This document shows, one piece after another, positions 1 to 64,000 of a DNA stretch of 64,000 nt. The translations under genes were made by a program, and so were the position numbers. Position 1 is the first letter of the stretch. Every line of letters begins with the position of its first letter. Below the pieces are notes generated by a model. That model was not told the DNA's origin. It worked only from the letters and a program-made list of their open reading frames with translations, and did no database searches. Origin of the DNA: a bacterium. Its GTDB lineage: Bacteria; Armatimonadota; Zipacnadia; Zipacnadales; UBA11051. The DNA is taken from assembly GCA_021372615.1 (NCBI GenBank), contig JAJFUB010000004.1, forward strand, positions 1 to 64,000. Reading direction: 5' to 3'.

Positions 1-3
1 GGC

Positions 4-23
4 GCACACGACGCGCCACCCAC
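4..23 (+). repeat. Fragment of the Y-shaped 90-nt repeat (family C), cut by window edge
   Basis: These 20 bases match the outer part of the arm at 19503-19522 with a single substitution. The rest of this copy, if present, lies left of the window. It sits downstream of the minus-strand operon that ends at 107. Confidence 0.6.
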
Positions 24-80
24 GACCTGTCTCCGTAGGTGCGCGAACTTGTGCACGCGAGTGCCAGCCCATCGCCAGGT

Positions 81-104
81 ACGCCCGACACTCCTGTCGG
101 GCGT
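81..104 (-). terminator. Hairpin downstream of the 107-8929 operon
   Basis: A perfect 10-bp stem (ACGCCCGACA / TGTCGGGCGT) closes a 4-nt loop CTCC. It lies two bases past the minus-strand stop codon at 107. No T-run follows on the minus strand, so it is either a weak intrinsic terminator or a 3'-end stabiliser. Confidence 0.6.
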
Positions 105-106
105 CT

Positions 107-3100
107 TCAGGGCGCCGGCACCGCCGTCAGCAGCGCTCCGCTGGCACACACCGTCACCTGCTTGCCCGTCGGCGTCGTCGCCGGGATCGCGACCTCCACC
201 GGGTCGGCGAAGCGCGCCAGGCCCAGGAGCTTCCCGGTGGGCCCGACCAGCCGCAGCACGCCGTCATCGCAAGCCGCGGCGATGCTGTCGCCGCATACCG
301 CCAGTTGCCGGGGCGAGCCGGGCAGGTCCAGCCGCCACAGCGGCTCCCCCGTCGCGCCGTAGCACGACAGGTTCTGCGACAGGCCGTCCGAGGCCACCAG
401 CAGGCGGCTGCCGCCTGTGGCGGGCACGGCCTGCAGGTCGGTCACGATGCTGCCCACGTTGGCGGTGAAGACGACCTTGCCCGCCCCATCGCAGACATGG
501 GCCTGCATGTCCTCCCCGCCGATGACTGCCTCCGCCTTGGCGTCGCCGTTCAGGTCCGCCGCCAGCGCCGCCGTCATGTACGGCTGCGTGATGGCGACGT
601 TGTACAGCACCTTGCCGTCCGAGCCCAACACGCGCCCGTTGTAGTACTCGTCCGTCGCGACGATCTCGAGCTTCCCGTCGCCGTTCACGTCTCCCAGCGC
701 GCCCTCAACCGGCGAGTGCGGCACGTTGAACTTCCACAGGGTCTTGCCCTCGCCGTCGAGCGCGTAGTAGTGCCAGTTCTCGCCGGCCATCGCAATCTCG
801 TTGGCCCCGTCGGCGTTCAGGTCCGCCACCGCGACCCACACGACATTGCCGTCGCGGTTCCAGAAGAACGGGAACTCCTGCTTCCATAGCAGCTTGCCGG
901 CCGTGTCGTAGCACTGCAGTTGCTGGCCGTTGTTGCCGATCAGGACCTCCGGCCGCGCGTCGCCGGTCACGTTGCCGATGGCCAGGCAGTTGACGCGCGC
1001 CCCGCTCTCGACCGTCCACCGCTCCTTGCCCTCGGCCACCGCGGCCACGCGCCCGCCGGCTGTGCCGTACACGATCTCATCGCCGGCCTTGCCATCCAGA
1101 TCGCCCGCGGCCAGGGCCGTGATGACGCTCGTGCCGTAGGGTCGCACGCGACCGTCGCGCCGGTCGCCGGCATCGGTCGGTCCCCAGAGCCTGATCCCCT
1201 GCAGGAACAGGCCCGCGCCCGGCTGCGGCGTCGCCTTGACGCGCACATAGCGCGCCCGCAGGCCGGGGGTGTCCTTCACATACTCGGGGTAGGACGGGAT
1301 GGGGTGGTCGCCGGTCTCGGTGAAGCTGGCGACTTCCCGGCATGGGCCGCCCACCGACTCGGCTGCCGTCACGACCGCCGAGGCCAGCCGATAGCGTATC
1401 CCGCGCGCGCTGTTGTTGGTCCACATGACGCGCAGGCCCACGCGCGAGATGTCGCGCGGCTGGCCCAGGTCCAGCGTGATCGTCGGCGCCTGGTCTTCAG
1501 GCCACAGCACGATCGTGTTCCAGCTTCGCGCCAGGGACTGCAGATCAGTCTTGTAGCTGGGGTCCCAGGTGCTGGCGGGCAGTGGCGCCGGCTCGCTGGC
1601 CACGCGGATGTCCACAACGCTGCTCAGCGGCCGCGGCTCGGCCGGAAGCGCCACCTGCCACAGCGGCTTCACCTCCGGGGCCTGCTCCGGCATACGGGGC
1701 GCCGGAGCGATGGGACGGGCCCTCACCTGCGCCAGCGCGGCCTTCGCGCCGGCCACCTGCAGCTCCGCCGACGGCTGCGGCAGCTTCTGCGCCTTACCGC
1801 CGATCACCAACTCCGTCGCGTCTGCCACCGACACCAGGCCACTGTCGGCGACGAGCCACAAAGCGGCATCGGTGCGCAGGACGCCGGGCAGGTCAATCCG
1901 GCCCACCCCGGCCAGCCACTTGCCGCTCGCGCCGCTGATGAGCATGGCGTTGTCGGCCACGCGCTCGGCCTTGAGCGTCGACGCCGCACCCTCGTGCGTG
2001 TGCAGCAGGTTGCTGAACATCGCGCGCTGACCGGCCTGCAGCGGCAGGCGCCGGTGCTGGCGCAGGACCTTGACCAGCCCATCGTTGGAGTACGGGTAGC
2101 TGGCGTAGTAGTTGCTCCCCTGCCCCTCCCACTGCTCACGCACGACGCAGGCCGCGCCGTCGGTGCCCTCGATGCTGAAGTCCTGCCCGGCCTGATCCAC
2201 CGTGAAGCGGGCAGACGACAGGCTCACGCGGCCGAGGCTGCGCCACAGGCACTCGAGGTCGTAGTCTCCGGCTTCGCGCGCCTGCAGTTCGTCGAAGACG
2301 ACGAAGAAGCCCTCCTTGACCCACAGGATGTTCCGCCGCCAGTCGGCGCCGTTGTAGGCCGAGGTCAGCACCTGCGCCAGGCCCGTGTGCGGCAGGTCGG
2401 CCCGGTGCTCCAGGCTGGCCAGCGGCGGGGGCGACCACTGCTGCCCGTCGCGCGACACCAGCACCATGTTGTGCTGCCGGGGCGTCGTCTCGATGTAGTG
2501 CCCCTCGGTCAGGAACAACCGCCCATTGTCGGTGAAGCGCAGGATCGAGGCCCCGTCGCGGTGCCCGTGGCTCATCTCGCCGATGCCGTCCACGAGCATG
2601 TACTGGTTCTGCTCGCCGAAGTCCGTGCGGAAGCTGAGCTTGTCGAACGCCTTCTGCGGCGGGCAGTACTCGGGCTTCCACTGCGTGCTGCCGGCGTCGC
2701 GGGTGGTGGTGGAGGCCACCTTGTAGAGATTCTCGTGCAGCGGGAAGACGGCGACACCCATCAGGTCAGTGGGCTTCTGCGCCGGCCGATCGTTAGCGAA
2801 GCCGCCGATCAGCGGCGGGTTGTCCTTCAGGAACCACTTGAGCGTGTCGTCGCGGGTGTACCAGTTCGCCCGGGCGAACAGCTCGCGCGGGATGCCGGCC
2901 CGCCACGCCCCGTCATCGCCGAAGGGGCAACCGGCCCCCAGGTTGTCCACGCACATCATGCTCCACCGCGCCTGCTGGCGGCAGTTGCCGTTCTGGAAGA
3001 ACTCCATGTCGCCGGTCTTCAGCGAGTACTCGCCGGTGATGAAGTCGGTGGCGATGATGGGGCCATAGCCGCACGAGTCGTGCACGCGCGGCGTCGCCTC

Positions 3101-4669
3101 CGCCAGCTTGATCAGCGGCAGCGCCATCGTCTTCCAGTGGCCGTTGATGTGGTAGTACTTGTCGAAGTAGAACCCGTGCATGTACAGGCACAACGCCTGG
3201 TCGAGCTGGTGGCCGTCGGCGATGGTGCGGTTCACGCTCTGCACGCTGCGGCCGTACGCCTGCTCGTTGCGCACGCCGATCTTCAGCAGATGGTTGGTGA
3301 TGTCGAGCCGGTCCTGGTCGGTCAGCGAGGGCGACTCCTCGACGAGGTCCCAGCCCTCCATCGCCTGGAAGATCCACTCCATCGGGCCGTGGGCGTTGTT
3401 CTTGGGGTCCGGCTCTGCCATCGCAACCCGCCAGATGTCGCGGACCAGTAGCGCCCAGTTCTCACTGCCCGTCAGCACGTAGTTGCGGGCGTAGCTGCGC
3501 GTGGTGTTGAGCACCCCGCGGACCGTGACGAAGGCGTTGGTGGCGATCTGCCCGCGGGCAGTCTCGGCCATCTTCTGCCGCGCCGCCTCATCGGGGCCGA
3601 GCCCGGGCACGATGCCGGCCGCCAGCGCGCTGTCCCCGGCCTTGATGATCGCCAGCCGGGGCAGCGTCGGGCCCTGGAGCGCCTCGCCGAACAGGCGCAG
3701 CGCCAGCTTCAGCCCCGCCGCCTCACTGGCGCCCAGGACGATGACATTGCGCCCATACCCGAAGGGGTTGTGGACGGTGCGCACGACCGCACCCGGATGC
3801 CCGACGCCCAGGAGGTTCTCGGTGCTGCCCGCGGCGGTCAGGGCCGGGTCGTCATACCAGACCTTGCCGGGCCCGTGCAGGTACAGCAGGCACGTGGCCG
3901 AGGCGGCCTGCGCGGGGACCTCGAAGGGCAGCTTGCCCAGAGCCCAATCCGAGGCTGCCGGCAGCTCCACAGCCGACCCCGAACCCGGTAGCAGCTTGCC
4001 GGCCGCGTCGCAGTAGTAGGTGACCAGGGTCCCCCGGCCCTTCTCGCCGGGCTGTAGCCGGTACCATACCGACAGCTCGTACTTGCCCGGCGCCAGCGGG
4101 ACGGAGCAATGCAACGCCGCCCGCGCCCCGCCCTCGGCCGTCCTCCCCTCCAGGCGCACGCTCTGCGGCGCGCTGCGGAACACCTCGGTGTCCAGGGCGC
4201 GGCTGTGAGTCGTCTCGTCATGCAGCGTGATGGACCAGCCGTCCGGCAGGCCATTGTGGTCGTCGTCGAGGTCAAAGCCGGTGTTGGGCTTGGCGACGCC
4301 GGGGTAGATGCTATCGGTGAAGTCCATCCGCATCGCGTACAGCCGCCCCAGCAGCGCGTTGTCATTGCAGTTGCCCAGGGCCAGGCAGTGCTGCTGCCGC
4401 AAGTCGTCCTCGGTCAGGGCGGTGTCGAGGCGCAGCGGCAGCGTCACCCCCAGGACGCGAGCGACGTCGGCCTGCAGCGCCTTCGCCTGCGGCTCCAGGG
4501 CTTGCGGGGTGACGATCAGGGCCGCGGGCTTGCCGTCGGCCACCAGCCGCGTCTCCAGGCACATGTCGCGCAGCTTCTCGATCCGCTCGACCGTCTGCCC
4601 CTGGGCCCCGGCGGCCCCGAGCACGACACACAACAGTGCAACACACAACGACACGGCATTCCGACGCAT
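107..4669 (-). CDS. Secreted heparinase II/III-like protein with F5/8C-like and FG-GAP propeller domains
   Basis: This 1,520-aa protein starts with a clear signal peptide (about residues 1-25, ending AGAQGQ). The N-terminal part resembles non-catalytic domains of exo-glycosidases. The middle carries a heparinase II/III-type segment centred on SHGHRDGAS (about residue 697), a histidine-rich signature of polysaccharide lyases acting on uronic-acid glycans. Residues about 1016-1160 look like a discoidin (F5/8C) carbohydrate-binding domain. Residues about 1175-1520 form FG-GAP/VCBS propeller repeats with DLDG, DLNADG and DVNGDG calcium-type loops. The start is supported by GGGAGGA about 7 bases upstream. 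It is the last gene of a three-gene minus-strand operon, 74 bases after its upstream neighbour. The role in glycan cleavage is inferred; the substrate is unknown. Confidence 0.85.
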   Translation of the reverse strand: MRRNAVSLCVALLCVVLGAAGAQGQTVERIEKLRDMCLETRLVADGKPAALIVTPQALEPQAKALQADVARVLGVTLPLRLDTALTEDDLRQQHCLALGNCNDNALLGRLYAMRMDFTDSIYPGVAKPNTGFDLDDDHNGLPDGWSITLHDETTHSRALDTEVFRSAPQSVRLEGRTAEGGARAALHCSVPLAPGKYELSVWYRLQPGEKGRGTLVTYYCDAAGKLLPGSGSAVELPAASDWALGKLPFEVPAQAASATCLLYLHGPGKVWYDDPALTAAGSTENLLGVGHPGAVVRTVHNPFGYGRNVIVLGASEAAGLKLALRLFGEALQGPTLPRLAIIKAGDSALAAGIVPGLGPDEAARQKMAETARGQIATNAFVTVRGVLNTTRSYARNYVLTGSENWALLVRDIWRVAMAEPDPKNNAHGPMEWIFQAMEGWDLVEESPSLTDQDRLDITNHLLKIGVRNEQAYGRSVQSVNRTIADGHQLDQALCLYMHGFYFDKYYHINGHWKTMALPLIKLAEATPRVHDSCGYGPIIATDFITGEYSLKTGDMEFFQNGNCRQQARWSMMCVDNLGAGCPFGDDGAWRAGIPRELFARANWYTRDDTLKWFLKDNPPLIGGFANDRPAQKPTDLMGVAVFPLHENLYKVASTTTRDAGSTQWKPEYCPPQKAFDKLSFRTDFGEQNQYMLVDGIGEMSHGHRDGASILRFTDNGRLFLTEGHYIETTPRQHNMVLVSRDGQQWSPPPLASLEHRADLPHTGLAQVLTSAYNGADWRRNILWVKEGFFVVFDELQAREAGDYDLECLWRSLGRVSLSSARFTVDQAGQDFSIEGTDGAACVVREQWEGQGSNYYASYPYSNDGLVKVLRQHRRLPLQAGQRAMFSNLLHTHEGAASTLKAERVADNAMLISGASGKWLAGVGRIDLPGVLRTDAALWLVADSGLVSVADATELVIGGKAQKLPQPSAELQVAGAKAALAQVRARPIAPAPRMPEQAPEVKPLWQVALPAEPRPLSSVVDIRVASEPAPLPASTWDPSYKTDLQSLARSWNTIVLWPEDQAPTITLDLGQPRDISRVGLRVMWTNNSARGIRYRLASAVVTAAESVGGPCREVASFTETGDHPIPSYPEYVKDTPGLRARYVRVKATPQPGAGLFLQGIRLWGPTDAGDRRDGRVRPYGTSVITALAAGDLDGKAGDEIVYGTAGGRVAAVAEGKERWTVESGARVNCLAIGNVTGDARPEVLIGNNGQQLQCYDTAGKLLWKQEFPFFWNRDGNVVWVAVADLNADGANEIAMAGENWHYYALDGEGKTLWKFNVPHSPVEGALGDVNGDGKLEIVATDEYYNGRVLGSDGKVLYNVAITQPYMTAALAADLNGDAKAEAVIGGEDMQAHVCDGAGKVVFTANVGSIVTDLQAVPATGGSRLLVASDGLSQNLSCYGATGEPLWRLDLPGSPRQLAVCGDSIAAACDDGVLRLVGPTGKLLGLARFADPVEVAIPATTPTGKQVTVCASGALLTAVPAP

Positions 4670-4743
4670 GGCGAGTCCTCCCTGTACGGCTTCACGACCG
4701 CGGCAGGTGCCCCGCGGTTGCCGACGACGGCCGCCCCATCACA

Positions 4744-6693
4744 CTACCTGGCCTCGTACGCCCCGAGGTCCGGCGCGGCCCCCTGCGGCACCGCGGTTCC
4801 GGCGAAGTCCCCCGTCAGCCCCACGTCCATCCCGGCGTTGAGGCACGGCGACCCGGGGGCCAGGCGATAGTCGCCCTGCTCGGGCGCCACCAGGCGCGGG
4901 TCGCCGGTTAGCGAGTGCGGCTCCTTGGACAGTTCCGCCTGGTACTTGCCGAAGTCGGCCTGCGTGTACGAGCGGCCGCAGATCGAGATCATCACGCCGT
5001 CCCGCTGGCGCCACAGGTTGTGGTCCATCTGCAGCGCCGCCACCGCCTCGGCGCTCCAGGTGGGCGCGTAGAACGCGTTCTTGGTCGCCTCATCGAAGAT
5101 ATTGTTAGCGATCAGGATGTCATGCGCCTGCGCGGGGCTGGTGTAGAAGCACAGGTGTCGCCCACTCGGGTTGGGGCGCTGGGCGTGACCCCAGCCATGG
5201 CCCGCATTCAGACACGTGTTGTTGACGAAGCGGATGTTGTACGTCTCCGAGGCCTCCGGACGGTTCCAGTACTCGAAGCTGTACTCGCTGTTCCAGATGA
5301 TGTTGTTGCGGTACGTGAGGTTGTACTCCTGGACGACAGCCCCGCCGTTCTGGTTGGTCAGCGCGGCGTCGTAGATCTCCCAGAGTCGGCAGCGTTCGAC
5401 CAGGTTGTCATGCGCGCTGCCCCAGAACTCGATGCCGTTCCCGAACCGGACCGTGCGGGTGCCGTCGCCATACTGGTCCGCCCCGCCGATCCACGCGATG
5501 TCGCAGTCGCGGATGATGAGATGGTGTGTGCCCCCGCCCCCAAACCCGTGCGCCGCGCCGTACTTGAGCGCCAGGTTCTCGTAGATCACCCACGACGTCC
5601 CGCCCTGGTTCACAATGTGGCCGGTCAGGGCGCACTCGATCTGCTTGTAGAAGAGCGCGGGGTTGGTCGCGGACACCAGGTAGAGCTTGCGGAACTCCCG
5701 GTCGTACCAGTACTGCCCCTGGGTCTTGAGGTCCTCCCGCGTCCAGACCTTCACCCCGCACGACTGCTCATTCCCGAAGATGATGTTGCCGACATCCACG
5801 GGCAGCACCCCGTCGTTCGGCACCTCCCCGGCCGGGCACTCGGCGAAGCTGACGCGGTCAATCTCCAGCGTCGCCCCGGCCGGCAGAGCGCCGCCGAGGT
5901 AGAGCGTCAGGCGAGCCCTGTCGGTGGTCTTCGCCGCCGTATAGTACTGCGTGCAGGTGGTCGTCTCGGGGCCCATCCGGCGCACGCGCAGGGCGGGGCC
6001 GGTCGAGAACCCCGTCCACGGCGCCTCCGTGCTCATCAGCGACGGCAGCCGCAGCACGACCGGCTGGGTACAGCGCCCACTCATCCGCAGCCGGTACGTG
6101 CGGCCTTCCTCGATCCTGAGCCCGGTGGTGATGAGCTGGATCTGGTTGCCGCTCTTGCCGCTCGCCGCGCACTCGATGCGGCAGGCGGCCGGCGACTCGG
6201 CCCCCTCGACGGCCACCCGCGTCGCCTGCGCGCCGCCCTCGGTGTGCAGCCCCCACTTCATCGCCCGCTCGACCGCGTCCACCGGGGGTAGGGCTTCCTG
6301 GGGCTCCGGCATGGCGCCCCCGGTGGACCAGCAGCCCCCTGCCTCCTGCCGCCAGTCGGCCGGGTCATTGCGCGACACCGAGCCCAGGAAGAGCGGCTTG
6401 GGGCCCTGGCCATAGGCGCCGTACGTGACCGGCGCGCCCTCCGCGCCACTGCGGGGGCGCAGTGAGCCGCGCCAGAGCCCGCCGCGCCGGAACAGCACCG
6501 TGTCCCCGGGCTGCAGGGGCGCCTTGCTCACGTGCGCCAGCGACTGCCAGGCCCGCTCCGGCGCCAGGCCGTCAGCATCATCCGAGCCCCGGTCCGACAC
6601 ATAGTACGTGGCGGCCCGGGTCGGGGACGAGCAAGCCAGCAGACAGCCGGAGAGCACCACGCCGCCAAGCAGCACCGACAGAAACGCCTGCAT
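4744..6693 (-). CDS. Exported right-handed parallel beta-helix protein
   Basis: This 649-aa protein has a short hydrophobic leader with possible lipobox cysteines (VLSGC, LLAC), so it is either a lipoprotein or secreted. The mature N terminus (TYYVSDRGSDDADG...) and C terminus (GDPRL...YRLAPGSPCLNAG...DLGAYE) are hallmarks of bacterial parallel beta-helix proteins related to polysaccharide lyases and pectate-lyase-like folds. The Asn- and Gly-rich middle (for example NLVERCRLW, NNIIWNSEYS, NNTCLNAGHG) fits stacked helix coils. The start is preceded by GAGGTGAT. It lies 43 bases downstream of the 6737-8929 gene and is probably co-transcribed with it. The active site cannot be assigned by eye, so lyase activity is a family-based inference. 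Confidence 0.85.
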   Translation of the reverse strand: MQAFLSVLLGGVVLSGCLLACSSPTRAATYYVSDRGSDDADGLAPERAWQSLAHVSKAPLQPGDTVLFRRGGLWRGSLRPRSGAEGAPVTYGAYGQGPKPLFLGSVSRNDPADWRQEAGGCWSTGGAMPEPQEALPPVDAVERAMKWGLHTEGGAQATRVAVEGAESPAACRIECAASGKSGNQIQLITTGLRIEEGRTYRLRMSGRCTQPVVLRLPSLMSTEAPWTGFSTGPALRVRRMGPETTTCTQYYTAAKTTDRARLTLYLGGALPAGATLEIDRVSFAECPAGEVPNDGVLPVDVGNIIFGNEQSCGVKVWTREDLKTQGQYWYDREFRKLYLVSATNPALFYKQIECALTGHIVNQGGTSWVIYENLALKYGAAHGFGGGGTHHLIIRDCDIAWIGGADQYGDGTRTVRFGNGIEFWGSAHDNLVERCRLWEIYDAALTNQNGGAVVQEYNLTYRNNIIWNSEYSFEYWNRPEASETYNIRFVNNTCLNAGHGWGHAQRPNPSGRHLCFYTSPAQAHDILIANNIFDEATKNAFYAPTWSAEAVAALQMDHNLWRQRDGVMISICGRSYTQADFGKYQAELSKEPHSLTGDPRLVAPEQGDYRLAPGSPCLNAGMDVGLTGDFAGTAVPQGAAPDLGAYEAR

Positions 6694-6736
6694 CGCCGAT
6701 CACCTCAGAGGGTCTGACATGGCTGCAACGCGCGTG

Positions 6737-8929
6737 CTACTCCTGCCCCGCGGCCGTGGTGACGATGTGAACGATGCGGATGTCGCCGGGGCCGACCTGC
6801 AGGCTGAAGGCGTTCGGGGCCTTGTCCACCGTCAGCGCCTTGTCCGCCCGCAGCTCCCGGACCGAACTGGCCCGCAACGACCGCAGCTTCACCGTCACCG
6901 TGGCCGTGGCCGCCGGGTCCAGCTCCTCGGGCGTCATTGTGTACTTCGTCACGCCCTTGTTGTTGATGAGGTAGACCCACCAGCCATCGGGCACTTTGCT
7001 CAGGCCGTACTCAATGTCGCCGCGGACCTCGAGTGGCAGCACCTCGCGGACGATCTGCCCCAGCAGCAACTCCACCAGGGGCATGGGCGTCGCCTTCGCG
7101 GCGTCCACGCGCTCCCGGGGCAGCATGTAGTCCACAGTGGTCAGCACCACGCGGCCGGCGCCGAAGCGGTTCAAACAGGCCAGGACGCCGCCCTGCTCGT
7201 CGCGCCACAGCGGCTCAGCCCCGCTCAGCTCCACCTGCTCGTAGTCGTATGGCACCGTCAGCCTCGTGCCGCCGCCTGACACGGCCACGACGCGCCCCTC
7301 CACCGACGACGTCTTCCCCGTGGGCTGCGCGCCGAGGAACGCGGCAGGCAGGTGGTTCCCGATCTGCCGGGCGTTGATGACCAGCGAGCCGCCCTGCCGG
7401 ACGTACTCCATCAGCCGCGCGGCCAGCGCCTCGTCCACGGCCAGCCCGCCCACTGCGATGGCGACCTTGTAGTTCATCAGCTTCGCCAGGGCCATCGGGC
7501 CGCTGGGCGGGTTCGGGGTCACGAGGTCATAGATGTCGCCGAACTCGCTGTTGGTGAGCGCCCCCTCCAGCCCCTTGCGCACATCCTGCGAGTGGGGCGC
7601 GAGCGTGTTAAGGAACGCATCGAGCATCATGTCGGGCCGCTCGACCTGGAAGTGCGACCACGGCGCCCCGCCCCATTGCGGCAGGCCCTGGTCGAAGGGC
7701 ATCAGCAGCGCCACGGGGGCATAGCTGATGCCCCGCTCCGGATAGCGCTGCGTGAAGTCATACCATTCCTTCATCGCCTCGCCGTGGGGCGAGAGCACCC
7801 ACTCGTCGGTCTTCCCCTCGGCGGGCTGGCAGTACGCGCGGGGCCAGTCCTCGTGCTGCATGAGGCTCGCGCCCGACAGGTAGGCCAGGTACTTGTCGCG
7901 GCGGCTGAGCGAGGCCGACATGCCATAACCTGGCCCTGCGTTCTCGCCCTGCCCGGCCGCCGTGGTCCGCACCGCGTATGCGTAGTTCGGCTCATTGTTG
8001 ACGGTCGCTTTCCCGTCCTTGTCACAGCCGTTGTAGTAGGTGGCGATGTACCACTGCCAGGGCCGCCCATATTGCCGCGCCGCCCCGCGCACGCTGAACA
8101 GCGACACCTGGTGCCGGTAGGGGCCGGTGTTGGTCGTCTCCGAGATCGCCATGCTGCCGCCGTACTCCAGCGCGTAGTGATCGAAGCACCAGCCGCCGCG
8201 CAGGTAGATCATCTTCTCGGGGTCGTCGAAGTAGTACCGGCGCAAGGCCTCCGCGCACTCCTGCAGGCCCTGCACCGCCCCCGCGCGGGACGCCGCGGCG
8301 CGCTCGAAGAGCGCCTGCGCTCGGCTGACTGCCGTCTCCGAGCAGCCATGCTTGCGCGCCGACTCCAGTCCTCGCTTGGGGTCCCCGAGCGGGCCGACAT
8401 ACTCGTTGTCCCACTCCACCCCGGTCCAGAAGCCCAGGAAGTTAGGGTGCGCCCGCTTCCACTCCAGGTAGGCCCGGTTGTCCACATGGAAGTCATCCAG
8501 GCAGCGGAACGGCGGGCGCCCGGCCGAGGTATAGACGACGAAGGGCAGACGGGGGTCTATGGTCAGCTTGAGCAGGCGATCGGCGCTGACCGCCAGGGGA
8601 TCGGCCCCCTCGGTCTTCAGGTCGCCCTGGTAGTAGCACCGCGCTGCGTCGCGGACCATGGGCTCGGGCAGCACGTGCTTGGCCATCATTTGGTTCTGCT
8701 TCCCCTCCGGCGACCAGTAGGGCAGCATGTTCCAGAAGCGCCGCTGCATGATGGCTGGCGGTGTCAGCGAGGGGCTCACGGTGAAGTCGTTCCGAGCGAC
8801 GACGCGGGCCTCGCTCGACTTCCCGCCGGCGCCCCTGTCGTCGGGCTTCGCGGCCGCGGCAGTGCTCAGCAGGGCCAGGACAAACAGCGTTGCGGCAACC
8901 GTCGGCGTCGTGGCGTTGCAGCCAACCAT
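6737..8929 (-). CDS. Exported glycosidase-like protein with C-terminal trimerisation/GATase-like domain
   Basis: This is a 730-aa protein with a signal peptide (LFVLALLSTAAAA, cleavage near residue 27). The central part, with FLGFWTGVEWDNEY and a following helical segment, looks like a (beta/alpha)8 glycosidase core. The last third (KVAIAVGGLAVDEALAARLMEYVRQGGSLVINAR... GAGRVVLTTVDYMLP) looks like the flavodoxin- or amidotransferase-like trimerisation domain found in GH42 and related enzymes. I do not recognise a named family. The start has GAGGTGA upstream. It is the first gene of the operon running down to 107, and its promoter should lie in 8930-9257 beside a 15-bp palindrome. Confidence 0.8.
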   Translation of the reverse strand: MVGCNATTPTVAATLFVLALLSTAAAAKPDDRGAGGKSSEARVVARNDFTVSPSLTPPAIMQRRFWNMLPYWSPEGKQNQMMAKHVLPEPMVRDAARCYYQGDLKTEGADPLAVSADRLLKLTIDPRLPFVVYTSAGRPPFRCLDDFHVDNRAYLEWKRAHPNFLGFWTGVEWDNEYVGPLGDPKRGLESARKHGCSETAVSRAQALFERAAASRAGAVQGLQECAEALRRYYFDDPEKMIYLRGGWCFDHYALEYGGSMAISETTNTGPYRHQVSLFSVRGAARQYGRPWQWYIATYYNGCDKDGKATVNNEPNYAYAVRTTAAGQGENAGPGYGMSASLSRRDKYLAYLSGASLMQHEDWPRAYCQPAEGKTDEWVLSPHGEAMKEWYDFTQRYPERGISYAPVALLMPFDQGLPQWGGAPWSHFQVERPDMMLDAFLNTLAPHSQDVRKGLEGALTNSEFGDIYDLVTPNPPSGPMALAKLMNYKVAIAVGGLAVDEALAARLMEYVRQGGSLVINARQIGNHLPAAFLGAQPTGKTSSVEGRVVAVSGGGTRLTVPYDYEQVELSGAEPLWRDEQGGVLACLNRFGAGRVVLTTVDYMLPRERVDAAKATPMPLVELLLGQIVREVLPLEVRGDIEYGLSKVPDGWWVYLINNKGVTKYTMTPEELDPAATATVTVKLRSLRASSVRELRADKALTVDKAPNAFSLQVGPGDIRIVHIVTTAAGQE

Positions 8930-8955
8930 GGTGTCACCTCTGCGGAACCTGACGT

Positions 8956-8970
8956 CCGTCAGGCTGACGG
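8956..8970. promoter_or_regulatory. 15-bp palindrome, possible operator
   Basis: CCGTCAG-G-CTGACGG is a perfect 7+1+7 palindrome, 27 bases upstream of the start of the 6737-8929 operon. Position and symmetry fit a dimeric repressor site. A 7-bp-arm palindrome can arise by chance, and no other copy was noticed. Confidence 0.3.
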
Positions 8971-9055
8971 TTCACTCTCGGCGCTGCCGCCTCCTCCTCG
9001 CGGGGGCCGACCACAGGGCTCCAACGTCATACCCGGGAGTACGCTTCCTGCTCCA

Positions 9056-9142
9056 GTAGCGCGGGCGGCCTCGCCCGCGCGTGACGGGGGCGGCCTCGCC
9101 CGCGCGTGACGGGGGCCGGGCAGGCGAGGCCGCCTGCCCTAC
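9056..9142. repeat. Family A palindromic repeats, three copies
   Basis: Copy 1 (9056-9080) reads GTAG then GCGGGCG-GCCT-CGCCCGC. Copy 2 (about 9087-9105) lacks the left end. Copy 3 (9118-9142) is inverted and of the GGCAGGCG/CGCCTGCC subtype. Each forms a GC-rich hairpin. Related copies lie at 40966-41033, 48400-48424 and 56701-56761, all between genes. Confidence 0.8.
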
Positions 9143-9257
9143 GGGAAAGGACAGGTCGCCTGCGGGATGTCACCCCGGCGCGAGGACGGAAGGAGGGCGT
9201 GTGACTTTGGCAGGGGAAGTCAGGGGGAGCGTCGGCACAGACGGAGCGAGGAACGAC

Positions 9258-10307
9258 ATGGCACGCGTCAGGTTGGCAGTCATGGGGGCCGGGCTGATCG
9301 GCGCCAGGCACGCGGCCCTGGTGCGGGCGAACGCGGCGTGCGTGCTGGTGGGTCTGTGCGACACCGACCCGGCCCGCCAGTCGGCTGCCGATGACCTCGG
9401 GGTGCCGTTCTACTCCAGTGTGGAGGAACTCCTCGACCGGGAGCGACCTGACGGCGCGATCATCGCCACCCCCAACGCCCAGCATACGCCGGTGGCTGTG
9501 GCCTGCGCGGCGCGGGGCGTGCATATCCTGGTCGAGAAGCCCATCGCGGACACGCTCGCCCAGGCGCAGTGCCTCATCGCGGCGGCGCGGGACGGGGGCA
9601 TCCGCGTGCTGGTCGGCCACCATCGCCGCCACAACCCGCTCGTGCAGCAGGCGCGCGACCTCGTGCGCGGCGGCGCCCTGGGGAGGCTGCTGGGCTTCTC
9701 AGCCCTGTGGACGCTGCTCAAGCCGGAGGAGTACTTCCGCGTCGCCTGGCGCCGCGAGCGTCCCGGCGGCGGCCCGCTGCTCATCAACCTGATTCACGAC
9801 CTGGACAGTCTGCGCTTCATCTGCGGCGAGGTCGCCAGCGTCTACGCGCAGACCAGCTCGGCCGCCCGTGGCCTGGCGGTCGAGGACACCTTGAGCCTCT
9901 CCCTGACCATGGAGAGCGGCGCGCTGGGCACGATCCTTGCCTCCGACGCCACCCCGGCCCCCTGGTCGTACGAGGCGACCACGGCCGAGAACCCCTCGTA
10001 CTTCCACGTCGCCGAGAACTGCACCCACTTCGTCGGCACGGCCGCCTCCCTGGCCTTCCCCCGGATGGAGCTATGGTCCTACCCGGAGGGTGACCTGCGG
10101 GGCTGGCAACACCACCTCGCGTTGCGCCGCATGGCTGTCCCCGCCCTCGATCCGCTGACGGCCCAACTCGAGCACTTCTGCCGGGTGGTGCGGGGGGAAG
10201 AAGAGCCCCTGGTCAGCGCGGAAGACGGCGCCCGGTCGCTGGCCGTCGCGCTGGCTGCGCACGAGTCGGCCGCGACGGGCGCCGCCGTCAGTCCGCTATC
10301 CGTATGA
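9258..10307 (+). CDS. Gfo/Idh/MocA-family oxidoreductase
   Basis: This is a 349-aa NAD(P)-dependent oxidoreductase of the Gfo/Idh/MocA family, typically acting on sugars, inositols or sugar acids in the cytoplasm. The N-terminal Rossmann motif is VMGAGLIGARH. The family signature EKPIADT follows near residue 97, and a C-terminal alpha/beta domain contains the HDLDSLRFICG segment. The start at 9258 is chosen because GAGGA sits 5 bases upstream and the Rossmann strand begins at residue 2; upstream in-frame codons run through the palindromic repeats and are rejected. It converges, only 13 bases away, on the BNR-protein gene. The substrate cannot be read from sequence. Confidence 0.92.
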   Translation: MARVRLAVMGAGLIGARHAALVRANAACVLVGLCDTDPARQSAADDLGVPFYSSVEELLDRERPDGAIIATPNAQHTPVAVACAARGVHILVEKPIADTLAQAQCLIAAARDGGIRVLVGHHRRHNPLVQQARDLVRGGALGRLLGFSALWTLLKPEEYFRVAWRRERPGGGPLLINLIHDLDSLRFICGEVASVYAQTSSAARGLAVEDTLSLSLTMESGALGTILASDATPAPWSYEATTAENPSYFHVAENCTHFVGTAASLAFPRMELWSYPEGDLRGWQHHLALRRMAVPALDPLTAQLEHFCRVVRGEEEPLVSAEDGARSLAVALAAHESAATGAAVSPLSV

Positions 10308-10320
10308 AGCCGCGCCGGCC

Positions 10321-11493
10321 TTAGGCCTCCTTCGGCTTGATGAACAGCGCCTCGCCGAAGTCCACCCACCCGGTCCGCAGGTCCACGCGGAACCAGCCCT
10401 CGCCGTTCTTCTCGTGGAAGCGCGTGGGCGACCGCTTGCCCAGCTCCTTCAGGTCGTGCTGGGCCCACGTCTCGCCGCCATCGAGGGAGACGATGAAGCC
10501 GCAGTCCATGGGCGAGGCCGGCGCGCAGTGTGACGCGAGGAACACGCCGTCCTGGACGATCATGGCCCCGGATTCCACCTCCGGGTTGAACAGCCGCGTG
10601 TGCTTGTCCGGCTTGCCGATGTCCTCGGGGGCGCAGCAGAACACGCCCCGGTCGTATGGCTCGGGGCCGTTGGAGTCGCTGATCCAGTACATCATCCCGT
10701 CCACGAAGCTGATCCCACCCGCCTTGTAGCGCGAGTTCAGATGATCCGAGATGATGACCTGCCAGTCCCAGCGGTCGGCCGCCAGGTCGTATGTGCCCCG
10801 CAGCCAGTGGCACTCGAAGTACCCGTCGCGGTCCCCGTCCCCCGTGCAGGCGTAGAAGGCGTCCTCCCACGGGTTGTACGCCACGGTGTGAAGGTGGCGG
10901 CAGCGGACCGGGTTGTCGGGGTTGCCCAGCAGCGTGCCCTCGGGGCCGCCGCCCGGCGAGCCGTTGTCCCGGGTGAAGGGGTTCTGGCCGAAGGCGTAGG
11001 CGAGCTTCACGGTCTGCCCGCCATCGGTGGAGTAGTAGATGTTCACCGGCGACGCGCCGCCCACGACGTTGCAGTAGTTCCCCCACGCCACGATCTCGGT
11101 GCCGTTCACGTCCCACGAGTTGGTGCCGGGGAGGGTGTGGAAGTACCAGCCGGGGCGGCTCGGGTCCTGCGGAGTGTGGGGCAGATAGTCCGACCCGTCG
11201 AGGCCCTTCACCGTGACCCGCTCGTACGTCCGCAGGTTGTCGGTGCTCAGGTACAGGTCCGCGCCCGTGGCGAACAGCACATTCCCGTTCCCCAGGAGGC
11301 AACTGAACGTGATGTTCCGCGCCTCGGGGAAGGCCAGGCGGTAAGGCCAGGTGTGGCTGTTGTCCTCCGACAGTAGAATCTCATCATCCGTGTGCGCAAA
11401 CGCCCTGTTGTCACGCTGCGAGTCGACGTAGATGCCCTCCGGCGCTAGCCGGTACCAGAAGTGCTCGGTCTCTCCGATGTGTGTCTGTGGCAT
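10321..11493 (-). CDS. Asp-box (BNR/sialidase-like) propeller protein
   Basis: This 390-aa protein has no signal peptide. Four Asp-box-like turns are visible: SEDNSHTW, STDNLRTY, STDGGQTV and SLDGGETW, the last an exact SxDxGxTW. Such repeats mark six- or seven-bladed propellers of the sialidase/BNR superfamily. Catalytic residues of true sialidases are not evident, so binding or an unrelated hydrolase role is possible. The ATG at 11493 begins MPQTHIGETEH. The open frame continues upstream, but that part overlaps the opposite-strand MFS gene and is low-complexity, so it is rejected. The ribosome binding site is weak. It is divergent from the MFS gene with a 183-base gap. Confidence 0.8.
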   Translation of the reverse strand: MPQTHIGETEHFWYRLAPEGIYVDSQRDNRAFAHTDDEILLSEDNSHTWPYRLAFPEARNITFSCLLGNGNVLFATGADLYLSTDNLRTYERVTVKGLDGSDYLPHTPQDPSRPGWYFHTLPGTNSWDVNGTEIVAWGNYCNVVGGASPVNIYYSTDGGQTVKLAYAFGQNPFTRDNGSPGGGPEGTLLGNPDNPVRCRHLHTVAYNPWEDAFYACTGDGDRDGYFECHWLRGTYDLAADRWDWQVIISDHLNSRYKAGGISFVDGMMYWISDSNGPEPYDRGVFCCAPEDIGKPDKHTRLFNPEVESGAMIVQDGVFLASHCAPASPMDCGFIVSLDGGETWAQHDLKELGKRSPTRFHEKNGEGWFRVDLRTGWVDFGEALFIKPKEA

Positions 11494-11676
11494 AGTCAGC
11501 CATTCCCATTCAGTTCTCTGCGGCGAGTTGCGCCGGTGGCCAGGCCACGGCGGCGGGTACTTCTCCGCAGGTCCCCGGCCCGCCTCCCTGCCGGGGACAC
11601 CAGGGGGCGAAGCAGGAGCACGTCGGGCCGGGCGGGAAGTGGGGGCCGACGGGTCGTCTGGTTGAGAGGAACAGGC

Positions 11677-13023
11677 ATGGAGTCTGATACGCACTCTGAG
11701 TTGACGCCGCACCACACGCCGGCACAGGCCGGCCCCCCCGGGCAGGGCGGCAACGGCGGGTCGGCCTCCCTGGCGCGCAAGGTGACGCTGGCCCTGCTGT
11801 GGCTGATCTACGCGACGCACTATCTGGGCCGGGTGAATCTCGCCGCCGCGCAAAAGGACCTCGCCGCCCAGCAGGGCCTCAGCAAGCACCAACTGGGCTC
11901 TCTGCTGTCGCTGCTGAAGATATTCTATGGCAGCGGTCAGTTCATCAACGGGCATCTGGCCGACCGGTTGAGCCCTCGCCGCCTGATCGTCCTGGGCCTG
12001 ACCGCCTCGGGCCTCATCAATCTCCTGTTTGCGCATCAGAACCGCTTCGGCTGGTTTGCTGTCCTGTGGGCCGCCAATGGCTACTTCCAGGCCTTCGGCT
12101 GGACCTCCGTGGTGCGGCTGGCGGCCAACTGGTTCCCCCCGCGCCTGCGCGAGACGGCCTCGGGCATTCTCGGCACCTCGTACGTCCTGGGGAGCGGGCT
12201 GAGTTGGCTCCTGGCCGGCGGGCTCACCCAGACCTTCGGCTGGCGCTATGCCTTCTGGTGCCCGGCCTGGATCTGCTTTGCCGTCGCGGGTGTCGTGCTG
12301 CTGTGGGTGCGGGACAATCCGGCGGAGGCCAACGGTGCCAATGGCGTGCCTGGCGACTGTCCCGCCGACCCCGCCGAGCCTGCGGCAGACCCCCGCCGTC
12401 GTGGCCGGTGGCTCGCGCTGGGCGTCCTGGCCTTCGCCCAGGCCTGTCTGCTGTTCGGCTATCACGGCCTGCTGGACTGGACGCCGCACTATCTGGCGGA
12501 GGTGGGGCGGGTGGGCGCCGAGGCGGCCGCCAACCGCGCTTTCCTGCTGCCCCTGGGGGGCGGCCTGGGCTGCCTGGGGCTCGCGCTGATCTCCCGGCGC
12601 GTGCCGGGTAAGCTGGGCCTGGGCCGCACAGTCGTCGCGCCGCTGCTGGTGCTGACCGCGCTGGTGCTGGTCTTCCCGGGCTTGCCGCGCCGCGCCCCGG
12701 CGGCGATCCCCGGCGGGCTGCTCCTCATGGGCGCGGTCTCGTCGCCTCCCGCGAGCGTCACAGCGTGCGCGCTACCGGCCGACCTGTGCGGCGCCGAAGC
12801 CGCCGGCCGCGCCGCCGGCCTCATTGACGCCTCCGGCTACGTCGGCTCGGCCTGCTCGGGCTGGCTATCGGGCCAGGTGCTGGATCGCGTGGGGGCACAT
12901 CGTGGGTCGGACGCGGCGTGGAATGCCGTCTGGCGCATGTGGGCCGGGGGCGTACTCGTGGCGGCGGCGCTGATCAGTCTGATCGCCCGGTGGCTGCGCC
13001 GCGACGGCAACCGGACGGGGTAG
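11677..13023 (+). CDS. MFS transporter, organophosphate/phosphate antiporter-like
   Basis: This 448-aa inner-membrane protein has about 12 hydrophobic segments. A charged, Gly/Pro-rich tail of about 30 residues precedes the first. The YATHYLGRVNLAAAQ segment in TM1 and the GHLADRLSPRRLIVLG loop between TM2 and TM3 are typical of the GlpT/UhpC (OPA) branch of the major facilitator superfamily. The start at 11677 is set by GAGAGGA 6 bases upstream. It probably imports a sugar phosphate or small organic anion, possibly a breakdown product of the neighbouring hydrolases, but the substrate is inferred. It converges on the TetR gene with 23 bases between stops and no visible terminator. Confidence 0.88.
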   Translation: MESDTHSELTPHHTPAQAGPPGQGGNGGSASLARKVTLALLWLIYATHYLGRVNLAAAQKDLAAQQGLSKHQLGSLLSLLKIFYGSGQFINGHLADRLSPRRLIVLGLTASGLINLLFAHQNRFGWFAVLWAANGYFQAFGWTSVVRLAANWFPPRLRETASGILGTSYVLGSGLSWLLAGGLTQTFGWRYAFWCPAWICFAVAGVVLLWVRDNPAEANGANGVPGDCPADPAEPAADPRRRGRWLALGVLAFAQACLLFGYHGLLDWTPHYLAEVGRVGAEAAANRAFLLPLGGGLGCLGLALISRRVPGKLGLGRTVVAPLLVLTALVLVFPGLPRRAPAAIPGGLLLMGAVSSPPASVTACALPADLCGAEAAGRAAGLIDASGYVGSACSGWLSGQVLDRVGAHRGSDAAWNAVWRMWAGGVLVAAALISLIARWLRRDGNRTG

Positions 13024-13046
13024 CCCGTCGGGGCCTGGGGAAGGGT

Positions 13047-13655
13047 CTAGCGCTTGCGGCGGGCGGCACACCCGTTCAGGAACAGGTCCACGTGTGTGCG
13101 CGGATCCACATGGAGAGGCTCCTGGCGGATCTCGGCGCGCAGGGCTGCCGTGAGTAGCGGGCCCATGAACGCCAGCCAGATGCTGTCCCCCATCTCCATG
13201 GTCAGTTCACCGGTATCCTGGTAGTGCCCGAAGAGATGTGCGTGGGCCTGCTGCAGCCCGGCGAAGGCCTGGTGCACCAGCTTCTGCTGCTTCTCGGGCA
13301 TGCGCGCCACCTCGGGCAGCACGCCGATGAGCAGGTGATCCCCTCCGCGCAGGTACTCGACCGCCAACTTAGTCAGGCTCAGCAGGTCGGCCTCCAGGTC
13401 CCCGGTCGGGGCGGGCACGACCTCTCGGTCCGCCTCGGCCCGCTGCACCAGGGCTGCCGCCAGCAGGTCATCCCGCGTCGAGAACAGGCGGAACAGCGTG
13501 ACTTCATTGACCTGCGCGACGCGCGCAATCTCCCGGCTGGTCGCACCGCGGTACCCGCGCTCGTGCAGTACCGTCAGGGCGGCCTCCAGCAGCCGCTCCC
13601 GCGCCGAGCCCAGTACCTGGGGATCCTGCCGATGGTTCGTCACAGCGCGTCTCAC
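13047..13655 (-). CDS. TetR/AcrR-family transcriptional regulator
   Basis: This 202-aa protein has an N-terminal TetR helix-turn-helix (about residues 16-62, with AALTVLHERGYRGATSREIARVAQVNEVTLFRLF) and a helical ligand-binding C-terminal domain. The start is GTG at 13655, with GAGGAGG 6 bases upstream. It is divergent from the AbrB/RND efflux cluster and probably represses it by binding the palindrome at 13799-13818. Its own promoter (13677-13705) lies close to its start. The AcrR-like arrangement suggests de-repression by an exported compound. The ligand is unknown. Confidence 0.92.
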   Translation of the reverse strand: MRRAVTNHRQDPQVLGSARERLLEAALTVLHERGYRGATSREIARVAQVNEVTLFRLFSTRDDLLAAALVQRAEADREVVPAPTGDLEADLLSLTKLAVEYLRGGDHLLIGVLPEVARMPEKQQKLVHQAFAGLQQAHAHLFGHYQDTGELTMEMGDSIWLAFMGPLLTAALRAEIRQEPLHVDPRTHVDLFLNGCAARRKR

Positions 13656-13676
13656 GGGGTGCCTCCTCGGTCACTC

Positions 13677-13705
13677 ACTATAGCCCACTCGGTTCCCTGT
13701 GTCCA
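13677..13705 (-). promoter_or_regulatory. Predicted promoter of the TetR gene
   Basis: On the minus strand, TGGACA (13700-13705) and TATAGT (13677-13682) are separated by 17 bases. Both are 5/6 matches to the sigma-70 consensus. The start site would fall near 13670, giving a short leader that contains the GAGGAGG ribosome binding site. Confidence 0.6.
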
Positions 13706-13767
13706 ACCCCCTGGCCCTGCCAGCGGCACCACGACGGCCCCTCCGGAGCTGGTCCACAGAATAGTGC

Positions 13768-13796
13768 TTGACAGATCATACCCGATCTCGTAGGAT
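13768..13796 (+). promoter_or_regulatory. Predicted promoter of the AbrB/RND efflux cluster
   Basis: TTGACA (13768-13773), a perfect -35 element, is followed after exactly 17 bases by TAGGAT (13791-13796, 4/6). This is the best sigma-70-type promoter I found in the window. It reads toward the AbrB-like gene at 14122 through a leader of about 320 bases and is overlapped downstream by the palindrome at 13799-13818. Confidence 0.65.
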
Positions 13797-13798
13797 CA

Positions 13799-13818
13799 AT
13801 GCAAGTACTTGCTTGCAT
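13799..13818. promoter_or_regulatory. Palindromic operator, probable TetR binding site
   Basis: ATGCAAG and CTTGCAT form inverted arms around a 6-base spacer. A perfect 12-bp palindrome, GCAAGTACTTGC (13801-13812), is nested inside. It begins two bases after the -10 element and covers the expected transcription start, the usual place for a TetR-family repressor site. Confidence 0.6.
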
Positions 13819-14121
13819 CGTCCCGGGTAGTCGCATCGCTTGCCTTCGTATGACCCGTATTTCCGCCGTAGAGCCTGGGTTGCCCCCCGGCCAGTGTCTT
13901 GCTCAGCCCGGCATGTCCGACGCGCCTGCGCCCCTCCCGAGACAGGCCGGCGCGCGTCCAGGACCCGAAGGCCCTGGGACGCGTCCGCTGTTCCCACGAC
14001 GGAAGTCGTGCCGGGCTGAGCGATTCAGTACCCCTGGCCCGCCCCGCTGGCTCGCCCGAAGACCGGGCCGCGCGGGCGGGTACATGTGGGCAATGTACGA
14101 GTCCAGAGGAGCTTGCCTCCC
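13819..14121 (+). other. Long leader of the efflux cluster with potential RNA structure
   Basis: About 300 bases lie between the operator and the AbrB-like start, with no credible gene. A perfect 13-bp inverted repeat (GCTCAGCCCGGCA at 13901-13913 with TGCCGGGCTGAGC at 14009-14021) encloses 95 bases. An alternative small hairpin, CACGAC-GGAA-GTCGTG (13995-14010), has a GNRA loop and overlaps its 3' arm. No known riboswitch or ncRNA class was recognised. Confidence 0.4.
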
Positions 14122-14352
14122 ATGGCCGAGCACAGCCTGACCGACTGCTTTGTGGGCGCCGCCACCGTAGGACGACGCGGACAGATTGTGATCCCGACCG
14201 AAGCGCGCAAGCGTCTCGGCATTGAGCCCGGCGATCGGCTACTGATAGTGACCGACCCGCAGGGCAGCGGCGTGGCCTTCGTGAAGTTCGACGAGGTCTC
14301 GGAAGTTCAGCGAGGGTTGCAGGCTGTGCTGGCCTCCATGTACGAAGCCTGA
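14122..14352 (+). CDS. AbrB/SpoVT-like swapped-hairpin DNA-binding protein
   Basis: This 76-aa protein contains the AbrB signature ATVGRRGQIVIPTEARKRLGIEPGDRLLI (about residues 11-39), which forms a dimeric swapped-hairpin DNA-binding domain. The ATG at 14122 is chosen because AGAGGAG lies 11 bases upstream; an alternative GTG at 14086 would add 12 residues. It is the first gene of the efflux cluster, 184 bases before the membrane-fusion gene. AbrB-like proteins are often antitoxins, but no toxin gene adjoins it here, so a transcriptional role on this cluster is more likely. Confidence 0.85.
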   Translation: MAEHSLTDCFVGAATVGRRGQIVIPTEARKRLGIEPGDRLLIVTDPQGSGVAFVKFDEVSEVQRGLQAVLASMYEA

Positions 14353-14536
14353 ACCCCCGGTAATGTGACCGCTCCCCAGGCGCCCTGACCCTCATTCGGT
14401 TCGCCGGTGGTCACTGCGACGGTCCATCACGCGCTCGGTGGCGCGGGGTACGCTTGGCTTGTGCCACGCCTCCGACGTCCGGCACCAGACGTGGCGCCAC
14501 AGATCGCCGGCCCGGAAGCACAAGGAGGAAGATCGC

Positions 14537-16135
14537 ATGTTGCGACGAGTCGCGACGAATCACACTTGGCTCGCAGTGGCCGCGGCCGTGGTGGTGCTGG
14601 TGCTGTCGTCCTGGGCGCTGAGCGGCTGCGGCCGCGGTCACGCGCAGGCTCCTACCGCCGCCGCCACCACTACCGCTACCCCGGTCGAGGTGCAGGCGTC
14701 CACGCGCGGCGTCGTGACCCGCTGGGTGGCGGTGTCGGGCTCACTCGTGGCTCTCGACGACGTGCCCGTGTCCTCCCGCGTCAGCGGACGCCTCGCGCGG
14801 GTCATGGTGCGCGAGGGCGATTCGGTGGCCGCCGGGCAGGTCGTGGCGGAGCTGGACATGGCCGATCAGCGGTCGGGGTTGCGGGCTGCCGAAGGGGCCG
14901 TCCAGGCCGCCCAGGCACGCCTCGAGCAGGCCAAGGCCGTACACCGCCAGCAGGTCGTGACCTCCCAGAGCGGGGTCAAGGTGGCCAGTGCCGCCTACAC
15001 CCAGCAGCGCGTCACCACCCGCACGGGCATCGAGGCCGCACAGGCTGCGTTGCAGAGCGCCCAGGCCCAGCTCTCACAGGTCCGCGAGGGCGCCCGGGCC
15101 CAGGATATCCGCCGCGCCCAGGAGCAGGTGACCATCGCCCAGGCGCAACTGGACAAGGCGCAGGCCGACAGCGCGCGTTACCGGAGACTCACCACACAGG
15201 GCGCGGCTGCCAAGGCCACCCTCGAGCAGTACGAGACCGCCGAGCGGGTCACGCAGGCGCAACTGCGCGCCGCCCAGGAGGCCCTGTCGCTGGTCAAGGA
15301 GGGCGCGCGGTCACAGGAGGTCATCCAGGCCGAGCAGGCCGTCCGCCAGGCCGAGGAACGCTTGCGGCAAGCCAAGGCTGCGGCGGCGATGGACGACGTG
15401 CGGGCGGCCGACCTCGAGTCGGCCAAGGCCGGCATGGCTCAGATTGACGTGCGTGCGGCCGACGTGCAGGCTGCCCGCGCCGCCCTGCACCAGGCGCAAA
15501 GCTCCGCCGCCATCTCCCGCAAAGCCCTCGCCGACGCCTTCATCCGCTCACCCCTGTCCGGCCAGATCGCCTCGCGCACCGCCGAGCCGGGCCAGGTCGT
15601 CTCCCCCGGCGCTCCGATCCTGCGCGTAGTGGCGCTCAACTCCGTCGGCTTCGAGCCGGCCGTGCCCGCCCGCGAGTTGGCCTCCATCCGCGTCGGCCAG
15701 CCCGTCGAAGTGACGATCAACAAGCTATCCGCTACGCCGTTCCAGGGCCGCGTCGCCGTCGTCTATCCGGCGGGGGCCGAGCAGAGCCGGACCTTCACCA
15801 TCCGCATCAGCATTGACAACAAGCGCGGCTTGCTGCGCCCCGAGATGTTCGCCCGCGGGCGCATCCAGGTCGAGCAACACGCCGACGCGCTGCTGGTCCC
15901 CAAGGATGCGCTGCTGCGCGACACCGCCGAGGGGACGCGCGAGGACCAGGCCCGCGTCTTCACCGTCGAGAACGGCAAGGCCGTCGAGCACCAGGTTGTC
16001 ACCGGACTGGAGTCAGAGGACGGCCAGTGGGTCGAGGTCCGCGGTCTGACTGAGGGCGCGCAGATCGTCGTGGAAGGGCAGCATGGTCTCACCGACGGCG
16101 AGCAGGTGACCATCGGGACCGGCGCGACCAAGTAA
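14537..16135 (+). CDS. HlyD-type periplasmic membrane-fusion lipoprotein of an RND pump
   Basis: This 532-aa protein joins the RND pump to the outer-membrane channel. It has a lipoprotein leader (lipobox LSGC) that would anchor it in the inner membrane. A biotinyl-lipoyl half-motif (VSSRVSGRLARVMVREGDSVAAGQVVAELD) comes next. The helical hairpin that follows, about residues 95-325, is very long and rich in Ala and Gln, well beyond the usual MFP length. Then come the second lipoyl half (DAFIRSPLSGQIASRTAEPGQVVSPGAPIL) and the beta-barrel and membrane-proximal domains. AAGGAGGAA sits 6 bases before the ATG. The RND gene follows after 90 bases. Confidence 0.92.
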   Translation: MLRRVATNHTWLAVAAAVVVLVLSSWALSGCGRGHAQAPTAAATTTATPVEVQASTRGVVTRWVAVSGSLVALDDVPVSSRVSGRLARVMVREGDSVAAGQVVAELDMADQRSGLRAAEGAVQAAQARLEQAKAVHRQQVVTSQSGVKVASAAYTQQRVTTRTGIEAAQAALQSAQAQLSQVREGARAQDIRRAQEQVTIAQAQLDKAQADSARYRRLTTQGAAAKATLEQYETAERVTQAQLRAAQEALSLVKEGARSQEVIQAEQAVRQAEERLRQAKAAAAMDDVRAADLESAKAGMAQIDVRAADVQAARAALHQAQSSAAISRKALADAFIRSPLSGQIASRTAEPGQVVSPGAPILRVVALNSVGFEPAVPARELASIRVGQPVEVTINKLSATPFQGRVAVVYPAGAEQSRTFTIRISIDNKRGLLRPEMFARGRIQVEQHADALLVPKDALLRDTAEGTREDQARVFTVENGKAVEHQVVTGLESEDGQWVEVRGLTEGAQIVVEGQHGLTDGEQVTIGTGATK

Positions 16136-16225
16136 GCTGCCGGGGCGGAGTACCCTTCCCTTGGCTGCAACCGCGCACAGGCTGTCGAGGCCGCCATCGC
16201 CTCAGGGATGGGGCCGGAGGAAGCA

Positions 16226-19200
16226 ATGCAACTACTTGCCAGGCTATCAGTCCACAGGCCCGTCGTGGCGACAGTGCTCATCCTGACCCTCGTCGTGGTG
16301 GGGACCCTGTCGCTCACGAAGCTGGGCATTGACCGCTTTCCGAACGTGGACATCCCGGTCGTGACGATCACCACGATCCTCCCGGGCGCGACGCCCGAGG
16401 AGATGGACTCCCAGGTCACCGAGGAGATCGAGAAACAGGTCAACAGCATCTCGGGCATTGACACGCTGACCTCCACCTCGTCCGAGGGCGTCTCGGTCGT
16501 GATGATCAAGTTCCTGCTGGAGAAGGACGTGGACGTGGCCGAGCAGGAGGCGCGGTCCAAGGTGGACTTGGCAGTGCCCAACCTGCCCGAGGATGCCGAC
16601 AAGCCGACCGTGACGAAGATGGACGCCGGCGCCATCGCCGTCATGACCATCGCGCTGTCGGCCAAGACCGCCGACATTCGCGACCTGACGGAGTTCGCCG
16701 ACAAGCGCCTGCGGCCGCAGCTGGAGAACATCAGCGGCGTGGGCGAAGTCGAGATCATCGGCGGCCGGGCGCGCCAGGTTAACGTGCTGCTCGATGCCTA
16801 TGCGCTGCGCTCCTACGGCCTGACCGCCTCGGACATCGAGGCCGCGCTGCGGGTGCAGAACCTGCAGGTGCCGGGCGGCTCGACCGACCAGGGCAACCGC
16901 CGCATGTCGGTCCGCACCCAGGGCCGAACCACTGACATGGCCTCCCTGCGCGACCTCATCGTCACCGTGTGCAACGGCCAGCCGATTCATCTGAGCGACG
17001 TGGCGGACGTGGAGGACGCGGCCGAGGAGGCCGAGTCCATCGCCAACGTGAACGGTCAGCGCGCCGTCGTGCTGTCGGTCAAGAAGCAGAGCGGCGCCAA
17101 TGTGGTCGCCGTCGTGGACGCCGTCACCAAGCGCCTGGAGCAGGCCCAGTCCATGCTGCCCCAGGGCTACGAGACGCGCGTCGTGTCGGACAACTCGATC
17201 TTCATCCGCCGGTCGCTGGACGCGGTCAAGGAGCACCTGATCCTCGGCGCGATCTTCGCCTCGCTGGTCGTGCTGCTGTTCCTGGCCAACGGCCGCTCGG
17301 CCATCATCGCCGCCCTGTCCATCCCGGCCTCGCTGCTGGCGACCTTCACGCTCATCTCGCTGATGCACTTCACGCTCAACATGCTGACCCTGTTGGCGCT
17401 GACGCTGGCGGTGGGCATCGTCATTGACGATGGCGTCATCGTGCTCGAGAACATCTACCGCTATCTGCATGAGAAGGACATGTCGCCCCGCCAGGCGGCG
17501 CTGGACGCGACCAAGGAGATCGGTCTGGCTGTCCTGGCAACCACAGCCTCCCTGGTCGCGGTGTTCATGCCCATCGCCTTCATGCAGGGGATCGTGGGCC
17601 GGATGTTCCAGTCGTTCGGCCTGACCATGTCGTTCGCCATCATGGTGTCCCTGCTGGTGGCGTTCACGCTCACCCCCATGCTGTGCTCCAAGTGGCTGCG
17701 CAAGCCGCGGCCGCAGGCCGAGCGGGGGGACGACGGCGAGTCCGGCGCCACGCCGACGCGGGAGCGGCACGCGGGGCACAGCGAGAAGTCGGGCCTCTTC
17801 GGGCGCATCGAGGGCTTCTACGGGATGGTCCTCGACTGGTCCCTGCGGCACCGCTGGGCGGTGGTGCTGCTCGCCCTCGCGATCTTCGCCATGGTTGTAC
17901 CGCTGGGCAAGGGTGTGGGCTTCAGCTTCATCCCCGAGGACGATGAGAGCCGGTTTGTGGTCTCGGTACGGGCGCCGGAGGGGACGACCCTGGCGGCGAC
18001 CGAGACCCTCATGAACCGCATCGCCAGGGACATCCGCGCACTTCCGGAGGTCGCCTACACGGTCGTCACAGTGGCCGACGACAGGCAGCGCACGCAGAAC
18101 CTGGGCACTGTGGATGTCCACATGAACCAGGTTGAAGAGCGCAAGACTAAGACGACACAGCAACAGTTGATGACCCGGACACGCAAGGAGATCCTGACGC
18201 GCTATCCGGCCGAGCTGCGGTCCACCGTGTCGCCAGTCAGCCCGATCGGCGGCGGCGCCTCGGCTCTGGTGACGTACACCATCACCGGCCCGGACACCGA
18301 CCGCGTGATCGCGGCGGGGAACCGCATGGTCGCCGCGCTCAAGAAGGATCCGCTCGCGGCCGACGCGGACACGAGTTCCGTGGTGGGAAAGCCGGAGCTG
18401 GGCGTGACGGTAGACCGCCCCGCGGCGGCGGACCTGGGCCTGTCGGTCGCCGCGATCGCCTCGACGCTCCGCACGCTCGTGGCGGGCAAGAAGGTCTCAG
18501 ACTACGCCGACGGCGGGCACCTGTACGACGTGAACCTGCGGGCGCTGCCGGAGTACCGCCTGTCGAGGGACACGCTCTCGCTGTTCACGGTCAAGAGCGG
18601 CAGCCCCACCATCGGCACGGTGCCCCTGGACCAGGTCGTGAGCTACCGTGAGACCGGCGCGCCCTCGGTGGTGAGCCGCTACGGCCGCGCGCATTCGGCC
18701 ACGATCTCGACCAACCCGGCGCCAGGAGTATCGGAGTCGACGCTCCAGAAGCGCGTGGTCGCTCTGCTCCAGGAGCAGAACCTCGGCCCGCTCTACCGGG
18801 GCGCCTTCACCGGCCGCGCGGCCGAGCTGGCGCGGACGATGAGCGGCTTCCTGATATCTCTGGTTCTGGCCGTCGTCTTCATGTACCTGATCCTGTCGGC
18901 CCAGTTCGAGTCGTGGGTCTACCCGCTGGTCATTCTCAACGTGCTCCCGCTGACACTGCCGTTCGCGATGTTCTCGCTGTGGGTGCTGCGGGGTTCGCTC
19001 AACATCTTCTCGATGCTCGGCATCCTGGTGCTGTTCGGGATGGTCATGAAGAACGCCATCCTCCAGGTGGACCACACCAACGGGCTGCGCGAGACCGGGA
19101 TGGACCGCCGCCAGGCGATCCTCACCGCCTGTAAGGACAGGTTGCGCCCGATCCTGATGACGACGATTGCGTTTGTAGCCGGCATGGTGCCGCTGGCCCT

Positions 19201-19390
19201 GTCGAGCGGCACGGGCGCGGGCACGAACCGGGCCATGAGCCACATCATCATCGGCGGCCAGGTGCTATCCCTCGCCGTCACGCTCGTCGCCACGCCGGTC
19301 ATCTACTCGCTGGCCGACGACGTGCTCCAGTTCCTGGCGCGGCTGCGCAAGCACGTGGCCGAGCGCCGCGCGCAGCGGCAGATGGCCTAG
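16226..19390 (+). CDS. RND multidrug efflux transporter (AcrB/HAE1-like)
   Basis: This is a 1,054-aa proton-driven inner-membrane exporter of normal family length. It shows the expected two-fold layout: TM1 after RLSVHRP, a large periplasmic porter domain, TM2-6, TM7 after a charged linker (about residues 495-535), a second periplasmic domain, and TM8-12. The proton-relay pair is intact in TM4 (VGIVIDDGVIV, D401-D402). The start at 16226 is set by GGAGG 5 bases upstream; the in-frame ATG at 16208 lacks a ribosome site. The substrate is unknown. The 161-base gap to the TolC-type gene holds a structured repeat. Confidence 0.95.
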   Translation: MQLLARLSVHRPVVATVLILTLVVVGTLSLTKLGIDRFPNVDIPVVTITTILPGATPEEMDSQVTEEIEKQVNSISGIDTLTSTSSEGVSVVMIKFLLEKDVDVAEQEARSKVDLAVPNLPEDADKPTVTKMDAGAIAVMTIALSAKTADIRDLTEFADKRLRPQLENISGVGEVEIIGGRARQVNVLLDAYALRSYGLTASDIEAALRVQNLQVPGGSTDQGNRRMSVRTQGRTTDMASLRDLIVTVCNGQPIHLSDVADVEDAAEEAESIANVNGQRAVVLSVKKQSGANVVAVVDAVTKRLEQAQSMLPQGYETRVVSDNSIFIRRSLDAVKEHLILGAIFASLVVLLFLANGRSAIIAALSIPASLLATFTLISLMHFTLNMLTLLALTLAVGIVIDDGVIVLENIYRYLHEKDMSPRQAALDATKEIGLAVLATTASLVAVFMPIAFMQGIVGRMFQSFGLTMSFAIMVSLLVAFTLTPMLCSKWLRKPRPQAERGDDGESGATPTRERHAGHSEKSGLFGRIEGFYGMVLDWSLRHRWAVVLLALAIFAMVVPLGKGVGFSFIPEDDESRFVVSVRAPEGTTLAATETLMNRIARDIRALPEVAYTVVTVADDRQRTQNLGTVDVHMNQVEERKTKTTQQQLMTRTRKEILTRYPAELRSTVSPVSPIGGGASALVTYTITGPDTDRVIAAGNRMVAALKKDPLAADADTSSVVGKPELGVTVDRPAAADLGLSVAAIASTLRTLVAGKKVSDYADGGHLYDVNLRALPEYRLSRDTLSLFTVKSGSPTIGTVPLDQVVSYRETGAPSVVSRYGRAHSATISTNPAPGVSESTLQKRVVALLQEQNLGPLYRGAFTGRAAELARTMSGFLISLVLAVVFMYLILSAQFESWVYPLVILNVLPLTLPFAMFSLWVLRGSLNIFSMLGILVLFGMVMKNAILQVDHTNGLRETGMDRRQAILTACKDRLRPILMTTIAFVAGMVPLALSSGTGAGTNRAMSHIIIGGQVLSLAVTLVATPVIYSLADDVLQFLARLRKHVAERRAQRQMA

Positions 19391-19432
19391 ACGCTGACTT
19401 GGGTCAGCTCGCGCGATAGCGACAGACAGGTC

Positions 19433-19522
19433 GTGGGTGTGGCGGTGAGGTCGCGCAGCGACCTCCGTGCGACGGGCCCCACGACCGGCGGCGGGGCCCG
19501 CCGCACACGACGCGGCACCCAC
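19433..19522 (+). repeat. Y-shaped 90-nt repeat (family C), intact copy
   Basis: An outer stem (GTGGGTGTGGCGG with the end of the right arm) encloses a side hairpin GAGGTCGC-GCA-GCGACCTC (19447-19465). An inner stem follows (19467-19480 with 19493-19506, one mismatch) around a 12-nt loop. The 30-nt right arm (19493-19522) is the exact reverse complement of 58292-58321. It lies between the RND and TolC-type genes, inside the predicted operon. Confidence 0.8.
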
Positions 19523-19551
19523 CGCCCTTACCTCGAAAGCAGGAAGACAAT

Positions 19552-20901
19552 ATGTGCAGTGAATGTTGTCAAGCAGCCAGAGCGTTCCGGCCAGGGGCTC
19601 TGCTGGCGACAGGCATGTTGACATGCTTCCTCTGGCTGGCCTCCCTCCCGGCGCGGGCGGAAGAGACCCCCGCGCCTGCTCCCACGGCCCTGACGCTGAC
19701 CCCGGCAGACGCCGCCGACCTGGCACTCCGCAACAGCCTGCAGTTGCAGCGCGACGCGAAGGCCCTGGAGCAGGCGGAGGCTCGTCTGCGGCAGGCCCGG
19801 GCCCTGGGGAAGTTCACCTCGCAAGCCAGCGCCTCGGCCTCACTCACGATGCCGACGACGCCCTACGTGGACAGCTTCAACCATCAGTTCCGCGTCTCGC
19901 TGAGCAAGCCCGTGTACACCGGCCACCGCCTGGAGCTGCAGAGCGCCCTGGCGCGCCGCGGGATCGAGGCCGCCGGCGCACGCGCGGCGGTGACATCGAG
20001 TGAGACGGCGCAGGCCGCGCGGACGCTGTGCTACAACATCCTGCGCCTCGACATGCTGGCCAACGTGGCCAACCAACGCGCCACCGCCGTCGCTGAGCAC
20101 CTGCGCATCACCCGCGCCATGGAAGCCGACGGCACCGTGCCGCTGTTCGAGGTCGTGCAGGCCGAGACCGAGCTGGCCAAGGCCAAGGGTGACATCATCG
20201 CCGCCCAGACGGCGACGCAACTGGCCCGCGCGACGCTCGCCAACCTGCTGGTGCTACCCCAGACCTGCGCCTTGAGCGTGCAGGAGGGAGTGCCGCTGCC
20301 GGAGCCGGAGGGGAAGCTGACCGACCTGATCGCCCGCGGCCTGGGACAGCGCCCCGAGCTGGCGCTGGCCGAGCGCCAGCTCAAGGTCGCCGAGGCCAAC
20401 CTCGAACTCACGCGCCAGAGCACCAACCCCCGCCTGGACATGGTGGCCCAGCTCAACCAACAGACGCAGACAAGTGCCGCCGAGCCAGTGAACTGGGTCG
20501 TGGGCCTGTCCCTGACCAAGCCCCTGTCCGATGGCGGGTTGCGCCGCGCCCAAGTGGCGGAGCAGGCCGCCGTCGTCGCCGATGTGAAGCTGCAGATTGA
20601 GGACCTCAGGCAGCAGATCGCCCTGGAGATCAACGAGGCTTCCCTGGCGCTCCACCAGGCCCGCGAGCAACTGACGGTCGCCGAAGCCGGCGAGGTCAAC
20701 GCCCGCGAGCGGCTGCGCATGGCTGAGGTGCGCTACGCGGCTGGCCTGTCCATCGGTGTCGAAGTACTGGACGCCCAGACCGCCTTCGCCGCGGCGCAGA
20801 CGGCGACGGTCAACGCCCGCTACGACGTCCAGACCTCCGTCGTGCGCCTGCGCAAGGCCGTGGGCGACCTGGACAGCCAACTCGCCGCGCCCCCTGAGTA
20901 G
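19552..20901 (+). CDS. TolC-family outer-membrane efflux channel
   Basis: This 449-aa protein has a signal peptide (ending LPARA, about residue 36) and two homologous halves rich in long Ala/Gln/Glu helices. The repeat seams are TLTPADAADLALRNSLQLQRDAKALEQAEARLRQAR and GLGQRPELALAERQLKVAEANLELTRQ. This is the structure of outer-membrane factors that form trimeric channels docking onto RND/MFP complexes. AGGAAG precedes the ATG by about 5 bases. Its product should complete the tripartite pump encoded just upstream. The structured repeat between it and the RND gene may separate or modulate its expression. Confidence 0.92.
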   Translation: MCSECCQAARAFRPGALLATGMLTCFLWLASLPARAEETPAPAPTALTLTPADAADLALRNSLQLQRDAKALEQAEARLRQARALGKFTSQASASASLTMPTTPYVDSFNHQFRVSLSKPVYTGHRLELQSALARRGIEAAGARAAVTSSETAQAARTLCYNILRLDMLANVANQRATAVAEHLRITRAMEADGTVPLFEVVQAETELAKAKGDIIAAQTATQLARATLANLLVLPQTCALSVQEGVPLPEPEGKLTDLIARGLGQRPELALAERQLKVAEANLELTRQSTNPRLDMVAQLNQQTQTSAAEPVNWVVGLSLTKPLSDGGLRRAQVAEQAAVVADVKLQIEDLRQQIALEINEASLALHQAREQLTVAEAGEVNARERLRMAEVRYAAGLSIGVEVLDAQTAFAAAQTATVNARYDVQTSVVRLRKAVGDLDSQLAAPPE

Positions 20902-21056
20902 ACCCCCTGACAGGCGCGGGGAGGGGACCTGCGCCCCAAACGGCGAATACCTACCCTCGGTAGTCGGTTACTGGACCGCCGGGCTGGCGACGCCTGCTCG
21001 CCGTGCCCCGGTCGTGCGGGTGACGCGAGCCCGCAGTGACCGCGCAGGAGGGTCAG

Positions 21057-23009
21057 ATGAGTGCGCCACGCACCCAACTCCTCGTCAGCCTGGCGATCGG
21101 CATAGCCGCGGCAGCCATGGTGGTGTACGTATGCTCCGACAGCATGCGCACCAGCCTCCTCGGTCGTCTGTGCTGGCGCCTGGAGTTGGTGACGTACGAC
21201 TTCCGTGCTGCCAACAGCGCTCCCGACGCCCCCAACCCCGACATCGTTCTGGTCACCATAGATGAGCTGTCGCTGTCGCAGCTGGGCGTCTGGCCCTGGT
21301 CGCGGGAGTACCACGCCCGGACCATCCGCAACCTGACCCGGGCCGGAGCCGCCCTGATCGGTCTGGACGTGATCGTGAGCACGGTCAGTGGCGAAGCGTC
21401 TGCCGAAACGGCCGCGGCCAACCAACCCCTGGGCTGGGAGCCGCCGCTGAGTGCGGCGGACCTCGCCCTGGAGCGGGCCCTGGCCGCCAGCGGGCGGACG
21501 GTCCTGGCCGCCAACATCACCCAGGAGAGCCTCCCGGGCCAGCAGATGGACGCCAGCCTCACCCAGGCGCAGTTCCCCCACTGGCGCTTCGAGGATGCGG
21601 CCCTGGGCACCGGCCTGATCGGCATGCTGCAAGACGATGACGGGGTGATCCGCCGGTCCCGCATCAGCCGCACCTATCAGGACGAGCAGCTCTTCACCAT
21701 GCCTGTGGTCCTGGCGGCGCTCAAGCGGGGCGTGGAGCCGTCCCAGGTCGCCGGGCAGGTCGCCCGGGGCGCCGGCCTTCGCTCGGGCGCCCTCGATCCC
21801 AGCTTCCTCGTCTCCTTCCGCACGCCGGACCGAGGGTTCACCCGCATCCCCTACTACCGCGTGCTGCGCGGCCAGTTCTCCAGGCAGGACGTCCGGGGGA
21901 AGATCGTGCTCATCGGGGCCACCGCACAGACGCTGCAAGACTCCCACAACACCCCCCTGGCCATGCGTATCCGCACCTCGCCGACCTCCGGGCCCACCAG
22001 CAGCAGGCTTTCCGGAGTGGAGATCATCGCCGACGCCCTGGATACCATCCTCCGGGGCTCATACACACGCCGCGCGTCCGGCGGACTGACGCTGATCCTG
22101 GCCTGCCTCATCGGGGCCCTGGTGACGCTGGTCGAGATGCGGGTGCGACCCGTATGGGCTGCCCTCGCGGCCTGGCTGCCCTCACAGGTCGGCTCCCTGG
22201 TGTTCGTCCTGGTGATGTGGCAGTTCTACCGGCTCTGGGTCCCGTTGATCCCCCTGGCGCTCACCGGCTCGCTCAGCTACGTGGGCGTGCTCGTCTACCT
22301 GGAGCTGACCAGTGAGCGGCAGCGCCGCAAGCTCCATCAGTCCTGGTCCCAACGCGTCTCGCCAGAGGTGCTGCAGGTCATTCTCAGTAACCCCGCGATG
22401 ACCCAGGTAGCGGGCAAGAAACTGCAGGCCACGGTACTCTTCACCGACCTGCAGGGCTTCACCACCTTCTGTCACGCGTCACCGCCTGAAGTCGTCGTCG
22501 AGAACCTGAACCGCTGCCTGGCCCTCATCACGGGCTGCATCCGCCGGCACGGCGGCACGGTGCACAAGTTCATCGGTGATGGTGTCATGGCTGTCTTTGG
22601 CGACCCGGTACAGCAGCCTGACCACGCCATGCGGGCCATCCGCTCCGCTTGCGACATGCAGCAAGAGATGGAACGCCTGCGCGCCAACCTCGACGCGGAC
22701 GCCTGGGTCCCCAACCTGCGCGTAGGCATCCACACGGGCGAGCTGGTTGCCGGGGACATCGGGTCAGGTGAGATGTTCGAGTACACGGTCATCGGGGATA
22801 CCGTGAGCACCGCCTCACGCTTGGAAGGCCTCAACAAGGAGTACGGGACGGGCATCATGATCAGCGACGCCACCCTCCAGGCCGCCGGCGAGGGCGTCCC
22901 GTGCCGACGGCTGGGCCTGGCCGAGATCCGCGGCCGCCCCGAGCCCATGGAAGTGTTTGGAGTGGACCCCTGGAAGCCGATAATAGTACAAAACACTACC
23001 ACTTCGTGA
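21057..23009 (+). CDS. CHASE2-domain class III adenylate cyclase-like protein
   Basis: This 650-aa membrane protein has an N-terminal TM, an extracytoplasmic CHASE2 sensor domain (about 30-320, with ELVTYDFRAANS and IDELSLSQLGVWPWSREYHA), two or three TM helices (342-418) and a cytoplasmic class III cyclase domain (about 455-640). Metal-binding D464 (FTDLQGF) and D508 (FIGDG) are present, as are K504 and T577 of the adenine-selecting positions and catalytic R588. The transition-state Asn is Ser584 (GDTVSTASR rather than GDTVN), which could lower activity. AGGAGG lies 5 bases before the ATG. The next gene encodes a FecR-domain protein, a recurrent partner of CHASE2 proteins. Confidence 0.9.
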   Translation: MSAPRTQLLVSLAIGIAAAAMVVYVCSDSMRTSLLGRLCWRLELVTYDFRAANSAPDAPNPDIVLVTIDELSLSQLGVWPWSREYHARTIRNLTRAGAALIGLDVIVSTVSGEASAETAAANQPLGWEPPLSAADLALERALAASGRTVLAANITQESLPGQQMDASLTQAQFPHWRFEDAALGTGLIGMLQDDDGVIRRSRISRTYQDEQLFTMPVVLAALKRGVEPSQVAGQVARGAGLRSGALDPSFLVSFRTPDRGFTRIPYYRVLRGQFSRQDVRGKIVLIGATAQTLQDSHNTPLAMRIRTSPTSGPTSSRLSGVEIIADALDTILRGSYTRRASGGLTLILACLIGALVTLVEMRVRPVWAALAAWLPSQVGSLVFVLVMWQFYRLWVPLIPLALTGSLSYVGVLVYLELTSERQRRKLHQSWSQRVSPEVLQVILSNPAMTQVAGKKLQATVLFTDLQGFTTFCHASPPEVVVENLNRCLALITGCIRRHGGTVHKFIGDGVMAVFGDPVQQPDHAMRAIRSACDMQQEMERLRANLDADAWVPNLRVGIHTGELVAGDIGSGEMFEYTVIGDTVSTASRLEGLNKEYGTGIMISDATLQAAGEGVPCRRLGLAEIRGRPEPMEVFGVDPWKPIIVQNTTTS

Positions 23010-23105
23010 AAGCCACCGGGGAGACCGGCCGAGGCAGTGACGCACAGGCTGTCCTGTGCCCGCCATCACCTCAGCGTGGTTTCGTTGTCTCAGGAGGTCC
23101 GCCGG

Positions 23106-25097
23106 ATGAGCATCCCCCGGAAGTCACTGGCTACACCCATCGCAGTTCTGGTCCTGGGGGTGTTGCTGTCCGCCGGGTCGGTCGGTGTCGGGTGGGCTGA
23201 AGCGACCGCGCGGTTCACCGCGGTCGTCGGTGGGGTCACCTACCAGGCCGGCGCTCAGGGGGGCTGGCAGGGCGCCAGGGCGGGCACGCCACTCGCCAGC
23301 GGCTCCCGTATCCGGACCGACCGCCGCGGCAAGTGCGAGATCAAGTTCCCGGGGGGCAGTCTCGTGCGGATGCCCTCGCGCGCCGACCTCGTGCTGACCT
23401 CGGTGACCCAGAACCGCGTTCGGCTCCTGAGCGGGCAGGTCCTGACCAACGCCGTCAAGGGCTCGGGCGTGCGGATCGAGGGCGCGACGGCTGCCGCGAG
23501 CGTTCAGGGCACCTGGGTGCTGTTCAACGGCGAGGACATGTCGGTCTGGGACGGCACTGCCACGCTGGAGACGCCCGCTGGCAAGCAGCAGGTGGGCGAC
23601 CAGCAACATGCGGCTGTCACGGACACGCAGGTGGCGCTCGTGGGCGCGGACGATCAGGCCTACGGCGACGTCACCGTCGCCCTGACGGCCAGCCAGCTCA
23701 CAGTCACCTTCCACACCACCGCGCCCTGGGCCCTGGAACGGACGGCCGTGGCGGTGAGCACCTCGCCACCCGAGCAGTTCGACCTCGCCGCCCCGAAGTA
23801 CGATCACCCCCATGTCGCTGCCACGACCGACGAGCACGTGATACCTCTGGCCGACCTCCAGGTCGCGGAGTCTGAGGCCCTGTACCTGGTCGCGTACGCG
23901 CTGCTGGCGAACGAGGAGCCGAGCGTGGACAAGGTCGCGGCCTGGGGTGAGGGCGAGGCGATCGCGTCGGGCGGGATGTACTTCGTCTACGCGCCGGCCG
24001 CCACCGGCTCGGAGTACCCCTGGGAGTTCCCGACCGGGGCCGCCAAGCCATGGTGGTACGGCATGCAGCCGGGCGTGAGCACCGTCGCCACGCCGGGCAC
24101 CAGCATCGGGATGGAGATGCGCGACGACCGCTTCTCCTCCTACGATGCCCTCCGCCGCACCATGTTCGGGGCCCCTCCCCATGGCCGGCTCGAGGTCGGC
24201 GTGGAGAGCCTCGGCGCGGCCCCGGCGGCCGCCTCCGCCGGTCCGGGCGCCATGCCCCTGATCTGGGCCCTCAGCGCCGCCGCGGCTGAAGAGCCCACGG
24301 GGGTCCGTCGCTTGGGCAAGCACTTCTTCGGCCCCCGCAGCCAACTCGACCTCTACGGGCTCCTCGTCTCCGGTGGAGGCTTGGCCGGAGGCCGGGCGCG
24401 CATGGCCGGAGTGTACGGCCCGGTCTACATGGAGCTGGGCGGGGAGTTGAGCACCGCCTTCGACGGTGAGTGGGACGCCGACGTGAGCGAAGCCTTCGCT
24501 GTCTGGCGCCACGACAGTCTGGACCTGATCGCGGGCCGGCAGCACTACCTCGAAGGCCCGGTCAACAACGGGCCTCTCGGCTCACAGTTCGCCTATCTGT
24601 CCCTGGATGGCATCCGCGCCCGCTACCAGGGCCGCGGGTTCGCCCTCGACGGCGTGTGGATAGACAAGTACGAGCGGGGGCTCGTGGAGCCGGGCGACGG
24701 CGCCGGCTGGCTGGGCCGGCTGAGCGCCCCCGTGCTCGGGGGGCAGGTCGCAGTCAACGTCCTCAAGGAGCACGGGGCGGACACCGGCCTGAGCCTGGAC
24801 TTCAGCCTCCCCGCCGCCCCCGGCTACCTGGACGTCTACGGCGAGTTCGGCCAGGACCCGTGGGACCAGCACTTCGAGACCTGGGGGCTCTACTCCCCGT
24901 GGCTGTTTGACCGCAGCGGCGTGGACCTGTTCGTGGAATACGCTCGCCGGGATGGCTACCCGCATTCTATCTCCGCGATGGCCTACAAGGATCTGGCGGA
25001 GGACTGGTATGGTCTGGCCGGGTTCCGGCAGGTGGAGGGTGAGGACTGCGAGCTATCCATCGGCGTGGCCTGGCGGTTCGGCGCTCTGGCGAAGTGA
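23106..25097 (+). CDS. Exported FecR-domain protein with C-terminal barrel-like region
   Basis: This 663-aa protein has a signal peptide (ending VGVGWA, about residue 31). A FecR-type domain follows (about 35-160: GAQGGWQGARAGTPLASGSRIRTDRRGKCEIKFPGGSLVRM). The middle segment has unclear homology, and the C-terminal half (about 420-663) alternates aromatic and small residues and ends in WRF, as in outer-membrane beta-barrels. AGGAGGT lies 7 bases before the ATG at 23106. It follows the CHASE2 cyclase by 96 bases and probably belongs to one signalling unit in which the envelope protein presents a signal to the cyclase. That function is inferred. Confidence 0.85.
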   Translation: MSIPRKSLATPIAVLVLGVLLSAGSVGVGWAEATARFTAVVGGVTYQAGAQGGWQGARAGTPLASGSRIRTDRRGKCEIKFPGGSLVRMPSRADLVLTSVTQNRVRLLSGQVLTNAVKGSGVRIEGATAAASVQGTWVLFNGEDMSVWDGTATLETPAGKQQVGDQQHAAVTDTQVALVGADDQAYGDVTVALTASQLTVTFHTTAPWALERTAVAVSTSPPEQFDLAAPKYDHPHVAATTDEHVIPLADLQVAESEALYLVAYALLANEEPSVDKVAAWGEGEAIASGGMYFVYAPAATGSEYPWEFPTGAAKPWWYGMQPGVSTVATPGTSIGMEMRDDRFSSYDALRRTMFGAPPHGRLEVGVESLGAAPAAASAGPGAMPLIWALSAAAAEEPTGVRRLGKHFFGPRSQLDLYGLLVSGGGLAGGRARMAGVYGPVYMELGGELSTAFDGEWDADVSEAFAVWRHDSLDLIAGRQHYLEGPVNNGPLGSQFAYLSLDGIRARYQGRGFALDGVWIDKYERGLVEPGDGAGWLGRLSAPVLGGQVAVNVLKEHGADTGLSLDFSLPAAPGYLDVYGEFGQDPWDQHFETWGLYSPWLFDRSGVDLFVEYARRDGYPHSISAMAYKDLAEDWYGLAGFRQVEGEDCELSIGVAWRFGALAK

Positions 25098-25144
25098 TCC
25101 CGTGCGCCAGCAATTCATCCATCTGTTCCTGAAGGAGGAACGAC

Positions 25145-26110
25145 ATGGGTAGGTCGGTACAGGTGTCTATCTTGCTGCTCCTGGGGGTGGTGGTTGTGCT
25201 CGCCGGTTGTGGGGGCGGCTCAAACGCCGGGGCAAGCGGCGGCATGATCGTCTCAGTGATCTTCCCCACGCGGCCTGCGGGTGTGGTGCCCGAAGCGCTC
25301 CCCGTGGCCACCAACAGCGTGCGCGTCCAGGTACTCGTGCCGGGCGTCCTGACGCCCATCGTGCCGGACCAGGTCCTCGCCCGCTCCGGTGAGGGCCCCC
25401 AGACAGCCACCTTCGAGGTCGTCCCGGTGGGGCCGTGCCTGGTGCGAGCGCTGGCATACGAGTCCTACGACGGCACCGGGCGGGTCATCGCGCAGGCCGA
25501 GGTGCTCACCGCCATTGCTGCCGGAGAGCTGACCCAGGTCTCCCTCATCACCGAAGCCCTGGTCGTGCGCCTCGAGGTCACCCCGGCCACGCTGGGCCTG
25601 GACTACCTCGCCAGCGCCGCGCTCACCGCCACGTGCTATGACGCAGACAACAACGTCGTCCTGGCCACGGTCACCTGGGATTCCAGCAGCGCCAGCGTGA
25701 CAGTGGCGGCCGACGGCACGGTCACCGGAGCGAGCGAAGGCTCTGCGGTGGTGAGGGCCACCCACGCCGCTTCCAGTCTGTCGGACACTTGTGATGTGAC
25801 GGTCACTCGCCGGCACGTCGCCCGGGTGGTCGTCACGCCCAGCAGTTGCGTGTTGCGGCCCCCCGATCAGTTCCAGACCCAGCTCACGGCCGTCGCCTAT
25901 GATGCCGCAGGCGTCGTCGTCCCGTACGCGGTCATCACCTGGTCCTCAGACGGCGAGCCGGTCGTCACCGTGGACCAGAACGGACTGGTGAGCACGACCT
26001 CGGCCGACAACACCCACGCCATCATCACCGCCAGCGCGGGTGAAGGGACGGATGGCACCTGCGACGTCCGCGTGGCGCCTGTAGGCAAGCTCATCGTGGA
26101 CGTCCGGTAG
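25145..26110 (+). CDS. Lipoprotein with bacterial Ig-like (Big_2-type) domains
   Basis: This 321-aa protein has a textbook lipobox (VVLAGC, Cys near residue 21). About 120 residues follow that may form one domain. Two Ig-like domains come next (about 140-225 and 230-315), each with the pattern V-x-V-T-P ... A-T-C-Y-D ... T-W ... G-x-V ... A-S-S/A-G-E-G ... C-D-V. Such domains act as surface or periplasmic spacers and adhesion modules. AAGGAGGAA directly precedes the ATG. It is the last gene before the strong hairpin at 26157-26192, so it closes the CHASE2/FecR operon. Confidence 0.85.
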   Translation: MGRSVQVSILLLLGVVVVLAGCGGGSNAGASGGMIVSVIFPTRPAGVVPEALPVATNSVRVQVLVPGVLTPIVPDQVLARSGEGPQTATFEVVPVGPCLVRALAYESYDGTGRVIAQAEVLTAIAAGELTQVSLITEALVVRLEVTPATLGLDYLASAALTATCYDADNNVVLATVTWDSSSASVTVAADGTVTGASEGSAVVRATHAASSLSDTCDVTVTRRHVARVVVTPSSCVLRPPDQFQTQLTAVAYDAAGVVVPYAVITWSSDGEPVVTVDQNGLVSTTSADNTHAIITASAGEGTDGTCDVRVAPVGKLIVDVR

Positions 26111-26156
26111 GAGCGGCTGAACCGGCCTCGCGCACCTGGGGGGCGTTGACCACAAC

Positions 26157-26192
26157 TGCGGCCCGATCGGCTGACTAGCCGGTCGGGCCGCA
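26157..26192 (+). terminator. Strong hairpin terminator after the CHASE2/FecR/Ig operon
   Basis: A 16-bp stem (TGCGGCCCGATCGGCT with AGCCGGTCGGGCCGCA, one G-T wobble) has a 4-nt loop GACT. It begins 46 bases after the stop at 26110. The following TACTTGTG is only mildly T-rich. No other feature is visible in 26111-26389. Confidence 0.75.
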
Positions 26193-26389
26193 TACTTGTG
26201 GGTGGCCCCCGGCGACGCAGCACATCTGAGCGGAGGGGTGCGAGGTGACGCGCGCCTCGCGCGGACAGCCGAGCGCCACTGACGCCTGCACGCCGACCTT
26301 CCCCGATGATGGCAGCACCAGCAGGGAAGCCGCAGCAGGACGCGGAAGAAGCTCCGTGCGACCCCGGACGCACCATGAGGAGCCCTGCC

Positions 26390-29038
26390 ATGGCCCGCTG
26401 CAGCCTTTGCCTCGCGCCCCTTCTGCTCGCCTGCACCCTCGCGCACGCCGACCCGGTCCTCGCCCCCCTCAAGGCCGACGCCGCCCGCGGCCCCAACCTG
26501 ATCCAGAACCCCGGCTTCGAGCAGCTCCAGGACGGCAAGCCGGCGGGCTGGACCAGCCAGCTTGGCAAAGAGTGGACCGCCGACGCCGCCGTGCGCCACG
26601 GCGGTCAGACCTCGGCTGCCTTCTCCCGCACCGCCGAGGGCCCCACGTACTGGATCAGCCAGAGCGTCACACTCAACCAGACGCGGCCCACACCGCTGGT
26701 GGTGAGCGGCTGGAGCCGCGCCGAGGGCGTGCAGGGCACGCGCGGCGGCGAATACTCCGTCTGGGTGGACCTGGCCTACATGGACGGCACGCCGCTGTGG
26801 GGGCAGAAGGCGCCCTTCGACGTCGGCACCCACGACTGGCAGTATGCCGAGAAGGTCTTCGTGGTTGCCAAACCGGTGCGCAATGTGACGGTCAACATCC
26901 TGTTCCGGAACGGCGTCAGCGGCCAGGCCTGGTTCGACGACATCGGCCTGCAGGAGCTGCAGGTGAGCGGCGGCCTGTTCTTCGACCGCACCTCGGCGTC
27001 GCTGAGCGCCAGGCCCGCCCCGGACACTGCCTATCGCGCGGCGGTCGTGGGCTCGAAGGATGGCATGGAGTTGACCGTCGCGGGCGAGGGCGGCTCGGCA
27101 GTGCTCAAGGTGGATGGTCAGAAGATCAGCGGCGACGGTCCCGGCGGCTTCTGGGTCCGCGATGTCGGCGCCAACGGCGCGTGGCTGCAGCCGCGCTACG
27201 CCGTCACCACTGACAAGGACGGCGCCACGCTCAAGGGGGAGGAAGGCGGCCTGAAGCTGGAAGCGCGGCTGGAGCCCGCCGCCATCGGCGTGGACTGCCA
27301 CGTCACCGTCACTGACACCACCGGCCAGGACCGCGCCGTGACAGCCTACTTCGTCCTGCCGCTGGCCGACCTGCCCTGGACGTGGCACGACGACATCCTG
27401 CACAGCACGCCCACCACCGGTGGCGAGTACATGAACGCCTCCGGCTGGCCGATCAGCGGCCTCTCCTCGGCCTACCCCTGGTGCTCGCTGACCTCCCCGC
27501 AGGTCGGCTTGTCGCTCGGGGTGCCGATGGATGGCCCGCGCGTCGCCCGCATGGTCTACAACGCCGACCTGAAGGCGCTCTACATCGCGTGCGATCTCGG
27601 CCTCGTCAAGGACACGGTCAACTTCCCCTCGCAGGGCGACTTCCGCTTCTCGCTCTTCCGCACCGACCCGGCCTGGGGCTTTCGCGCCGCCACGCAGAAG
27701 TACTACGAGCGGTGCCCGCAGTACTTCGAGCGCCGCCTGAAGACCGGCGGCATCTGGATGGCCTTCGCCGACATCAGCAAGGTCAAGGACTGGCAGGACT
27801 TCGGCTTCGCCTATGACGAGCACAGCGCCACCCCGCTGCAGTTCGACAACGACAACGGCATCGCCAGCTTCAGCTACATCGAGCCGATGACCTACTGGCT
27901 GCCGATGGCCAAGTCCTATCCACGCACCTACGAGGGCGCGCTGCAGGCGCTGGCGGACAGCGAGGCCTCGGGCAAACCGGCGCAGGCCGGCTGGGCGAAG
28001 CTCACCCGCCGCTGTGGCGACTTCACGCGCGAGGCGAAGTACGACCTCTCGCTGCAGAACCAGGCGTGGTGCGATGGCGCGGTCTTCACCCTCAACCCCG
28101 ACCCCAACATCCCCGAGGATGCGGACTGCCCGCTCAACAAGGCGCACTGGAGCTACAGCAAAGCCTGGGCCGACAAGCATCTGCTACCGCCGACCGGCCC
28201 CCGCCTCGACGGCATCTACATCGACTCCATGCCCAACTGGGGTGAGGTGCGCAACTGGCGCCGTGAGCACTGGCGCACCGTCGCCACCCCGCTGACCTTC
28301 GACCCGGACACCAGGCAGCCGGTCCTGCTGCAGATGTTCTCGACCTGGCAGTTCAGCAAGTGGGTGGCCGACGACGTCCACGCGCGCGGCGGGGTCATGC
28401 ACGGCAACGGGGGCGCGCTGTGGCCGTACTTCCCGGCCCTGCTGGACGTGACCGGCCAGGAGACCGGCGGCATCCTGACCCCCGAGACGATGGCCATGGC
28501 CCGCACGCTGCTGCGCGACAAGCCCTATAGCCCGCTCCTGAACACCCGCTTCTCGCAGTTGCCGCCCGACTACCATGTGAGCTACTTCCACCGCAGCGCG
28601 CTGTGGTGCATCTTCCCCAGCTACTTCAACGGCGACTACTTCGAGAACGGCAAGTGGGTGATCGGCCGCTTCTTCGACAAGCCGGAGATCTACGAGCCGG
28701 TCCGCCCGCTGTACAAGCAGTTCATCCCGATCCTGCGCCGGATGTACGCCGCCGGCTGGCAGCCGGTCACGGTGGCCCGGGCCGAGCCGGCGAGCATCCG
28801 CGTGGAGCGCTACGGCGGCGGCCAGGGAAGCGAGACACTCCTGGCCGTCTACAACCCCGGCAAGGAACCCATGACGGCGACGCTGACCGTGCCGCTCAAG
28901 CAGCTCGGCCTGAAGGCCACCGGGGCAACGGGCCTGGTGTCGGCCACCGAACTGGCGGCCACGGTGCAGGGCGACACGCTGACGGTCAAGGTGCCCCTCG
29001 CGGCCGACCGCTGCGAGGTCGTACACGTGCATCCCTAG
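26390..29038 (+). CDS. Large secreted glycosidase-like protein with N-terminal binding domain
   Basis: This 882-aa protein has a signal peptide (LAPLLLACTLAHA). Residues about 38-195 (NLIQNPGFEQLQDGKPAGW ... WFDDIGLQEL) form a CBM-like jelly roll of the type at the front of many secreted glycosidases. The rest has a TIM-barrel feel: DGIYIDSMPNWGEVRNWRREHW, DDVHARGGVMHGNGG and DVTGQETGG carry plausible acidic active-site residues. A C-terminal beta-sandwich ends the protein. I cannot name the family. The ATG at 26390 is chosen over 26375 because AGGAG sits 7 bases before it and the signal peptide starts there. The next gene is 59 bases downstream on the same strand. Confidence 0.8.
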   Translation: MARCSLCLAPLLLACTLAHADPVLAPLKADAARGPNLIQNPGFEQLQDGKPAGWTSQLGKEWTADAAVRHGGQTSAAFSRTAEGPTYWISQSVTLNQTRPTPLVVSGWSRAEGVQGTRGGEYSVWVDLAYMDGTPLWGQKAPFDVGTHDWQYAEKVFVVAKPVRNVTVNILFRNGVSGQAWFDDIGLQELQVSGGLFFDRTSASLSARPAPDTAYRAAVVGSKDGMELTVAGEGGSAVLKVDGQKISGDGPGGFWVRDVGANGAWLQPRYAVTTDKDGATLKGEEGGLKLEARLEPAAIGVDCHVTVTDTTGQDRAVTAYFVLPLADLPWTWHDDILHSTPTTGGEYMNASGWPISGLSSAYPWCSLTSPQVGLSLGVPMDGPRVARMVYNADLKALYIACDLGLVKDTVNFPSQGDFRFSLFRTDPAWGFRAATQKYYERCPQYFERRLKTGGIWMAFADISKVKDWQDFGFAYDEHSATPLQFDNDNGIASFSYIEPMTYWLPMAKSYPRTYEGALQALADSEASGKPAQAGWAKLTRRCGDFTREAKYDLSLQNQAWCDGAVFTLNPDPNIPEDADCPLNKAHWSYSKAWADKHLLPPTGPRLDGIYIDSMPNWGEVRNWRREHWRTVATPLTFDPDTRQPVLLQMFSTWQFSKWVADDVHARGGVMHGNGGALWPYFPALLDVTGQETGGILTPETMAMARTLLRDKPYSPLLNTRFSQLPPDYHVSYFHRSALWCIFPSYFNGDYFENGKWVIGRFFDKPEIYEPVRPLYKQFIPILRRMYAAGWQPVTVARAEPASIRVERYGGGQGSETLLAVYNPGKEPMTATLTVPLKQLGLKATGATGLVSATELAATVQGDTLTVKVPLAADRCEVVHVHP

Positions 29039-29097
29039 ACCTGACTTGCCCACGACCCAGGACGCACAAAGCACACCCAACCACGGGGGCAGCAGAC

Positions 29098-31527
29098 ATG
29101 CGCACCTCAGTCGCGTCGGTCGTCTTCATCCTCATGGCGACAGTCACCGCCTCCGCCGAGGAGGTGTACTACCAGAACGACTTCGAGACGCAGTGCGATG
29201 TCGTCTACTGGGCCAGCGCCGCCAAAGTGCAGGTAGACGAGATCGGCCTGAGCACCGAGAGCCCTGCCGGCGGGCAGCGCTGCGCCAGGATCGCCTTCCA
29301 CGTCGTCTCCGGCGGGGGCTGGTGCTACTTCAAGATCCCGCTCGAGGTCAAGCTCGACCCCGCGAAGACCTACGTCGTCGAGGCCATGGTCAAGTACGAG
29401 ACCACCGGCGGCGGGCGGGTCGGCTTCGGCCACAGTTGGCAGCACATGCCGCCGGGGCAGGCCGAAGTCCAGGGCAATGGCGCCAGCGCCGGGACCTGCA
29501 GCGAACCCCGCAAGTGGCACCACCTGGTGGGCAAGGAACTCGGCGCGGCGTTCCGCGAGAGTTCGGAGATGGCCGGCTGGACCGCCGCCTGCCCGGGGCG
29601 CTTTGACGCGCTGTATGTGCACACCGAGGGGAATAGGGAAGGGGACCGGGTGACGGTCTGGCTGGATGACGTGAAGTTCCGCGAGACCAACGCCGAGGAC
29701 CAGGCGCGCCTGGCGAAGCAGAGGCGCCCGGTGGACTACACCCCGCCCCCCTACCCGGCCGTTGAGGACGCCTGCCCGTGGGGCTGCTGCGGTTCGCTGG
29801 AAGGCCATGCGGGGCGGCTGGGCCTGCCGCGTGAGGCGGAGGCGGCCGTCGTGGCGCGCCAGTGGGCCGACTTCGGCTACGACACCTCCCTGCGTCCCGG
29901 CGGCATGGTCATGGCGCCCGGCAACCCCAAGCCCGAGGACGCCCTCGGGCAGTTCCTCGATCTGAACCAGAGCTATGGCCTGCGGGTCCTGCCCTCGACC
30001 TACCTGACCGGCTTCTACGACCGCAAAGTTCCCCGTGACCAGTGCGAGGCCGCCATCACCCGCGTCGTGACCCGCTACCGCAACCACCCGGCGCTGCTGG
30101 CCTGGTGGATGATTGATGAGCCCATGGCCAACGTGGACGACTGCGAGAACCAGTGGGTGTGGGGCAAGCAGCGCTTCGAGGCTCTCGACCGGCAGCACCC
30201 GGCCCTGGGCGCCTTCTGCGTCGCCGATGCCGTCGCCATGTACTCCCAGTACACCCAGGTGTCGCTGATTGACTGCTACCCGCTGCTGGGCCGGCCCGAC
30301 AAGCCCGCCGGCGACGCGGCGACCGTGGCGCGCTGGTGCGAGCTGTCATGGCGTCGCGGCGGCCGTCGGATCTGGGCCGTCCCGCAGGCCTTCGGCGAAC
30401 TGGGCAACTGGCGCATACCCACTCGCGCCGAGCTGCGCCTGATGTGCTTCCAGTATCTCTCCCGGGGCGCCAGCGGCTTCATTCCGTACTACTACTCGGC
30501 CGCGCCCGCATGGCTCACCGGCTACGGCCACAATGGCCTGGTGGACCTGTACGGCGCCCCGACCCACATGGGCGCCGAGATGCAGGCCCTGGCCGACACG
30601 CTCATGCCTCTGTGCCCGCTCTTGGCGCCCGTGCGCTGGCAGGGCGAGCAGGCCCTGGCGCGGGTGGCGTGCGAGCCGGGCGCGGGTGGCAAGCCCGTGC
30701 TCGACCTCAGCGTCCTCTCCGGCCCGCAGCACGACCTGATCGTGGTGTGCAACCTCGATGCCACCACGGCGCGGCAGGGCGCGCTCTCGCTCAGTCCCGC
30801 GCCGGGGCGCAAGCTCTACGACCTGCGCGCCCTCAAGCCGGTCCAGATCCCCGCAGGCAGTTCCGTGCCGGTGAGCCTGCGGGCGGGCGATGCCGCCGTC
30901 TTGCTGTGGGGCAACGACAAGAGCTTCGCGGCCGCCCAGGCCACCATCCGCAGCCGGCGCGTGCAGCTCACCCGGCGGCAGCTTGACGGCCTGACGCGCG
31001 AAGCCGCGGCCAACGGCATCCCCCCGCGCCTGTGGGACGACGCCGTCACGCAGAGCGCCGCCCTGGCCCGGCGCGGCGACTACGCGGCCTCCCTGGCCCT
31101 GCTGGCCCAGACGCAGACCCGCGTGGCCGCGGCCCTGCGCGATGTCCCCGGCCGCCAGCCGTGCCAGGACCGCCTCGACCGGGCGCGCGAGGCCCTCAGC
31201 CGCGCCAGCCGCGCCCTGGAAGTCTGGGTGCTGCAGCGCTGGCCCGAGCGCGAGCGGTCCGGCAAGGTGAGCCAGATGCGCGCCGACGAGCCCCACCTCG
31301 GCCCCTACGTGGACACGCTCACGGAACTGGCGCGCTGCGAGCACCTGCTGCAGTACGCGCTGCTCGCCGGCCAGGCCCCCGCGCACGAGGCCGCCTATGC
31401 CGACCTGGAAGCCCTCGCCACGCAGGCCGAGACTGGCGTCGCCGGGTTCGTGACTACGCAGCCTCCCCTGACCATCGCGCAGGATCAGCTCAAGCGGCTG
31501 ACAGCAGCGGTGGCCGATCTGAAGTAG
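29098..31527 (+). CDS. Secreted glycosidase-like protein with helical C-terminal region
   Basis: This 809-aa protein has a short signal peptide (SVVFILMATVTASA). The N-terminal region (about 20-200) is a CBM-like domain with VWLDDVKF near its end. The middle (about 215-520) looks like a (beta/alpha)8 barrel, with candidate acidic residues in LLAWWMIDEPMANVDDC and in a following QAFGELGNW segment. The region up to about 620 is a beta-sandwich of the GH accessory type (VCNLDATTARQGALSLS). The last 190 residues are predicted helical, rich in Ala, Arg and Leu, with no recognised domain. It is probably co-transcribed with the preceding gene. The ribosome site (GGGGG) is poor. The substrate is unknown. 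Confidence 0.8.
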   Translation: MRTSVASVVFILMATVTASAEEVYYQNDFETQCDVVYWASAAKVQVDEIGLSTESPAGGQRCARIAFHVVSGGGWCYFKIPLEVKLDPAKTYVVEAMVKYETTGGGRVGFGHSWQHMPPGQAEVQGNGASAGTCSEPRKWHHLVGKELGAAFRESSEMAGWTAACPGRFDALYVHTEGNREGDRVTVWLDDVKFRETNAEDQARLAKQRRPVDYTPPPYPAVEDACPWGCCGSLEGHAGRLGLPREAEAAVVARQWADFGYDTSLRPGGMVMAPGNPKPEDALGQFLDLNQSYGLRVLPSTYLTGFYDRKVPRDQCEAAITRVVTRYRNHPALLAWWMIDEPMANVDDCENQWVWGKQRFEALDRQHPALGAFCVADAVAMYSQYTQVSLIDCYPLLGRPDKPAGDAATVARWCELSWRRGGRRIWAVPQAFGELGNWRIPTRAELRLMCFQYLSRGASGFIPYYYSAAPAWLTGYGHNGLVDLYGAPTHMGAEMQALADTLMPLCPLLAPVRWQGEQALARVACEPGAGGKPVLDLSVLSGPQHDLIVVCNLDATTARQGALSLSPAPGRKLYDLRALKPVQIPAGSSVPVSLRAGDAAVLLWGNDKSFAAAQATIRSRRVQLTRRQLDGLTREAAANGIPPRLWDDAVTQSAALARRGDYAASLALLAQTQTRVAAALRDVPGRQPCQDRLDRAREALSRASRALEVWVLQRWPERERSGKVSQMRADEPHLGPYVDTLTELARCEHLLQYALLAGQAPAHEAAYADLEALATQAETGVAGFVTTQPPLTIAQDQLKRLTAAVADLK

Positions 31528-31721
31528 CGGCGCTACGGGATGCTGCCCTACCCGCTCCTGCGCTCCTTGAACCGACCATGAGGGCTGCTCCAGGCGTCCT
31601 TGAGGGTCCTGCGGTACACTCCTCACGGCGGATTGGCGGCGTCTGCCCATGTTCCCGCATGGTCAGCGCCCGTCGCTGCGGCGCACCCACTGCGCCAGTA
31701 CGATCCGTATGGGGAAGGACG

Positions 31722-32180
31722 ATGAGCCGGAAGCTCCTCAGCAGCCTTTTGGGCAAGCCCGACAGTGCGCCGGACGTCAGCGACGACGCCTCGCCGGCTG
31801 ACGCCCCGGAGGAACGCCTGCCAGACGAAGCCCCGATACAGGAGATACCCACTATGGCCGATTCCGCTCTGTTCGTGGACGTGCTGCAAGAAGAGGGCCA
31901 CAACTCGTTCTGCGTGGCCTTCAACGCCGGCGGGATCACGCGCGAACGTCTGCACGACCTGCTGGAGAGGATCGAGTCGGAGGTGGAGGCCATTGACCCG
32001 CAGGGCCAACTGGACATTGGCATCGTGGAGACGCTGCGCACGCGCGAGTTGCGCGTGACCATCACGGGCCAGGACGCGGGCAACGCCCTCGTGGGGTTGG
32101 GCCTGGTCCTGCGCCGCATGAAGGAAGCAGGCTTCGAGACCCGCTGGCCCGCCGCCCTCGACCCCACCAGGCTGGCCTGA
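31722..32180 (+). CDS. Orphan 152-aa cytoplasmic protein
   Basis: I do not recognise this protein. It begins with a short amphipathic stretch (RKLLSSLLG) followed by an acidic, Pro/Ala/Asp-rich linker to about residue 44. A compact alpha/beta region (about 47-145) follows, with alternating strands and helices (SFCVAFNAGGITRERLHDLLERIESEVEAI ... RELRVTITGQDAGNALVGLGLVLRRMKEAGFE). No signal peptide or TM is present. AAGGA lies a few bases before the ATG. The gene converges on the 2,114-aa NTPase-TPR-Ig gene with a family B hairpin between the stops. Any functional link to that protein is speculative. Confidence 0.75.
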   Translation: MSRKLLSSLLGKPDSAPDVSDDASPADAPEERLPDEAPIQEIPTMADSALFVDVLQEEGHNSFCVAFNAGGITRERLHDLLERIESEVEAIDPQGQLDIGIVETLRTRELRVTITGQDAGNALVGLGLVLRRMKEAGFETRWPAALDPTRLA

Positions 32181-32205
32181 GCATCCGCGCCGTCGGGGCG
32201 CCGTT

Positions 32206-32233
32206 GGAGCGCGGCTCTTCGGAGCCGCAGCCG
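32206..32233. terminator. Family B hairpin with TTCG loop between convergent genes
   Basis: GCGGCTC-TTCG-GAGCCGC forms a 7-bp stem with the very stable TTCG tetraloop, inside a copy of the family B repeat also found at 51955. It lies in the 73-base gap between convergent stops at 32180 and 32254, so it could terminate transcription from both sides. Confidence 0.65.
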
Positions 32234-32253
32234 TTGCTCGGGCCCCGCGGCCC

Positions 32254-35200
32254 TCAGGAGCCGCCGGGAGAGACGTCGCCGTCCGTGTGTCGCTCGGATA
32301 TGAGGCGGGCCAGGCGTTCGCGGATCACGGGCACCTGGTCCGAGGGCTGCGGCGGGGGTTCGGTGGCCGAGGCCCGGATCGTGACAGCCGCTGAAGACAC
32401 GCGCCCTTCGCCGTAGGTGGCGGTGACCTTCCCGATGTCCGTGCAGTCCCCCGCCGTGAGCTGCCCTGGCGCGCTGATCTCGCCCGACCGCGGATCCCCC
32501 TTCCACCGCCATTCCGCCTGACCGGTCACATCCTCGAGGAGCTGTTTGCCCTTGGTGTCCCGACCGCGCCGCAACAGCCCGCCCAGCCCCCCACCCTTGG
32601 CCGGCTTACCCACCTCGTACTCCAGCAGCAGGCGGAACACCTGGGTCATGCCCGCCTCCAGGATGATCTCATCCCCCGGCTCCAGGTGGAGCGCCACCAG
32701 TCGCCTGACCTCGATGACACCGCTGGCGGCCGTCTGGTTCTTGTAGCTGGCCGTCACTGTCGCCTGGCCAGACCACTCAGCGGCCGTGGTCAACAGGGCC
32801 CCGCGCGACATCCACCCGCTGCCGTCCGGCCCCGTCCACTCCCACGTCGCCAGCGCCGTCACATCCTCCGTGTAGCCGTCGCCGTACTCGGCGGTGACGG
32901 AGAACTGGCAGGTCTCGCCCGCAGTCAGCGTGCACCCCTCTGCTGGAGAGACGTGCAGCGCCACCAGGCTCCGCACCAGGATGTGCCCGGACTCGTCGCT
33001 GTTGCCGGCGTAGGTGACGACCACCTTGCCCTCGCCGGAGTTCGGCCCGGCCGTGAGAATGCCCGGCGCCGTGATCGCGCCCGTGCCCTCCGGCCCGGTC
33101 CAGCTCCACTCCGCCTCGTTGGTCGCATTGCCCAGCGTACCGTCGGTGTACTTGAGCGCCGCCGAGAAGCGCTGCATCTCGCCCGGCTCCAGGTACAGCA
33201 CCTCGGAGGGCATCAGCACCAGCAGCGCGATGTTGGAGATCTCCACCGGCTCGGAGTAGGCCTCCTGGGTCTCGAACATCGCCACGATCTTGCCGGTCCC
33301 GCAGCCCTCGCCCGCCGTGAACAGACCATCCGGGTCGAGCGTGCCGGCCGCCTTGTCCCCCTGCCAGCGCCACGTCACGCCCTCGGTGATCTCCTCTTCC
33401 TCGCCCGACGGGTGCTGCAACGCCGCCCGCAGCCGCACCGACTGCCCGGCGCACAGCACCACCGGCTCCGTGGGGCGCACCACCAGCCACGCCGGCTCGC
33501 GGACCGTGATCTCATCCGAAGTAACGCGCCATTGCTCGTAGGTTGCGACGACCTGCCCGACACCGGCGGCCTCGCCGGCGGCGAGGAGCCCTTCCGCACT
33601 GACCGTCACGGCTTCCGCCGCGCCCGTCCACTCCCAGGTGGCCTGTGCCGTCACGTCCTCGGTCTCCCCATCGGTGTAGCGCAGCAGCGCGGTCAGTTGC
33701 GCTGTGGCCCCAATGGTTATCGGCGTCGCCGGCACCTGGTTGAGCTCGAGTCCCGCAGTGTTGCGGACGGCGATGTCGTCTGACGCAACGCTCCACTCGC
33801 CGTATGTCGCGCGGACCTGCCCGACGCCACACCCCTCGCCCGCAGTGAACAGCCCTTCGGCACTGACCGCCCCGGCCTCTGCCGCACCCGCCCATTCCCA
33901 GACGGCCTGCTCGGTCACATCCTCCGTCGTGCCATCGCCGTACCTCAGCAGCGCCATCAGCTGCACGGTAGCCCCGGCCGACAGTGCCGTCGCCGGGACG
34001 TCACTCAGTTCCAGCCCCACAACATTACTGACGGTGACCTCACCGGAGACGGCTCGCCACTCGCCGTACGTCGCCAGCACCTGCCCGACGCCACAGCCCT
34101 CGCCCGCAGTGAACAGCCCCTCGGCACTGACCGCCCCGACTGCCACCTCGCCCCTCCACTCCCACGTCGCCTCTGTCGTCACATCCTCCGTCGTGCCATC
34201 GCCGTAGCGCAGCAGCGCCGCCAACTGCACGGTGGCCCCTGCCGACAGCGCTGTCGCCGGCACAGCGCTCAGCTCCAACCCCACGACATTGCTAACAGTG
34301 ATCTCGCCGGAAAAGACCCGCCACTCGCCGTACGTGGCGAGGACCTGCCCGACGGCACAGCCCTCGCCCGCAGTGAACAGCCCCTCGGCACTGACCGCCC
34401 CGCCCTCGGCCGCGCCAGTCCACTCCCACGTCGCCTCTGCCGTCACATCCTCCGTCGTGTCGTCGCCGTACCGCAGCAGCGCCGCCAACTGCACCGTCGC
34501 CCCGGCCGACAGGGCCGCTGCCGGCACCGGGCTCAACTCCAGCCCCACCACGTTGCTAACAGTGATCTCGCCGGAGAAGACTCGCCATTCGCCGTACGTC
34601 GCGAGGACCTGCCCGACGCCGCACCCCTCGCCTGCGGTGAAGACACCCTCCGCGCTCACAGCCCCGACCGCCGCCTCGCCCCGCCACTCCCACGTCGCTT
34701 CTGTTGTCACATCTTCGGTCGCGCCGTCGCCGTACCGCAGCAGCGCCGCCAACTGCACCGTCGCCCCGGCCGACAGCGCCGCTGCCGGCACCGGGCTCAA
34801 CTCCAGCCCCACCACGTTGCTGACAGTGATCTCACCGGAGAAGACGCGCCAGTCGCCGTACGCCGCCAGGACCTGCCCGCTGCCGCACCCCTCGCCTGCA
34901 GTGAACAGCCCCTCGGCACTGACCGCCCCCGCCTCTGCCGCACCCGTCCATGCCCAGACGGCTTGCTCGGTCACGTCCTCCGTCGTGTCATCGCCGTACC
35001 GCAGCAGGGCCGCCAACTGGACCGTCGCCCCTGCCGACAGCGCCGTCGCCGGCACCGGACTCAGTTCCAGCCCCGCCACGTTGCTGACAGTGATCTCACC
35101 GGAGACGGCCCGCCACTCGCCGTACGTCGCCAGGACCTGCCCGACACCGCAGCCCTCGCCGGCGGTGAAGACACCCTCCGCGCTGATCGCCCCGACGACC

Positions 35201-38200
35201 GCCTCGCCTCGCCACTCCCACGTCGCCTGCGCCGTCACGTCTTGCGTCGTGTCGTCGCCGTACCGCAGCGAGGCCATCAGCTGCACGGTAGCCCCGGCCG
35301 ACAGCGCCGTCGCCGGGACGGGGCTCAGCTCCAACCCCACGACATTGCTAACGGTGATCTCACCAGAGAGGACCCGCCACTCGCCGTACGTCGCCAGCAC
35401 CTGCCCGACGCCACACCCCTCGCCTGCGGTGAAGACACCCTCCGCGCTGATCGCCCCGGCCTCGGCCGCGCCAGTCCATTGCCAGACGGCCTGCTCGGTC
35501 ACGTCCTCGGTCGTGCCGTCGCCATAGCGCAGCCGGGCCGCCAACTGGACCGTCGCCCCCGCCGACAGCGCCGCCGTCGGCACGCCACTCAGCTCCAGCC
35601 CGACAACGTTGCTGACAGTGATGTCACCGGAGAAGACGCACCACTCGCCGTACGTGGCGAGAACCTGCCCCACACCGCAGCCCTCGCCGGCGGTGAAGAC
35701 ACCCTCCGCGCTGATCGCCCCGACGGCCGCCTCGCCTCGCCACTCCCACGTCGCCTGCGCCGTCACGTCTTGCGTCGCGTCGTCGCCGTACCGCAACAGC
35801 GCCGCCAACTGCACGGTCGCCCCTGCCGACAGCCCCGTCGCCGGCACCGGACTCAGTTCCAGCCCCACCGCATTGCGGACGGTGATGTCACCCGACGTGA
35901 CTCGCCACTGCTCGTAGCTGGCGACGATCAGTCCGACGCCGCATCCCTCGCCTGCGGTGAAGAGACCGTCCGCGGTGACAGTGCCCGCCGCTTCGTCACC
36001 CGTCCACTCCCAGGTGGCCTGCCCGGTCACATCCTCCGTCGTGCCATCGTCGTACTGCGCCACTGCCGCGAACTGCACCCGCTCGCCCGCCTGCAGCACT
36101 GCGGTCGCCGGGGGCGACAGGGCGATCCCGACGAGTTGCGCCTCCGGCTCCTCCTCCGACAAGGGCCGGCTGAGGACCGCGTCCGCGCCCTGCTGCTGTA
36201 GCTCATCGAGCTGGGAGATGAATGAGGAGGCCGGAAGCGCGCGTCCGGCGATCACGCTGTCAATCTTGGCCGACGTCGCGGCACACAGCCGGGCTTCGCG
36301 GCGGGCCCGTCCGTCCGCCTCACTCACCGCGCCGCTGTCGTGCAGCGAGACCGCGATGACCAGGAGCGCCTCCCACAGGCGAGCTCTGTCGCGCGGGGGC
36401 AGATCGTCGCTCAGGCCGCGGTGGAGCGCGGTCGCGGCTTCCATGAAGCCGACGAGGTCGTCCTGGCCCAGTGCCGCGCGGCTACGGGCCAACCAGAGCA
36501 AGCCCCAGCCGCTGCCATCGCCGAGGGCCAGGGCCGCTTCCGCGGCGCGGCGCTGGGCACGCGGCCGGCCGAGCACTCCGGCGATCTCAGCCGCCAGCAG
36601 ATGCGTCGCCACGCTGCCCCCGTGTGCCGCCTCGAGAGCGCCCAACGTCTCCCAGGCGTCTTCCGCGCGGTCCTGATCGCGCAGGCAGCGGGCCATCTGC
36701 AGTTGCGCGGCTGCGTCGTCGGCGGCGACCGCGATGACCCGCCGCAGCTCCTCTTCCTCGCGCGCGAAGTCGCCCATCTCACAGAGGGCTTCGGCCAGCT
36801 CGCGCCGGGCCTCCCATGCGGTCGGCGTGTCCTTCAGGCATCGCTCCAGCTCGTGGGCGGCGTGGCTGTACGCCCGCACTTCCGAAAAGCCGCGGGCAAT
36901 CGCCCGCCGCGCCTGCTCCGCCGACACGCCGGCCCGGACCGCCCGGTCCGCTTGACTACGGGCCGCGTCCACGGCCCCCAGTTGCAGGTGAGCCACGGCC
37001 ACTCCGGCGTAGAGCGAGGCGTCGGTTGGGTTCTGTGAGAGCGCCGCCTCGAACAGGCGCAGCGCCGCGCGCGGGGCGCCGATCTTCAGATGAACGCGGC
37101 CCAGATGCCGGACCGCCGCGGCGGTCAGCTCCTGGTCCTCAATCGCCGCCTTGTAGCTGGCAATGGCGGCCTCGTAGTCCTGGCACTCCTCGTGCAGCAG
37201 GCCCAGCAAGAACGACGTCTGGGGCAGCAGCGGACGGGCCTGCGGAGCGGCGGCGCGCGCCGCCTCCCAGTCGCCCTGCCGCGCGTGCAGCAGCGACACG
37301 CTGTACTGCCCGCACGTGCGGTAGAAGTGATCCTCAGCGAGACAGGTCGCCAGATCCAGGGCGAGGTCCGTCTGTCCGGCTGCGAACGTCGCCTGCAGCC
37401 GCAGGGCCAGCTCCGGCGCATAGCTGCCAGGTTCGGCCGGCTCGTCGGCATCCAGACCCGCCACTTGCCGGGCCATCTGCCAGGCCAGCCCGACGGGGTC
37501 CGCGACCGACCGCGACGCCCCTGCCGCCCCGCGCTGCGCGATCTCCCCCCGCGCGACCTCGGTAGTCTGCGGCGTCAGCGCCAGGCGAGCGAGCAGTTGT
37601 GGCGCGAAGACCGCCTGGTCCCCGCGGGCGGCGTCCAGCAGGCGGACCAGCGCCCCCTGCACCTGCGACGCGTCCGGCTCCAGCGCCGCGAGTAGTTCGC
37701 AACAGATCTCGCTGTGTGGCGGGTAGAGCAGGGGTCCATCCAACCCGACGAGCCCGTCCGCCAGCCAGGCCTTGACGCGTCCCTCGTCTCCGTCGCCGGT
37801 GAGCAGGTCCTTGGGCACAGCCAACTCCGCCAGGCCCGCGAGCACTACGCCCAGCAGCCCCTCCTCCTGGCTCAGTCGGGGCAGTGCCTGGCGCTCCCAG
37901 CTGAACTCCGGGCGCACGGCCTGCTGCAGGCCCCGCACCGAGGCAAGCACGCCTGCCTCGACAGGGGAGGCCTGGACGGGGAGAGGGGAGGGGAGCTTGA
38001 CGCGCAGGGCCGCAGCCAGCCCCTTCGGGTCACCGGCGCGCGTGTCCACGGCATGGCGTACGCCCATGTCGCGCAGTGTCGCCGGTTGCAGCAGAGCCAG
38101 CCCGTCGAGGCCGCTGTCGCCGTCCTCCTCGGCCACTGTGGTCGTGCCGATGACCAGTATGTCGGCCCCGGCTCGATCAATCTCATACAGGATCGTCTCG

Positions 38201-38598
38201 GCTTCCGGACACAGGTGGATGTCGTCAATGAGGAGATACGCGCGGGAGCGCCGGCTGGCCTTGCCCAGGAGGTGATCCAGCGGCTCGGTTCCCAGGCCGG
38301 GCTGGTACAGGAAGACGGGGGACTTGCCGGCGGCCAGTTGGCGGCCCAGGCGCAGCAGGAGCGTGCTGCGGCCCGAGCCGGGACGTCCCGTCAGCAGGTG
38401 CAGGCCTCCGGCGGAGCCCTCCAGGGTCAGTTCGAGGAACAGGCCCTGGATGTCGCCGACGAACGCCTCCGCGTGGGCATCTATGTCGCCAGGCCGGGGG
38501 CGGGCGCCCTGCAGCAGCCAGTCGCCATCCGGCCTGCGACGCGGCGCGCGTCGCGGCAACTGCAGGAAGCCCCCGAGCAAGCTCGCACCGTAACTCAT
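32254..38598 (-). CDS. Giant P-loop NTPase-TPR protein with 14 Ig-like repeats
   Basis: This 2,114-aa protein has no signal peptide or TM. Residues about 45-380 form a P-loop NTPase module: Walker A-like GRPGSGRST (71-79), with Arg77 in place of the essential Lys; Walker B YLLIDDIHL (121-129); and a sensor-like VIGTTT (149-154). Residues about 395-720 are TPR-like helical repeats (for example ALRLFEAALSQNPTDASLYAGVAVAHLQLG). From residue 822 there are 14 Ig/Big-type repeats of 88 residues; repeats 2-9 are nearly identical, and repeat 14 carries an insert of about 20 residues rich in Gly, Arg and Lys. The ATG at 38598 starts MSYGASLL; its ribosome site is weak. The layout recalls STAND-type sensors, but Ig arrays are normally extracytoplasmic, and no known family was recognised. 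Confidence 0.85.
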   Translation of the reverse strand: MSYGASLLGGFLQLPRRAPRRRPDGDWLLQGARPRPGDIDAHAEAFVGDIQGLFLELTLEGSAGGLHLLTGRPGSGRSTLLLRLGRQLAAGKSPVFLYQPGLGTEPLDHLLGKASRRSRAYLLIDDIHLCPEAETILYEIDRAGADILVIGTTTVAEEDGDSGLDGLALLQPATLRDMGVRHAVDTRAGDPKGLAAALRVKLPSPLPVQASPVEAGVLASVRGLQQAVRPEFSWERQALPRLSQEEGLLGVVLAGLAELAVPKDLLTGDGDEGRVKAWLADGLVGLDGPLLYPPHSEICCELLAALEPDASQVQGALVRLLDAARGDQAVFAPQLLARLALTPQTTEVARGEIAQRGAAGASRSVADPVGLAWQMARQVAGLDADEPAEPGSYAPELALRLQATFAAGQTDLALDLATCLAEDHFYRTCGQYSVSLLHARQGDWEAARAAAPQARPLLPQTSFLLGLLHEECQDYEAAIASYKAAIEDQELTAAAVRHLGRVHLKIGAPRAALRLFEAALSQNPTDASLYAGVAVAHLQLGAVDAARSQADRAVRAGVSAEQARRAIARGFSEVRAYSHAAHELERCLKDTPTAWEARRELAEALCEMGDFAREEEELRRVIAVAADDAAAQLQMARCLRDQDRAEDAWETLGALEAAHGGSVATHLLAAEIAGVLGRPRAQRRAAEAALALGDGSGWGLLWLARSRAALGQDDLVGFMEAATALHRGLSDDLPPRDRARLWEALLVIAVSLHDSGAVSEADGRARREARLCAATSAKIDSVIAGRALPASSFISQLDELQQQGADAVLSRPLSEEEPEAQLVGIALSPPATAVLQAGERVQFAAVAQYDDGTTEDVTGQATWEWTGDEAAGTVTADGLFTAGEGCGVGLIVASYEQWRVTSGDITVRNAVGLELSPVPATGLSAGATVQLAALLRYGDDATQDVTAQATWEWRGEAAVGAISAEGVFTAGEGCGVGQVLATYGEWCVFSGDITVSNVVGLELSGVPTAALSAGATVQLAARLRYGDGTTEDVTEQAVWQWTGAAEAGAISAEGVFTAGEGCGVGQVLATYGEWRVLSGEITVSNVVGLELSPVPATALSAGATVQLMASLRYGDDTTQDVTAQATWEWRGEAVVGAISAEGVFTAGEGCGVGQVLATYGEWRAVSGEITVSNVAGLELSPVPATALSAGATVQLAALLRYGDDTTEDVTEQAVWAWTGAAEAGAVSAEGLFTAGEGCGSGQVLAAYGDWRVFSGEITVSNVVGLELSPVPAAALSAGATVQLAALLRYGDGATEDVTTEATWEWRGEAAVGAVSAEGVFTAGEGCGVGQVLATYGEWRVFSGEITVSNVVGLELSPVPAAALSAGATVQLAALLRYGDDTTEDVTAEATWEWTGAAEGGAVSAEGLFTAGEGCAVGQVLATYGEWRVFSGEITVSNVVGLELSAVPATALSAGATVQLAALLRYGDGTTEDVTTEATWEWRGEVAVGAVSAEGLFTAGEGCGVGQVLATYGEWRAVSGEVTVSNVVGLELSDVPATALSAGATVQLMALLRYGDGTTEDVTEQAVWEWAGAAEAGAVSAEGLFTAGEGCGVGQVRATYGEWSVASDDIAVRNTAGLELNQVPATPITIGATAQLTALLRYTDGETEDVTAQATWEWTGAAEAVTVSAEGLLAAGEAAGVGQVVATYEQWRVTSDEITVREPAWLVVRPTEPVVLCAGQSVRLRAALQHPSGEEEEITEGVTWRWQGDKAAGTLDPDGLFTAGEGCGTGKIVAMFETQEAYSEPVEISNIALLVLMPSEVLYLEPGEMQRFSAALKYTDGTLGNATNEAEWSWTGPEGTGAITAPGILTAGPNSGEGKVVVTYAGNSDESGHILVRSLVALHVSPAEGCTLTAGETCQFSVTAEYGDGYTEDVTALATWEWTGPDGSGWMSRGALLTTAAEWSGQATVTASYKNQTAASGVIEVRRLVALHLEPGDEIILEAGMTQVFRLLLEYEVGKPAKGGGLGGLLRRGRDTKGKQLLEDVTGQAEWRWKGDPRSGEISAPGQLTAGDCTDIGKVTATYGEGRVSSAAVTIRASATEPPPQPSDQVPVIRERLARLISERHTDGDVSPGGS
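32371..36135 (-). repeat. Tandem 264-bp coding repeats (14 Ig-like units)
   Basis: Fourteen in-frame units run from 36135 down to about 32371. Units 1-12 are exactly 88 codons (264 bp), unit 13 is 89 codons, and unit 14 is longer because of an insert. Units 2-9 (35871-33760) share nearly all residues (GLELS.VP...LSAGATVQL ... TAGEGCGVGQVLATYGEW), indicating recent duplication or gene conversion. Units 11-14 are older and more diverged. Confidence 0.9.
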
Positions 38599-38994
38599 GC
38601 TGCCAGATCACCGCAATGGTTGTTGTAGGGGGCGCAGGGCGTCAGCGGGCCAGGAAGGCGGGTGACGTGGGACCCTGTCCTTGGAGGGGGACCGTCCATC
38701 CTGGAGCCCCGTCCGGGGCCCGGGCGAGCCGGAGGCTTCCGGTCCTCCCCGGCGGCGATCGGCGTACCGATGCGGCCGCAGCACAGCTCGCAGCCAGACA
38801 GAATCGTCCTTCACCCCCGAGCATAGTATACCCGTAGGCCGCGACTGACGGTCAATGCGAACTCAAGGGGGGCGCAAGACCGGGGAAGGAACGTGCCTCA
38901 GCGACCGCTCGGGAGGAGGTCTTCACCGGCCCCGGGGACGAACCTGCTGCCGACACGCAGCCCCGCCTGTCGCGGGCAGCAGGAGTGACAGCCT
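38599..38994. other. Divergent intergenic region between the NTPase-TPR-Ig and phosphoesterase genes
   Basis: About 396 bases separate divergent starts. A promoter candidate for the minus-strand gene lies at 38825-38855, leaving a GC-rich leader of about 220 bases before the ATG at 38598. For the plus-strand phosphoesterase gene only the ribosome binding site near 38981 is clear. No additional gene is supported. Confidence 0.6.
38825..38855 (-). promoter_or_regulatory. Candidate promoter of the NTPase-TPR-Ig gene
   Basis: On the minus strand, TTGACC (38850-38855) and TATACT (38825-38830) are 5/6 matches to -35 and -10. The spacing is 19 bases, longer than the 17 optimum. It is the only AT-containing island in this GC-rich gap. 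Confidence 0.4.
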
Positions 38995-40950
38995 GTGCAC
39001 ATGCTGGCCTTCTCCACCCGGCTCACCGCTGCCGCCCTTCTCGTTGCTCTGGCCACGGGCCCGCCGGCCGCCTCCGCCCCGGCTGCGCCCGCGGGCGGCG
39101 CCGACGTTGTCCTCAGCGAGGGCTTCGAGGGCCAGATCCCGGATCTGCACACCTACCGCGCGACGTATGCCGGCGACACCCTCCGGGCCCACACCGGCGA
39201 GCACTCGCTGCGCGTGACACCGGTCGAAGGTTCCGGCGGCGCCTACTTCCGGCTCGGCGGCCTCGTGGACGGCCACTCCGACTACGAGTTCTCCGTCTGG
39301 GTCTGGGCGGCCAAGACCGGCGGGGTGCAGCTCTACGTCTCCGCCAGCGACGGCAAGCAGCGGCACACCAAGGCCCAGTCCTCGGGCGGGGTCGCGGGCC
39401 AGTGGTCGCTCATCACCGGCGAGTTGCGCGGCGACGCCTGGCGCGCGACCGACCGTGACGTCATGCTGGCCATGGTGACTGCGGGCGAGAGCTGGTTCGA
39501 TGACGCGGTGTTGCGCCAGACCCGCCTGCCGCAGCCACCCATCAAGACCTACCCGCCCCTGGCAGCCCGCCTGCGTGCCCGGGCCGCGGAGCACACCGTC
39601 ACGCTGCCGCCGGGCGGAGAGGTATCTCTCGACGGCCGCGCCGGTGTCCTCGCCGCCGGCTTCGAGGCCGACGGCGACCTCACGACCGGCGCCCCCACGC
39701 CGACGATCCCGGCCGACGGCCTGCTGGCCTTCGCGGTGGACGCCCCCCGGGCCATGTACGTGACCGGCGCCCTGGAGTTGGAGCCCGACGGCGACCTGCG
39801 GCCCGGCCTGCGGGCCACGGTCCTGTGTGACGACACCGTCATCGGCGCGCCGATGGTCAGCTTCCCCGCCGGCTGGCAGAGCGACGGCAACGCGCTCACC
39901 GGCCCGGCCCCGCAGGTCGTCGGCGAGCCGCCGCCGGTCCGCACTGAGCTTGCCTCGTGGCTCATGCCGGCGGGGCGGCACACGATCATGGTCGCCGGCC
40001 CGCACTTTCGGACCGCAGGCAGGTTCGTGCGGCTGCAACTGCGCTCCCTCGACCGGGCGACCGCCGCGCCGCTCTACCAGTTCGCGCTCCTCTCCGACAC
40101 GCACCTGGGCGAGGGGCAGGCGACCTGGATGAACAACAAGCTCGACGGCCCGGCGCAGGCCCAGCTTGCCGCGACGCTGGCCGACCTGCGGGCCGAGAAC
40201 ACCCGCTTCGCCCTGCTCGCCGGTGACATGACCAACCAGGCGACCCGATCCCAGTTCGAGGCCCTGGGGCGCGTCTGCGCCGAGAGCGGGATGCGCGTGT
40301 ATGGCTGCATCGGCAACCACGATGCGTACTTGTCCACCTCCCGCCCCGACGCCCTGAGTCTGTGCGCCCCCCTGTTCTCCTCCGGCGCCACCGACTATGC
40401 CTTCACCGAGGGCCCGCTGCGGTTCATCGTGCTCGACGGCTCCTACTGGCGCCACGCCGACGGGACGCTCAAGGACTACTACGACCCGAAGACAGCCCGG
40501 GGCGTGGCCCCCCGGCCTGAGCAGGTCCAGTGGCTTCGCGACACGCTCGCCGCCGACCCGAGGACCCCGGCGCTCTTCGTGTGGCACTACCCGCTCCACA
40601 GTCGCGGCGGCCTCTCCTCATGCGGCTACCGGCTGCCGGGCTCAGCCACGGGGGCCGAGGTGCTGGCGACCCTCGCCGCCGCCCCCAACGTGCGCGGCGC
40701 CCTGTGCGGCCATACACACTGGAATGAGTTCAGCGTGGTCGACGGGCAGGCCCACCTGGTGAACCCTTCCTTCTGCGAGTGGCCCAACGCCTACCGCGTG
40801 TTCCGGGTCTACCCGGACCACGTCGAATGGGAGCTGCGGCAGGTGCGGAACCGGGGCTTCGTGCGGGAGTCTTTCGTGCCACGCAAGGCGCTCTCGTGGA
40901 TGATCTCGACCGCCCCGGGCGACCTGACCGGGGAGTTCAGTCTGCAGTGA
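38995..40950 (+). CDS. Secreted calcineurin-like metallophosphoesterase with N-terminal beta-sandwich domains
   Basis: This is a 651-aa protein with a signal peptide (LLVALATGPPAASA). Residues about 40-185 form a CBM-like domain (VLSEGFEGQ ... ESWFDDAVLRQ) and about 195-355 a second beta-rich domain. Residues about 360-620 are a calcineurin-like phosphoesterase with a complete dinuclear metal site: D368-x-H (DTHLG), D411 (GDMTN), GNHD (440-443), the histidines of WHYPLHSRG, and GHTH (572-575). It should hydrolyse a phosphate mono- or diester in the periplasm or outside the cell. The GTG at 38995 is favoured because AGGAG lies 9 bases upstream; an ATG follows two codons later. It is divergent from the giant NTPase gene. 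Confidence 0.88.
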   Translation: MHMLAFSTRLTAAALLVALATGPPAASAPAAPAGGADVVLSEGFEGQIPDLHTYRATYAGDTLRAHTGEHSLRVTPVEGSGGAYFRLGGLVDGHSDYEFSVWVWAAKTGGVQLYVSASDGKQRHTKAQSSGGVAGQWSLITGELRGDAWRATDRDVMLAMVTAGESWFDDAVLRQTRLPQPPIKTYPPLAARLRARAAEHTVTLPPGGEVSLDGRAGVLAAGFEADGDLTTGAPTPTIPADGLLAFAVDAPRAMYVTGALELEPDGDLRPGLRATVLCDDTVIGAPMVSFPAGWQSDGNALTGPAPQVVGEPPPVRTELASWLMPAGRHTIMVAGPHFRTAGRFVRLQLRSLDRATAAPLYQFALLSDTHLGEGQATWMNNKLDGPAQAQLAATLADLRAENTRFALLAGDMTNQATRSQFEALGRVCAESGMRVYGCIGNHDAYLSTSRPDALSLCAPLFSSGATDYAFTEGPLRFIVLDGSYWRHADGTLKDYYDPKTARGVAPRPEQVQWLRDTLAADPRTPALFVWHYPLHSRGGLSSCGYRLPGSATGAEVLATLAAAPNVRGALCGHTHWNEFSVVDGQAHLVNPSFCEWPNAYRVFRVYPDHVEWELRQVRNRGFVRESFVPRKALSWMISTAPGDLTGEFSLQ

Positions 40951-40965
40951 CGAGTTCCACCACCA

Positions 40966-41033
40966 GTAGAGCAGGCGGCCTCGCCTGTGATGTCGCGTCC
41001 CACCACCAGTAGGGCAGGCGGCCTCGCCTGCCC
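40966..41033. repeat. Family A palindromic repeats, two direct copies
   Basis: Copies at 40966-40987 and 41009-41033 share GTAG, GGCAGGCG-type arms and a GCCT centre. Both are preceded by the same CCACCACCA, so the repeated unit is at least about 34 bases. They start 15 bases after the stop at 40950. Confidence 0.8.
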
Positions 41034-41049
41034 GACCAAGGAGAGCCCG

Positions 41050-44000
41050 ATGCGCACCTCGCCCCTCGTGTTCCTCGCCTGTGCCGCTCTGTGCTGTGGC
41101 CTCGCCTACCCGGCCGCCGACATGCCCCTGGCGCCGTCCTGGGAGCAGGCCCCGGCCGCGAAGTTCACCTCCGCCGGCGGCGCCGTACTCGCTGACGGCG
41201 CGCCCATGCCCCTCCTGATGGACTTCACCTGGAGCGCTCCCGAAGGCGAGGCGATGGTGCACTACCAGAGCCAGTTCCTGGGCACCGCCCACTGGCGCTC
41301 GGTGTCGGTCGTCTACGATGGCAACTGGAACTGGGAGCGGCTCGACGCCCTGTACGACTGGGCCGCCAGGCACCGCGTCTACCTCGTGCTGGGCCTCAAC
41401 GTGCAGCAGGGCGTGGGCTATGTCCGCAAGGACCCCACGGCCTCGGCCCGCACCGCCGACGGCAAGGCCGTCGAGAGCAATGTCTCCTTCATGCACGAGG
41501 GCTACCGCCAGGTGCTCGTGCGGGCTCTGACCGAGCTGGCCGACCATGTCCGCAACAAGCCCTACCATCTGGGCTACTATCCCCAGGACGAGTTCGCCTA
41601 TCGCGCCCTGTCGGGCTATGAGCCCTGTTCGCTGGCGGCCTTCCGCGACTGGGTGGTGAAGCAACGGGGCGGGCTGGCGCAGGTCAACCAGGCATGGGGC
41701 AAGCAGTTCGCCAGCGCTGCCGGTATCCAGCCACCGTCGGAAAAGGAGCCCACCCTCGCCTGGGCCGACTGGCAGGAGTTCCGCCGCTGGGCCCAGATGG
41801 ACTTCACCCGGCTCGTCTACGACACTCTCAAGCAGGCCGACCCCGACCACGTGGTCATCTGGAGCCTCCCCTTCATGGGCTGGTATGCCGACTGTGCAAG
41901 CTGGTGGCGCTTCCCGCCCGTCAGCGATGTACTCATGCGCCACGGCATCGGCTACAGCACCGGCATCTTCCGCCTCAAGATGCTCAGCGCCCTGGCCCAG
42001 TGGTCGGGCAAGCCCGCCAACGCGCTGTGCATGCCGCCGGAATACAACCCCTCCTTCGTGCAGATGTCGTTCCTGATGGACGGGCCCCAGAGCGGCCTGT
42101 CGCATGTCTGCACGGCCGGCACGATCGAGAACGGCCCCTACATGGGCTCGGCCGACCCGCGCGACAACTGGCGGCGGCGCGAACCGCTCTACACCCGCTC
42201 CCGCTCGCTGAACGACCTCTGGCGGCAGATGGGTCCAACGCTGCTCTCCAGCCGGCCGCGCACCCCGCAAGTCGGCGTCTCCATCAGCGATCGCCAGGTG
42301 CTGCTGGAGGGTCTCAACCTCAACTCCCTCAACGGCGTGCTGCAGTTGCTGGCGGATCTGAACCTGGACACCGAGGTCTTCTCCGAGCTGTCGTGGGACC
42401 GGCTCAAGCAGTACCGGGCCGTCGTCCTGGGTTCGTTCAGCCGCTGCGCGGACGCGAAGATGGCGGCCGACCTGCAGCAGTTCGTCCAGGCCGGTGGCGT
42501 GCTGGTGGTAACCGACGGGGCGCTGGCGACCGACGAGAACAACCTGCCGGCCGACCGGGGCCTGGATGAATTCGTCGGTAGCACCGAGGCCGCCCGGGCC
42601 GAACTGAAGGAGCCCATCGCCGTCGCGGCGCACGATCTGACCCGCGGCCTGACCAGCCTGCCCTCCCTGGGGCAAGTCTCCTTCCGCAAGCCCGCCAGTG
42701 GCACGACCGTCCTCGCCGATGTCCCCAGCCAGGGCGCGGTCGTGACCCTGAGGCCGTCTGGCAAGGGTCGCATCCTGTTCTGCGGCGCCGACTTCGGCCT
42801 GCCCTACCAGGCGGGCTACACCGAGGACTTCGCCGGCGTGACACGGCCCACCGACAAGCAGACCATGGACGAGCAGGCGGGCTTCCACTTCGACCCGACC
42901 CGGGGCGCCGAGCAGGCCCTCGGCCTGCAGGCCCACAAGGCCTGGGGCATGCTCGTACGCTCCCTCCTGGCGAGTGCGGGCCTCACGCCCCGGGTGCAGG
43001 TCAAGCAGTACGGCGACGCCATCGGCGCCGTCAAGGCCCTGAGCTTCCGCAGCGGCAAGGACTACTGGATCGGCCTGGCCAACCGCCTCGTGCGCCCGGG
43101 CAAGGACTGCCATCGCGATGCGCCCGAGGAGTACCACCAGGTACTGACGGGCGTGCAGGTGGCGCTGGCGCCGGACGCCGATGCCGCCCCGCGGTTCGCC
43201 GTGGTCCTGCCCGATGGCGCGCAGACCGCCGCGGGCTTCAGCGCGGTGCCGCAGATGCTGAAGCTGTCCGGCAACGCCTTCACGCTGCCGCGGCTCACCG
43301 ACTACAAGATGGTGCTGCTCACCGCCGGGCATGACCCGGTGCTGGGGTTGGAGGTAGCGCCGCGCCGGGCCGTGCGGGGGCAGAGCTTCAAGCTCGCCGC
43401 CCACGCGGTCAACCCCTCGGCGCAGGCGGTGCGGCTCGACCTCGTGGTGGACGCCAGCCCGGGGCTGCAGGCGGGCCAGAAGCTGACTCTGAGCTGTCCG
43501 CCCGGGGGCGCCGCCTCGGCCTCCTGCACGGTCGCCGTCGGCCCGCAGACTCAGCCGGGCTACGAGACGCTACAACTGGTGGCTACGTACAAGGAGCGAC
43601 GGCTCTTCTCGCCCAGCGCGGAGATCGAGATCGCGCCGGATGTCACGCTGCAGGTCACCGGCGCGGACCGCACGCTCTTCCCCGCCGAGGAGGGCGGCTC
43701 GCGGATCAGCGTGGTGGCGACCAACAACCGCCCCGAGGCCGGCACGCTCACTGCCGACGTGCAGGTGGCGGACGGCTACGCCGCGACTCCGGCCAACCTG
43801 CGCCTGGCCCTCCCCCCGGGCCAGACAATGCGCAGTGAGCTGGTCGTGAAGGCGGGGCCGACCACGCCACCACTGGCCGAGGGCCGTCTCAGCGTCGTCA
43901 CCCAAAGCGGCAGCGCACGCGACGGGTTCCAGCGGTCCCTGCGGCTGGCGCGCGGGGTCGTGGCCTATGTGGACACGCGGCCGGTGCGCCTGGCGGCCGC

Positions 44001-44679
44001 CGAGGACTCCCGCCGCCCGGTCGGCCTGGCTTGCCTCGAGAACCGCCACCTCCGGGCCGAGTTCATCCCTCAGTCCGGCACGCTGCACTCACTCATCCCG
44101 CGCTTCGCCGGGCGCGACTTCCTGCTCGAAGGCGACTACCCCATCGGCCTGGTCTGGTATGGTGCCGGCAACTACGCGCAGACCGAACTGATCGCCGACG
44201 ATCAGCAGGCCCGGCTGGTGCTCACCGGCGGGCCCGGGGGCAAGACGACCCTCACGGCGACCCTCGGCCGCGACGACCGGCAGCTCCAGTGCGTCTGGGA
44301 CGCCACCGCCGTCGGGCTGCAGACGAACACGTTCTACCTGATGAGCCACCTGTCGCTGCTGGCCCGGTCCGATACGCTGGTCGCCCCGGAGAAGGGGGCG
44401 CTGGCGCGGTTGCCGCGGGGCAGTCGGACGATAGCAGCCGAGCAGCTCGCCGCGCCCTGGGTAGCCGCGGAGAGCGGCGATGGCCAGGAAGTGCTGGGCG
44501 TGGCCTTCGACTTCCCGGCGCTGCAGCAGGTGACTCTCCGTCCCGGCGGCGGCGGGTACAACTACATGCTCTTTGGCCCGAAGGCCGAGCCGCCGGGCAA
44601 GATGACCTTCTGGCTGACGGGTCTGCAGGGCAATGCCCAGGCGGTCGCCGACTGGGCCGCCCAACTGCCCCGGCCCTGA
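41050..44679 (+). CDS. Secreted GH42-like glycosidase, multi-domain
   Basis: This 1,209-aa protein has a signal peptide (LVFLACAALCCGLAYPAA). Residues about 30-400 form a TIM barrel resembling GH42 beta-galactosidases: GYYPQDEFAYRALSGYEPCSLAAFRDWVVKQRGGLAQVNQAWGKQF matches the region after the family's acid/base residue, with QDEF in the place of the usual NE. A flavodoxin-like trimerisation or amidotransferase-like domain follows (about 410-600, VGVSISDRQVLLEGLNL ... LQQFVQAGGVLVVTDG). The C-terminal 500 residues are beta-sandwich modules. AAGGAGAG precedes the ATG at 41050; the frame upstream runs through family A repeats. The true substrate may not be a galactoside. Confidence 0.82.
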   Translation: MRTSPLVFLACAALCCGLAYPAADMPLAPSWEQAPAAKFTSAGGAVLADGAPMPLLMDFTWSAPEGEAMVHYQSQFLGTAHWRSVSVVYDGNWNWERLDALYDWAARHRVYLVLGLNVQQGVGYVRKDPTASARTADGKAVESNVSFMHEGYRQVLVRALTELADHVRNKPYHLGYYPQDEFAYRALSGYEPCSLAAFRDWVVKQRGGLAQVNQAWGKQFASAAGIQPPSEKEPTLAWADWQEFRRWAQMDFTRLVYDTLKQADPDHVVIWSLPFMGWYADCASWWRFPPVSDVLMRHGIGYSTGIFRLKMLSALAQWSGKPANALCMPPEYNPSFVQMSFLMDGPQSGLSHVCTAGTIENGPYMGSADPRDNWRRREPLYTRSRSLNDLWRQMGPTLLSSRPRTPQVGVSISDRQVLLEGLNLNSLNGVLQLLADLNLDTEVFSELSWDRLKQYRAVVLGSFSRCADAKMAADLQQFVQAGGVLVVTDGALATDENNLPADRGLDEFVGSTEAARAELKEPIAVAAHDLTRGLTSLPSLGQVSFRKPASGTTVLADVPSQGAVVTLRPSGKGRILFCGADFGLPYQAGYTEDFAGVTRPTDKQTMDEQAGFHFDPTRGAEQALGLQAHKAWGMLVRSLLASAGLTPRVQVKQYGDAIGAVKALSFRSGKDYWIGLANRLVRPGKDCHRDAPEEYHQVLTGVQVALAPDADAAPRFAVVLPDGAQTAAGFSAVPQMLKLSGNAFTLPRLTDYKMVLLTAGHDPVLGLEVAPRRAVRGQSFKLAAHAVNPSAQAVRLDLVVDASPGLQAGQKLTLSCPPGGAASASCTVAVGPQTQPGYETLQLVATYKERRLFSPSAEIEIAPDVTLQVTGADRTLFPAEEGGSRISVVATNNRPEAGTLTADVQVADGYAATPANLRLALPPGQTMRSELVVKAGPTTPPLAEGRLSVVTQSGSARDGFQRSLRLARGVVAYVDTRPVRLAAAEDSRRPVGLACLENRHLRAEFIPQSGTLHSLIPRFAGRDFLLEGDYPIGLVWYGAGNYAQTELIADDQQARLVLTGGPGGKTTLTATLGRDDRQLQCVWDATAVGLQTNTFYLMSHLSLLARSDTLVAPEKGALARLPRGSRTIAAEQLAAPWVAAESGDGQEVLGVAFDFPALQQVTLRPGGGGYNYMLFGPKAEPPGKMTFWLTGLQGNAQAVADWAAQLPRP

Positions 44680-44714
44680 CCGCCGCCGGTCGGTCCCTTG
44701 ACCTGCCCACTGCT

Positions 44715-44736
44715 GGAGGACAGAACGCACATGTGA
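44715..44736 (+). promoter_or_regulatory. Ribosome site and ATG followed immediately by in-frame TGA
   Basis: GGAGGA (44715-44720) is followed after 10 bases by ATG (44731-44733), then TGA (44734-44736). The same frame continues through a typical signal peptide (WAAWAALLLVCAAASAQP) into the 44842 protein. No other ATG, GTG or TTG lies in that frame before 44842. This looks like the native start with a nonsense codon at position 2. Confidence 0.7.
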
Positions 44737-44841
44737 CAATCGTCTCGACGGACCACCGCCCCCCGAACCACTCGCCACGCTGCCGCATGGGCGGCGTGGG
44801 CCGCCCTACTGCTGGTATGCGCGGCGGCGAGTGCCCAGCCT

Positions 44842-47800
44842 GTGAACCTGCTGCCGAACGCGGGCTTCGAGGCCGGGCCCGCGGGCGCGGCCGACGCGTG
44901 GGACCTGAACTTCTGGGAGCCCGCCGGTCAGCCGCGCTCGACCGGCGGCGTGAGCGACACGGCGGCGCACACCGGCCGGCGCAGTCTCCACGTCGCTGGC
45001 ACGGGCGCCGGTAGCCACGCCTACTGGAGCTGCCGCAACCTCCCCGCCGAGCCCGGCAAGCGCTACGTCCTCTCCGTGTGGGTCAAGCCCCACGGCGTGA
45101 TGCCGCCCGCCAGCCTGTGCCGCGTCCACCTCGGCTTCCAGGACAGCCGCGGCGAGATCATCCAGGACAGGGACCATCCCTTCTACGCGGGGTGGGCCTA
45201 CGCCAGCCTGGATGGCACCGCCGACTGGGTGCCACTGGGCGTGGAGACCCGCGCTCCGGCGGGGACCGCGCGGATGGGTGTGACCCTCCGCTTCGTCGGC
45301 ATGGGCGAGGCCTGGCTCGACGACGTCGCTCTCATCGCCGACGAGACGGCCCCCGTACCCGCGCCCCCGGCGGGGCTGTGGCAGGGCGCCTCCTGTCAGG
45401 CGCCGCAGACCGTCGCCGGCGAGACCACATGCACGCTGGTCCTCCGCAATCAGTACGCGGCACCGGCTGAGAACCTGCAGATCACCGCCAGTGGCCCTGA
45501 CGGGCTCACGGGGACGAGCGCCCAGCCCCTGACCATCGCCCCGGGCCAGCGAGGCACCGTGCCCGTCCAGGTGCGCTTCCCCGCACAGATGGCCTCGCGC
45601 GACGCGCGGGTGCTCTTCACCGGCGCCTACACCGTGGGTGGCGTCGCGCAGTCGGCGCAGTGGCTCGGCAGCTTCACTGTCGTGCCGGCGGCTCTGATGG
45701 CCGCCGTGAAGGAGGACTGCTGGGGGCTGATAGACGGGCCGGCGCCCGCCGGCGCGCCCCCCGTGGAGATCATGGGCCTGCTGCTGACCCGGGACGGAAC
45801 GACCCGCTATCTGTCCTCCTCGGAAGCCGTGGCCCTGCGCCCCGAGGGCGATGCGCTGGCCGCCGTCGTGCGGCTGAATGGCGCCGCGCGCGCCTCCGGC
45901 CCACAGCGCCTGCAGTGGGAGTGCCTGGACGCCTTCTTCCGTCCGGTAACGGGCGATCTGTCGGTGGACGTCCCGCTGGGCCGTTCGTTTCTGGCCAAGC
46001 TCGCGCTGCCTGACCGCCAGGTGCGCCGCCTCTACCAGACGGGCCGCGAAGCGGGAGCCGACCGCTTCCGCCTGCTGTGCCGGCTGGAGCGCGACGGCGG
46101 CACCGCCGAGACCACCCAGAGCGATCTGCGCCTGCAGCCCGACGCCCCCGCGACACCCGATCTGGGGCCGCTGCCCGGCAGCGTCACCGCGGACCTGCCT
46201 GTGTATGGCCGCTTGCGCCTGGTGGATGAGGTGCTCTGCGGCGACCCGCGCGATCCGCACCTGCTGCGCCAGGGCGGACGCGGGCTGGCCAACAAGTATA
46301 CCAGCGACCCGCTGGGCTACTACGGTGGCCGGGACCGGCTCAGCTTTGACTGGGCCCTCGACTACCGCGACGACCGCGACCAGTTCACACAGGTGGCGAC
46401 GATCCTGGGACGCCCCTGCCGCACCACCGACCAGTGGGGCTGGTTCGCGTATCGCATGGGCCGGGGGGTGCTGCAACCCGGGCGGCACTATGTGCTGGCG
46501 GTGGACTACCCCGAGGACACCTCGCGCAGCTGCCTGCTCTGGAACGGCCTCGACGGCTCCTCCGCCATCGGCTTCCACACCGGCAGCGCCCTGGGCGACC
46601 CGCACACCCGCCAGCGCTTCATGCAGAAGGTGGACCTGCCGCTGTCCGGCCAGTACCGACGCACTCTCTCCCTCTTCACACCTACGGCGACGGAGGGTTG
46701 GGTCGCTCTGCACACGCTGGGGCCGAAGGCCGACCCCTTCTCCTCGGGCCTGGCGGTCAACGCCCTGCGCCTCTACGAGCTGGGAGATGATGCCGCCCTC
46801 GACCGGCTCGCGCTCCAGGTCACCGAACCGGTCGGCCTGCCCCACCGGCAACTGGGCTTCATCCAGGAGGACATGACGCCTGCGCCGAAGCGCCTGGCCC
46901 AGTGCCAGCTCTACGGCCTGAACATGTTCGCCCCGCTGATCCTGTCCTATGGCGGTGGCACATACTCCACCAACAGCGGCTACATCGGCTGGCCGAGCAA
47001 GCTGTTCGGGCCGGAGGGCCTGCGCAACCCCCTGGCCCTGGCCAAGCCGCCCTACTACCGCTTCCAGCCGCTCCTGGCCGAGAGCATCCTGGCCGAGGCG
47101 GACCAGCGGGGCATGACCGTGTGGCCGCTGCTGGAGTACTGCGGCACCGGCCAACTGCCGCCCGAGGCCCTGGCCGTATGGCCCGACGGCAAGCCCCACT
47201 ACTACCACTGGGGCACGGAAGTGGGGCCCGATGGCCTGCGCCGGATGCGCTACCTGGCCGATGGCCAGTGCCTCGACATGGCGCACCCGGCCGTGGGTGA
47301 GGACCTCGCGAAGCTGGCCACGGAAATCGCCACCCAACTGGGCGGACACCGGAGCCTCGGTGGGCTGGTGCTCGCCCCGCGGTTCTCCGCCTGGCAGATC
47401 AGCTACAGCGACTTCGAGTTGCAGCGGTTCAGCCGTGACCGCAAGATCTCCCTGCCCGCGCGCGACGCCGCGCAGTGGGTCCACGACCACCACCTGCAGG
47501 AGTTCTACGACTGGCACTACGAGCGCAAGCGCGAGAACCTGCTGCGGGCCGTCGCGGCCCTGCGCCAGGCCAATCCCGCCCTGCGGCTAATGGTCCTGAA
47601 CTACAACGGGGGCGATGACAACCTGCACTTCGGCACCCCGCTGTACTGGTGGGACAAGCCGCGCGCCGACGAGCTGCTCGTGCCGGGGCAGGTGTCGCTG
47701 CCCGATCTGAGCCGCCTCAACCTGACGCGGATGATGGAGGACCCGACGCGGCCCGATGTGGCCGTGCTCAGTGTGGGGATGAACCCGCCGCTGTACGCAC

Positions 47801-48390
47801 AGGACAAGGGCCTGCTGAACCTGCCGCCCGCCCACTATCCCTTCCTGTGCGGCAACGCGGACTTCCTCAACCACTTCCGCACCGGCGAGGGCAGCGCCGT
47901 CTGTCTGTGGTGGATCTACAACGAGGATGCGTTCATGAACCATCCCGCCGCAGGCTGGAACTGCCCGGGCCTCAACGGCAACGAGCCGGCGGGGCGCTAC
48001 AGCATGCTCGACGAGGTGCTCGCGATGGCGGCCAGCGACCCGGTGGTGCTGGCCGTGCGCATGGGGCAACTGAACCGGGGCTTCCCCGACGTGGCGCGCG
48101 ATTTCGCCGCCGCCTACCGTGCCCTGCCCGCCGTCCCCTCCACGGTCGTTCGGGCCTGTGATGACCCGCAGGTCGTCGTGCGGCGCTACGACACGTCGCA
48201 GGGGGTCTACCTGGCGGTCATCAACACCGGCCTGGGCCCGCAGGGCAAGACGATCCAGCTCGACCCGCGCGCCCTGGGTGGCCGTGCTCTGCGCAACCTC
48301 GTGACCGGCGAGCAGCGCCAGGGCACGGACCGCCTCACACTGACCGTCCCCCCGGTCAGCCTGACGTCCTGGCTCATGGCAGGCCCCTAG
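44842..48390 (+). CDS. Large glycosidase-like protein whose signal-peptide start is interrupted
   Basis: Translated from GTG 44842 this gives 1,182 residues. Upstream in the same frame lies an obvious signal peptide whose only start, ATG 44731, is followed by TGA, so as written the exported form cannot be made conventionally. The protein starts with a CBM-like domain (NLLPNAGFEAGPAG ... EAWLDDVALI, about 1-165), then beta-sandwich regions. From about residue 670 comes a barrel-like region (QLYGLNMFAPLILSYGGG, LLEYCGTG, LVLAPRFSAWQISYSDF, VCLWWIYNEDAF). The final 100 residues form a beta domain. No named family was recognised. The intact 3.5-kb reading frame argues for recent mutation, sequence error or readthrough rather than long decay. 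Confidence 0.75.
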   Translation: MNLLPNAGFEAGPAGAADAWDLNFWEPAGQPRSTGGVSDTAAHTGRRSLHVAGTGAGSHAYWSCRNLPAEPGKRYVLSVWVKPHGVMPPASLCRVHLGFQDSRGEIIQDRDHPFYAGWAYASLDGTADWVPLGVETRAPAGTARMGVTLRFVGMGEAWLDDVALIADETAPVPAPPAGLWQGASCQAPQTVAGETTCTLVLRNQYAAPAENLQITASGPDGLTGTSAQPLTIAPGQRGTVPVQVRFPAQMASRDARVLFTGAYTVGGVAQSAQWLGSFTVVPAALMAAVKEDCWGLIDGPAPAGAPPVEIMGLLLTRDGTTRYLSSSEAVALRPEGDALAAVVRLNGAARASGPQRLQWECLDAFFRPVTGDLSVDVPLGRSFLAKLALPDRQVRRLYQTGREAGADRFRLLCRLERDGGTAETTQSDLRLQPDAPATPDLGPLPGSVTADLPVYGRLRLVDEVLCGDPRDPHLLRQGGRGLANKYTSDPLGYYGGRDRLSFDWALDYRDDRDQFTQVATILGRPCRTTDQWGWFAYRMGRGVLQPGRHYVLAVDYPEDTSRSCLLWNGLDGSSAIGFHTGSALGDPHTRQRFMQKVDLPLSGQYRRTLSLFTPTATEGWVALHTLGPKADPFSSGLAVNALRLYELGDDAALDRLALQVTEPVGLPHRQLGFIQEDMTPAPKRLAQCQLYGLNMFAPLILSYGGGTYSTNSGYIGWPSKLFGPEGLRNPLALAKPPYYRFQPLLAESILAEADQRGMTVWPLLEYCGTGQLPPEALAVWPDGKPHYYHWGTEVGPDGLRRMRYLADGQCLDMAHPAVGEDLAKLATEIATQLGGHRSLGGLVLAPRFSAWQISYSDFELQRFSRDRKISLPARDAAQWVHDHHLQEFYDWHYERKRENLLRAVAALRQANPALRLMVLNYNGGDDNLHFGTPLYWWDKPRADELLVPGQVSLPDLSRLNLTRMMEDPTRPDVAVLSVGMNPPLYAQDKGLLNLPPAHYPFLCGNADFLNHFRTGEGSAVCLWWIYNEDAFMNHPAAGWNCPGLNGNEPAGRYSMLDEVLAMAASDPVVLAVRMGQLNRGFPDVARDFAAAYRALPAVPSTVVRACDDPQVVVRRYDTSQGVYLAVINTGLGPQGKTIQLDPRALGGRALRNLVTGEQRQGTDRLTLTVPPVSLTSWLMAGP

Positions 48391-48399
48391 CGCCGGCCT

Positions 48400-48424
48400 G
48401 TAGCGCGGGCGGCCTCGCCCGCGC
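48400..48424 (+). repeat. Family A palindromic repeat, single copy
   Basis: GTAG followed by GCGGGCG-GCCT-CGCCCGC, matching the copy at 9056-9080. It begins 10 bases after the stop at 48390 and could act as a terminator or mRNA 3'-end stabiliser. Confidence 0.8.
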
Positions 48425-48574
48425 GCCCCCCGCAAGCAACAGCACCGTAGTTGCCAGACGTTTCTGGGAAGGTCGTGCGCTCGGCTACGGCCAACAGTCC
48501 GCGCGGGCCGGCGCTTGCCGCCAGGCCCACCGGTTTGCCCATAGACCATGCCTGCCACACGGGAGACGCTTGAC

Positions 48575-51500
48575 ATGACCCGCACTGCCCGCTCACCCAT
48601 GGTCGTTGCCCTCGTTCTCCTGCTCACGATCGGCGCCGGCGTCGGCCTCGCCGCGCCGTACCGGATCGCCGCCGTCACCGTCCCGCACGGCCCGGCCCTG
48701 ACCGGCGACCTCTCCGACCCGCTCTGGCAGCGGGCCGCGCACCTCCCGGCCTTCGTGGCCGCCGATGGACTGAGCAAGCCGCACGCGCCCACCGAGGCCT
48801 ACCTGCTGGCCGACGCCGAGGCCCTCTATGTCGGCTTCGTCTGCCACGAGCCGCAGGCGGGCCAACTGGTCGCCAATGCCGCCGAGCGCGACAGCTCCGT
48901 CTGGACCGATGACTGCGTCGAGTTCCTGCTGGACCCGAGCAATGGCGATACCTCGATGTTCCACTGGATCGTCAACTCCCGGGGCACGCTATGGGATGGC
49001 TTCCACGGCCTGGCCGGCGCGGACGCGGAATACACCTCCCACGCCACCGCGAAGGCTGCCGTCGGCGCCGACCGCTGGACGTGCGAGCTGCGCCTCCCGT
49101 GGGCGGATGTGGCGGGGACTCCGCAGCCGGGCGAGGTGTGGGGAATGAACTGCTGCCGCGAGCGTAAGCTCGAGCCCGAGGAGATCACCTCCTGGGCCCC
49201 CTCCTACGGCAACTTCACTGACCCGAGCTACCTGGGAGAAGTCGCCTTCCCGCCCGCGCCGGGCCCGGTGGCGGTGCAGGTTCTTTCTCGGGGCGCTGTC
49301 AGCAGCGACGCCAACGAGCGCGGTCTGAATGTCTTCAGCGTCACCGCGAGCAATCGCGGCGCGAAGGCCGCCAGTGTGCGGACCACCGTCTGTGCAGGCC
49401 GCGCCCTGCTGGCGACGAAGCAGGTGTCGGTCTCTCCGGGTCAGAGCCAGTCACTGCAGGTGCCCTACACCGTCCCCCCTGCGGGTCAGCCCGTCCTGGA
49501 CTTCGCCGTGCTCGTGGACGGCAAGCCTGTCTACGGCAGCAGCCTGACCGCGCTCAAGCCCGTGGGCAAGATGGCCCGCACCTGGGTCACGCCCGACCCG
49601 CTCTACCAGGAGTTGCTGACCAGGGAGCCCCCCGGCCTGCGCAGCCAGGGCCACCTGATGTGGTCCCACCTGGTCCTTGTCCCCCAAAGCCGCGAGGCCG
49701 CCGTCCGCTTCGGCGTCCGCTACGTCCTCGACGAGGCCTATGGCGAGTACGGGAGGCACAAGAGCCAGATCATCAGCAGTAGCGCCCCGACGGGCGAGCG
49801 CGCCCAGTACATGGAGCGCCACGGCGTGACGGTGGTCGTCGAAGGCCCCACTCGCGCCCCCGGCTCCCCCTGGGTCCTCGACCCGGCCAGCATCCAGAAC
49901 CTGCTGCAGTCCTTCGAGAAGCTCCTCAGCCAGCCCCACCCGCTCGTCTGGGCCATCTCCGCCGGCGACGAGATGGACGAGATCGCCCTACGCGAGGGCG
50001 CCGACCTGATGGCCAAGCCACCGGCCGACTTCCCCTACCTCCAGCAGGCCGACGCGGAGGTCAAGCGGGACTACGGCGGCGGGCAGTGGGGCATCCCCGT
50101 GGGCCAGCGCGATCCCAGCCCGTACCGCTGGATCGCCTACCGCCGCTGGTGTGCCGCCAAGATGCGCGAGCGCCACACCCGGCTGCGCGAGCTGGTCCAG
50201 CGCCTCGACCCGAAGCTGCTCATGCTCGGCGCCGACGCCCAGGGCGGCCGCCTGATGCCCTACGAGTGGAGCAGCCAGGCCGACCTCTTCGACATCTTCA
50301 CCCAGCAGTGGACCCCCGCCCGCACCCGCTGGCGCGCGCAACTGGGTTGCATCAGCAAGCTGCTGTCCGACCTCACCGGCAAGGACGCCTGGCCCTGCGC
50401 CCACGTCGAGCGCTACAGCATGGACCCCACGCCCGACGAGGTGGTCGAGGAGCTGAGCCAGATCTTCCGCAACGGCGGCAGCGGCGTCCACCTGTACATG
50501 CCCGACACGGCCGGCGGCGACAAGCTGGTGGGGGACACGCGCGTGTGCTACTTCGGCTCGCCGCGCCGCTACCACACCATCATGAACATCCTGGACCTCT
50601 CGCGCACCATGCCGCGCTTGAAGTACCCCGCCGAAGGCCGCACGGCCATCCTGTTCAATGATGACACCCTCCAGGCCGACCCCGAGCAGGGCGGGCGCGG
50701 CTACTGCGCCGTCGTCGAGGCCTGTTACACCCTCCTGGGCCCGGTAGCGCGCTCGTGGTTCAAGTTCATTGACTGCGCCCAGGTCCTCAAGCTGCCCTCG
50801 CTCCACGAGCGCTTCGACACCATCGTCCTCCCGGTCGCCACCTACCAGCGCCCGGAGATCGTGGCGAAGCTGCGCGACTTCGTGATGCAGGGCGGCACGT
50901 TGATCTGCGGCGACCGCACAGCCTTCCAGACCGATGTCCTGGGGAACGACACCGCCGCCGTCCGCGCCGAGATCTTCGGCGTCACCGATGGGCCGGTCCA
51001 CACCGTGAACACCCTCACCCTCACGGTCAAGGAGCTGGGGCCGCCCCTGGCCTTCTCACACGATGTGCGGCAGTTGCAGCCCAACCCGGGTAGCCGTGTG
51101 ACCGCCCTGGCCACCTTCCACAATGGCGACCCGGCGATCGCCTGCAACGCGCTGGGCAAGGGCCGGGCCATTCTGTTTGCCTACAACCCCTTCACCTTCA
51201 GCGCCGTCGCCGACGCGGACTGGCGCGAGTTCTTCACCCGCTTTGCCCGCTGGACCGGCGCCCCGGTCAACCTGGACATCTGGCGCTTCCAGTTCCCGCG
51301 GTCGGTCATCTGGCAGGAGCCGCAGCAACCCGGCTTCTGCCTGACCAACAACCACGTCCTGTGGCAGGAGGAGACCCCCAAGTACCCCCAGAACCGCGAC
51401 CTCGGCGCGACGTACCGCTACTCGCTGCCGCCGGACGCCATGCCTGACGAGCAAGTCCAGGGCGATGCCATCCCGTGCCAGATCGGCCACCTCACCGACC

Positions 51501-51886
51501 GCCGCGACTCGATCATGGCGAAGAAGACGAAGGCCGCCTGGTACACCCCCTACGAACTGCCTGCCAGCCGCTGGGTCGTCTCGTGGGCCAAGCCCGACCC
51601 GGTCGCTGTCACCTTCGACCTGCGCCAACCGTGGAGGCTGCTGCAGTTCAAGCTCTGGTTCCGCGACACCCTCCCCGCGGTCACGGTCGAGGGCAGTGCC
51701 GACGGGCAGCAGTGGCGGTTGCTCGGGCGAGGCAGGGGAGAGGAGGCCGGCGCGGACGTGCGCGACTTGACGATCGCACTGGACCCGAAGACAGCCAGCC
51801 GCTTCGTCCGCGTCACCTTCGCCGCTCGCCAGCCGGACCAGAAGCTCACCCTCGTCGAGACCGAGGTCTGGGCGGCCGACAAGTAG
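48575..51886 (+). CDS. Secreted protein with CBM9-like N terminus and F5/8C-like C terminus
   Basis: This 1,103-aa protein has a signal peptide (VVALVLLLTIGAGVGLA). Residues about 30-225 form a CBM9/DOMON-type domain (GPALTGDLSDPLWQRAAHL ... DDCVEFLLDPSNGD ... CELRLPWADV), common in carbohydrate-active and surface proteins. The centre (about 330-840) looks like a GH-type barrel followed by a trimerisation-like domain (FDTIVLPVATYQRPEIVAKLRDFVMQGGTLICGD). The last 120 residues resemble a discoidin domain (AVTFDLRQPWRLLQFKLWF ... SRFVRVTFAARQ). The ATG at 48575 has GGGAGA about 9 bases upstream and begins the signal peptide; the ATG at 48548 is less likely. Catalytic residues are not assignable. 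Confidence 0.8.
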   Translation: MTRTARSPMVVALVLLLTIGAGVGLAAPYRIAAVTVPHGPALTGDLSDPLWQRAAHLPAFVAADGLSKPHAPTEAYLLADAEALYVGFVCHEPQAGQLVANAAERDSSVWTDDCVEFLLDPSNGDTSMFHWIVNSRGTLWDGFHGLAGADAEYTSHATAKAAVGADRWTCELRLPWADVAGTPQPGEVWGMNCCRERKLEPEEITSWAPSYGNFTDPSYLGEVAFPPAPGPVAVQVLSRGAVSSDANERGLNVFSVTASNRGAKAASVRTTVCAGRALLATKQVSVSPGQSQSLQVPYTVPPAGQPVLDFAVLVDGKPVYGSSLTALKPVGKMARTWVTPDPLYQELLTREPPGLRSQGHLMWSHLVLVPQSREAAVRFGVRYVLDEAYGEYGRHKSQIISSSAPTGERAQYMERHGVTVVVEGPTRAPGSPWVLDPASIQNLLQSFEKLLSQPHPLVWAISAGDEMDEIALREGADLMAKPPADFPYLQQADAEVKRDYGGGQWGIPVGQRDPSPYRWIAYRRWCAAKMRERHTRLRELVQRLDPKLLMLGADAQGGRLMPYEWSSQADLFDIFTQQWTPARTRWRAQLGCISKLLSDLTGKDAWPCAHVERYSMDPTPDEVVEELSQIFRNGGSGVHLYMPDTAGGDKLVGDTRVCYFGSPRRYHTIMNILDLSRTMPRLKYPAEGRTAILFNDDTLQADPEQGGRGYCAVVEACYTLLGPVARSWFKFIDCAQVLKLPSLHERFDTIVLPVATYQRPEIVAKLRDFVMQGGTLICGDRTAFQTDVLGNDTAAVRAEIFGVTDGPVHTVNTLTLTVKELGPPLAFSHDVRQLQPNPGSRVTALATFHNGDPAIACNALGKGRAILFAYNPFTFSAVADADWREFFTRFARWTGAPVNLDIWRFQFPRSVIWQEPQQPGFCLTNNHVLWQEETPKYPQNRDLGATYRYSLPPDAMPDEQVQGDAIPCQIGHLTDRRDSIMAKKTKAAWYTPYELPASRWVVSWAKPDPVAVTFDLRQPWRLLQFKLWFRDTLPAVTVEGSADGQQWRLLGRGRGEEAGADVRDLTIALDPKTASRFVRVTFAARQPDQKLTLVETEVWAADK

Positions 51887-51892
51887 CGGCAC

Positions 51893-51982
51893 GGACCGCG
51901 GGCTTTCCAGCCCGCAGCAGCATGGACCGCGGGCTTTCCAGCCCGCGGCCGCATGGAGCGCGGCTCTCCAGAGCCGCAGCCG
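51893..51982. repeat. Family B hairpins, three tandem 31-base units
   Basis: Units start at 51893, 51924 and 51955. The first two contain GCGGGCT-TTCC-AGCCCGC; the third contains GCGGCTCT-CC-AGAGCCGC, matching 32206-32233 except for a compensated loop region. They lie between convergent stops at 51886 and 51995 and probably serve as a bidirectional terminator. Confidence 0.75.
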
Positions 51983-51994
51983 TCGTCACGCCTG

Positions 51995-53278
51995 CTAGCC
52001 CTTGAGCTGTTCGAGCAGCCCCACGGCGGCCTCGACGATCTGCTCCCCGAAGCCGGGCATGTACGGGGTGGAGTTCGGCTCGTACGCGCCCTCCTCGAAG
52101 GCCCGGCCGGTCGGGATGTACCCGACGCTGTCATTGCCCAGTTCCAGCACCATCGTCTGCGCGAAGGGCGAGCGGCGCTTGATCTCCAGCCCCAACTCAA
52201 CGAACAGCTCTCCGGGCGCGCTGACGAGGGCCAGGTCGCCGATGCGCAGGGCCTGGACCACCGTGGTGTGCGCCGTCGGCGGCGTCGCCTCGAACCGCCG
52301 CACCCGGCGCTGGAACGACCGCTCGCCCATCAGCACGGGCTTCCCGGCCGCGAGGCGGTCCTCGATCTCCTGGGCCTGCGCCAGGTCCTCCGGGGTGGCT
52401 GGCGGACGCGCTGCGAGGGTCACTTCCGCCAGCGCCCCGGCCAGCGGCGCCTCCCCGATGAACTCCGCCTCATTCCAGGCCCACAGGGCGTTCGCCGCCA
52501 CCAGCGCCGCGGCCCGCTCGCAGTGCTGGTAGTGGTCGTTCCGGTTCGTGACGCGTCCCATGACATTCACGTTGTTGATATCCCCCGAGGCCCCATTGGA
52601 CAGCGCCGCCACGAAGCTCGCCCCGCGCAGCCGCTGGATCAGCGTCGAGAAGAACCCGAAGTAGTCGGCCGAGAACGACGTGAAGTCGTCGGGGATGCCG
52701 ACATAGTGCAGGGCATAGTTGCCCAGCAGGCCAAGCGGGCCACTCCCGGGGCGGCGCAGGACCATCACGCCCACTTCAGGGTCGGTCGGACCGGCCGGCT
52801 CGACCACGTCGGGGTTGCGCACACCGGGGTTCGTCTGCACCGTGCCATCGGCCATGCGGTAGCGGCGGTTGAAGACCAGGCGGCCCTCCGTCGTCCGCGC
52901 CCATCCCACCTCCGCTTCCTCACGGGCCTGCCAGGCGACGCGCACCCCATCGGCGATGCGCCCCCCCAGCCACTCGGTGTAGGCGTCATCGCCGGTCTCG
53001 GGCCCGGTGTGCGTGTGGGTGCAGGCGATGAGCACCTGCTCGGGCTTCAGCCCCGTGGTCTCGGCAATGCGGGCCTTGGCCTGGTCCAGGTACTTGCGGC
53101 CCACCCCGATGACATCGCACACAGCCACCGCCACAGCGGCCCCGGAGTCCTCGAGCGCGAAGCTGCGCACGTGCAGCGGATCGTGCACCGTGCTGGCCGT
53201 GCGCTCCTCGAAGTAACCCCGCATCCGGGTTCCGAGGGGAGGAGTGATATCGAGACACGACACGCCCGCCGTCAGCAT
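51995..53278 (-). CDS. Neutral/alkaline ceramidase-like hydrolase
   Basis: This 427-aa protein resembles the N-terminal zinc amidase domain of neutral/alkaline non-lysosomal ceramidases. Family landmarks are the metal-binding segment ACTHTHTGPETGD, GNYALHYVG, and the active-site loop LSNGASGDINN containing the nucleophile-type Ser/Gly-Asp region. It is shorter than full ceramidases (about 650 aa) and lacks a signal peptide and the C-terminal Ig-like domain, so it may be a cytoplasmic amidohydrolase with another substrate. The ATG at 53278 begins LTAGVSCLDITPPLG, the family's usual N terminus, with GAGGTG upstream. It is the only minus-strand gene between 38.6 and 58.4 kb. Confidence 0.82.
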   Translation of the reverse strand: MLTAGVSCLDITPPLGTRMRGYFEERTASTVHDPLHVRSFALEDSGAAVAVAVCDVIGVGRKYLDQAKARIAETTGLKPEQVLIACTHTHTGPETGDDAYTEWLGGRIADGVRVAWQAREEAEVGWARTTEGRLVFNRRYRMADGTVQTNPGVRNPDVVEPAGPTDPEVGVMVLRRPGSGPLGLLGNYALHYVGIPDDFTSFSADYFGFFSTLIQRLRGASFVAALSNGASGDINNVNVMGRVTNRNDHYQHCERAAALVAANALWAWNEAEFIGEAPLAGALAEVTLAARPPATPEDLAQAQEIEDRLAAGKPVLMGERSFQRRVRRFEATPPTAHTTVVQALRIGDLALVSAPGELFVELGLEIKRRSPFAQTMVLELGNDSVGYIPTGRAFEEGAYEPNSTPYMPGFGEQIVEAAVGLLEQLKG

Positions 53279-53497
53279 GTGAACACCTCGTCCTGTCAGA
53301 ATTGCGGCGGGGCCACCGGGCGCGCGTGCTTCACTGGCCTGGCCTCGCCCCACCGATGGCACCTGTTCCGCCTCCGTACCGCCGGCACCTTGCTTCCGTC
53401 CCCTCGGGCGTTGCCCTGAGGCAGGTCCGGCGGAGCAGGATCGGGAACCCCTACCCCCGAATGCTCGCCCTGTGTCCGTCACCAGGAGGGAAATGCC

Positions 53498-56400
53498 ATG
53501 TTGTCCGGGATCGGTCTGGCTCTCAGCCTCGGCTTGCTGCTCGGCGCCTGCTGCCCCACGTCGGCGGCCCCACCCCGCGAGACGACCTTCTACGTCTCAC
53601 CGGCCGGCAACGACGCCTGGTCGGGGACGTTGTCGGCACCGGCCGCCGGCCGCAAGGACGGCCCCTTCGCCACCCTCACCCGCGCCCGCGACGCCATCCG
53701 CGCTCTGAAGGCCAAGGGCCCCCTGAGCAAGCCGGTCATAGTGCGGCTGCGCGGCGGCAGATACGCCGTCACTGACACCATCGCCTTTGAGCCCCAGGAC
53801 TCCGGGACCGAGCAGTGCCCGATCACCTACGCCGCCTTCCCCGGCGAGAAGCCGGAGTTGATCGGCGGCCGGCGACTGACGGGCTTCAAGCCCGCTGCGC
53901 AGGGGCAGCTTGTCGTGTTCCTCCCGGAAGTCAAGGCGGGCCAGTGGAGCTTCCGCTCCCTGTTTGTGGATGGCCGCCGTCAGGTCCGCGCGCGCTACCC
54001 CAACTTCGACCCCACCAACCCCTACCGCGGCGGCTTCCTCTACGCCGGCAAGAGCCCCGGCGGCCTCGGCGGCACGGTCGGCAACATCCACAACGCCGGC
54101 GACTGGATGGAGTACAAGGTGAGCATCCCGGCCGACGGCGAGTACGCCGTCTGGGTCTTCTACGGGGCCCAGAACGCCCCGTATGGCCGCACGGACATGG
54201 CGGGCCGCACCGGCCTGACCGTGGACGGCGGCGAGCCGGTCATGCTGACCAACCTGCAGGACACCGGCGCCTTCTCGGCCACCCGCTGGAGCCGCACCGC
54301 CACCCTCCGCCTCACCGCCGGGCAGCACACCATCCGCTGGACCAACTACCAGGGCGGAGGGCTGATCCTGGGCGGGATGCTGCTGAGTGATGACCCCGCG
54401 CTCAAGCCGGAGCAGCCGGTCGTCCCGCCGACCGCCCCCGGCCGCCACACCGTCGTCATCCAGGTGGACCAGTTCGCGGCCTACAACGGCAAGCAGCTCC
54501 AGGCCAGCCCCGGCGCCAACACCGGCACCAAGGACGCCCTGGGCCTCAAGCCCGAGGTCTTCAAGCAGTCCTGGCTCAGCCCCGGCGCCGAGGTGCACGT
54601 CTTCCCCTCCGGCCAGGGCAGTTGCCGGGCCTTCATGGAGATCCTCACCCCGACCGGCTACGACGCCAACACGGAGCGGCTGCAACTGGGCGGCAAGGAG
54701 GCCTCCTGCCCGCTCATTCCGGGCGACCGCTACTATGTGGGCAATGTCTATGAGGAACTCGACAGCCCCGGCGAGTGGTATCTCAACCAGGAGACCGGGA
54801 TGCTGTACCTGCAGCCCCCTCCCGGCTTCTCCGCCAGGTCCGAGGTCATCGCGCCGACCCTCGGCCGCATGATTGACCTGCAGGGCGACCCGGCCGGCAA
54901 GCAGCCGGTCTCGTACCTGCGCTTCTCCGGCCTGACCCTCCGCTGCACCGATTGGGCGCTGGGCGAGGGCTGCGCGGGCTATGGCATGGGCTCGGACGGC
55001 ACGATCTACGGCCGCCACGCTGTTGCCTGCGCCGTGGAGAACTGCACCTTCTCGGCCCTCGGCAAGCACGCCGTCGCCTGGAACGGGGGCGAGGGCAACC
55101 GCGTGGCGGGCTGCGACATCTCCCACGGCGCGGGCGGGGGAATACTCATCTCGGGCAGCGCCCGCAACACCGTCACCGACAACCACATCCACCATATCGG
55201 CGAGGGCTACAAGCACAACGGCGGCGTCTGCCTCACCGGCGCCAACGCCTCCGAGAACCTCGTCTCCCACAACGCCATCCATGATGTCTCCCGGTACGCC
55301 ATCACCATGAAGGGCGCGGGCACCAAGAACGTCATCGAGTACAACTTCATCCAGAACACCAGTCTGGAGACCTACGACACCGGCGCCATCGAGGTGACCC
55401 AGGGCGACCGCAACGCCCAGAGCGGCACGAAGATCCACGGCAACCTCGTGCTCGACGGCGTCGGCTACTCCTCGAGCTATGAGAAGCCCGTCTTCTGCTC
55501 CTGGGCCATCTACCTGGACTCCTTCGCGGGCGGCTATGAGGTCACCGACAACGTCTGCGCCCGCAGCTCCTACGGCTGCCTGCACCTGCAGGGCGGCAAG
55601 GGCAACACGGTCCTAAACAACATCTTCGTGGACGGCGCGCAGTATCGGGGCTCGCTGAGCAACTTCGACAACAACTGGGCCAACAACGTCGTGGAGCGCA
55701 ACATCTTCGCCTGGCAGTACCCCCAGGCCCGCGGCTTCACCTGCGGCAAATTCGGCCCGGATGTCCTGCGCATGGACTACAACCTGTACGGACCCCCGCC
55801 GGGTGTCGAGCCGAAGTTCGGCCGCGGCAACTCCACCTTCGCCGAGTGGCAGGCCCTCGGCTTCGACCAGCACGGGGCCATCGCCGACCCCAAGTTCGTG
55901 GACCGCGACCGCGACGACTATCGCCTGAAGCCCGACTCGCCCGCCCTCGCCCTGGGCTTCAAGCCGCTGGCGCTGACCCGCGCGGGCCTGGTCGGCAAGC
56001 GCTGCACCTGCAGGATCACCCCGCTGTGGCCGGAGTTCTGGGCCGCGGCCCAGGCCATGGTCAAGACGCAGCCCGCGCAGTTGGCGCCGCCCGTGCCGCT
56101 GCACGCCGTCGCGGTCACGCAGGCCCCGACCGTTGACGGGACGGTCAGCGCCGGCGAGTGGCCCGGCTATGCGGTGACCATGGGGCAGACCCCCGAGCGC
56201 CGACCTGTCTCCGGCCCGCCCTGCAGCGCCTACATCTGCCACGACGCCACGACGCTCTACGTGGCCGTGACGGTGCCCTTGCGCTTGCCCACCAGTGTGC
56301 ACCGCCAGGGCCCGCAGGGCGTGGTGGATCAGACCGAGGTGGTCTTCCGCGACGCTTCCGGCGCCAAGCCGGGGCCGACCTTCTCGGTCCTGGGGAACGT

Positions 56401-56680
56401 CAGCGGCGTGCACGAGGTGTCCGGCCACACCAACGCCCCGGAGGCGCTGAACCAGGCCGTGCTGAAGGCCTCGCGCTTCGCCGCCCGGGTGGGCGCGGAC
56501 CAGTGGACCGGCGAGTGGGCCATCCCCCTGGCCGCCGCGGGCATCACGATGCGTCCGGGCCTGAAGCTCGGCTACAACATGGGGACTTTCCGCAGTGAGA
56601 CCAACGAGTGGCTGATCTGGGTCGGCGCCCTGGCCACCACCCTGGACCTCGACGGCGGCGGCCTGCTCATCCTGGACTGA
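53498..56680 (+). CDS. Secreted parallel beta-helix protein with CBM-like insert and CBM9-like C terminus
   Basis: This 1,060-aa protein has an N-terminal leader with possible lipobox (LLLGACC). TTFYVSPAGNDAWSG (about 30-44) is the characteristic start of parallel beta-helix hydrolases and lyases. A beta-sandwich resembling CBM6-type domains is inserted at about 190-305 (DWMEYKVSIPADGEYAVWVFYGAQ ... LTAGQHTIRWTNYQGG). The helix then continues to about 830 (NTVTDNHIHHIGEGYKHNGG, NVIEYNFIQNTSLETYDTGAIEV, ADPKFVDRDRDDYRLKPDSPAL). The last 190 residues form a CBM9/DOMON-like domain (APTVDGTVSAGEWPGY). AGGAGGG lies 9 bases before the ATG. It probably cleaves or binds a complex polysaccharide. Confidence 0.85.
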   Translation: MLSGIGLALSLGLLLGACCPTSAAPPRETTFYVSPAGNDAWSGTLSAPAAGRKDGPFATLTRARDAIRALKAKGPLSKPVIVRLRGGRYAVTDTIAFEPQDSGTEQCPITYAAFPGEKPELIGGRRLTGFKPAAQGQLVVFLPEVKAGQWSFRSLFVDGRRQVRARYPNFDPTNPYRGGFLYAGKSPGGLGGTVGNIHNAGDWMEYKVSIPADGEYAVWVFYGAQNAPYGRTDMAGRTGLTVDGGEPVMLTNLQDTGAFSATRWSRTATLRLTAGQHTIRWTNYQGGGLILGGMLLSDDPALKPEQPVVPPTAPGRHTVVIQVDQFAAYNGKQLQASPGANTGTKDALGLKPEVFKQSWLSPGAEVHVFPSGQGSCRAFMEILTPTGYDANTERLQLGGKEASCPLIPGDRYYVGNVYEELDSPGEWYLNQETGMLYLQPPPGFSARSEVIAPTLGRMIDLQGDPAGKQPVSYLRFSGLTLRCTDWALGEGCAGYGMGSDGTIYGRHAVACAVENCTFSALGKHAVAWNGGEGNRVAGCDISHGAGGGILISGSARNTVTDNHIHHIGEGYKHNGGVCLTGANASENLVSHNAIHDVSRYAITMKGAGTKNVIEYNFIQNTSLETYDTGAIEVTQGDRNAQSGTKIHGNLVLDGVGYSSSYEKPVFCSWAIYLDSFAGGYEVTDNVCARSSYGCLHLQGGKGNTVLNNIFVDGAQYRGSLSNFDNNWANNVVERNIFAWQYPQARGFTCGKFGPDVLRMDYNLYGPPPGVEPKFGRGNSTFAEWQALGFDQHGAIADPKFVDRDRDDYRLKPDSPALALGFKPLALTRAGLVGKRCTCRITPLWPEFWAAAQAMVKTQPAQLAPPVPLHAVAVTQAPTVDGTVSAGEWPGYAVTMGQTPERRPVSGPPCSAYICHDATTLYVAVTVPLRLPTSVHRQGPQGVVDQTEVVFRDASGAKPGPTFSVLGNVSGVHEVSGHTNAPEALNQAVLKASRFAARVGADQWTGEWAIPLAAAGITMRPGLKLGYNMGTFRSETNEWLIWVGALATTLDLDGGGLLILD

Positions 56681-56700
56681 TACCCGCCGCCCACGGCCCC

Positions 56701-56761
56701 GTAGGGCAGGCGGCCCCGCCTGCCCCTGCCCGTCGCGCGCGGGCGGGGCCGCCCGCGCTAC
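56701..56761. repeat. Family A palindromic repeats, inverted pair
   Basis: A GGCAGGCG-subtype copy at 56701-56725 faces an inverted CGCGGGCG-subtype copy at 56737-56761. Both carry GGCCCC at the centre instead of GGCCTC, so the two facing copies share the variant. They start 20 bases after the stop at 56680. Confidence 0.8.
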
Positions 56762-56830
56762 TGCGGCGTGGATACAACCGCCAGCCTGAACCAAACCACC
56801 GGGGCCTCGCCCCGAGCACTGGAGTAGACG

Positions 56831-58216
56831 ATGTCTTGTGACCCGACGCTTCCCAGCAGCTACGATGTGCGCCGCTTCGGCGCCCTGGGCGATGGCCAGA
56901 CCCTCACCACGGCCGCCCTGCAGCAAGCCCTGGACACCTGTGCGGCCGACGGTGGCGGCACGGTGGTCGTGCCCGCCGGCACGTACCTCACCGGCACGCT
57001 CTACCTGAGGAGCCATGTGACGCTGCACCTGTGCGCCGGCGCCACCCTCCTGGGCAGCCCCCGGCCGGAAGACTACAACCCCGACGACGTCTTCCCCGAG
57101 AACCGCGTCTTCGCGATCGAGAAGGTCTCGGGCGCCCACCTCATCATTGCCTATCGCCAGGAGCATGTGGCGATCACCGGCGAGGGCACCATTGACGGCA
57201 ACAGCGCCGCGTTCTTCGAGGCGCTGCCGGAAGAGGAGATCACGCGCTCGTATCGCCGCAAGAGCCGCAACTTCCCCTTCCGCGGCTGGCGCCCGGGCCA
57301 GATGGTCTTCTTCTGCCGCTGCACTGATGTCGCCGTGCGCGACGTCACGCTGCGCAACGCGCCGTACTGGACGCTGTTCCTGCACGGCTGCCGCTGGGTG
57401 CAAGTGCGCGGACTGCACATCACCAACCCGCCTCAGACCGCCAACGGCGACGGGATAGACCTGGACTGCTGCCAGGAGGTTACGGTCAGCGACTGCCTGA
57501 TCGAGTCAGGCGATGACTGCATCACCTTGCGCGCCAACGCCGCCCCGCTGGGCGAGGCAGCCCAGGACTGCGCGAACGTAGTCGTGACCAACTGCGTGCT
57601 CAGCACGCCGTGCAACGCCATGCGCATCGGCGTGGGCGACGGGGTCGTGCGCGACTGCACCTGCAGCAACATCATCATCAAGGAGGCCCGCACGGGGCTG
57701 AGCATCGTCGCCTGCTACTCGGAGCGCTCCGCCCACGGTGCGCGCCTGGAGAACCTGCACTTCGCGCACTGCGTCATGGACACCATGATGCCGATCAACC
57801 TGCAACTGGGGCCACACGCCAAGCCGCCGGCCACGATCCGCAACCTGAGCTTCTCCCACTTCCATCTGCTGGCCCGGCAGGGCTGCTACTTCGGCGGCAA
57901 CCCCGGCCACCCGGTCCAGGACCTGCGCCTGCACGAAGTGGACCTGCGCCTGACCGAGGGCGACGTCAACCCGAGCTTCCAGGCCGCGCAGGCCCATCCG
58001 GGCGGCGGCGCCAACGGCATCCCCTCGGGCCTGCTCGCGAGCTACGTGGACGGGCTACGGGTGGACGGTCTGCGGGTGCGCTGGGAGGACGACGCCGTCG
58101 CGGACTGGCAGTACGCGGCCGAGATCGAGCATAGCACGAACGTAGCGTTGGAGCGCGTCGAGGCCACCCCGCCCCCGCACTTCGCCGAGCGGGACGCTGT
58201 GCGCTACGAGGGGTAG
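56831..58216 (+). CDS. Glycoside hydrolase family 28-like protein
   Basis: This 461-aa parallel beta-helix protein is of the polygalacturonase/rhamnogalacturonase type. GH28 features are the N terminus YDVRRFGALGDGQTLTTAALQQALD, the catalytic region NGDGIDLD (N205-D210) and GDDC (D228-D229). The conserved GHG histidine loop is replaced by PCNAMRIG, seen in divergent GH28-like enzymes, so specificity is uncertain. There is no signal peptide, unlike its neighbours, which suggests action on imported oligosaccharides in the cytoplasm or a missed export route. GGAG lies 6 bases before the ATG. The gene ends at a strong hairpin terminator at 58225-58252. Confidence 0.88.
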   Translation: MSCDPTLPSSYDVRRFGALGDGQTLTTAALQQALDTCAADGGGTVVVPAGTYLTGTLYLRSHVTLHLCAGATLLGSPRPEDYNPDDVFPENRVFAIEKVSGAHLIIAYRQEHVAITGEGTIDGNSAAFFEALPEEEITRSYRRKSRNFPFRGWRPGQMVFFCRCTDVAVRDVTLRNAPYWTLFLHGCRWVQVRGLHITNPPQTANGDGIDLDCCQEVTVSDCLIESGDDCITLRANAAPLGEAAQDCANVVVTNCVLSTPCNAMRIGVGDGVVRDCTCSNIIIKEARTGLSIVACYSERSAHGARLENLHFAHCVMDTMMPINLQLGPHAKPPATIRNLSFSHFHLLARQGCYFGGNPGHPVQDLRLHEVDLRLTEGDVNPSFQAAQAHPGGGANGIPSGLLASYVDGLRVDGLRVRWEDDAVADWQYAAEIEHSTNVALERVEATPPPHFAERDAVRYEG

Positions 58217-58224
58217 AGAACCGA

Positions 58225-58252
58225 ACGGCGGCCCGCCGAGGCGGGCCGCCGT
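58225..58252 (+). terminator. Hairpin terminator after the GH28-like gene
   Basis: A 12-bp perfect GC-rich stem (ACGGCGGCCCGC with GCGGGCCGCCGT) closes a CGAG loop, 8 bases past the stop at 58216. It is followed by a C-rich stretch rather than a T-run. Confidence 0.7.
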
Positions 58253-58291
58253 CCCCGTGTACTGAGGTTTGTGCAAGTAGGGGAAGAGGCC

Positions 58292-58381
58292 GTGGGTGCC
58301 GCGTCGTGTGCGGCGGGCCCCACGGCTGGCGGCGGGGCCCGCCGCACACGTGAGAGCGCAAGCGGTCTCGGCGGCACCCGC
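58292..58381 (-). repeat. Y-shaped 90-nt repeat (family C), intact inverted copy
   Basis: This is the same element as 19433-19522 in opposite orientation. A perfect 17-bp inner stem (58305-58321 with 58334-58350) has a 12-nt loop. A side hairpin (58351-58370, 7 of 8 pairs) and an outer stem (58292-58302 with 58371-58381, one wobble) complete the Y. It lies between the convergent GH28-like and GMP-synthase-like genes. Confidence 0.8.
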
Positions 58382-58433
58382 CGCCTGAGCGTTTCCTCGC
58401 ATACGCCGACATCAGTAGGTCGCCACAGCGCGG

Positions 58434-59399
58434 CTACACGACCTCCATGGTGGAGGGCGGCTTGGTGGCGATGTTGTAGGTGACGCTGACCACGCCGGGG
58501 ACCTCGCCCGTCAGGCGCGCGCTGAGGCGCTCCAGTGTCTCCCACGGCAATCGCGTCGGGCGCGCGGTGCGCGCGTCCGTGCTGTCCCAGCAGCGCACCT
58601 CGATCTGCAGCCCGAAGTCACGCTCCCCCGCGCGCATCCCCGTGACCCGGTCCTCGTGCAGGATCGCCATGTACTGGAAGGCCTTCACGCCGGCCAGTTC
58701 CTCTTCGGTGATGCTCGTCGCCTGCCGGACCAGCGCCAGCCGTTCCGCCGTCGCTTCCCCGACGATGCGGGCCGCGAGGGCAGGCCCGGGGAACGGCATG
58801 CGGTTATACACGGACTCGGGTAACCCCAGCCCCTGGGCCAGCTTCCGCACCCCATCCTTGCGCAGTTGGACGATGGGCTCGAGGATCTCGTAGCCGAAGG
58901 CCTGCTGGGGGTCAATCCCCAGTTGGGCGAACACATTGTGTTGCCGCTTGATGCCCGCTACGGTCTCATCCACGTCCGTGAGGATCGTGCCCTGCAGCAA
59001 GTGCCGGGCGCCGCTGGCCCGGACCAGGTCGCCGAAGACATCGCGGTAGAAGGTCTGCGTCACGGCCTCCCGCTTGGCCTCCGGGTCCGTCACCCCCCTC
59101 AGGGCCGTCAGGAATTTGTCGCGGGCATCAATCAGCTCCACACGCACACCCAGGTCCGCGAACAGCCGCACGATGCGCTCCGGCTCGCCCTCGCGCATCA
59201 GCGCATTGTCTATGAGGTACGTCTTCAGACGGTCCCCCAGGGCCCGATGCCCCAGCATCGTCACCACCGACGAATCCACGCCCCCGGACAGTGCATTGAC
59301 GGCCAGACCGGAGCCGACCGCGGCTGAGATGCTGGCCGCTTGCGTGGCGATGAACTTCTCGGGGTTGAGGTCCTGCGCTGTGATCTCCTGGATACTCAC
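58434..59399 (-). CDS. guaA: Stand-alone GMP synthase-type ATP pyrophosphatase
   Basis: This 321-aa cytoplasmic protein corresponds to the ATP-PPase plus dimerisation half of GMP synthase, which converts XMP to GMP using ammonia. The P-loop SGGVDSSV (38-45) is intact, as are LLQGTI, IKRQHNV, RKDGVRKLAQGLGLP and RMPFPGPAL. The C terminus reads KPPSTMEVV where usual enzymes end KPPATIEWE. The N-terminal glutamine amidotransferase domain is absent, as in archaeal split enzymes, and no GATase gene is in the window. The GTG at 59399 is chosen because GGAGGGAG and GAGG lie upstream; an ATG at 59420 would add 7 residues without a ribosome site. A related nucleotide-modifying PPase role remains possible. 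Confidence 0.85.
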   Translation of the reverse strand: MSIQEITAQDLNPEKFIATQAASISAAVGSGLAVNALSGGVDSSVVTMLGHRALGDRLKTYLIDNALMREGEPERIVRLFADLGVRVELIDARDKFLTALRGVTDPEAKREAVTQTFYRDVFGDLVRASGARHLLQGTILTDVDETVAGIKRQHNVFAQLGIDPQQAFGYEILEPIVQLRKDGVRKLAQGLGLPESVYNRMPFPGPALAARIVGEATAERLALVRQATSITEEELAGVKAFQYMAILHEDRVTGMRAGERDFGLQIEVRCWDSTDARTARPTRLPWETLERLSARLTGEVPGVVSVTYNIATKPPSTMEVV

Positions 59400-59680
59400 G
59401 TGCCTCACTACTCCCTCCATCTGCAGAATGGTGCTGCCGGGGTGTGCTCTGAGGCAGGGGACGTGTCATCCCTGGCCGGTACCCCCCAGTTCCCCGCGCA
59501 CCCATCACATACCTCGCGGCCGCCCCCTCCCCGGGCGGGCGCGGCAGGAGAAGCGTAGCGGGGGAGAGAAGCTCTACCATACGAGTCCCGCAACCGGCAA
59601 CTGCTCTGCGCACATCTGGAGCCGGACCGAGCGGGATGTCTGACCGGGGGCATGGCAGACGCAGATCGGGAGGGCTGGGC

Positions 59681-62600
59681 ATGGCTTCTCCTGTGGAGGC
59701 GGGCCTGGTGCGGATCGGGATCCTGCACTCCCTGACCGGCACCATGGCCATTAGCGAGCGGTCGCTGGTCGAGTCCGCCCTCGTCGCCGTGGACGAGATC
59801 AACCAGGCGGGCGGCCTCCTGGGCGCGCGAGTCGAGGCCGTGGCGGCTGATGGCGCCTCCACCCCTGCGACCTTCGCACTGCGGGCGCAGGAACTGCTCG
59901 ACGCGGGCGCCGTAGCCCTGTTCGGCTGCTGGACCTCGGCCTCGCGCAAGGCCGTCAAGCCGGTGGTGGAGGCCGCCGAATCCCTCCTGTGGTACCCGGT
60001 GCAGTATGAAGGGCTGGAGGAGAGCCCGCACATCGTCTACACCGGCAGTTGCCTCAACCAGCAGGTCACCCCGGCCGTGGCGTGGGCCACCGCCCAGTTC
60101 GGCCCCCGCGTGTTCCTGCTGGGCTCAGACTACGTCTTCCCTCGCACAGCCAACCGCCTGGTGCGCTCGCTGGTGGAGGACCCCGGTGACGGCGGGCGCA
60201 TTGTCGGCGAGGCATACGCCGGCCTGGGCGAGCAGGACTTCGCCGAGACGCTTCGCCAGATCGCCGAGCAGCGCCCGGACTTCGTCCTCAACACGCTCAA
60301 CGGCGACAGCAACCTCGCCTTCTACCGCCAGGCCCACGAGACCGGCCTGGACCCCGCGCACATCCCGGTCCTGGCAGTGAGTGTCGGTGAGACCGAGCTG
60401 CAGCCCCTCGCGCCGCTCGCCGCCGGCCACCTGGCGTGCTGGAGTTACTTCCAGAGCCTCGACAACCCCGAGAACCAGCACTTCGTCACGCGCTTCCGCG
60501 CCCGCTACGGCGCGGACCGTGTCTGCTCTGACCCGATGGTGATGGCCTACTGCCAGGTCCACCTGTGGCGGCAGGCGGTCGAGGCTGCCGGCGTGTTCGA
60601 CCCGTCCGTGGTCGCGCAGTGTGCGGCCGGGCAGAGCTTCACCGGCCCCGCCGGCGCCATCGTGGTCAACGCGAACCACCACGTGACCAAGCACGCGTAC
60701 GTGGGGCGCCTGCAGGGCGACGGCCAGTTCGAGATCGTCTGGCGCAGCCCCGAGCCCCTGAGGCCCCTGCCCTGGCTGGGCGTGGAGGACAGCGGGCTGC
60801 CCAACCAGGCGCTCATCCAGGAGGCCATGGCCAGCTACCCGGAGGCCCTGCACGCCGGCAGCCTCCTGCAGCAGGAGAACCGCGAGCGCCGGCGGGTCGA
60901 GGAGGCCTTGCGCGAGAGCGAGGAGCGCTTCCTGCTCGCCGTCCGCGGCACGGACGCGGGCATCTGGGACTGGGACCTGCGCACCAACAGAGTCTACTTC
61001 TCCCCCCGCTGGAAGAGCATGATCGGCTACGAGGAGGACGAGATCGCCGACGACTTCTCCGAGTGGGAGACGCGACTGCATCCCGACGACCGCGAGCGGG
61101 CCATGGCCACGGTCAGGGACTACCTGGAGGGCCGCACCCCCCAGTACGAACTCGAGCACCGCCTGCGCCATAAGGACGGCAGTTACCGCTGGATCCTGGC
61201 GCGCGGCGTCGCGGTGCGCGACGAAGCCGGACGGCCCTACCGCATGGCCGGCTCGCACCTGGACCTGAGCGTCCTCAAGCAGGTCCAGGCCGACCTGGAG
61301 CAGGCCAAGGAGGAGGCCGAGGCTGCCAGCCGCGCCAAGAGCGAGTTCCTGGCCAACATGAGCCACGAGATCCGGACGCCGATGAACGGCATCATCGGCA
61401 TGGTCGGGCTGGCCCTCGATACCGACCTCACGCCCGCCCAGCGGGAATACCTCACCCTGGCCTCGCAGTCTGCCGACACCCTCCTGCGTCTCCTGAACGA
61501 CATCCTCGACTTCTCCCGCGTGGAGGCCGGCAAGCTGGAACTCGTCCCCGCCCCCTTCGCCCTGCGCGAGTGCCTGGGCGACACCATGAAGACCCTCGGC
61601 CTGCGCGCGGCCAGCAAGGGCCTCGAGCTGGCGTGGCATGTCGCCCCGGAGGTCCCGGACGCGCTGTTCGGCGACGCGGGACGGGTTCGCCAGATCCTCG
61701 TCAACCTGACCGGCAATGCCATCAAGTTCACCGACCAGGGCGAGGTCGTCGTCCAGGTGGAGCAGCAGTTCCAGAGCCCCGAGCTGGTCGGTCTGCACTT
61801 CTCGGTGCGCGACACCGGCATCGGCATTGAGCGCGAGAAGCAGCAGGCCATCTTCGAGGCCTTCGTGCAGGCCGACGGGACGGCAACCCGGCGCTTCGAG
61901 GGGACCGGGCTGGGCCTCGCGATCTCCGCGCAGCTGGTGAAGCTCATGGGCGGCCGGGTCTGGGTCGAGAGCGATGCGGGCCGGGGCAGCACCTTCCACT
62001 TCTCGGTGACGCTGGGCCGCTGCGAAGAGCCGGCACAGGCAGAACCCGCGCCGTGGACCAAGCTCGCCGGCCTGCGCGTGCTCGTGGCCGATGACAATGC
62101 GACCAACCGGCGCATCCTCCAGGAGATGCTGCAGAGCTGGGAGATGAGGCCGGCCGTGGCCCACGACGGCCCCTCGGCGCTGGCGGAGGTGCAAGACGCG
62201 GTTGCCGCCGACGAGCCCTACCCGTTGGTGGTGCTGGATGCCATGATGCCCGGCATGGACGGGTTTGACCTGGCCGACGCGATCCGCCACACGCCGAGGA
62301 TGGCCGGCGCCACCCTCATCATGCTGTCCTCGGGCGCGCGCCCCGAGGGCGCCGCGCGCTGCCGGGAGATGGGCATCCAGGTGTATCTGATCAAGCCCGT
62401 CAAGCCCTCCGAGCTGCTCGCCGCCATTCTCGCGGCGCTGGTGGCCGACGCTGCCGTCGCGCCGGCGACCCCGGCCGGCGGCGCTGCCCCGGGGTCTCGC
62501 GCCGAGCGCCCGCTGCGCGTCCTGCTGGCCGAGGACAACATCGTCAACCGACGCCTGGCGGTCTGGATACTGGAGCAGCGCGGCCACAGCACTGTCGTCG

Positions 62601-63259
62601 TGACCAACGGCCACGAAGCCCTGGCGGCTCTGGCCCGGGAGCCCTTCGACGCCATCGTGATGGATGTCGAGATGCCGGAGATGGACGGCTTCCAGGCGAC
62701 CGCCGCCATCCGGGAGCAAGAGCGTGTGTCCGGCGGGCATGTGCCGATCATCGCCATGACAGCGCACGCCCTGGAGGGGGACCGCGAACGCTGCCTGCAG
62801 GCCGGCATGGATGGCTACATCGCCAAACCGCTGCGACCGGAGGACCTCGTTGCCCAGGTCGAGCAGAGCGTGGCCCCCGTGGCGCAGGTCCAGCCGGAGG
62901 CGGTCGCCGGCGCGGACGACCTTGTCGACGGCGACGCACTGTTGGCCCGGGTCAGCGGCAACCGCGCGGTGCTGCGAGAGCTGGTGGAGCTGCTCTTCGG
63001 CGACGCCCCGGGCCTGGTGTCGCAGGTCCGCGCCGCCGCCGTCGCCGGTGATGGCCCCGCCCTACAGCGCGCCGCGCACAGCCTCAAAGGCATGGTGGCC
63101 ACGTTCTGCGCGCCGCAAGCGCTGGCCGCGGCGCTGCGCCTGGAGGAAGCTGCCGCCGGCGACTTCAGTGCCGTGGAGCCGCTCTGTGCTCAGTTGGAGC
63201 GAGAGATCGAGCGCATGCGCCCTGCCCTCGTGGCACTCGGAGAGGAGAGACCGTCATGA
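59681..63259 (+). CDS. Hybrid histidine kinase with N-terminal urea/amide-binding domain
   Basis: This 1,192-aa protein begins with a UrtA/FmdD-type type I solute-binding domain (about 5-390; FGCWTSASRKAVKPVVEAAESLLWYPVQYEG is diagnostic). It has no signal peptide or TM, so it should sense a small amide, urea or related ligand in the cytoplasm. Then follow a PAS domain (about 412-530), a short coiled coil, HisKA with phospho-acceptor H562, HATPase (GTGLGLAIS near 742), REC1 (D853), REC2 (D995) and an Hpt domain with H1133. This is a complete intramolecular phosphorelay. The ATG at 59681 has GGGAGG 7 bases upstream and starts just before the sensor domain; 59636 is a weaker alternative. Its stop overlaps the next start (ATGA). 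Confidence 0.92.
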   Translation: MASPVEAGLVRIGILHSLTGTMAISERSLVESALVAVDEINQAGGLLGARVEAVAADGASTPATFALRAQELLDAGAVALFGCWTSASRKAVKPVVEAAESLLWYPVQYEGLEESPHIVYTGSCLNQQVTPAVAWATAQFGPRVFLLGSDYVFPRTANRLVRSLVEDPGDGGRIVGEAYAGLGEQDFAETLRQIAEQRPDFVLNTLNGDSNLAFYRQAHETGLDPAHIPVLAVSVGETELQPLAPLAAGHLACWSYFQSLDNPENQHFVTRFRARYGADRVCSDPMVMAYCQVHLWRQAVEAAGVFDPSVVAQCAAGQSFTGPAGAIVVNANHHVTKHAYVGRLQGDGQFEIVWRSPEPLRPLPWLGVEDSGLPNQALIQEAMASYPEALHAGSLLQQENRERRRVEEALRESEERFLLAVRGTDAGIWDWDLRTNRVYFSPRWKSMIGYEEDEIADDFSEWETRLHPDDRERAMATVRDYLEGRTPQYELEHRLRHKDGSYRWILARGVAVRDEAGRPYRMAGSHLDLSVLKQVQADLEQAKEEAEAASRAKSEFLANMSHEIRTPMNGIIGMVGLALDTDLTPAQREYLTLASQSADTLLRLLNDILDFSRVEAGKLELVPAPFALRECLGDTMKTLGLRAASKGLELAWHVAPEVPDALFGDAGRVRQILVNLTGNAIKFTDQGEVVVQVEQQFQSPELVGLHFSVRDTGIGIEREKQQAIFEAFVQADGTATRRFEGTGLGLAISAQLVKLMGGRVWVESDAGRGSTFHFSVTLGRCEEPAQAEPAPWTKLAGLRVLVADDNATNRRILQEMLQSWEMRPAVAHDGPSALAEVQDAVAADEPYPLVVLDAMMPGMDGFDLADAIRHTPRMAGATLIMLSSGARPEGAARCREMGIQVYLIKPVKPSELLAAILAALVADAAVAPATPAGGAAPGSRAERPLRVLLAEDNIVNRRLAVWILEQRGHSTVVVTNGHEALAALAREPFDAIVMDVEMPEMDGFQATAAIREQERVSGGHVPIIAMTAHALEGDRERCLQAGMDGYIAKPLRPEDLVAQVEQSVAPVAQVQPEAVAGADDLVDGDALLARVSGNRAVLRELVELLFGDAPGLVSQVRAAAVAGDGPALQRAAHSLKGMVATFCAPQALAAALRLEEAAAGDFSAVEPLCAQLEREIERMRPALVALGEERPS

Positions 63260-64000
63260 AGGTCCTCATCGCCGAAGACGATCGGATCAACCGCCGCCTG
63301 CTGGAGGTCTCGCTGCGCGAGTGGGGATATGAGGTCATCGTGACGACCGACGGCGCCCAGGCTTGGAAGGCGCTGCAGGCTGACGACGCGCCCTCGCTGG
63401 CCATCCTCGACTGGATGATGCCGGTGCTGGACGGCCCGGAGGTCTGTCAGCGGGTCCGCGGCGCCGCCGAGCCCCGCCTGACCTACATCATCCTGCTGAC
63501 CGCCCGGGGGCAGACCCAGGATGTCGTCGCCGGCCTGGAAGCCGGCGCCGATGACTACATGGTCAAGCCGTTCGACCCGCCCGAATTGCGCACCCGCGTC
63601 GGCGTCGGATTCCGCATGCTGGCGCTGCAGGAGAAGCTCGTGGACCGCGCTCGCGAGTTGGAGGGCATGCAGGTCCGCCTGGCCGCCCAGGAGCGGTTCA
63701 GCCAGGCGGTGGCACAGATGAGCGACGCCATCATCACCCTCGACGACCAGTGGCGCCTCGCGAGCGCCAACCGCGCCGCCTGCCTGCTGCTGGATCTCCC
63801 CGCCGACGCGTGGCGAGGGTTGCCCCTCGATGGGGTTCTCGCCCCCTTTGCCTTGTCCGTTGCGGCCGCCGACTTGCGCGCCGGCGCCGACCACACGACC
63901 GCCTTCGAGATCAGTCGCCCAGGGACACACCCGCCGCTCCTGATGGACGCCCGCCTCACGCGCGTACTCGACGCCTCCGGCGCCCTGCAGAACGTGGTGC
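63256..64000 (+). CDS. Response regulator with PAS domain, truncated by window end
   Basis: The first 248 residues are visible; the frame is still open at 64000. Residues 1-120 are a receiver domain (acidic D8/D9, phospho-acceptor D52 in ILDWMMP, K in DYMVKPF). A short helix (EKLVDRARELEGMQVRLAAQERF) leads into a PAS-like domain (about 150 on, VAQMSDAIITLDDQWRLASANRAA). The start ATG overlaps the upstream kinase stop (ATGA), implying translational coupling, so it is the likely phosphorelay partner of that kinase. The output domain lies beyond the window. Confidence 0.9.
   Translation, partial: MKVLIAEDDRINRRLLEVSLREWGYEVIVTTDGAQAWKALQADDAPSLAILDWMMPVLDGPEVCQRVRGAAEPRLTYIILLTARGQTQDVVAGLEAGADDYMVKPFDPPELRTRVGVGFRMLALQEKLVDRARELEGMQVRLAAQERFSQAVAQMSDAIITLDDQWRLASANRAACLLLDLPADAWRGLPLDGVLAPFALSVAAADLRAGADHTTAFEISRPGTHPPLLMDARLTRVLDASGALQNVV

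Follow-up and report, generated by a model that had tools for sequence, protein, structure and literature searches.

A dispersed inverted hairpin repeat flanking a RAYT-type transposase gene: a probable relative of bacterial REP/REPIN elements

The palindromic repeat that lies inside an efflux operon of the window (the whole 64,000-nucleotide stretch of DNA analysed here) is best read as a new and unusual relative of the bacterial REP/REPIN elements, rather than as a dedicated efflux switch. It is very probably a REPIN-like single-strand transposon, miniature and non-autonomous; a RAYT-type Y1/HUH tyrosine transposase encoded elsewhere in the genome most likely both recognises it and multiplies it in trans. 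On the best reading, the element works like the REP/REPINs and is probably related to them, as a REPIN/REPtron lineage without GTAG in an uncultured, GC-rich order; RAYT/REPIN-type repeats would thereby be extended to that order. Moreover, three transposase-hairpin pairs, in which the foot motif and the contact residues have apparently changed together, provide a natural test set for the choice of hairpins by HUH enzymes. The case is also a warning that hairpins of this sort in operons should not be taken for dedicated regulators.

Anatomy of the repeat unit

Both 90-nt copies of the repeat (19433-19522 and 58292-58381) were confirmed, and they are equal in length when placed in matched orientation. 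As the preliminary description had it, a 30-nt arm, GGGGCCCGCCGCACACGACGCGGCACCCAC, is common to both copies, stands at offset 60 in each, and is identical at 30/30 positions. The side hairpin is likewise present and foldable in both, its sequences differing and copy two having one C-C mismatch, and the compensatory change is borne out, the fourth side-hairpin pair being G-C in one copy and A-T in the other. Folded as RNA (-64.5 and -70.9 kcal/mol), both copies take the shape of a long foldback that bears a side hairpin. While the copies are thus real, a conserved 90-nt Y does not describe the conserved unit, which is larger and modular. When copies are compared side by side, the unit consists of two inverted hairpins of ~40 nt, L and R, placed head to head. 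The hairpin pair of each copy, the outer inverted arms that copy two also carries, and the host genes of copy one are as follows.

16208-19390, plus strand: AcrB-type RND pump, host gene upstream of copy one, given for context (PF00873, 898.9 bits)
19429-19486, plus strand: copy one, half with the side hairpin, comprising outer stem GGTCGTGGG/CCCACGACC, internal loop and side hairpin in the loop (sequence, family alignment and pairing, own fold of the half)
19447-19465, plus strand: copy one, side hairpin GAGGTCGC-GCA-GCGACCTC (sequence, fold)
19487-19526, minus strand: copy one, plain half-hairpin, inverted (covariance model match G000:C4:19487-19526, 59.1 bits, E 8.6e-10)
19552-20901, plus strand: OEP/TolC-type channel, host gene downstream of copy one, given for context (PF02321, 154.2 bits)
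58261-58287, plus strand: copy two, left outer arm ACTGAGGTTTGTGCAAGTAGGGGAAGA (arm pattern, 0 mismatches)
58288-58327, plus strand: copy two, plain half-hairpin, CCGT base type (covariance model match, 64.4 bits, E 4.7e-11)
58328-58385, minus strand: copy two, half with the side hairpin, GGC base type (sequence, L014 row of the dimer table)
58351-58369, minus strand: copy two, side hairpin GAGACCGC-TT-GCGCTCTC (sequence, fold)
58386-58416, minus strand: copy two, right outer arm, inverted, reading ACTGATGTCGGCGTATGCGAGGAAACGCTCA on the minus strand (sequence; arm type as in L007, L013 and L090)

Each half has a variable 6-bp base followed by GGG/CCC; a lone T then stands opposite GGGC, and beyond it a 5-bp inner stem carries the loop GTCGTGT. 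In G023, another genome of the order, GGGG takes the place of GGGC in the internal loop facing T. The letters of the outer and inner stems are variable, and the GGG-T/GGG[C or G] internal loop is conserved, as is, in most cases, the loop GTCGT. Units are paired in inverted orientation: 11 complete dimers were parsed from G023 and the host genome (G000), most with an L-R linker of 0-13 nt. In G000, the base of L is often CCGT/ACGG and that of R often GGC/GCC. A side hairpin in one half can replace part of the loop, and this accounts for the Y shape seen earlier. In G020, G016, and one copy of G031, the inner stem is longer and of other sequence, the T/GGGG internal loop is retained, and the loop starts with G[T/C]CGT. 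A second type of hairpin in G020 has a side hairpin, GCGACCGC-AG-GCGGTCGC, that is comparable to GAGACCGC-TT-GCGGTCTC of G000. The hairpin unit also occurs in BIME-like tandem arrays, one in G020 (L171:1327-1369 and neighbours) and one in G023 (L069:1328-1480, at a spacing of ~54-57 nt).

Outer inverted arms of ~27-31 nt, starting with ACTGAGG, enclose a subset of the copies; many hairpins are armless, and related arms also occur in G023 and G031. Wherever else a genuine arm copy occurs, it has next to it either a hairpin, whole or as a remnant, or the end of a contig. One copy, G000:C27:32611-32673, retains both arms with the hairpin reduced to a remnant, which suggests that arms and hairpins form one unit, from which the hairpins can drop out. 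The arms, their related form in the two other genomes, and this arms-only copy would also suit a MITE with terminal inverted repeats (ACTGAGG...CCTCAGT), moved by an arm-reading DDE transposase and carrying the hairpins as internal cargo. Such an origin is quite improbable, given that many copies have hairpins without arms, that no target duplication was seen by eye at the ends inspected, and that the gene flanked by the repeat encodes a Y1/HUH rather than a DDE transposase. The combination that defines a TIR-type MITE, terminal inverted repeats in all copies together with target-site duplication, was not found.

At four loci, L219:1500 (G000:C27:32611), L051, L053, and L234, the TGA of ACTGAGG apparently ends the upstream ORF in frame, as its stop codon, which hints at insertion at gene ends. 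That the arm supplies the stop codon of its host gene is true of some copies and is no general rule.

Copy number, pairing and covariation

The host genome is a 6.41-Mb draft in 171 contigs, in which copy one as a query gave 67 BLAST matches. Chance is far from explaining the repeat: a 17-mer core had 103 matches at up to 2 mismatches, and its reversal, as a control, had 14. A covariance-model search, the check put forward with the preliminary description, found 90 half-hairpins in G000. The model was built from 55 half-hairpins, and 90 is to be taken as a count and not as an independent test, because some of the matches had trained the model. Repeats at contig ends are the usual sign of a repeat that breaks the assembly. 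At least 20 copies sit at contig ends of the G000 draft, ends for which the repeat thus accounts, and the copy count is therefore a minimum.

Among 41 genomes of the order, covariance model matches were found in G000 (90), G023 (132), G020 (20), G031 (2), G017 (2), and G016 (1), a patchy presence in six genomes; six genomes of the family of G000 had none. At a stricter threshold of 1e-4, only 4 of 291 genomes of the phylum had matches. Rfam 15 gave no gathering-level match in the window, and nothing relevant at E up to 1 for four repeat-bearing loci. Simple ORF calling is unreliable at the GC content of G000, and a classification of copies as intergenic or intragenic was left out.

One contig of a Chloroflexi-labelled MAG, JAHJIN010000302.1 (L090), carries the repeat directly upstream of a prepilin-like gene that resembles those of G000. 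In a wider contig scan the repeat was on this contig only, and since the other contigs of the MAG are without it, the contig is probably a stray or mis-binned one from a relative. A stretch of ~170-200 nt, which recurs at ~60 places in G000 with 72-88% DNA identity (L090:580-787 among them), is apparently the 5' end of a large prepilin-like gene family.

The preliminary description had suggested selection on structure. In 55 distinct halves, evaluated on a structure that was itself derived from these sequences, 95.6% of paired cells were paired versus 79.0% after shuffling, and double-change cells numbered 125 versus 31; slid controls dropped to 33-59% paired. In the 11 dimers, base-stem letters paired within a half at 0.89 and across halves at 0.66. 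Because of these pairing, double-change, and within- versus across-half results, the hairpin half is taken as the conserved structure. The covariation thus speaks for pairing inside each half, and not for the whole 90-nt Y alone; the Y can pair as well because the two halves are near-identical. The whole foldback is 6-8 kcal/mol more stable as RNA than two separate halves, and with such an energy gap both forms could exist. The ~90 half-copies, together with two further genomes, strongly support the view that the structure is selected or mechanistically maintained.

Near-perfect palindromes are a classic substrate of quasi-palindrome correction, in which template switching within a hairpin rewrites one arm from the other. 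Since the repeats are near-perfect palindromes whose stem letters are free while the pairing is kept, this process could contribute to the covariation, and may act jointly with mobilisation by the RAYT. It is unlikely, on the other hand, that the covariation is simply a mutational by-product of an inert, unselected repeat: the internal-loop T, GGG[CG], the loop GTCGT, and the foot motif are fixed though largely unpaired, and the architecture is kept across three genera, each with its own RAYT.

The RAYT gene, the foot motif and a proposed mechanism

G000 has seven Y1-transposase genes. That at G000:C160:19552-19869, a RAYT gene, has the repeat on both sides (loci L140/L173), and the flanks fetched for the other six (up to 1.5 kb) contain none. 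At genome-average density, the presence of at least five halves in 3.5 kb at this gene has a Poisson P of ~2e-9. The nearest RAYT homologs in G023 (L175) and G020 (L176) both have hairpins on either side that share this architecture, with stems particular to each genome. No such flanking hairpins turned up at ~35 other Y1/RAYT loci in a structural scan whose background is ~1 match per Mb in shuffled sequence. Across 30 RAYT loci, hairpin flanking is associated with the clade at a Fisher P of 2.5e-4, with the clade label picked after the data were seen. The three RAYTs with flanking hairpins group in a single clade (93/74), nested in a 100/99 clade that also holds the RAYTs of G017. The latter are sister to the hairpin clade, and the one examined has a different flanking repeat, which counts against the RAYT as the mover. 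At G017:C237 (L174:1050-1458 and 1975-2038), the repeat on either side of this RAYT gene belongs to a different palindromic family, CCACAGCCGCAGGCCT...AGTAGTCGCAGCCCT, which is probably its REP.

The G000 RAYT matches PF01797 above the cut-off. Its best NCBIfam family is REP_Tyr_transpos (NF047646), at 66.3 bits, a score under the cut-off of 80 that counts against the REPIN reading. The DHxH, WQ, and Y..NP motifs are kept in the RAYT alignment, and an AlphaFold model (pLDDT 89.6, pTM 0.84) has as its best PDB match 4er8, a RAYT bound to a REP hairpin (E 2.7e-8). The gene is present once in the draft, and no full-length IS copies of it were seen.

The 5' foot of the hairpins reads CAGG in G000, ATGG in G023, and CCAG in G020. 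The hairpins of all three genomes lack the canonical GT[AG]G; this counts against the REPIN reading, and the element is for that reason not classed as a canonical GTAG REP. W94, Q95, E100, H101, and R104 are named where the E. coli contacts with GTAG are discussed, and some groups have D in place of E100 (PMC6006769). In almost every other RAYT of the order, the positions W+6 and W+10 hold D/E and R; in the hairpin clade they hold A/V/V and K/C/D, the motif in G000 being WQRGFDARIMK. This change of contact residues fits a changed foot. Beside those other RAYTs, canonical GT[AG]G hairpins show no clear enrichment, so the loss of the residues is suggestive only.

The operon context was as first described, with HlyD, AcrB-type RND, repeat, and TolC-type OEP in that order. 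The idea that the repeat alters channel expression is not supported in the form of a dedicated efflux RNA switch: copy two lies between two unrelated convergent genes, one GH28-like (ending at 58216) and one GMP-synthase-like (ending at 58434), the family is dispersed, and it flanks a RAYT in three genomes. More broadly, a cis-acting or free structured RNA might be selected site by site, the Y fold in the mRNA tuning the TolC-type gene through attenuation, mRNA stabilisation, or an RNase barrier. The high stability of the folds as RNA (-64.5 to -74.5 kcal/mol), the position of copy one between two genes of one operon, and the conserved pairing would all agree with this. We nonetheless judge it very unlikely, as ~90 halves occupy dispersed loci, convergent gene gaps included, the repeat flanks a transposase in three genomes, Rfam has no match, no promoter- or terminator-like site was found near copy one (19300-19700), and an inverted pair folds alike on both strands. 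A side effect of copy one on the RND-OEP mRNA is possible.

For the REPIN-type transposon that we favour, the steps can be modelled on the biochemistry of TnpA-REP and IS200/IS605 (PMC8266576). In single-stranded DNA, each half would fold into a hairpin; the transposase would read foot, internal loop, and loop, cleave beside the foot via a 5'-phosphotyrosine link, and complete excision and insertion (strand transfer) without target duplication. Copy one would then be a passenger after the RND stop codon, co-transcribed and folding in the mRNA. A site after a stop codon is a usual habitat of REPs. Further points also count against this reading. The outer arms of some copies are unusual for REPINs, and neither movement nor an empty site was seen: the RND homologs in the family are only 28-35% identical, too distant for an orthologous gap to be compared with copy one.

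Comparison with known systems

The closest likeness is to the REP/REPINs and REPtrons of E. coli and Pseudomonas (TnpA-REP/RAYT groups 2 and 3; PMC3116915, PMC6006769, PMC8266576), which are also short, dispersed palindromic units in inverted pairs. The E. coli group-2 REPs likewise have a stem interrupted by an unpaired zone, and the REPtrons share the placing of the units on both sides of a RAYT gene, the HUH (DHxH), WQ, and Y..NP motifs, and a 4er8-like fold. However, the foot is CAGG, ATGG, or CCAG here and GT[AG]G there, and the present element has distinct L and R halves, a side hairpin inserted in the loop, and outer inverted arms in some copies. At the GTAG-contact positions W+6 and W+10, the E. 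coli RAYT has an acid and an arginine, whereas A/V and K/C/D are found here.

TIRtrons with their TIRYT repeats (PMC3733652) resemble the element in having a RAYT-like gene flanked by non-GTAG repeats and a genomic family in dimers; here, one hairpin architecture is common to several genera, with conserved loop and internal-loop letters. The CGTC-tagged REPs (PMC3733652) share palindromic dimers and the letters CGTC, but there CGTC is an unpaired end tag, whereas in G000 and G023 it belongs to the hairpin loop, at its border with the inner stem. A RAYT flanked by the repeat, reported lacking for CGTC REPs (PMC3733652), is present here.

With IS200/IS605 (IS608, ISDra2), the element has in common the Y1/HUH fold, hairpin ends with an unpaired position, and the expected lack of target duplication. 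It differs in that its hairpins stand in inverted pairs, and in that the RAYT gene occurs once in the draft, with no full-length IS copies seen. A further proposal, for and against which the case seems to us about evenly balanced, is that a RAYT lineage without GTAG recognition reads an asymmetric hairpin pair (distinct L and R, a side hairpin in the loop, and the conserved T/GGG[CG] internal loop), and that enzyme and hairpin co-evolve from family to family within one uncultured order. Such a lineage would stand between the ends of IS200/IS605 and the canonical REPINs.

Follow-up and report, generated by a model that had tools for sequence, protein, structure and literature searches.

Closest described systems

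Arrays of Big-type Ig domains are normally found outside the cell, and STAND proteins inside it. Among the latter, the closest described proteins are those of the nSTAND_NTPase5-TPR type (PF25199; SIR2-, TIR- and Mrr-nSTAND5 proteins). The protein analysed here (hereafter T), encoded in a 64,000-nucleotide stretch of Armatimonadota DNA (the window), shares with them the NTPase profile, the Walker B region, the winged-helix histidine and, usually, C-terminal TPRs, but has no N-terminal effector, contains a Walker A arginine and continues beyond the TPRs into 14 Big domains. The TPR-sensor STANDs MalT, PH0952 (6MFV) and AfsR likewise possess an NTPase, a winged helix, arm-like helices and TPRs; T differs from them in the absence of a DNA-binding effector, in its best profile match, which is to another NTPase family, and in the extra Ig array. 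MalT and AfsR are activated by ATP binding, not by hydrolysis (PMC10936776). Avs5 (SIR2-nSTAND3 with C-terminal repeats) resembles T in coupling a STAND NTPase to a TPR-type sensor (PMC12931631) but has a different NTPase family, a SIR2 effector and no Ig array. LigA and other bacterial Big_2 arrays match the repeats of T in fold and sequence profile; however, LigA is exported to the surface, whereas the array of T sits on a soluble NTPase-TPR head. Finally, the membrane NTPase-TPR paralogue G000:C121 (912 aa), homologous to T residues ~10-800 with 35% identity, has a 2-TM hairpin and conserved gene neighbours, and no array.

Domain architecture

The original prediction described a chain of 2,114 aa without a signal peptide or TM segment, in which a P-loop NTPase module is joined to TPR-like helices and 14 Ig/Big repeats, and all these elements are recovered (Table 1). 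The ORF has a coding-type codon composition, and a stop codon located a few codons upstream of the ATG indicates that there is no hidden N-terminal extension. By hydropathy, T and its orthologue (O) both begin without a signal or TM segment. An Rfam search of the window gave no match, and a promoter/terminator scan found none.

Table 1. Features of the T gene and protein (window positions)
Feature	Position	Strand	Evidence
T, 2,114-aa NTPase-TPR-Big array protein	32254..38598	(-)	ORF; O, the orthologue from another genus, has this architecture too
Residues 1-48, soluble N-terminus; the aligned juxtamembrane segment of the paralogues directly follows their 2-TM hairpin	38455..38598	(-)	alignment and hydropathy
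Residues 49-160, P-loop NTPase core, nSTAND_NTPase5-like	38119..38454	(-)	Pfam PF25199, 27.6 bits in T (cut-off 34); alpha/beta core in model
Walker A GRPGSGRST, residues 71-79, R77 in place of the usual Lys	38362..38388	(-)	alignments
Walker B LLIDD, residues 122-126	38221..38235	(-)	all 8 family members have D125 and D126
Residues 212-306, helical and winged-helix-like region, invariant H295 (PPH motif)	37681..37965	(-)	predicted structure and alignment
TPR solenoid, residues 391-804	36187..37428	(-)	Pfam TPR_19, 4.4e-12; VIA match to OGT TPR domain
Residues 512-565, within the TPRs, where conservation across the family is highest	36904..37065	(-)	42-residue window with 13 invariant positions
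Residues 820-1963, Big repeats 1-13 of 88 aa, of which 2-9 are nearly identical	32710..36141	(-)	periodicity, 3-repeat model, LigA match, dN/dS
Residues 1964-2074, last Big repeat (14), containing a conserved LGGL(L/F)RR insertion	32377..32709	(-)	insertion also present in the final repeat of O
C-terminal helix-like motif IRERLARLI, residues 2092-2100	32299..32325	(-)	IRQRLSRII at the same place in O

The nSTAND_NTPase5 profile matches all eight family members (best 2.7e-10), some of which also match NACHT and nSTAND3. The paralogue (39.5 bits), the homologue from genome G004 (34.5 bits) and O (41.5 bits) all score above the Pfam cut-off of 34 bits; T alone falls below it (27.6-29.8 bits). The LLIDD motif of T conforms to the Walker B pattern hhhhDD. 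Profile, motif and homologue evidence backs the proposal that a STAND-type NTPase is here coupled to a repeat array. The Walker A motif departs from the consensus GxxxxGK[ST]: the alignment has arginine in 4 of 4 proteins of the two-genus clade that includes T (g1/g2) and lysine in the g3 homologues. This substitution makes hydrolysis doubtful, so that T is better described as an nSTAND_NTPase5 descendant than as a canonical catalytic STAND ATPase; the head probably binds ATP, with weak or absent hydrolysis, and the switch activity may have been lost together with the lysine. The NTPase begins at about residue 49, and no N-terminal effector domain precedes it.

The NTPase is followed by a winged helix with a conserved histidine: residues 263-306 form helices and a beta hairpin in the predicted model, and H295 is invariant in all nine proteins aligned, the SIR2-, TIR- and Mrr-nSTAND5 relatives included. 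Model confidence is moderate for the NTPase, with parts of 156-220 at pLDDT < 50. In Foldseek, the TPR-sensor STAND 6mfv appears with an E-value of 5e-7 but an rmsd of 25 A over the whole model, and the VIA list is filled by TPRs; the structural lists neither favour nor exclude particular NTPase families.

The TPRs of residues 391-804 represent the C-terminal superstructure-forming repeats that characterize STAND and nSTAND_NTPase5 proteins, and match the OGT TPR domain (VIA Z 24.8, rmsd 13.7 A over 374 residues). The density of invariant residues in the 512-565 stretch was equalled in only 1 of 2,000 permutations.

The Ig array

Exactly 14 repeats with an 88-aa period are present; 13 centres are precisely 88 aa apart, and the 14th repeat contains an insertion of ~23 aa. 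A three-repeat model is predicted with a pLDDT of 93.5 and has the Ig-like fold of the Big_2, LigA type. The best structural match is LigA 8gyr (VIA Z 14.6, rmsd 8.4 A over 171 residues, 26% identity), which also matches as a sequence profile (E 6e-16), and the Pfam Big_2 cut-off is not reached (14.6-15.2 versus 22.8 bits). By sequence, the array is a divergent, Big_2-like one. An origin of the array from other proteins of this type was rejected: a repeat-profile search found no carriers of such repeats other than T and O within the order and, across the phylum, just one more, a weaker match in genome G258 to a short ORF that starts like a lipoprotein. Repeats 2-9 are 76-90% identical, with a median dS of 0.62, dN of 0.10 and dN/dS of 0.16, which indicates that selection keeps them alike; this suggests a common binding surface, although selection for stable folding could also account for it. 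Each repeat contains about one cysteine, at a constant position across repeats 1-9, which is compatible with a reducing cytoplasm.

Homologues and origin

T has a single known orthologue, O, from a second genus, a protein of ~4,001 aa with the same fusion and ~34 repeats. T and O are 48-49% identical in the head and equally so (49%) in the C-terminal cap; thus, both ends are conserved while the length of the array differs. In the tree, T and O form a clade (100/100) that is sister to the two 900-aa paralogues (96/95). Homologues are present in all seven genomes of the taxonomic family, and the 900-aa forms start with a hydrophobic hairpin of two TMs, absent from T and O, followed by a basic segment, an arrangement that should place the NTPase of the membrane-anchored homologue in the cytoplasm. 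The ancestor of T and O is a ~900-aa membrane-anchored NTPase-TPR protein: its gene was duplicated before the two genera split, and the T lineage lost the hairpin and gained the array, the length of which differs between the two genera.

Beyond the taxonomic family, the NTPase is closest to those of SIR2-, TIR- and Mrr-nSTAND5 proteins, and among distant nSTAND5 relatives with SIR2_2, TIR or Mrr N-termini, TPR matches are found in three of four. Judging from these sequence relationships, the T/O head is a descendant of nSTAND_NTPase5-TPR proteins. The suggestion that T fits no nameable family therefore does not hold for its parts, given this descent and the ordinary Big_2/LigA-type fold of the repeats, but the combination is indeed unusual, as only two related genera of uncultured Armatimonadota were found to pair NTPase-TPR with an Ig array.

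Proposed function

The reading we favour, with about an even chance of being correct, is that T is a cytoplasmic STAND-derived sensor or scaffold that originated from a duplicated membrane-anchored protein and acquired a multivalent Ig arm. An ancestral gene encoding a membrane-anchored protein with nSTAND5-type NTPase, winged helix and TPRs duplicated before the two genera diverged, one copy still lying beside a GT4 gene and the other losing its hairpin and gaining a C-terminal array of Big_2-type Ig domains. The head would bind nucleotide and, lacking the Walker A lysine, hydrolyse it weakly or not at all; it might be held closed by an NTPase-TPR contact, as in TPR-sensor STANDs, and the conserved TPR stretch could be a surface that contacts a partner or the NTPase. 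The near-identical Ig units would form a long arm displaying many copies of one binding surface, free to change in length between unchanged caps. Binding of a ligand by either the arm or the TPRs would make the heads open or cluster and, because no effector domain is attached, the output would be recruitment of partners via the TPRs or the conserved C-terminal helix. Several points weigh against this reading: the sub-threshold nSTAND_NTPase5 score of T itself, the Walker A substitution, the moderate model confidence in the NTPase and the large rmsd of the 6mfv alignment, the single known orthologue, and the fact that neither an effector nor a ligand nor a conserved neighbour was found. T is a natural fusion of a STAND protein with an Ig array whose origin can be reconstructed (duplication, anchor loss, array gain) and whose Ig units are kept alike by selection; it exemplifies the reuse of a STAND head in the absence of an effector and offers a concrete case for studying an intracellular Ig array together with a possibly hydrolysis-dead head. 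A more specific version, possible though rather unlikely, is a titin-like intracellular ruler and receptor, in which the head has turned into a non-hydrolysing, ATP-locked, partner-binding module and the Ig arm, its units kept alike, evolves in length between fixed caps.

A purely structural intracellular ruler or scaffold, with the NTPase a dead fold, the TPRs and the C-terminal helix each holding one partner and the array only setting their distance, is possible though rather unlikely. The Walker A change throughout the g1/g2 clade, the conservation of both ends despite 14 versus ~34 repeats and the lack of a detected effector or recurrent neighbour would all fit such a protein, but Walker B and H295 are retained, and selection on repeats 2-9 points, with the reservation noted above, to binding by the repeats themselves.

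Genomic context and less probable readings

T is flanked by unrelated genes, divergent and convergent, whereas ACT and DUF711 genes lie upstream of O, and the two have no neighbours in common. The 900-aa form has conserved, non-defence neighbours; G000:C121 adjoins RdgB and GT4 genes, and an order-wide scan shows that the glycosyltransferase is conserved in the order, with the NTPase-TPR gene next to it only in this taxonomic family. An RND-type efflux set, by its look, is found 11-18 kb from T. The original prediction regarded the protein as a candidate for a new system; collection of homologues and their gene neighbours revealed neither a recurring neighbour of T nor a fused or adjacent effector in support of one, and T is best read as a new architecture within a known, STAND-derived kind.

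The immune character of the closest NTPases outside the family, and the co-occurrence of Ig-like folds with TPRs in canu defence loci (PMC12799240), raise the possibility of an anti-phage STAND sensor that detects a phage protein through its Ig array. This is improbable, given that T has no effector domain, its homologues are family-wide with non-defence neighbours in the 900-aa form, and its repeats are held alike rather than diversified. In addition, no defence genes were recognised next to T or O, and PADLOC gave only weak P-loop and TPR matches, so a defence-island reading of the locus was rejected; a phage or plasmid origin was rejected as well, as no relatives were found in viral contigs or plasmids.

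Type I-secreted adhesins carry Ig arrays and no signal peptides. An exported giant adhesin using a route of this kind, as the earlier suggestion of an unrecognised export route would imply, agrees with the best structural match of the repeats being the surface protein LigA. Export is disfavoured, and quite improbable, because the whole head, the first ~805 residues, shares homology with a membrane-anchored protein, the NTPase of which is expected in the cytoplasm; furthermore, T ends in a short conserved basic helix, and inspection of the window gene list by eye recognised no ABC-type exporter near T.

Repeats are hard for short reads, and the window comes from a fragmented genome assembly; nevertheless, it is hardly credible that two genes were joined by misassembly or by chance, as feared at residues 720-822, because homologues align through residue ~805, across the supposed junction, the independently assembled genome of the other genus contains the same NTPase-TPR-repeat fusion with conserved cap order, and the longest exact DNA repeat is 54 bp in the T gene (22 bp in the O gene), which also makes the repeat count unlikely to be an assembly artefact.

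Family composition and descent

The 2,114-aa protein (hereafter T) encoded by the ORF at 32254-38598 (-) was originally described as a P-loop NTPase with TPRs and an array of 14 Ig-like repeats that lacks a signal peptide or TM helix; this description holds, and the ORF is real. A family-wide search identifies relatives in 7 of the 7 genomes of the taxonomic family. The common form (890-912 aa) contains an N-terminal hydrophobic helix pair followed by the NTPase and TPRs, without Ig repeats. The gene order around it, RdgB/Ham1 – GT4 glycosyltransferase – NTPase-TPR, is conserved and is preceded in several genomes by an RNase PH-like gene (identified by eye). The rare form consists of T and its orthologue from a second genus (O), in which the same kind of head, devoid of TM helices, precedes the Ig array. 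O encompasses ~34 repeats and about 4,001 aa, a length joined across two contigs that overlap by over 100 bp, with the end of O on the other contig. In the tree, T and O group together (100/100), and their sister branch holds the 900-aa proteins from these two genomes (96/95); the duplication therefore predates the split of the two genera. Profile searches of 291 genomes of the phylum yield no further full match. The NTPase-TPR head and the Ig repeats are each of a known kind; their combination is found in only two genera among the genomes searched and is not described in the papers searched.

The O gene (G001:C13, L029) lies directly downstream of ACT and DUF711 genes. In the window genome (G000:C85, L121), a gene whose end resembles DUF711 has a Big_2 lipoprotein-like gene after it instead; this likeness may be due to chance.

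The NTPase-TPR head

A profile search matches 8 of 8 family members to nSTAND_NTPase5 (best 2.7e-10), and some also to NACHT and nSTAND3. The Pfam cut-off of 34 bits is exceeded by O (41.5), the 900-aa paralogue (39.5) and the homologue from G004 (34.5), but not by T (27.6-29.8). The structure model of T includes an alpha/beta core (66-153), a winged-helix-like region (263-306) and a confident TPR solenoid; 156-220 is poorly predicted. TPRs dominate the Foldseek list, which includes the TPR-sensor STAND 6mfv (E 5e-7).

Most likely, with roughly even confidence, T is a cytoplasmic protein in which a STAND-derived partner-binding head carries a multivalent Ig arm. Its homology, architecture, evolutionary order and constraint are demonstrated; we infer its ligand, partner, nucleotide use and output. 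The main rival, a ruler with a dead NTPase, is considerably less probable. The Walker A Lys is replaced by Arg throughout the clade of the two genera, paralogues included. In RAD51, this substitution preserves ATP binding and blocks hydrolysis (PMC3155514), and the STAND activators MalT and AfsR require binding, not hydrolysis (PMC10936776), so that the head of T could, by analogy, be a locked switch.

The most conserved 42-residue segment of the family starts at residue 512, inside the TPRs, and contains 13 invariant residues (1 in 2,000 permutations reaches this). In resting PH0952, a TPR-sensor STAND, a TPR repeat touches the NTPase (PMC6468293), which makes this segment a candidate for such a contact or for binding a partner.

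Among the closest sequences in the rest of the phylum are four nSTAND5 proteins, two with SIR2, one with Mrr and one with TIR; TPR profiles match the SIR2 and Mrr proteins, and the winged-helix H295 of T is invariant in the alignment with all these relatives. An immune sensor appears improbable.

SIR2-, Mrr- and TIR-nSTAND5 proteins of other Armatimonadota (L114, L117, L118, L120), most with TPRs, are matched by PADLOC models in parts only and are probably STAND immune proteins.

The Ig array

The best match of a three-repeat model of T (pLDDT 93.5) is to the variable region of LigA (Z 14.6, rmsd 8.4 A, 171 residues, 26% identity); the profile match has E 6e-16. Protein identity among repeats 2-9 is 76-90%, yet fourfold sites have diverged (median dS 0.62, dN 0.10, ratio 0.16), which points to older duplicates held alike by selection, beyond recent copying alone; gene conversion is a less likely contributor. 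Repeats 11-12 are positional orthologues of repeats 31-32 of O (55% identity), and the terminal repeats of both proteins have in common an LGGLxRR insertion, with a short helix-like motif after it. The ends are thus constant, and it is the middle whose length differs.

Localization and genomic surroundings

In the 900-aa homologues, the N-terminal hydrophobic helices are followed by a basic segment, which under the positive-inside rule places the adjoining NTPase in the cytoplasm. Because T is this protein minus the anchor, a soluble cytoplasmic protein is the simplest reading. Export as an adhesin, to which the LigA similarity is relevant, is slightly less probable still than an immune role. 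A stop codon lies a few codons 5' of the ATG, leaving no in-frame hidden signal segment. The Cys placement (one at the same position in each of repeats 1-9, with a second in one repeat) suits a reducing compartment. The source assembly comprises 171 contigs (6.4 Mb). An assembly artefact is very improbable, as O has the same architecture.

Features of the T locus and other genes in the window
Positions	Strand	Feature
21036-26110	+	Consecutive genes for a CHASE2-adenylate/guanylate cyclase, a FecR-domain protein and a Big_2 lipoprotein
31629-32180	+	Small convergent gene just beyond the 3' end of T; no significant Pfam match; not seen beside O
32254-38598	-	T
38815-38860	-	Promoter-like pair TTGACC-19-TATACT, some 230-240 nt 5' of the T start; spacing outside the accepted range of the scan
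59636-63259	+	1,207-aa protein; start resembles a urea/branched-chain amino acid binding protein, far longer overall

If the promoter-like pair is real, the T transcript would have a long leader.
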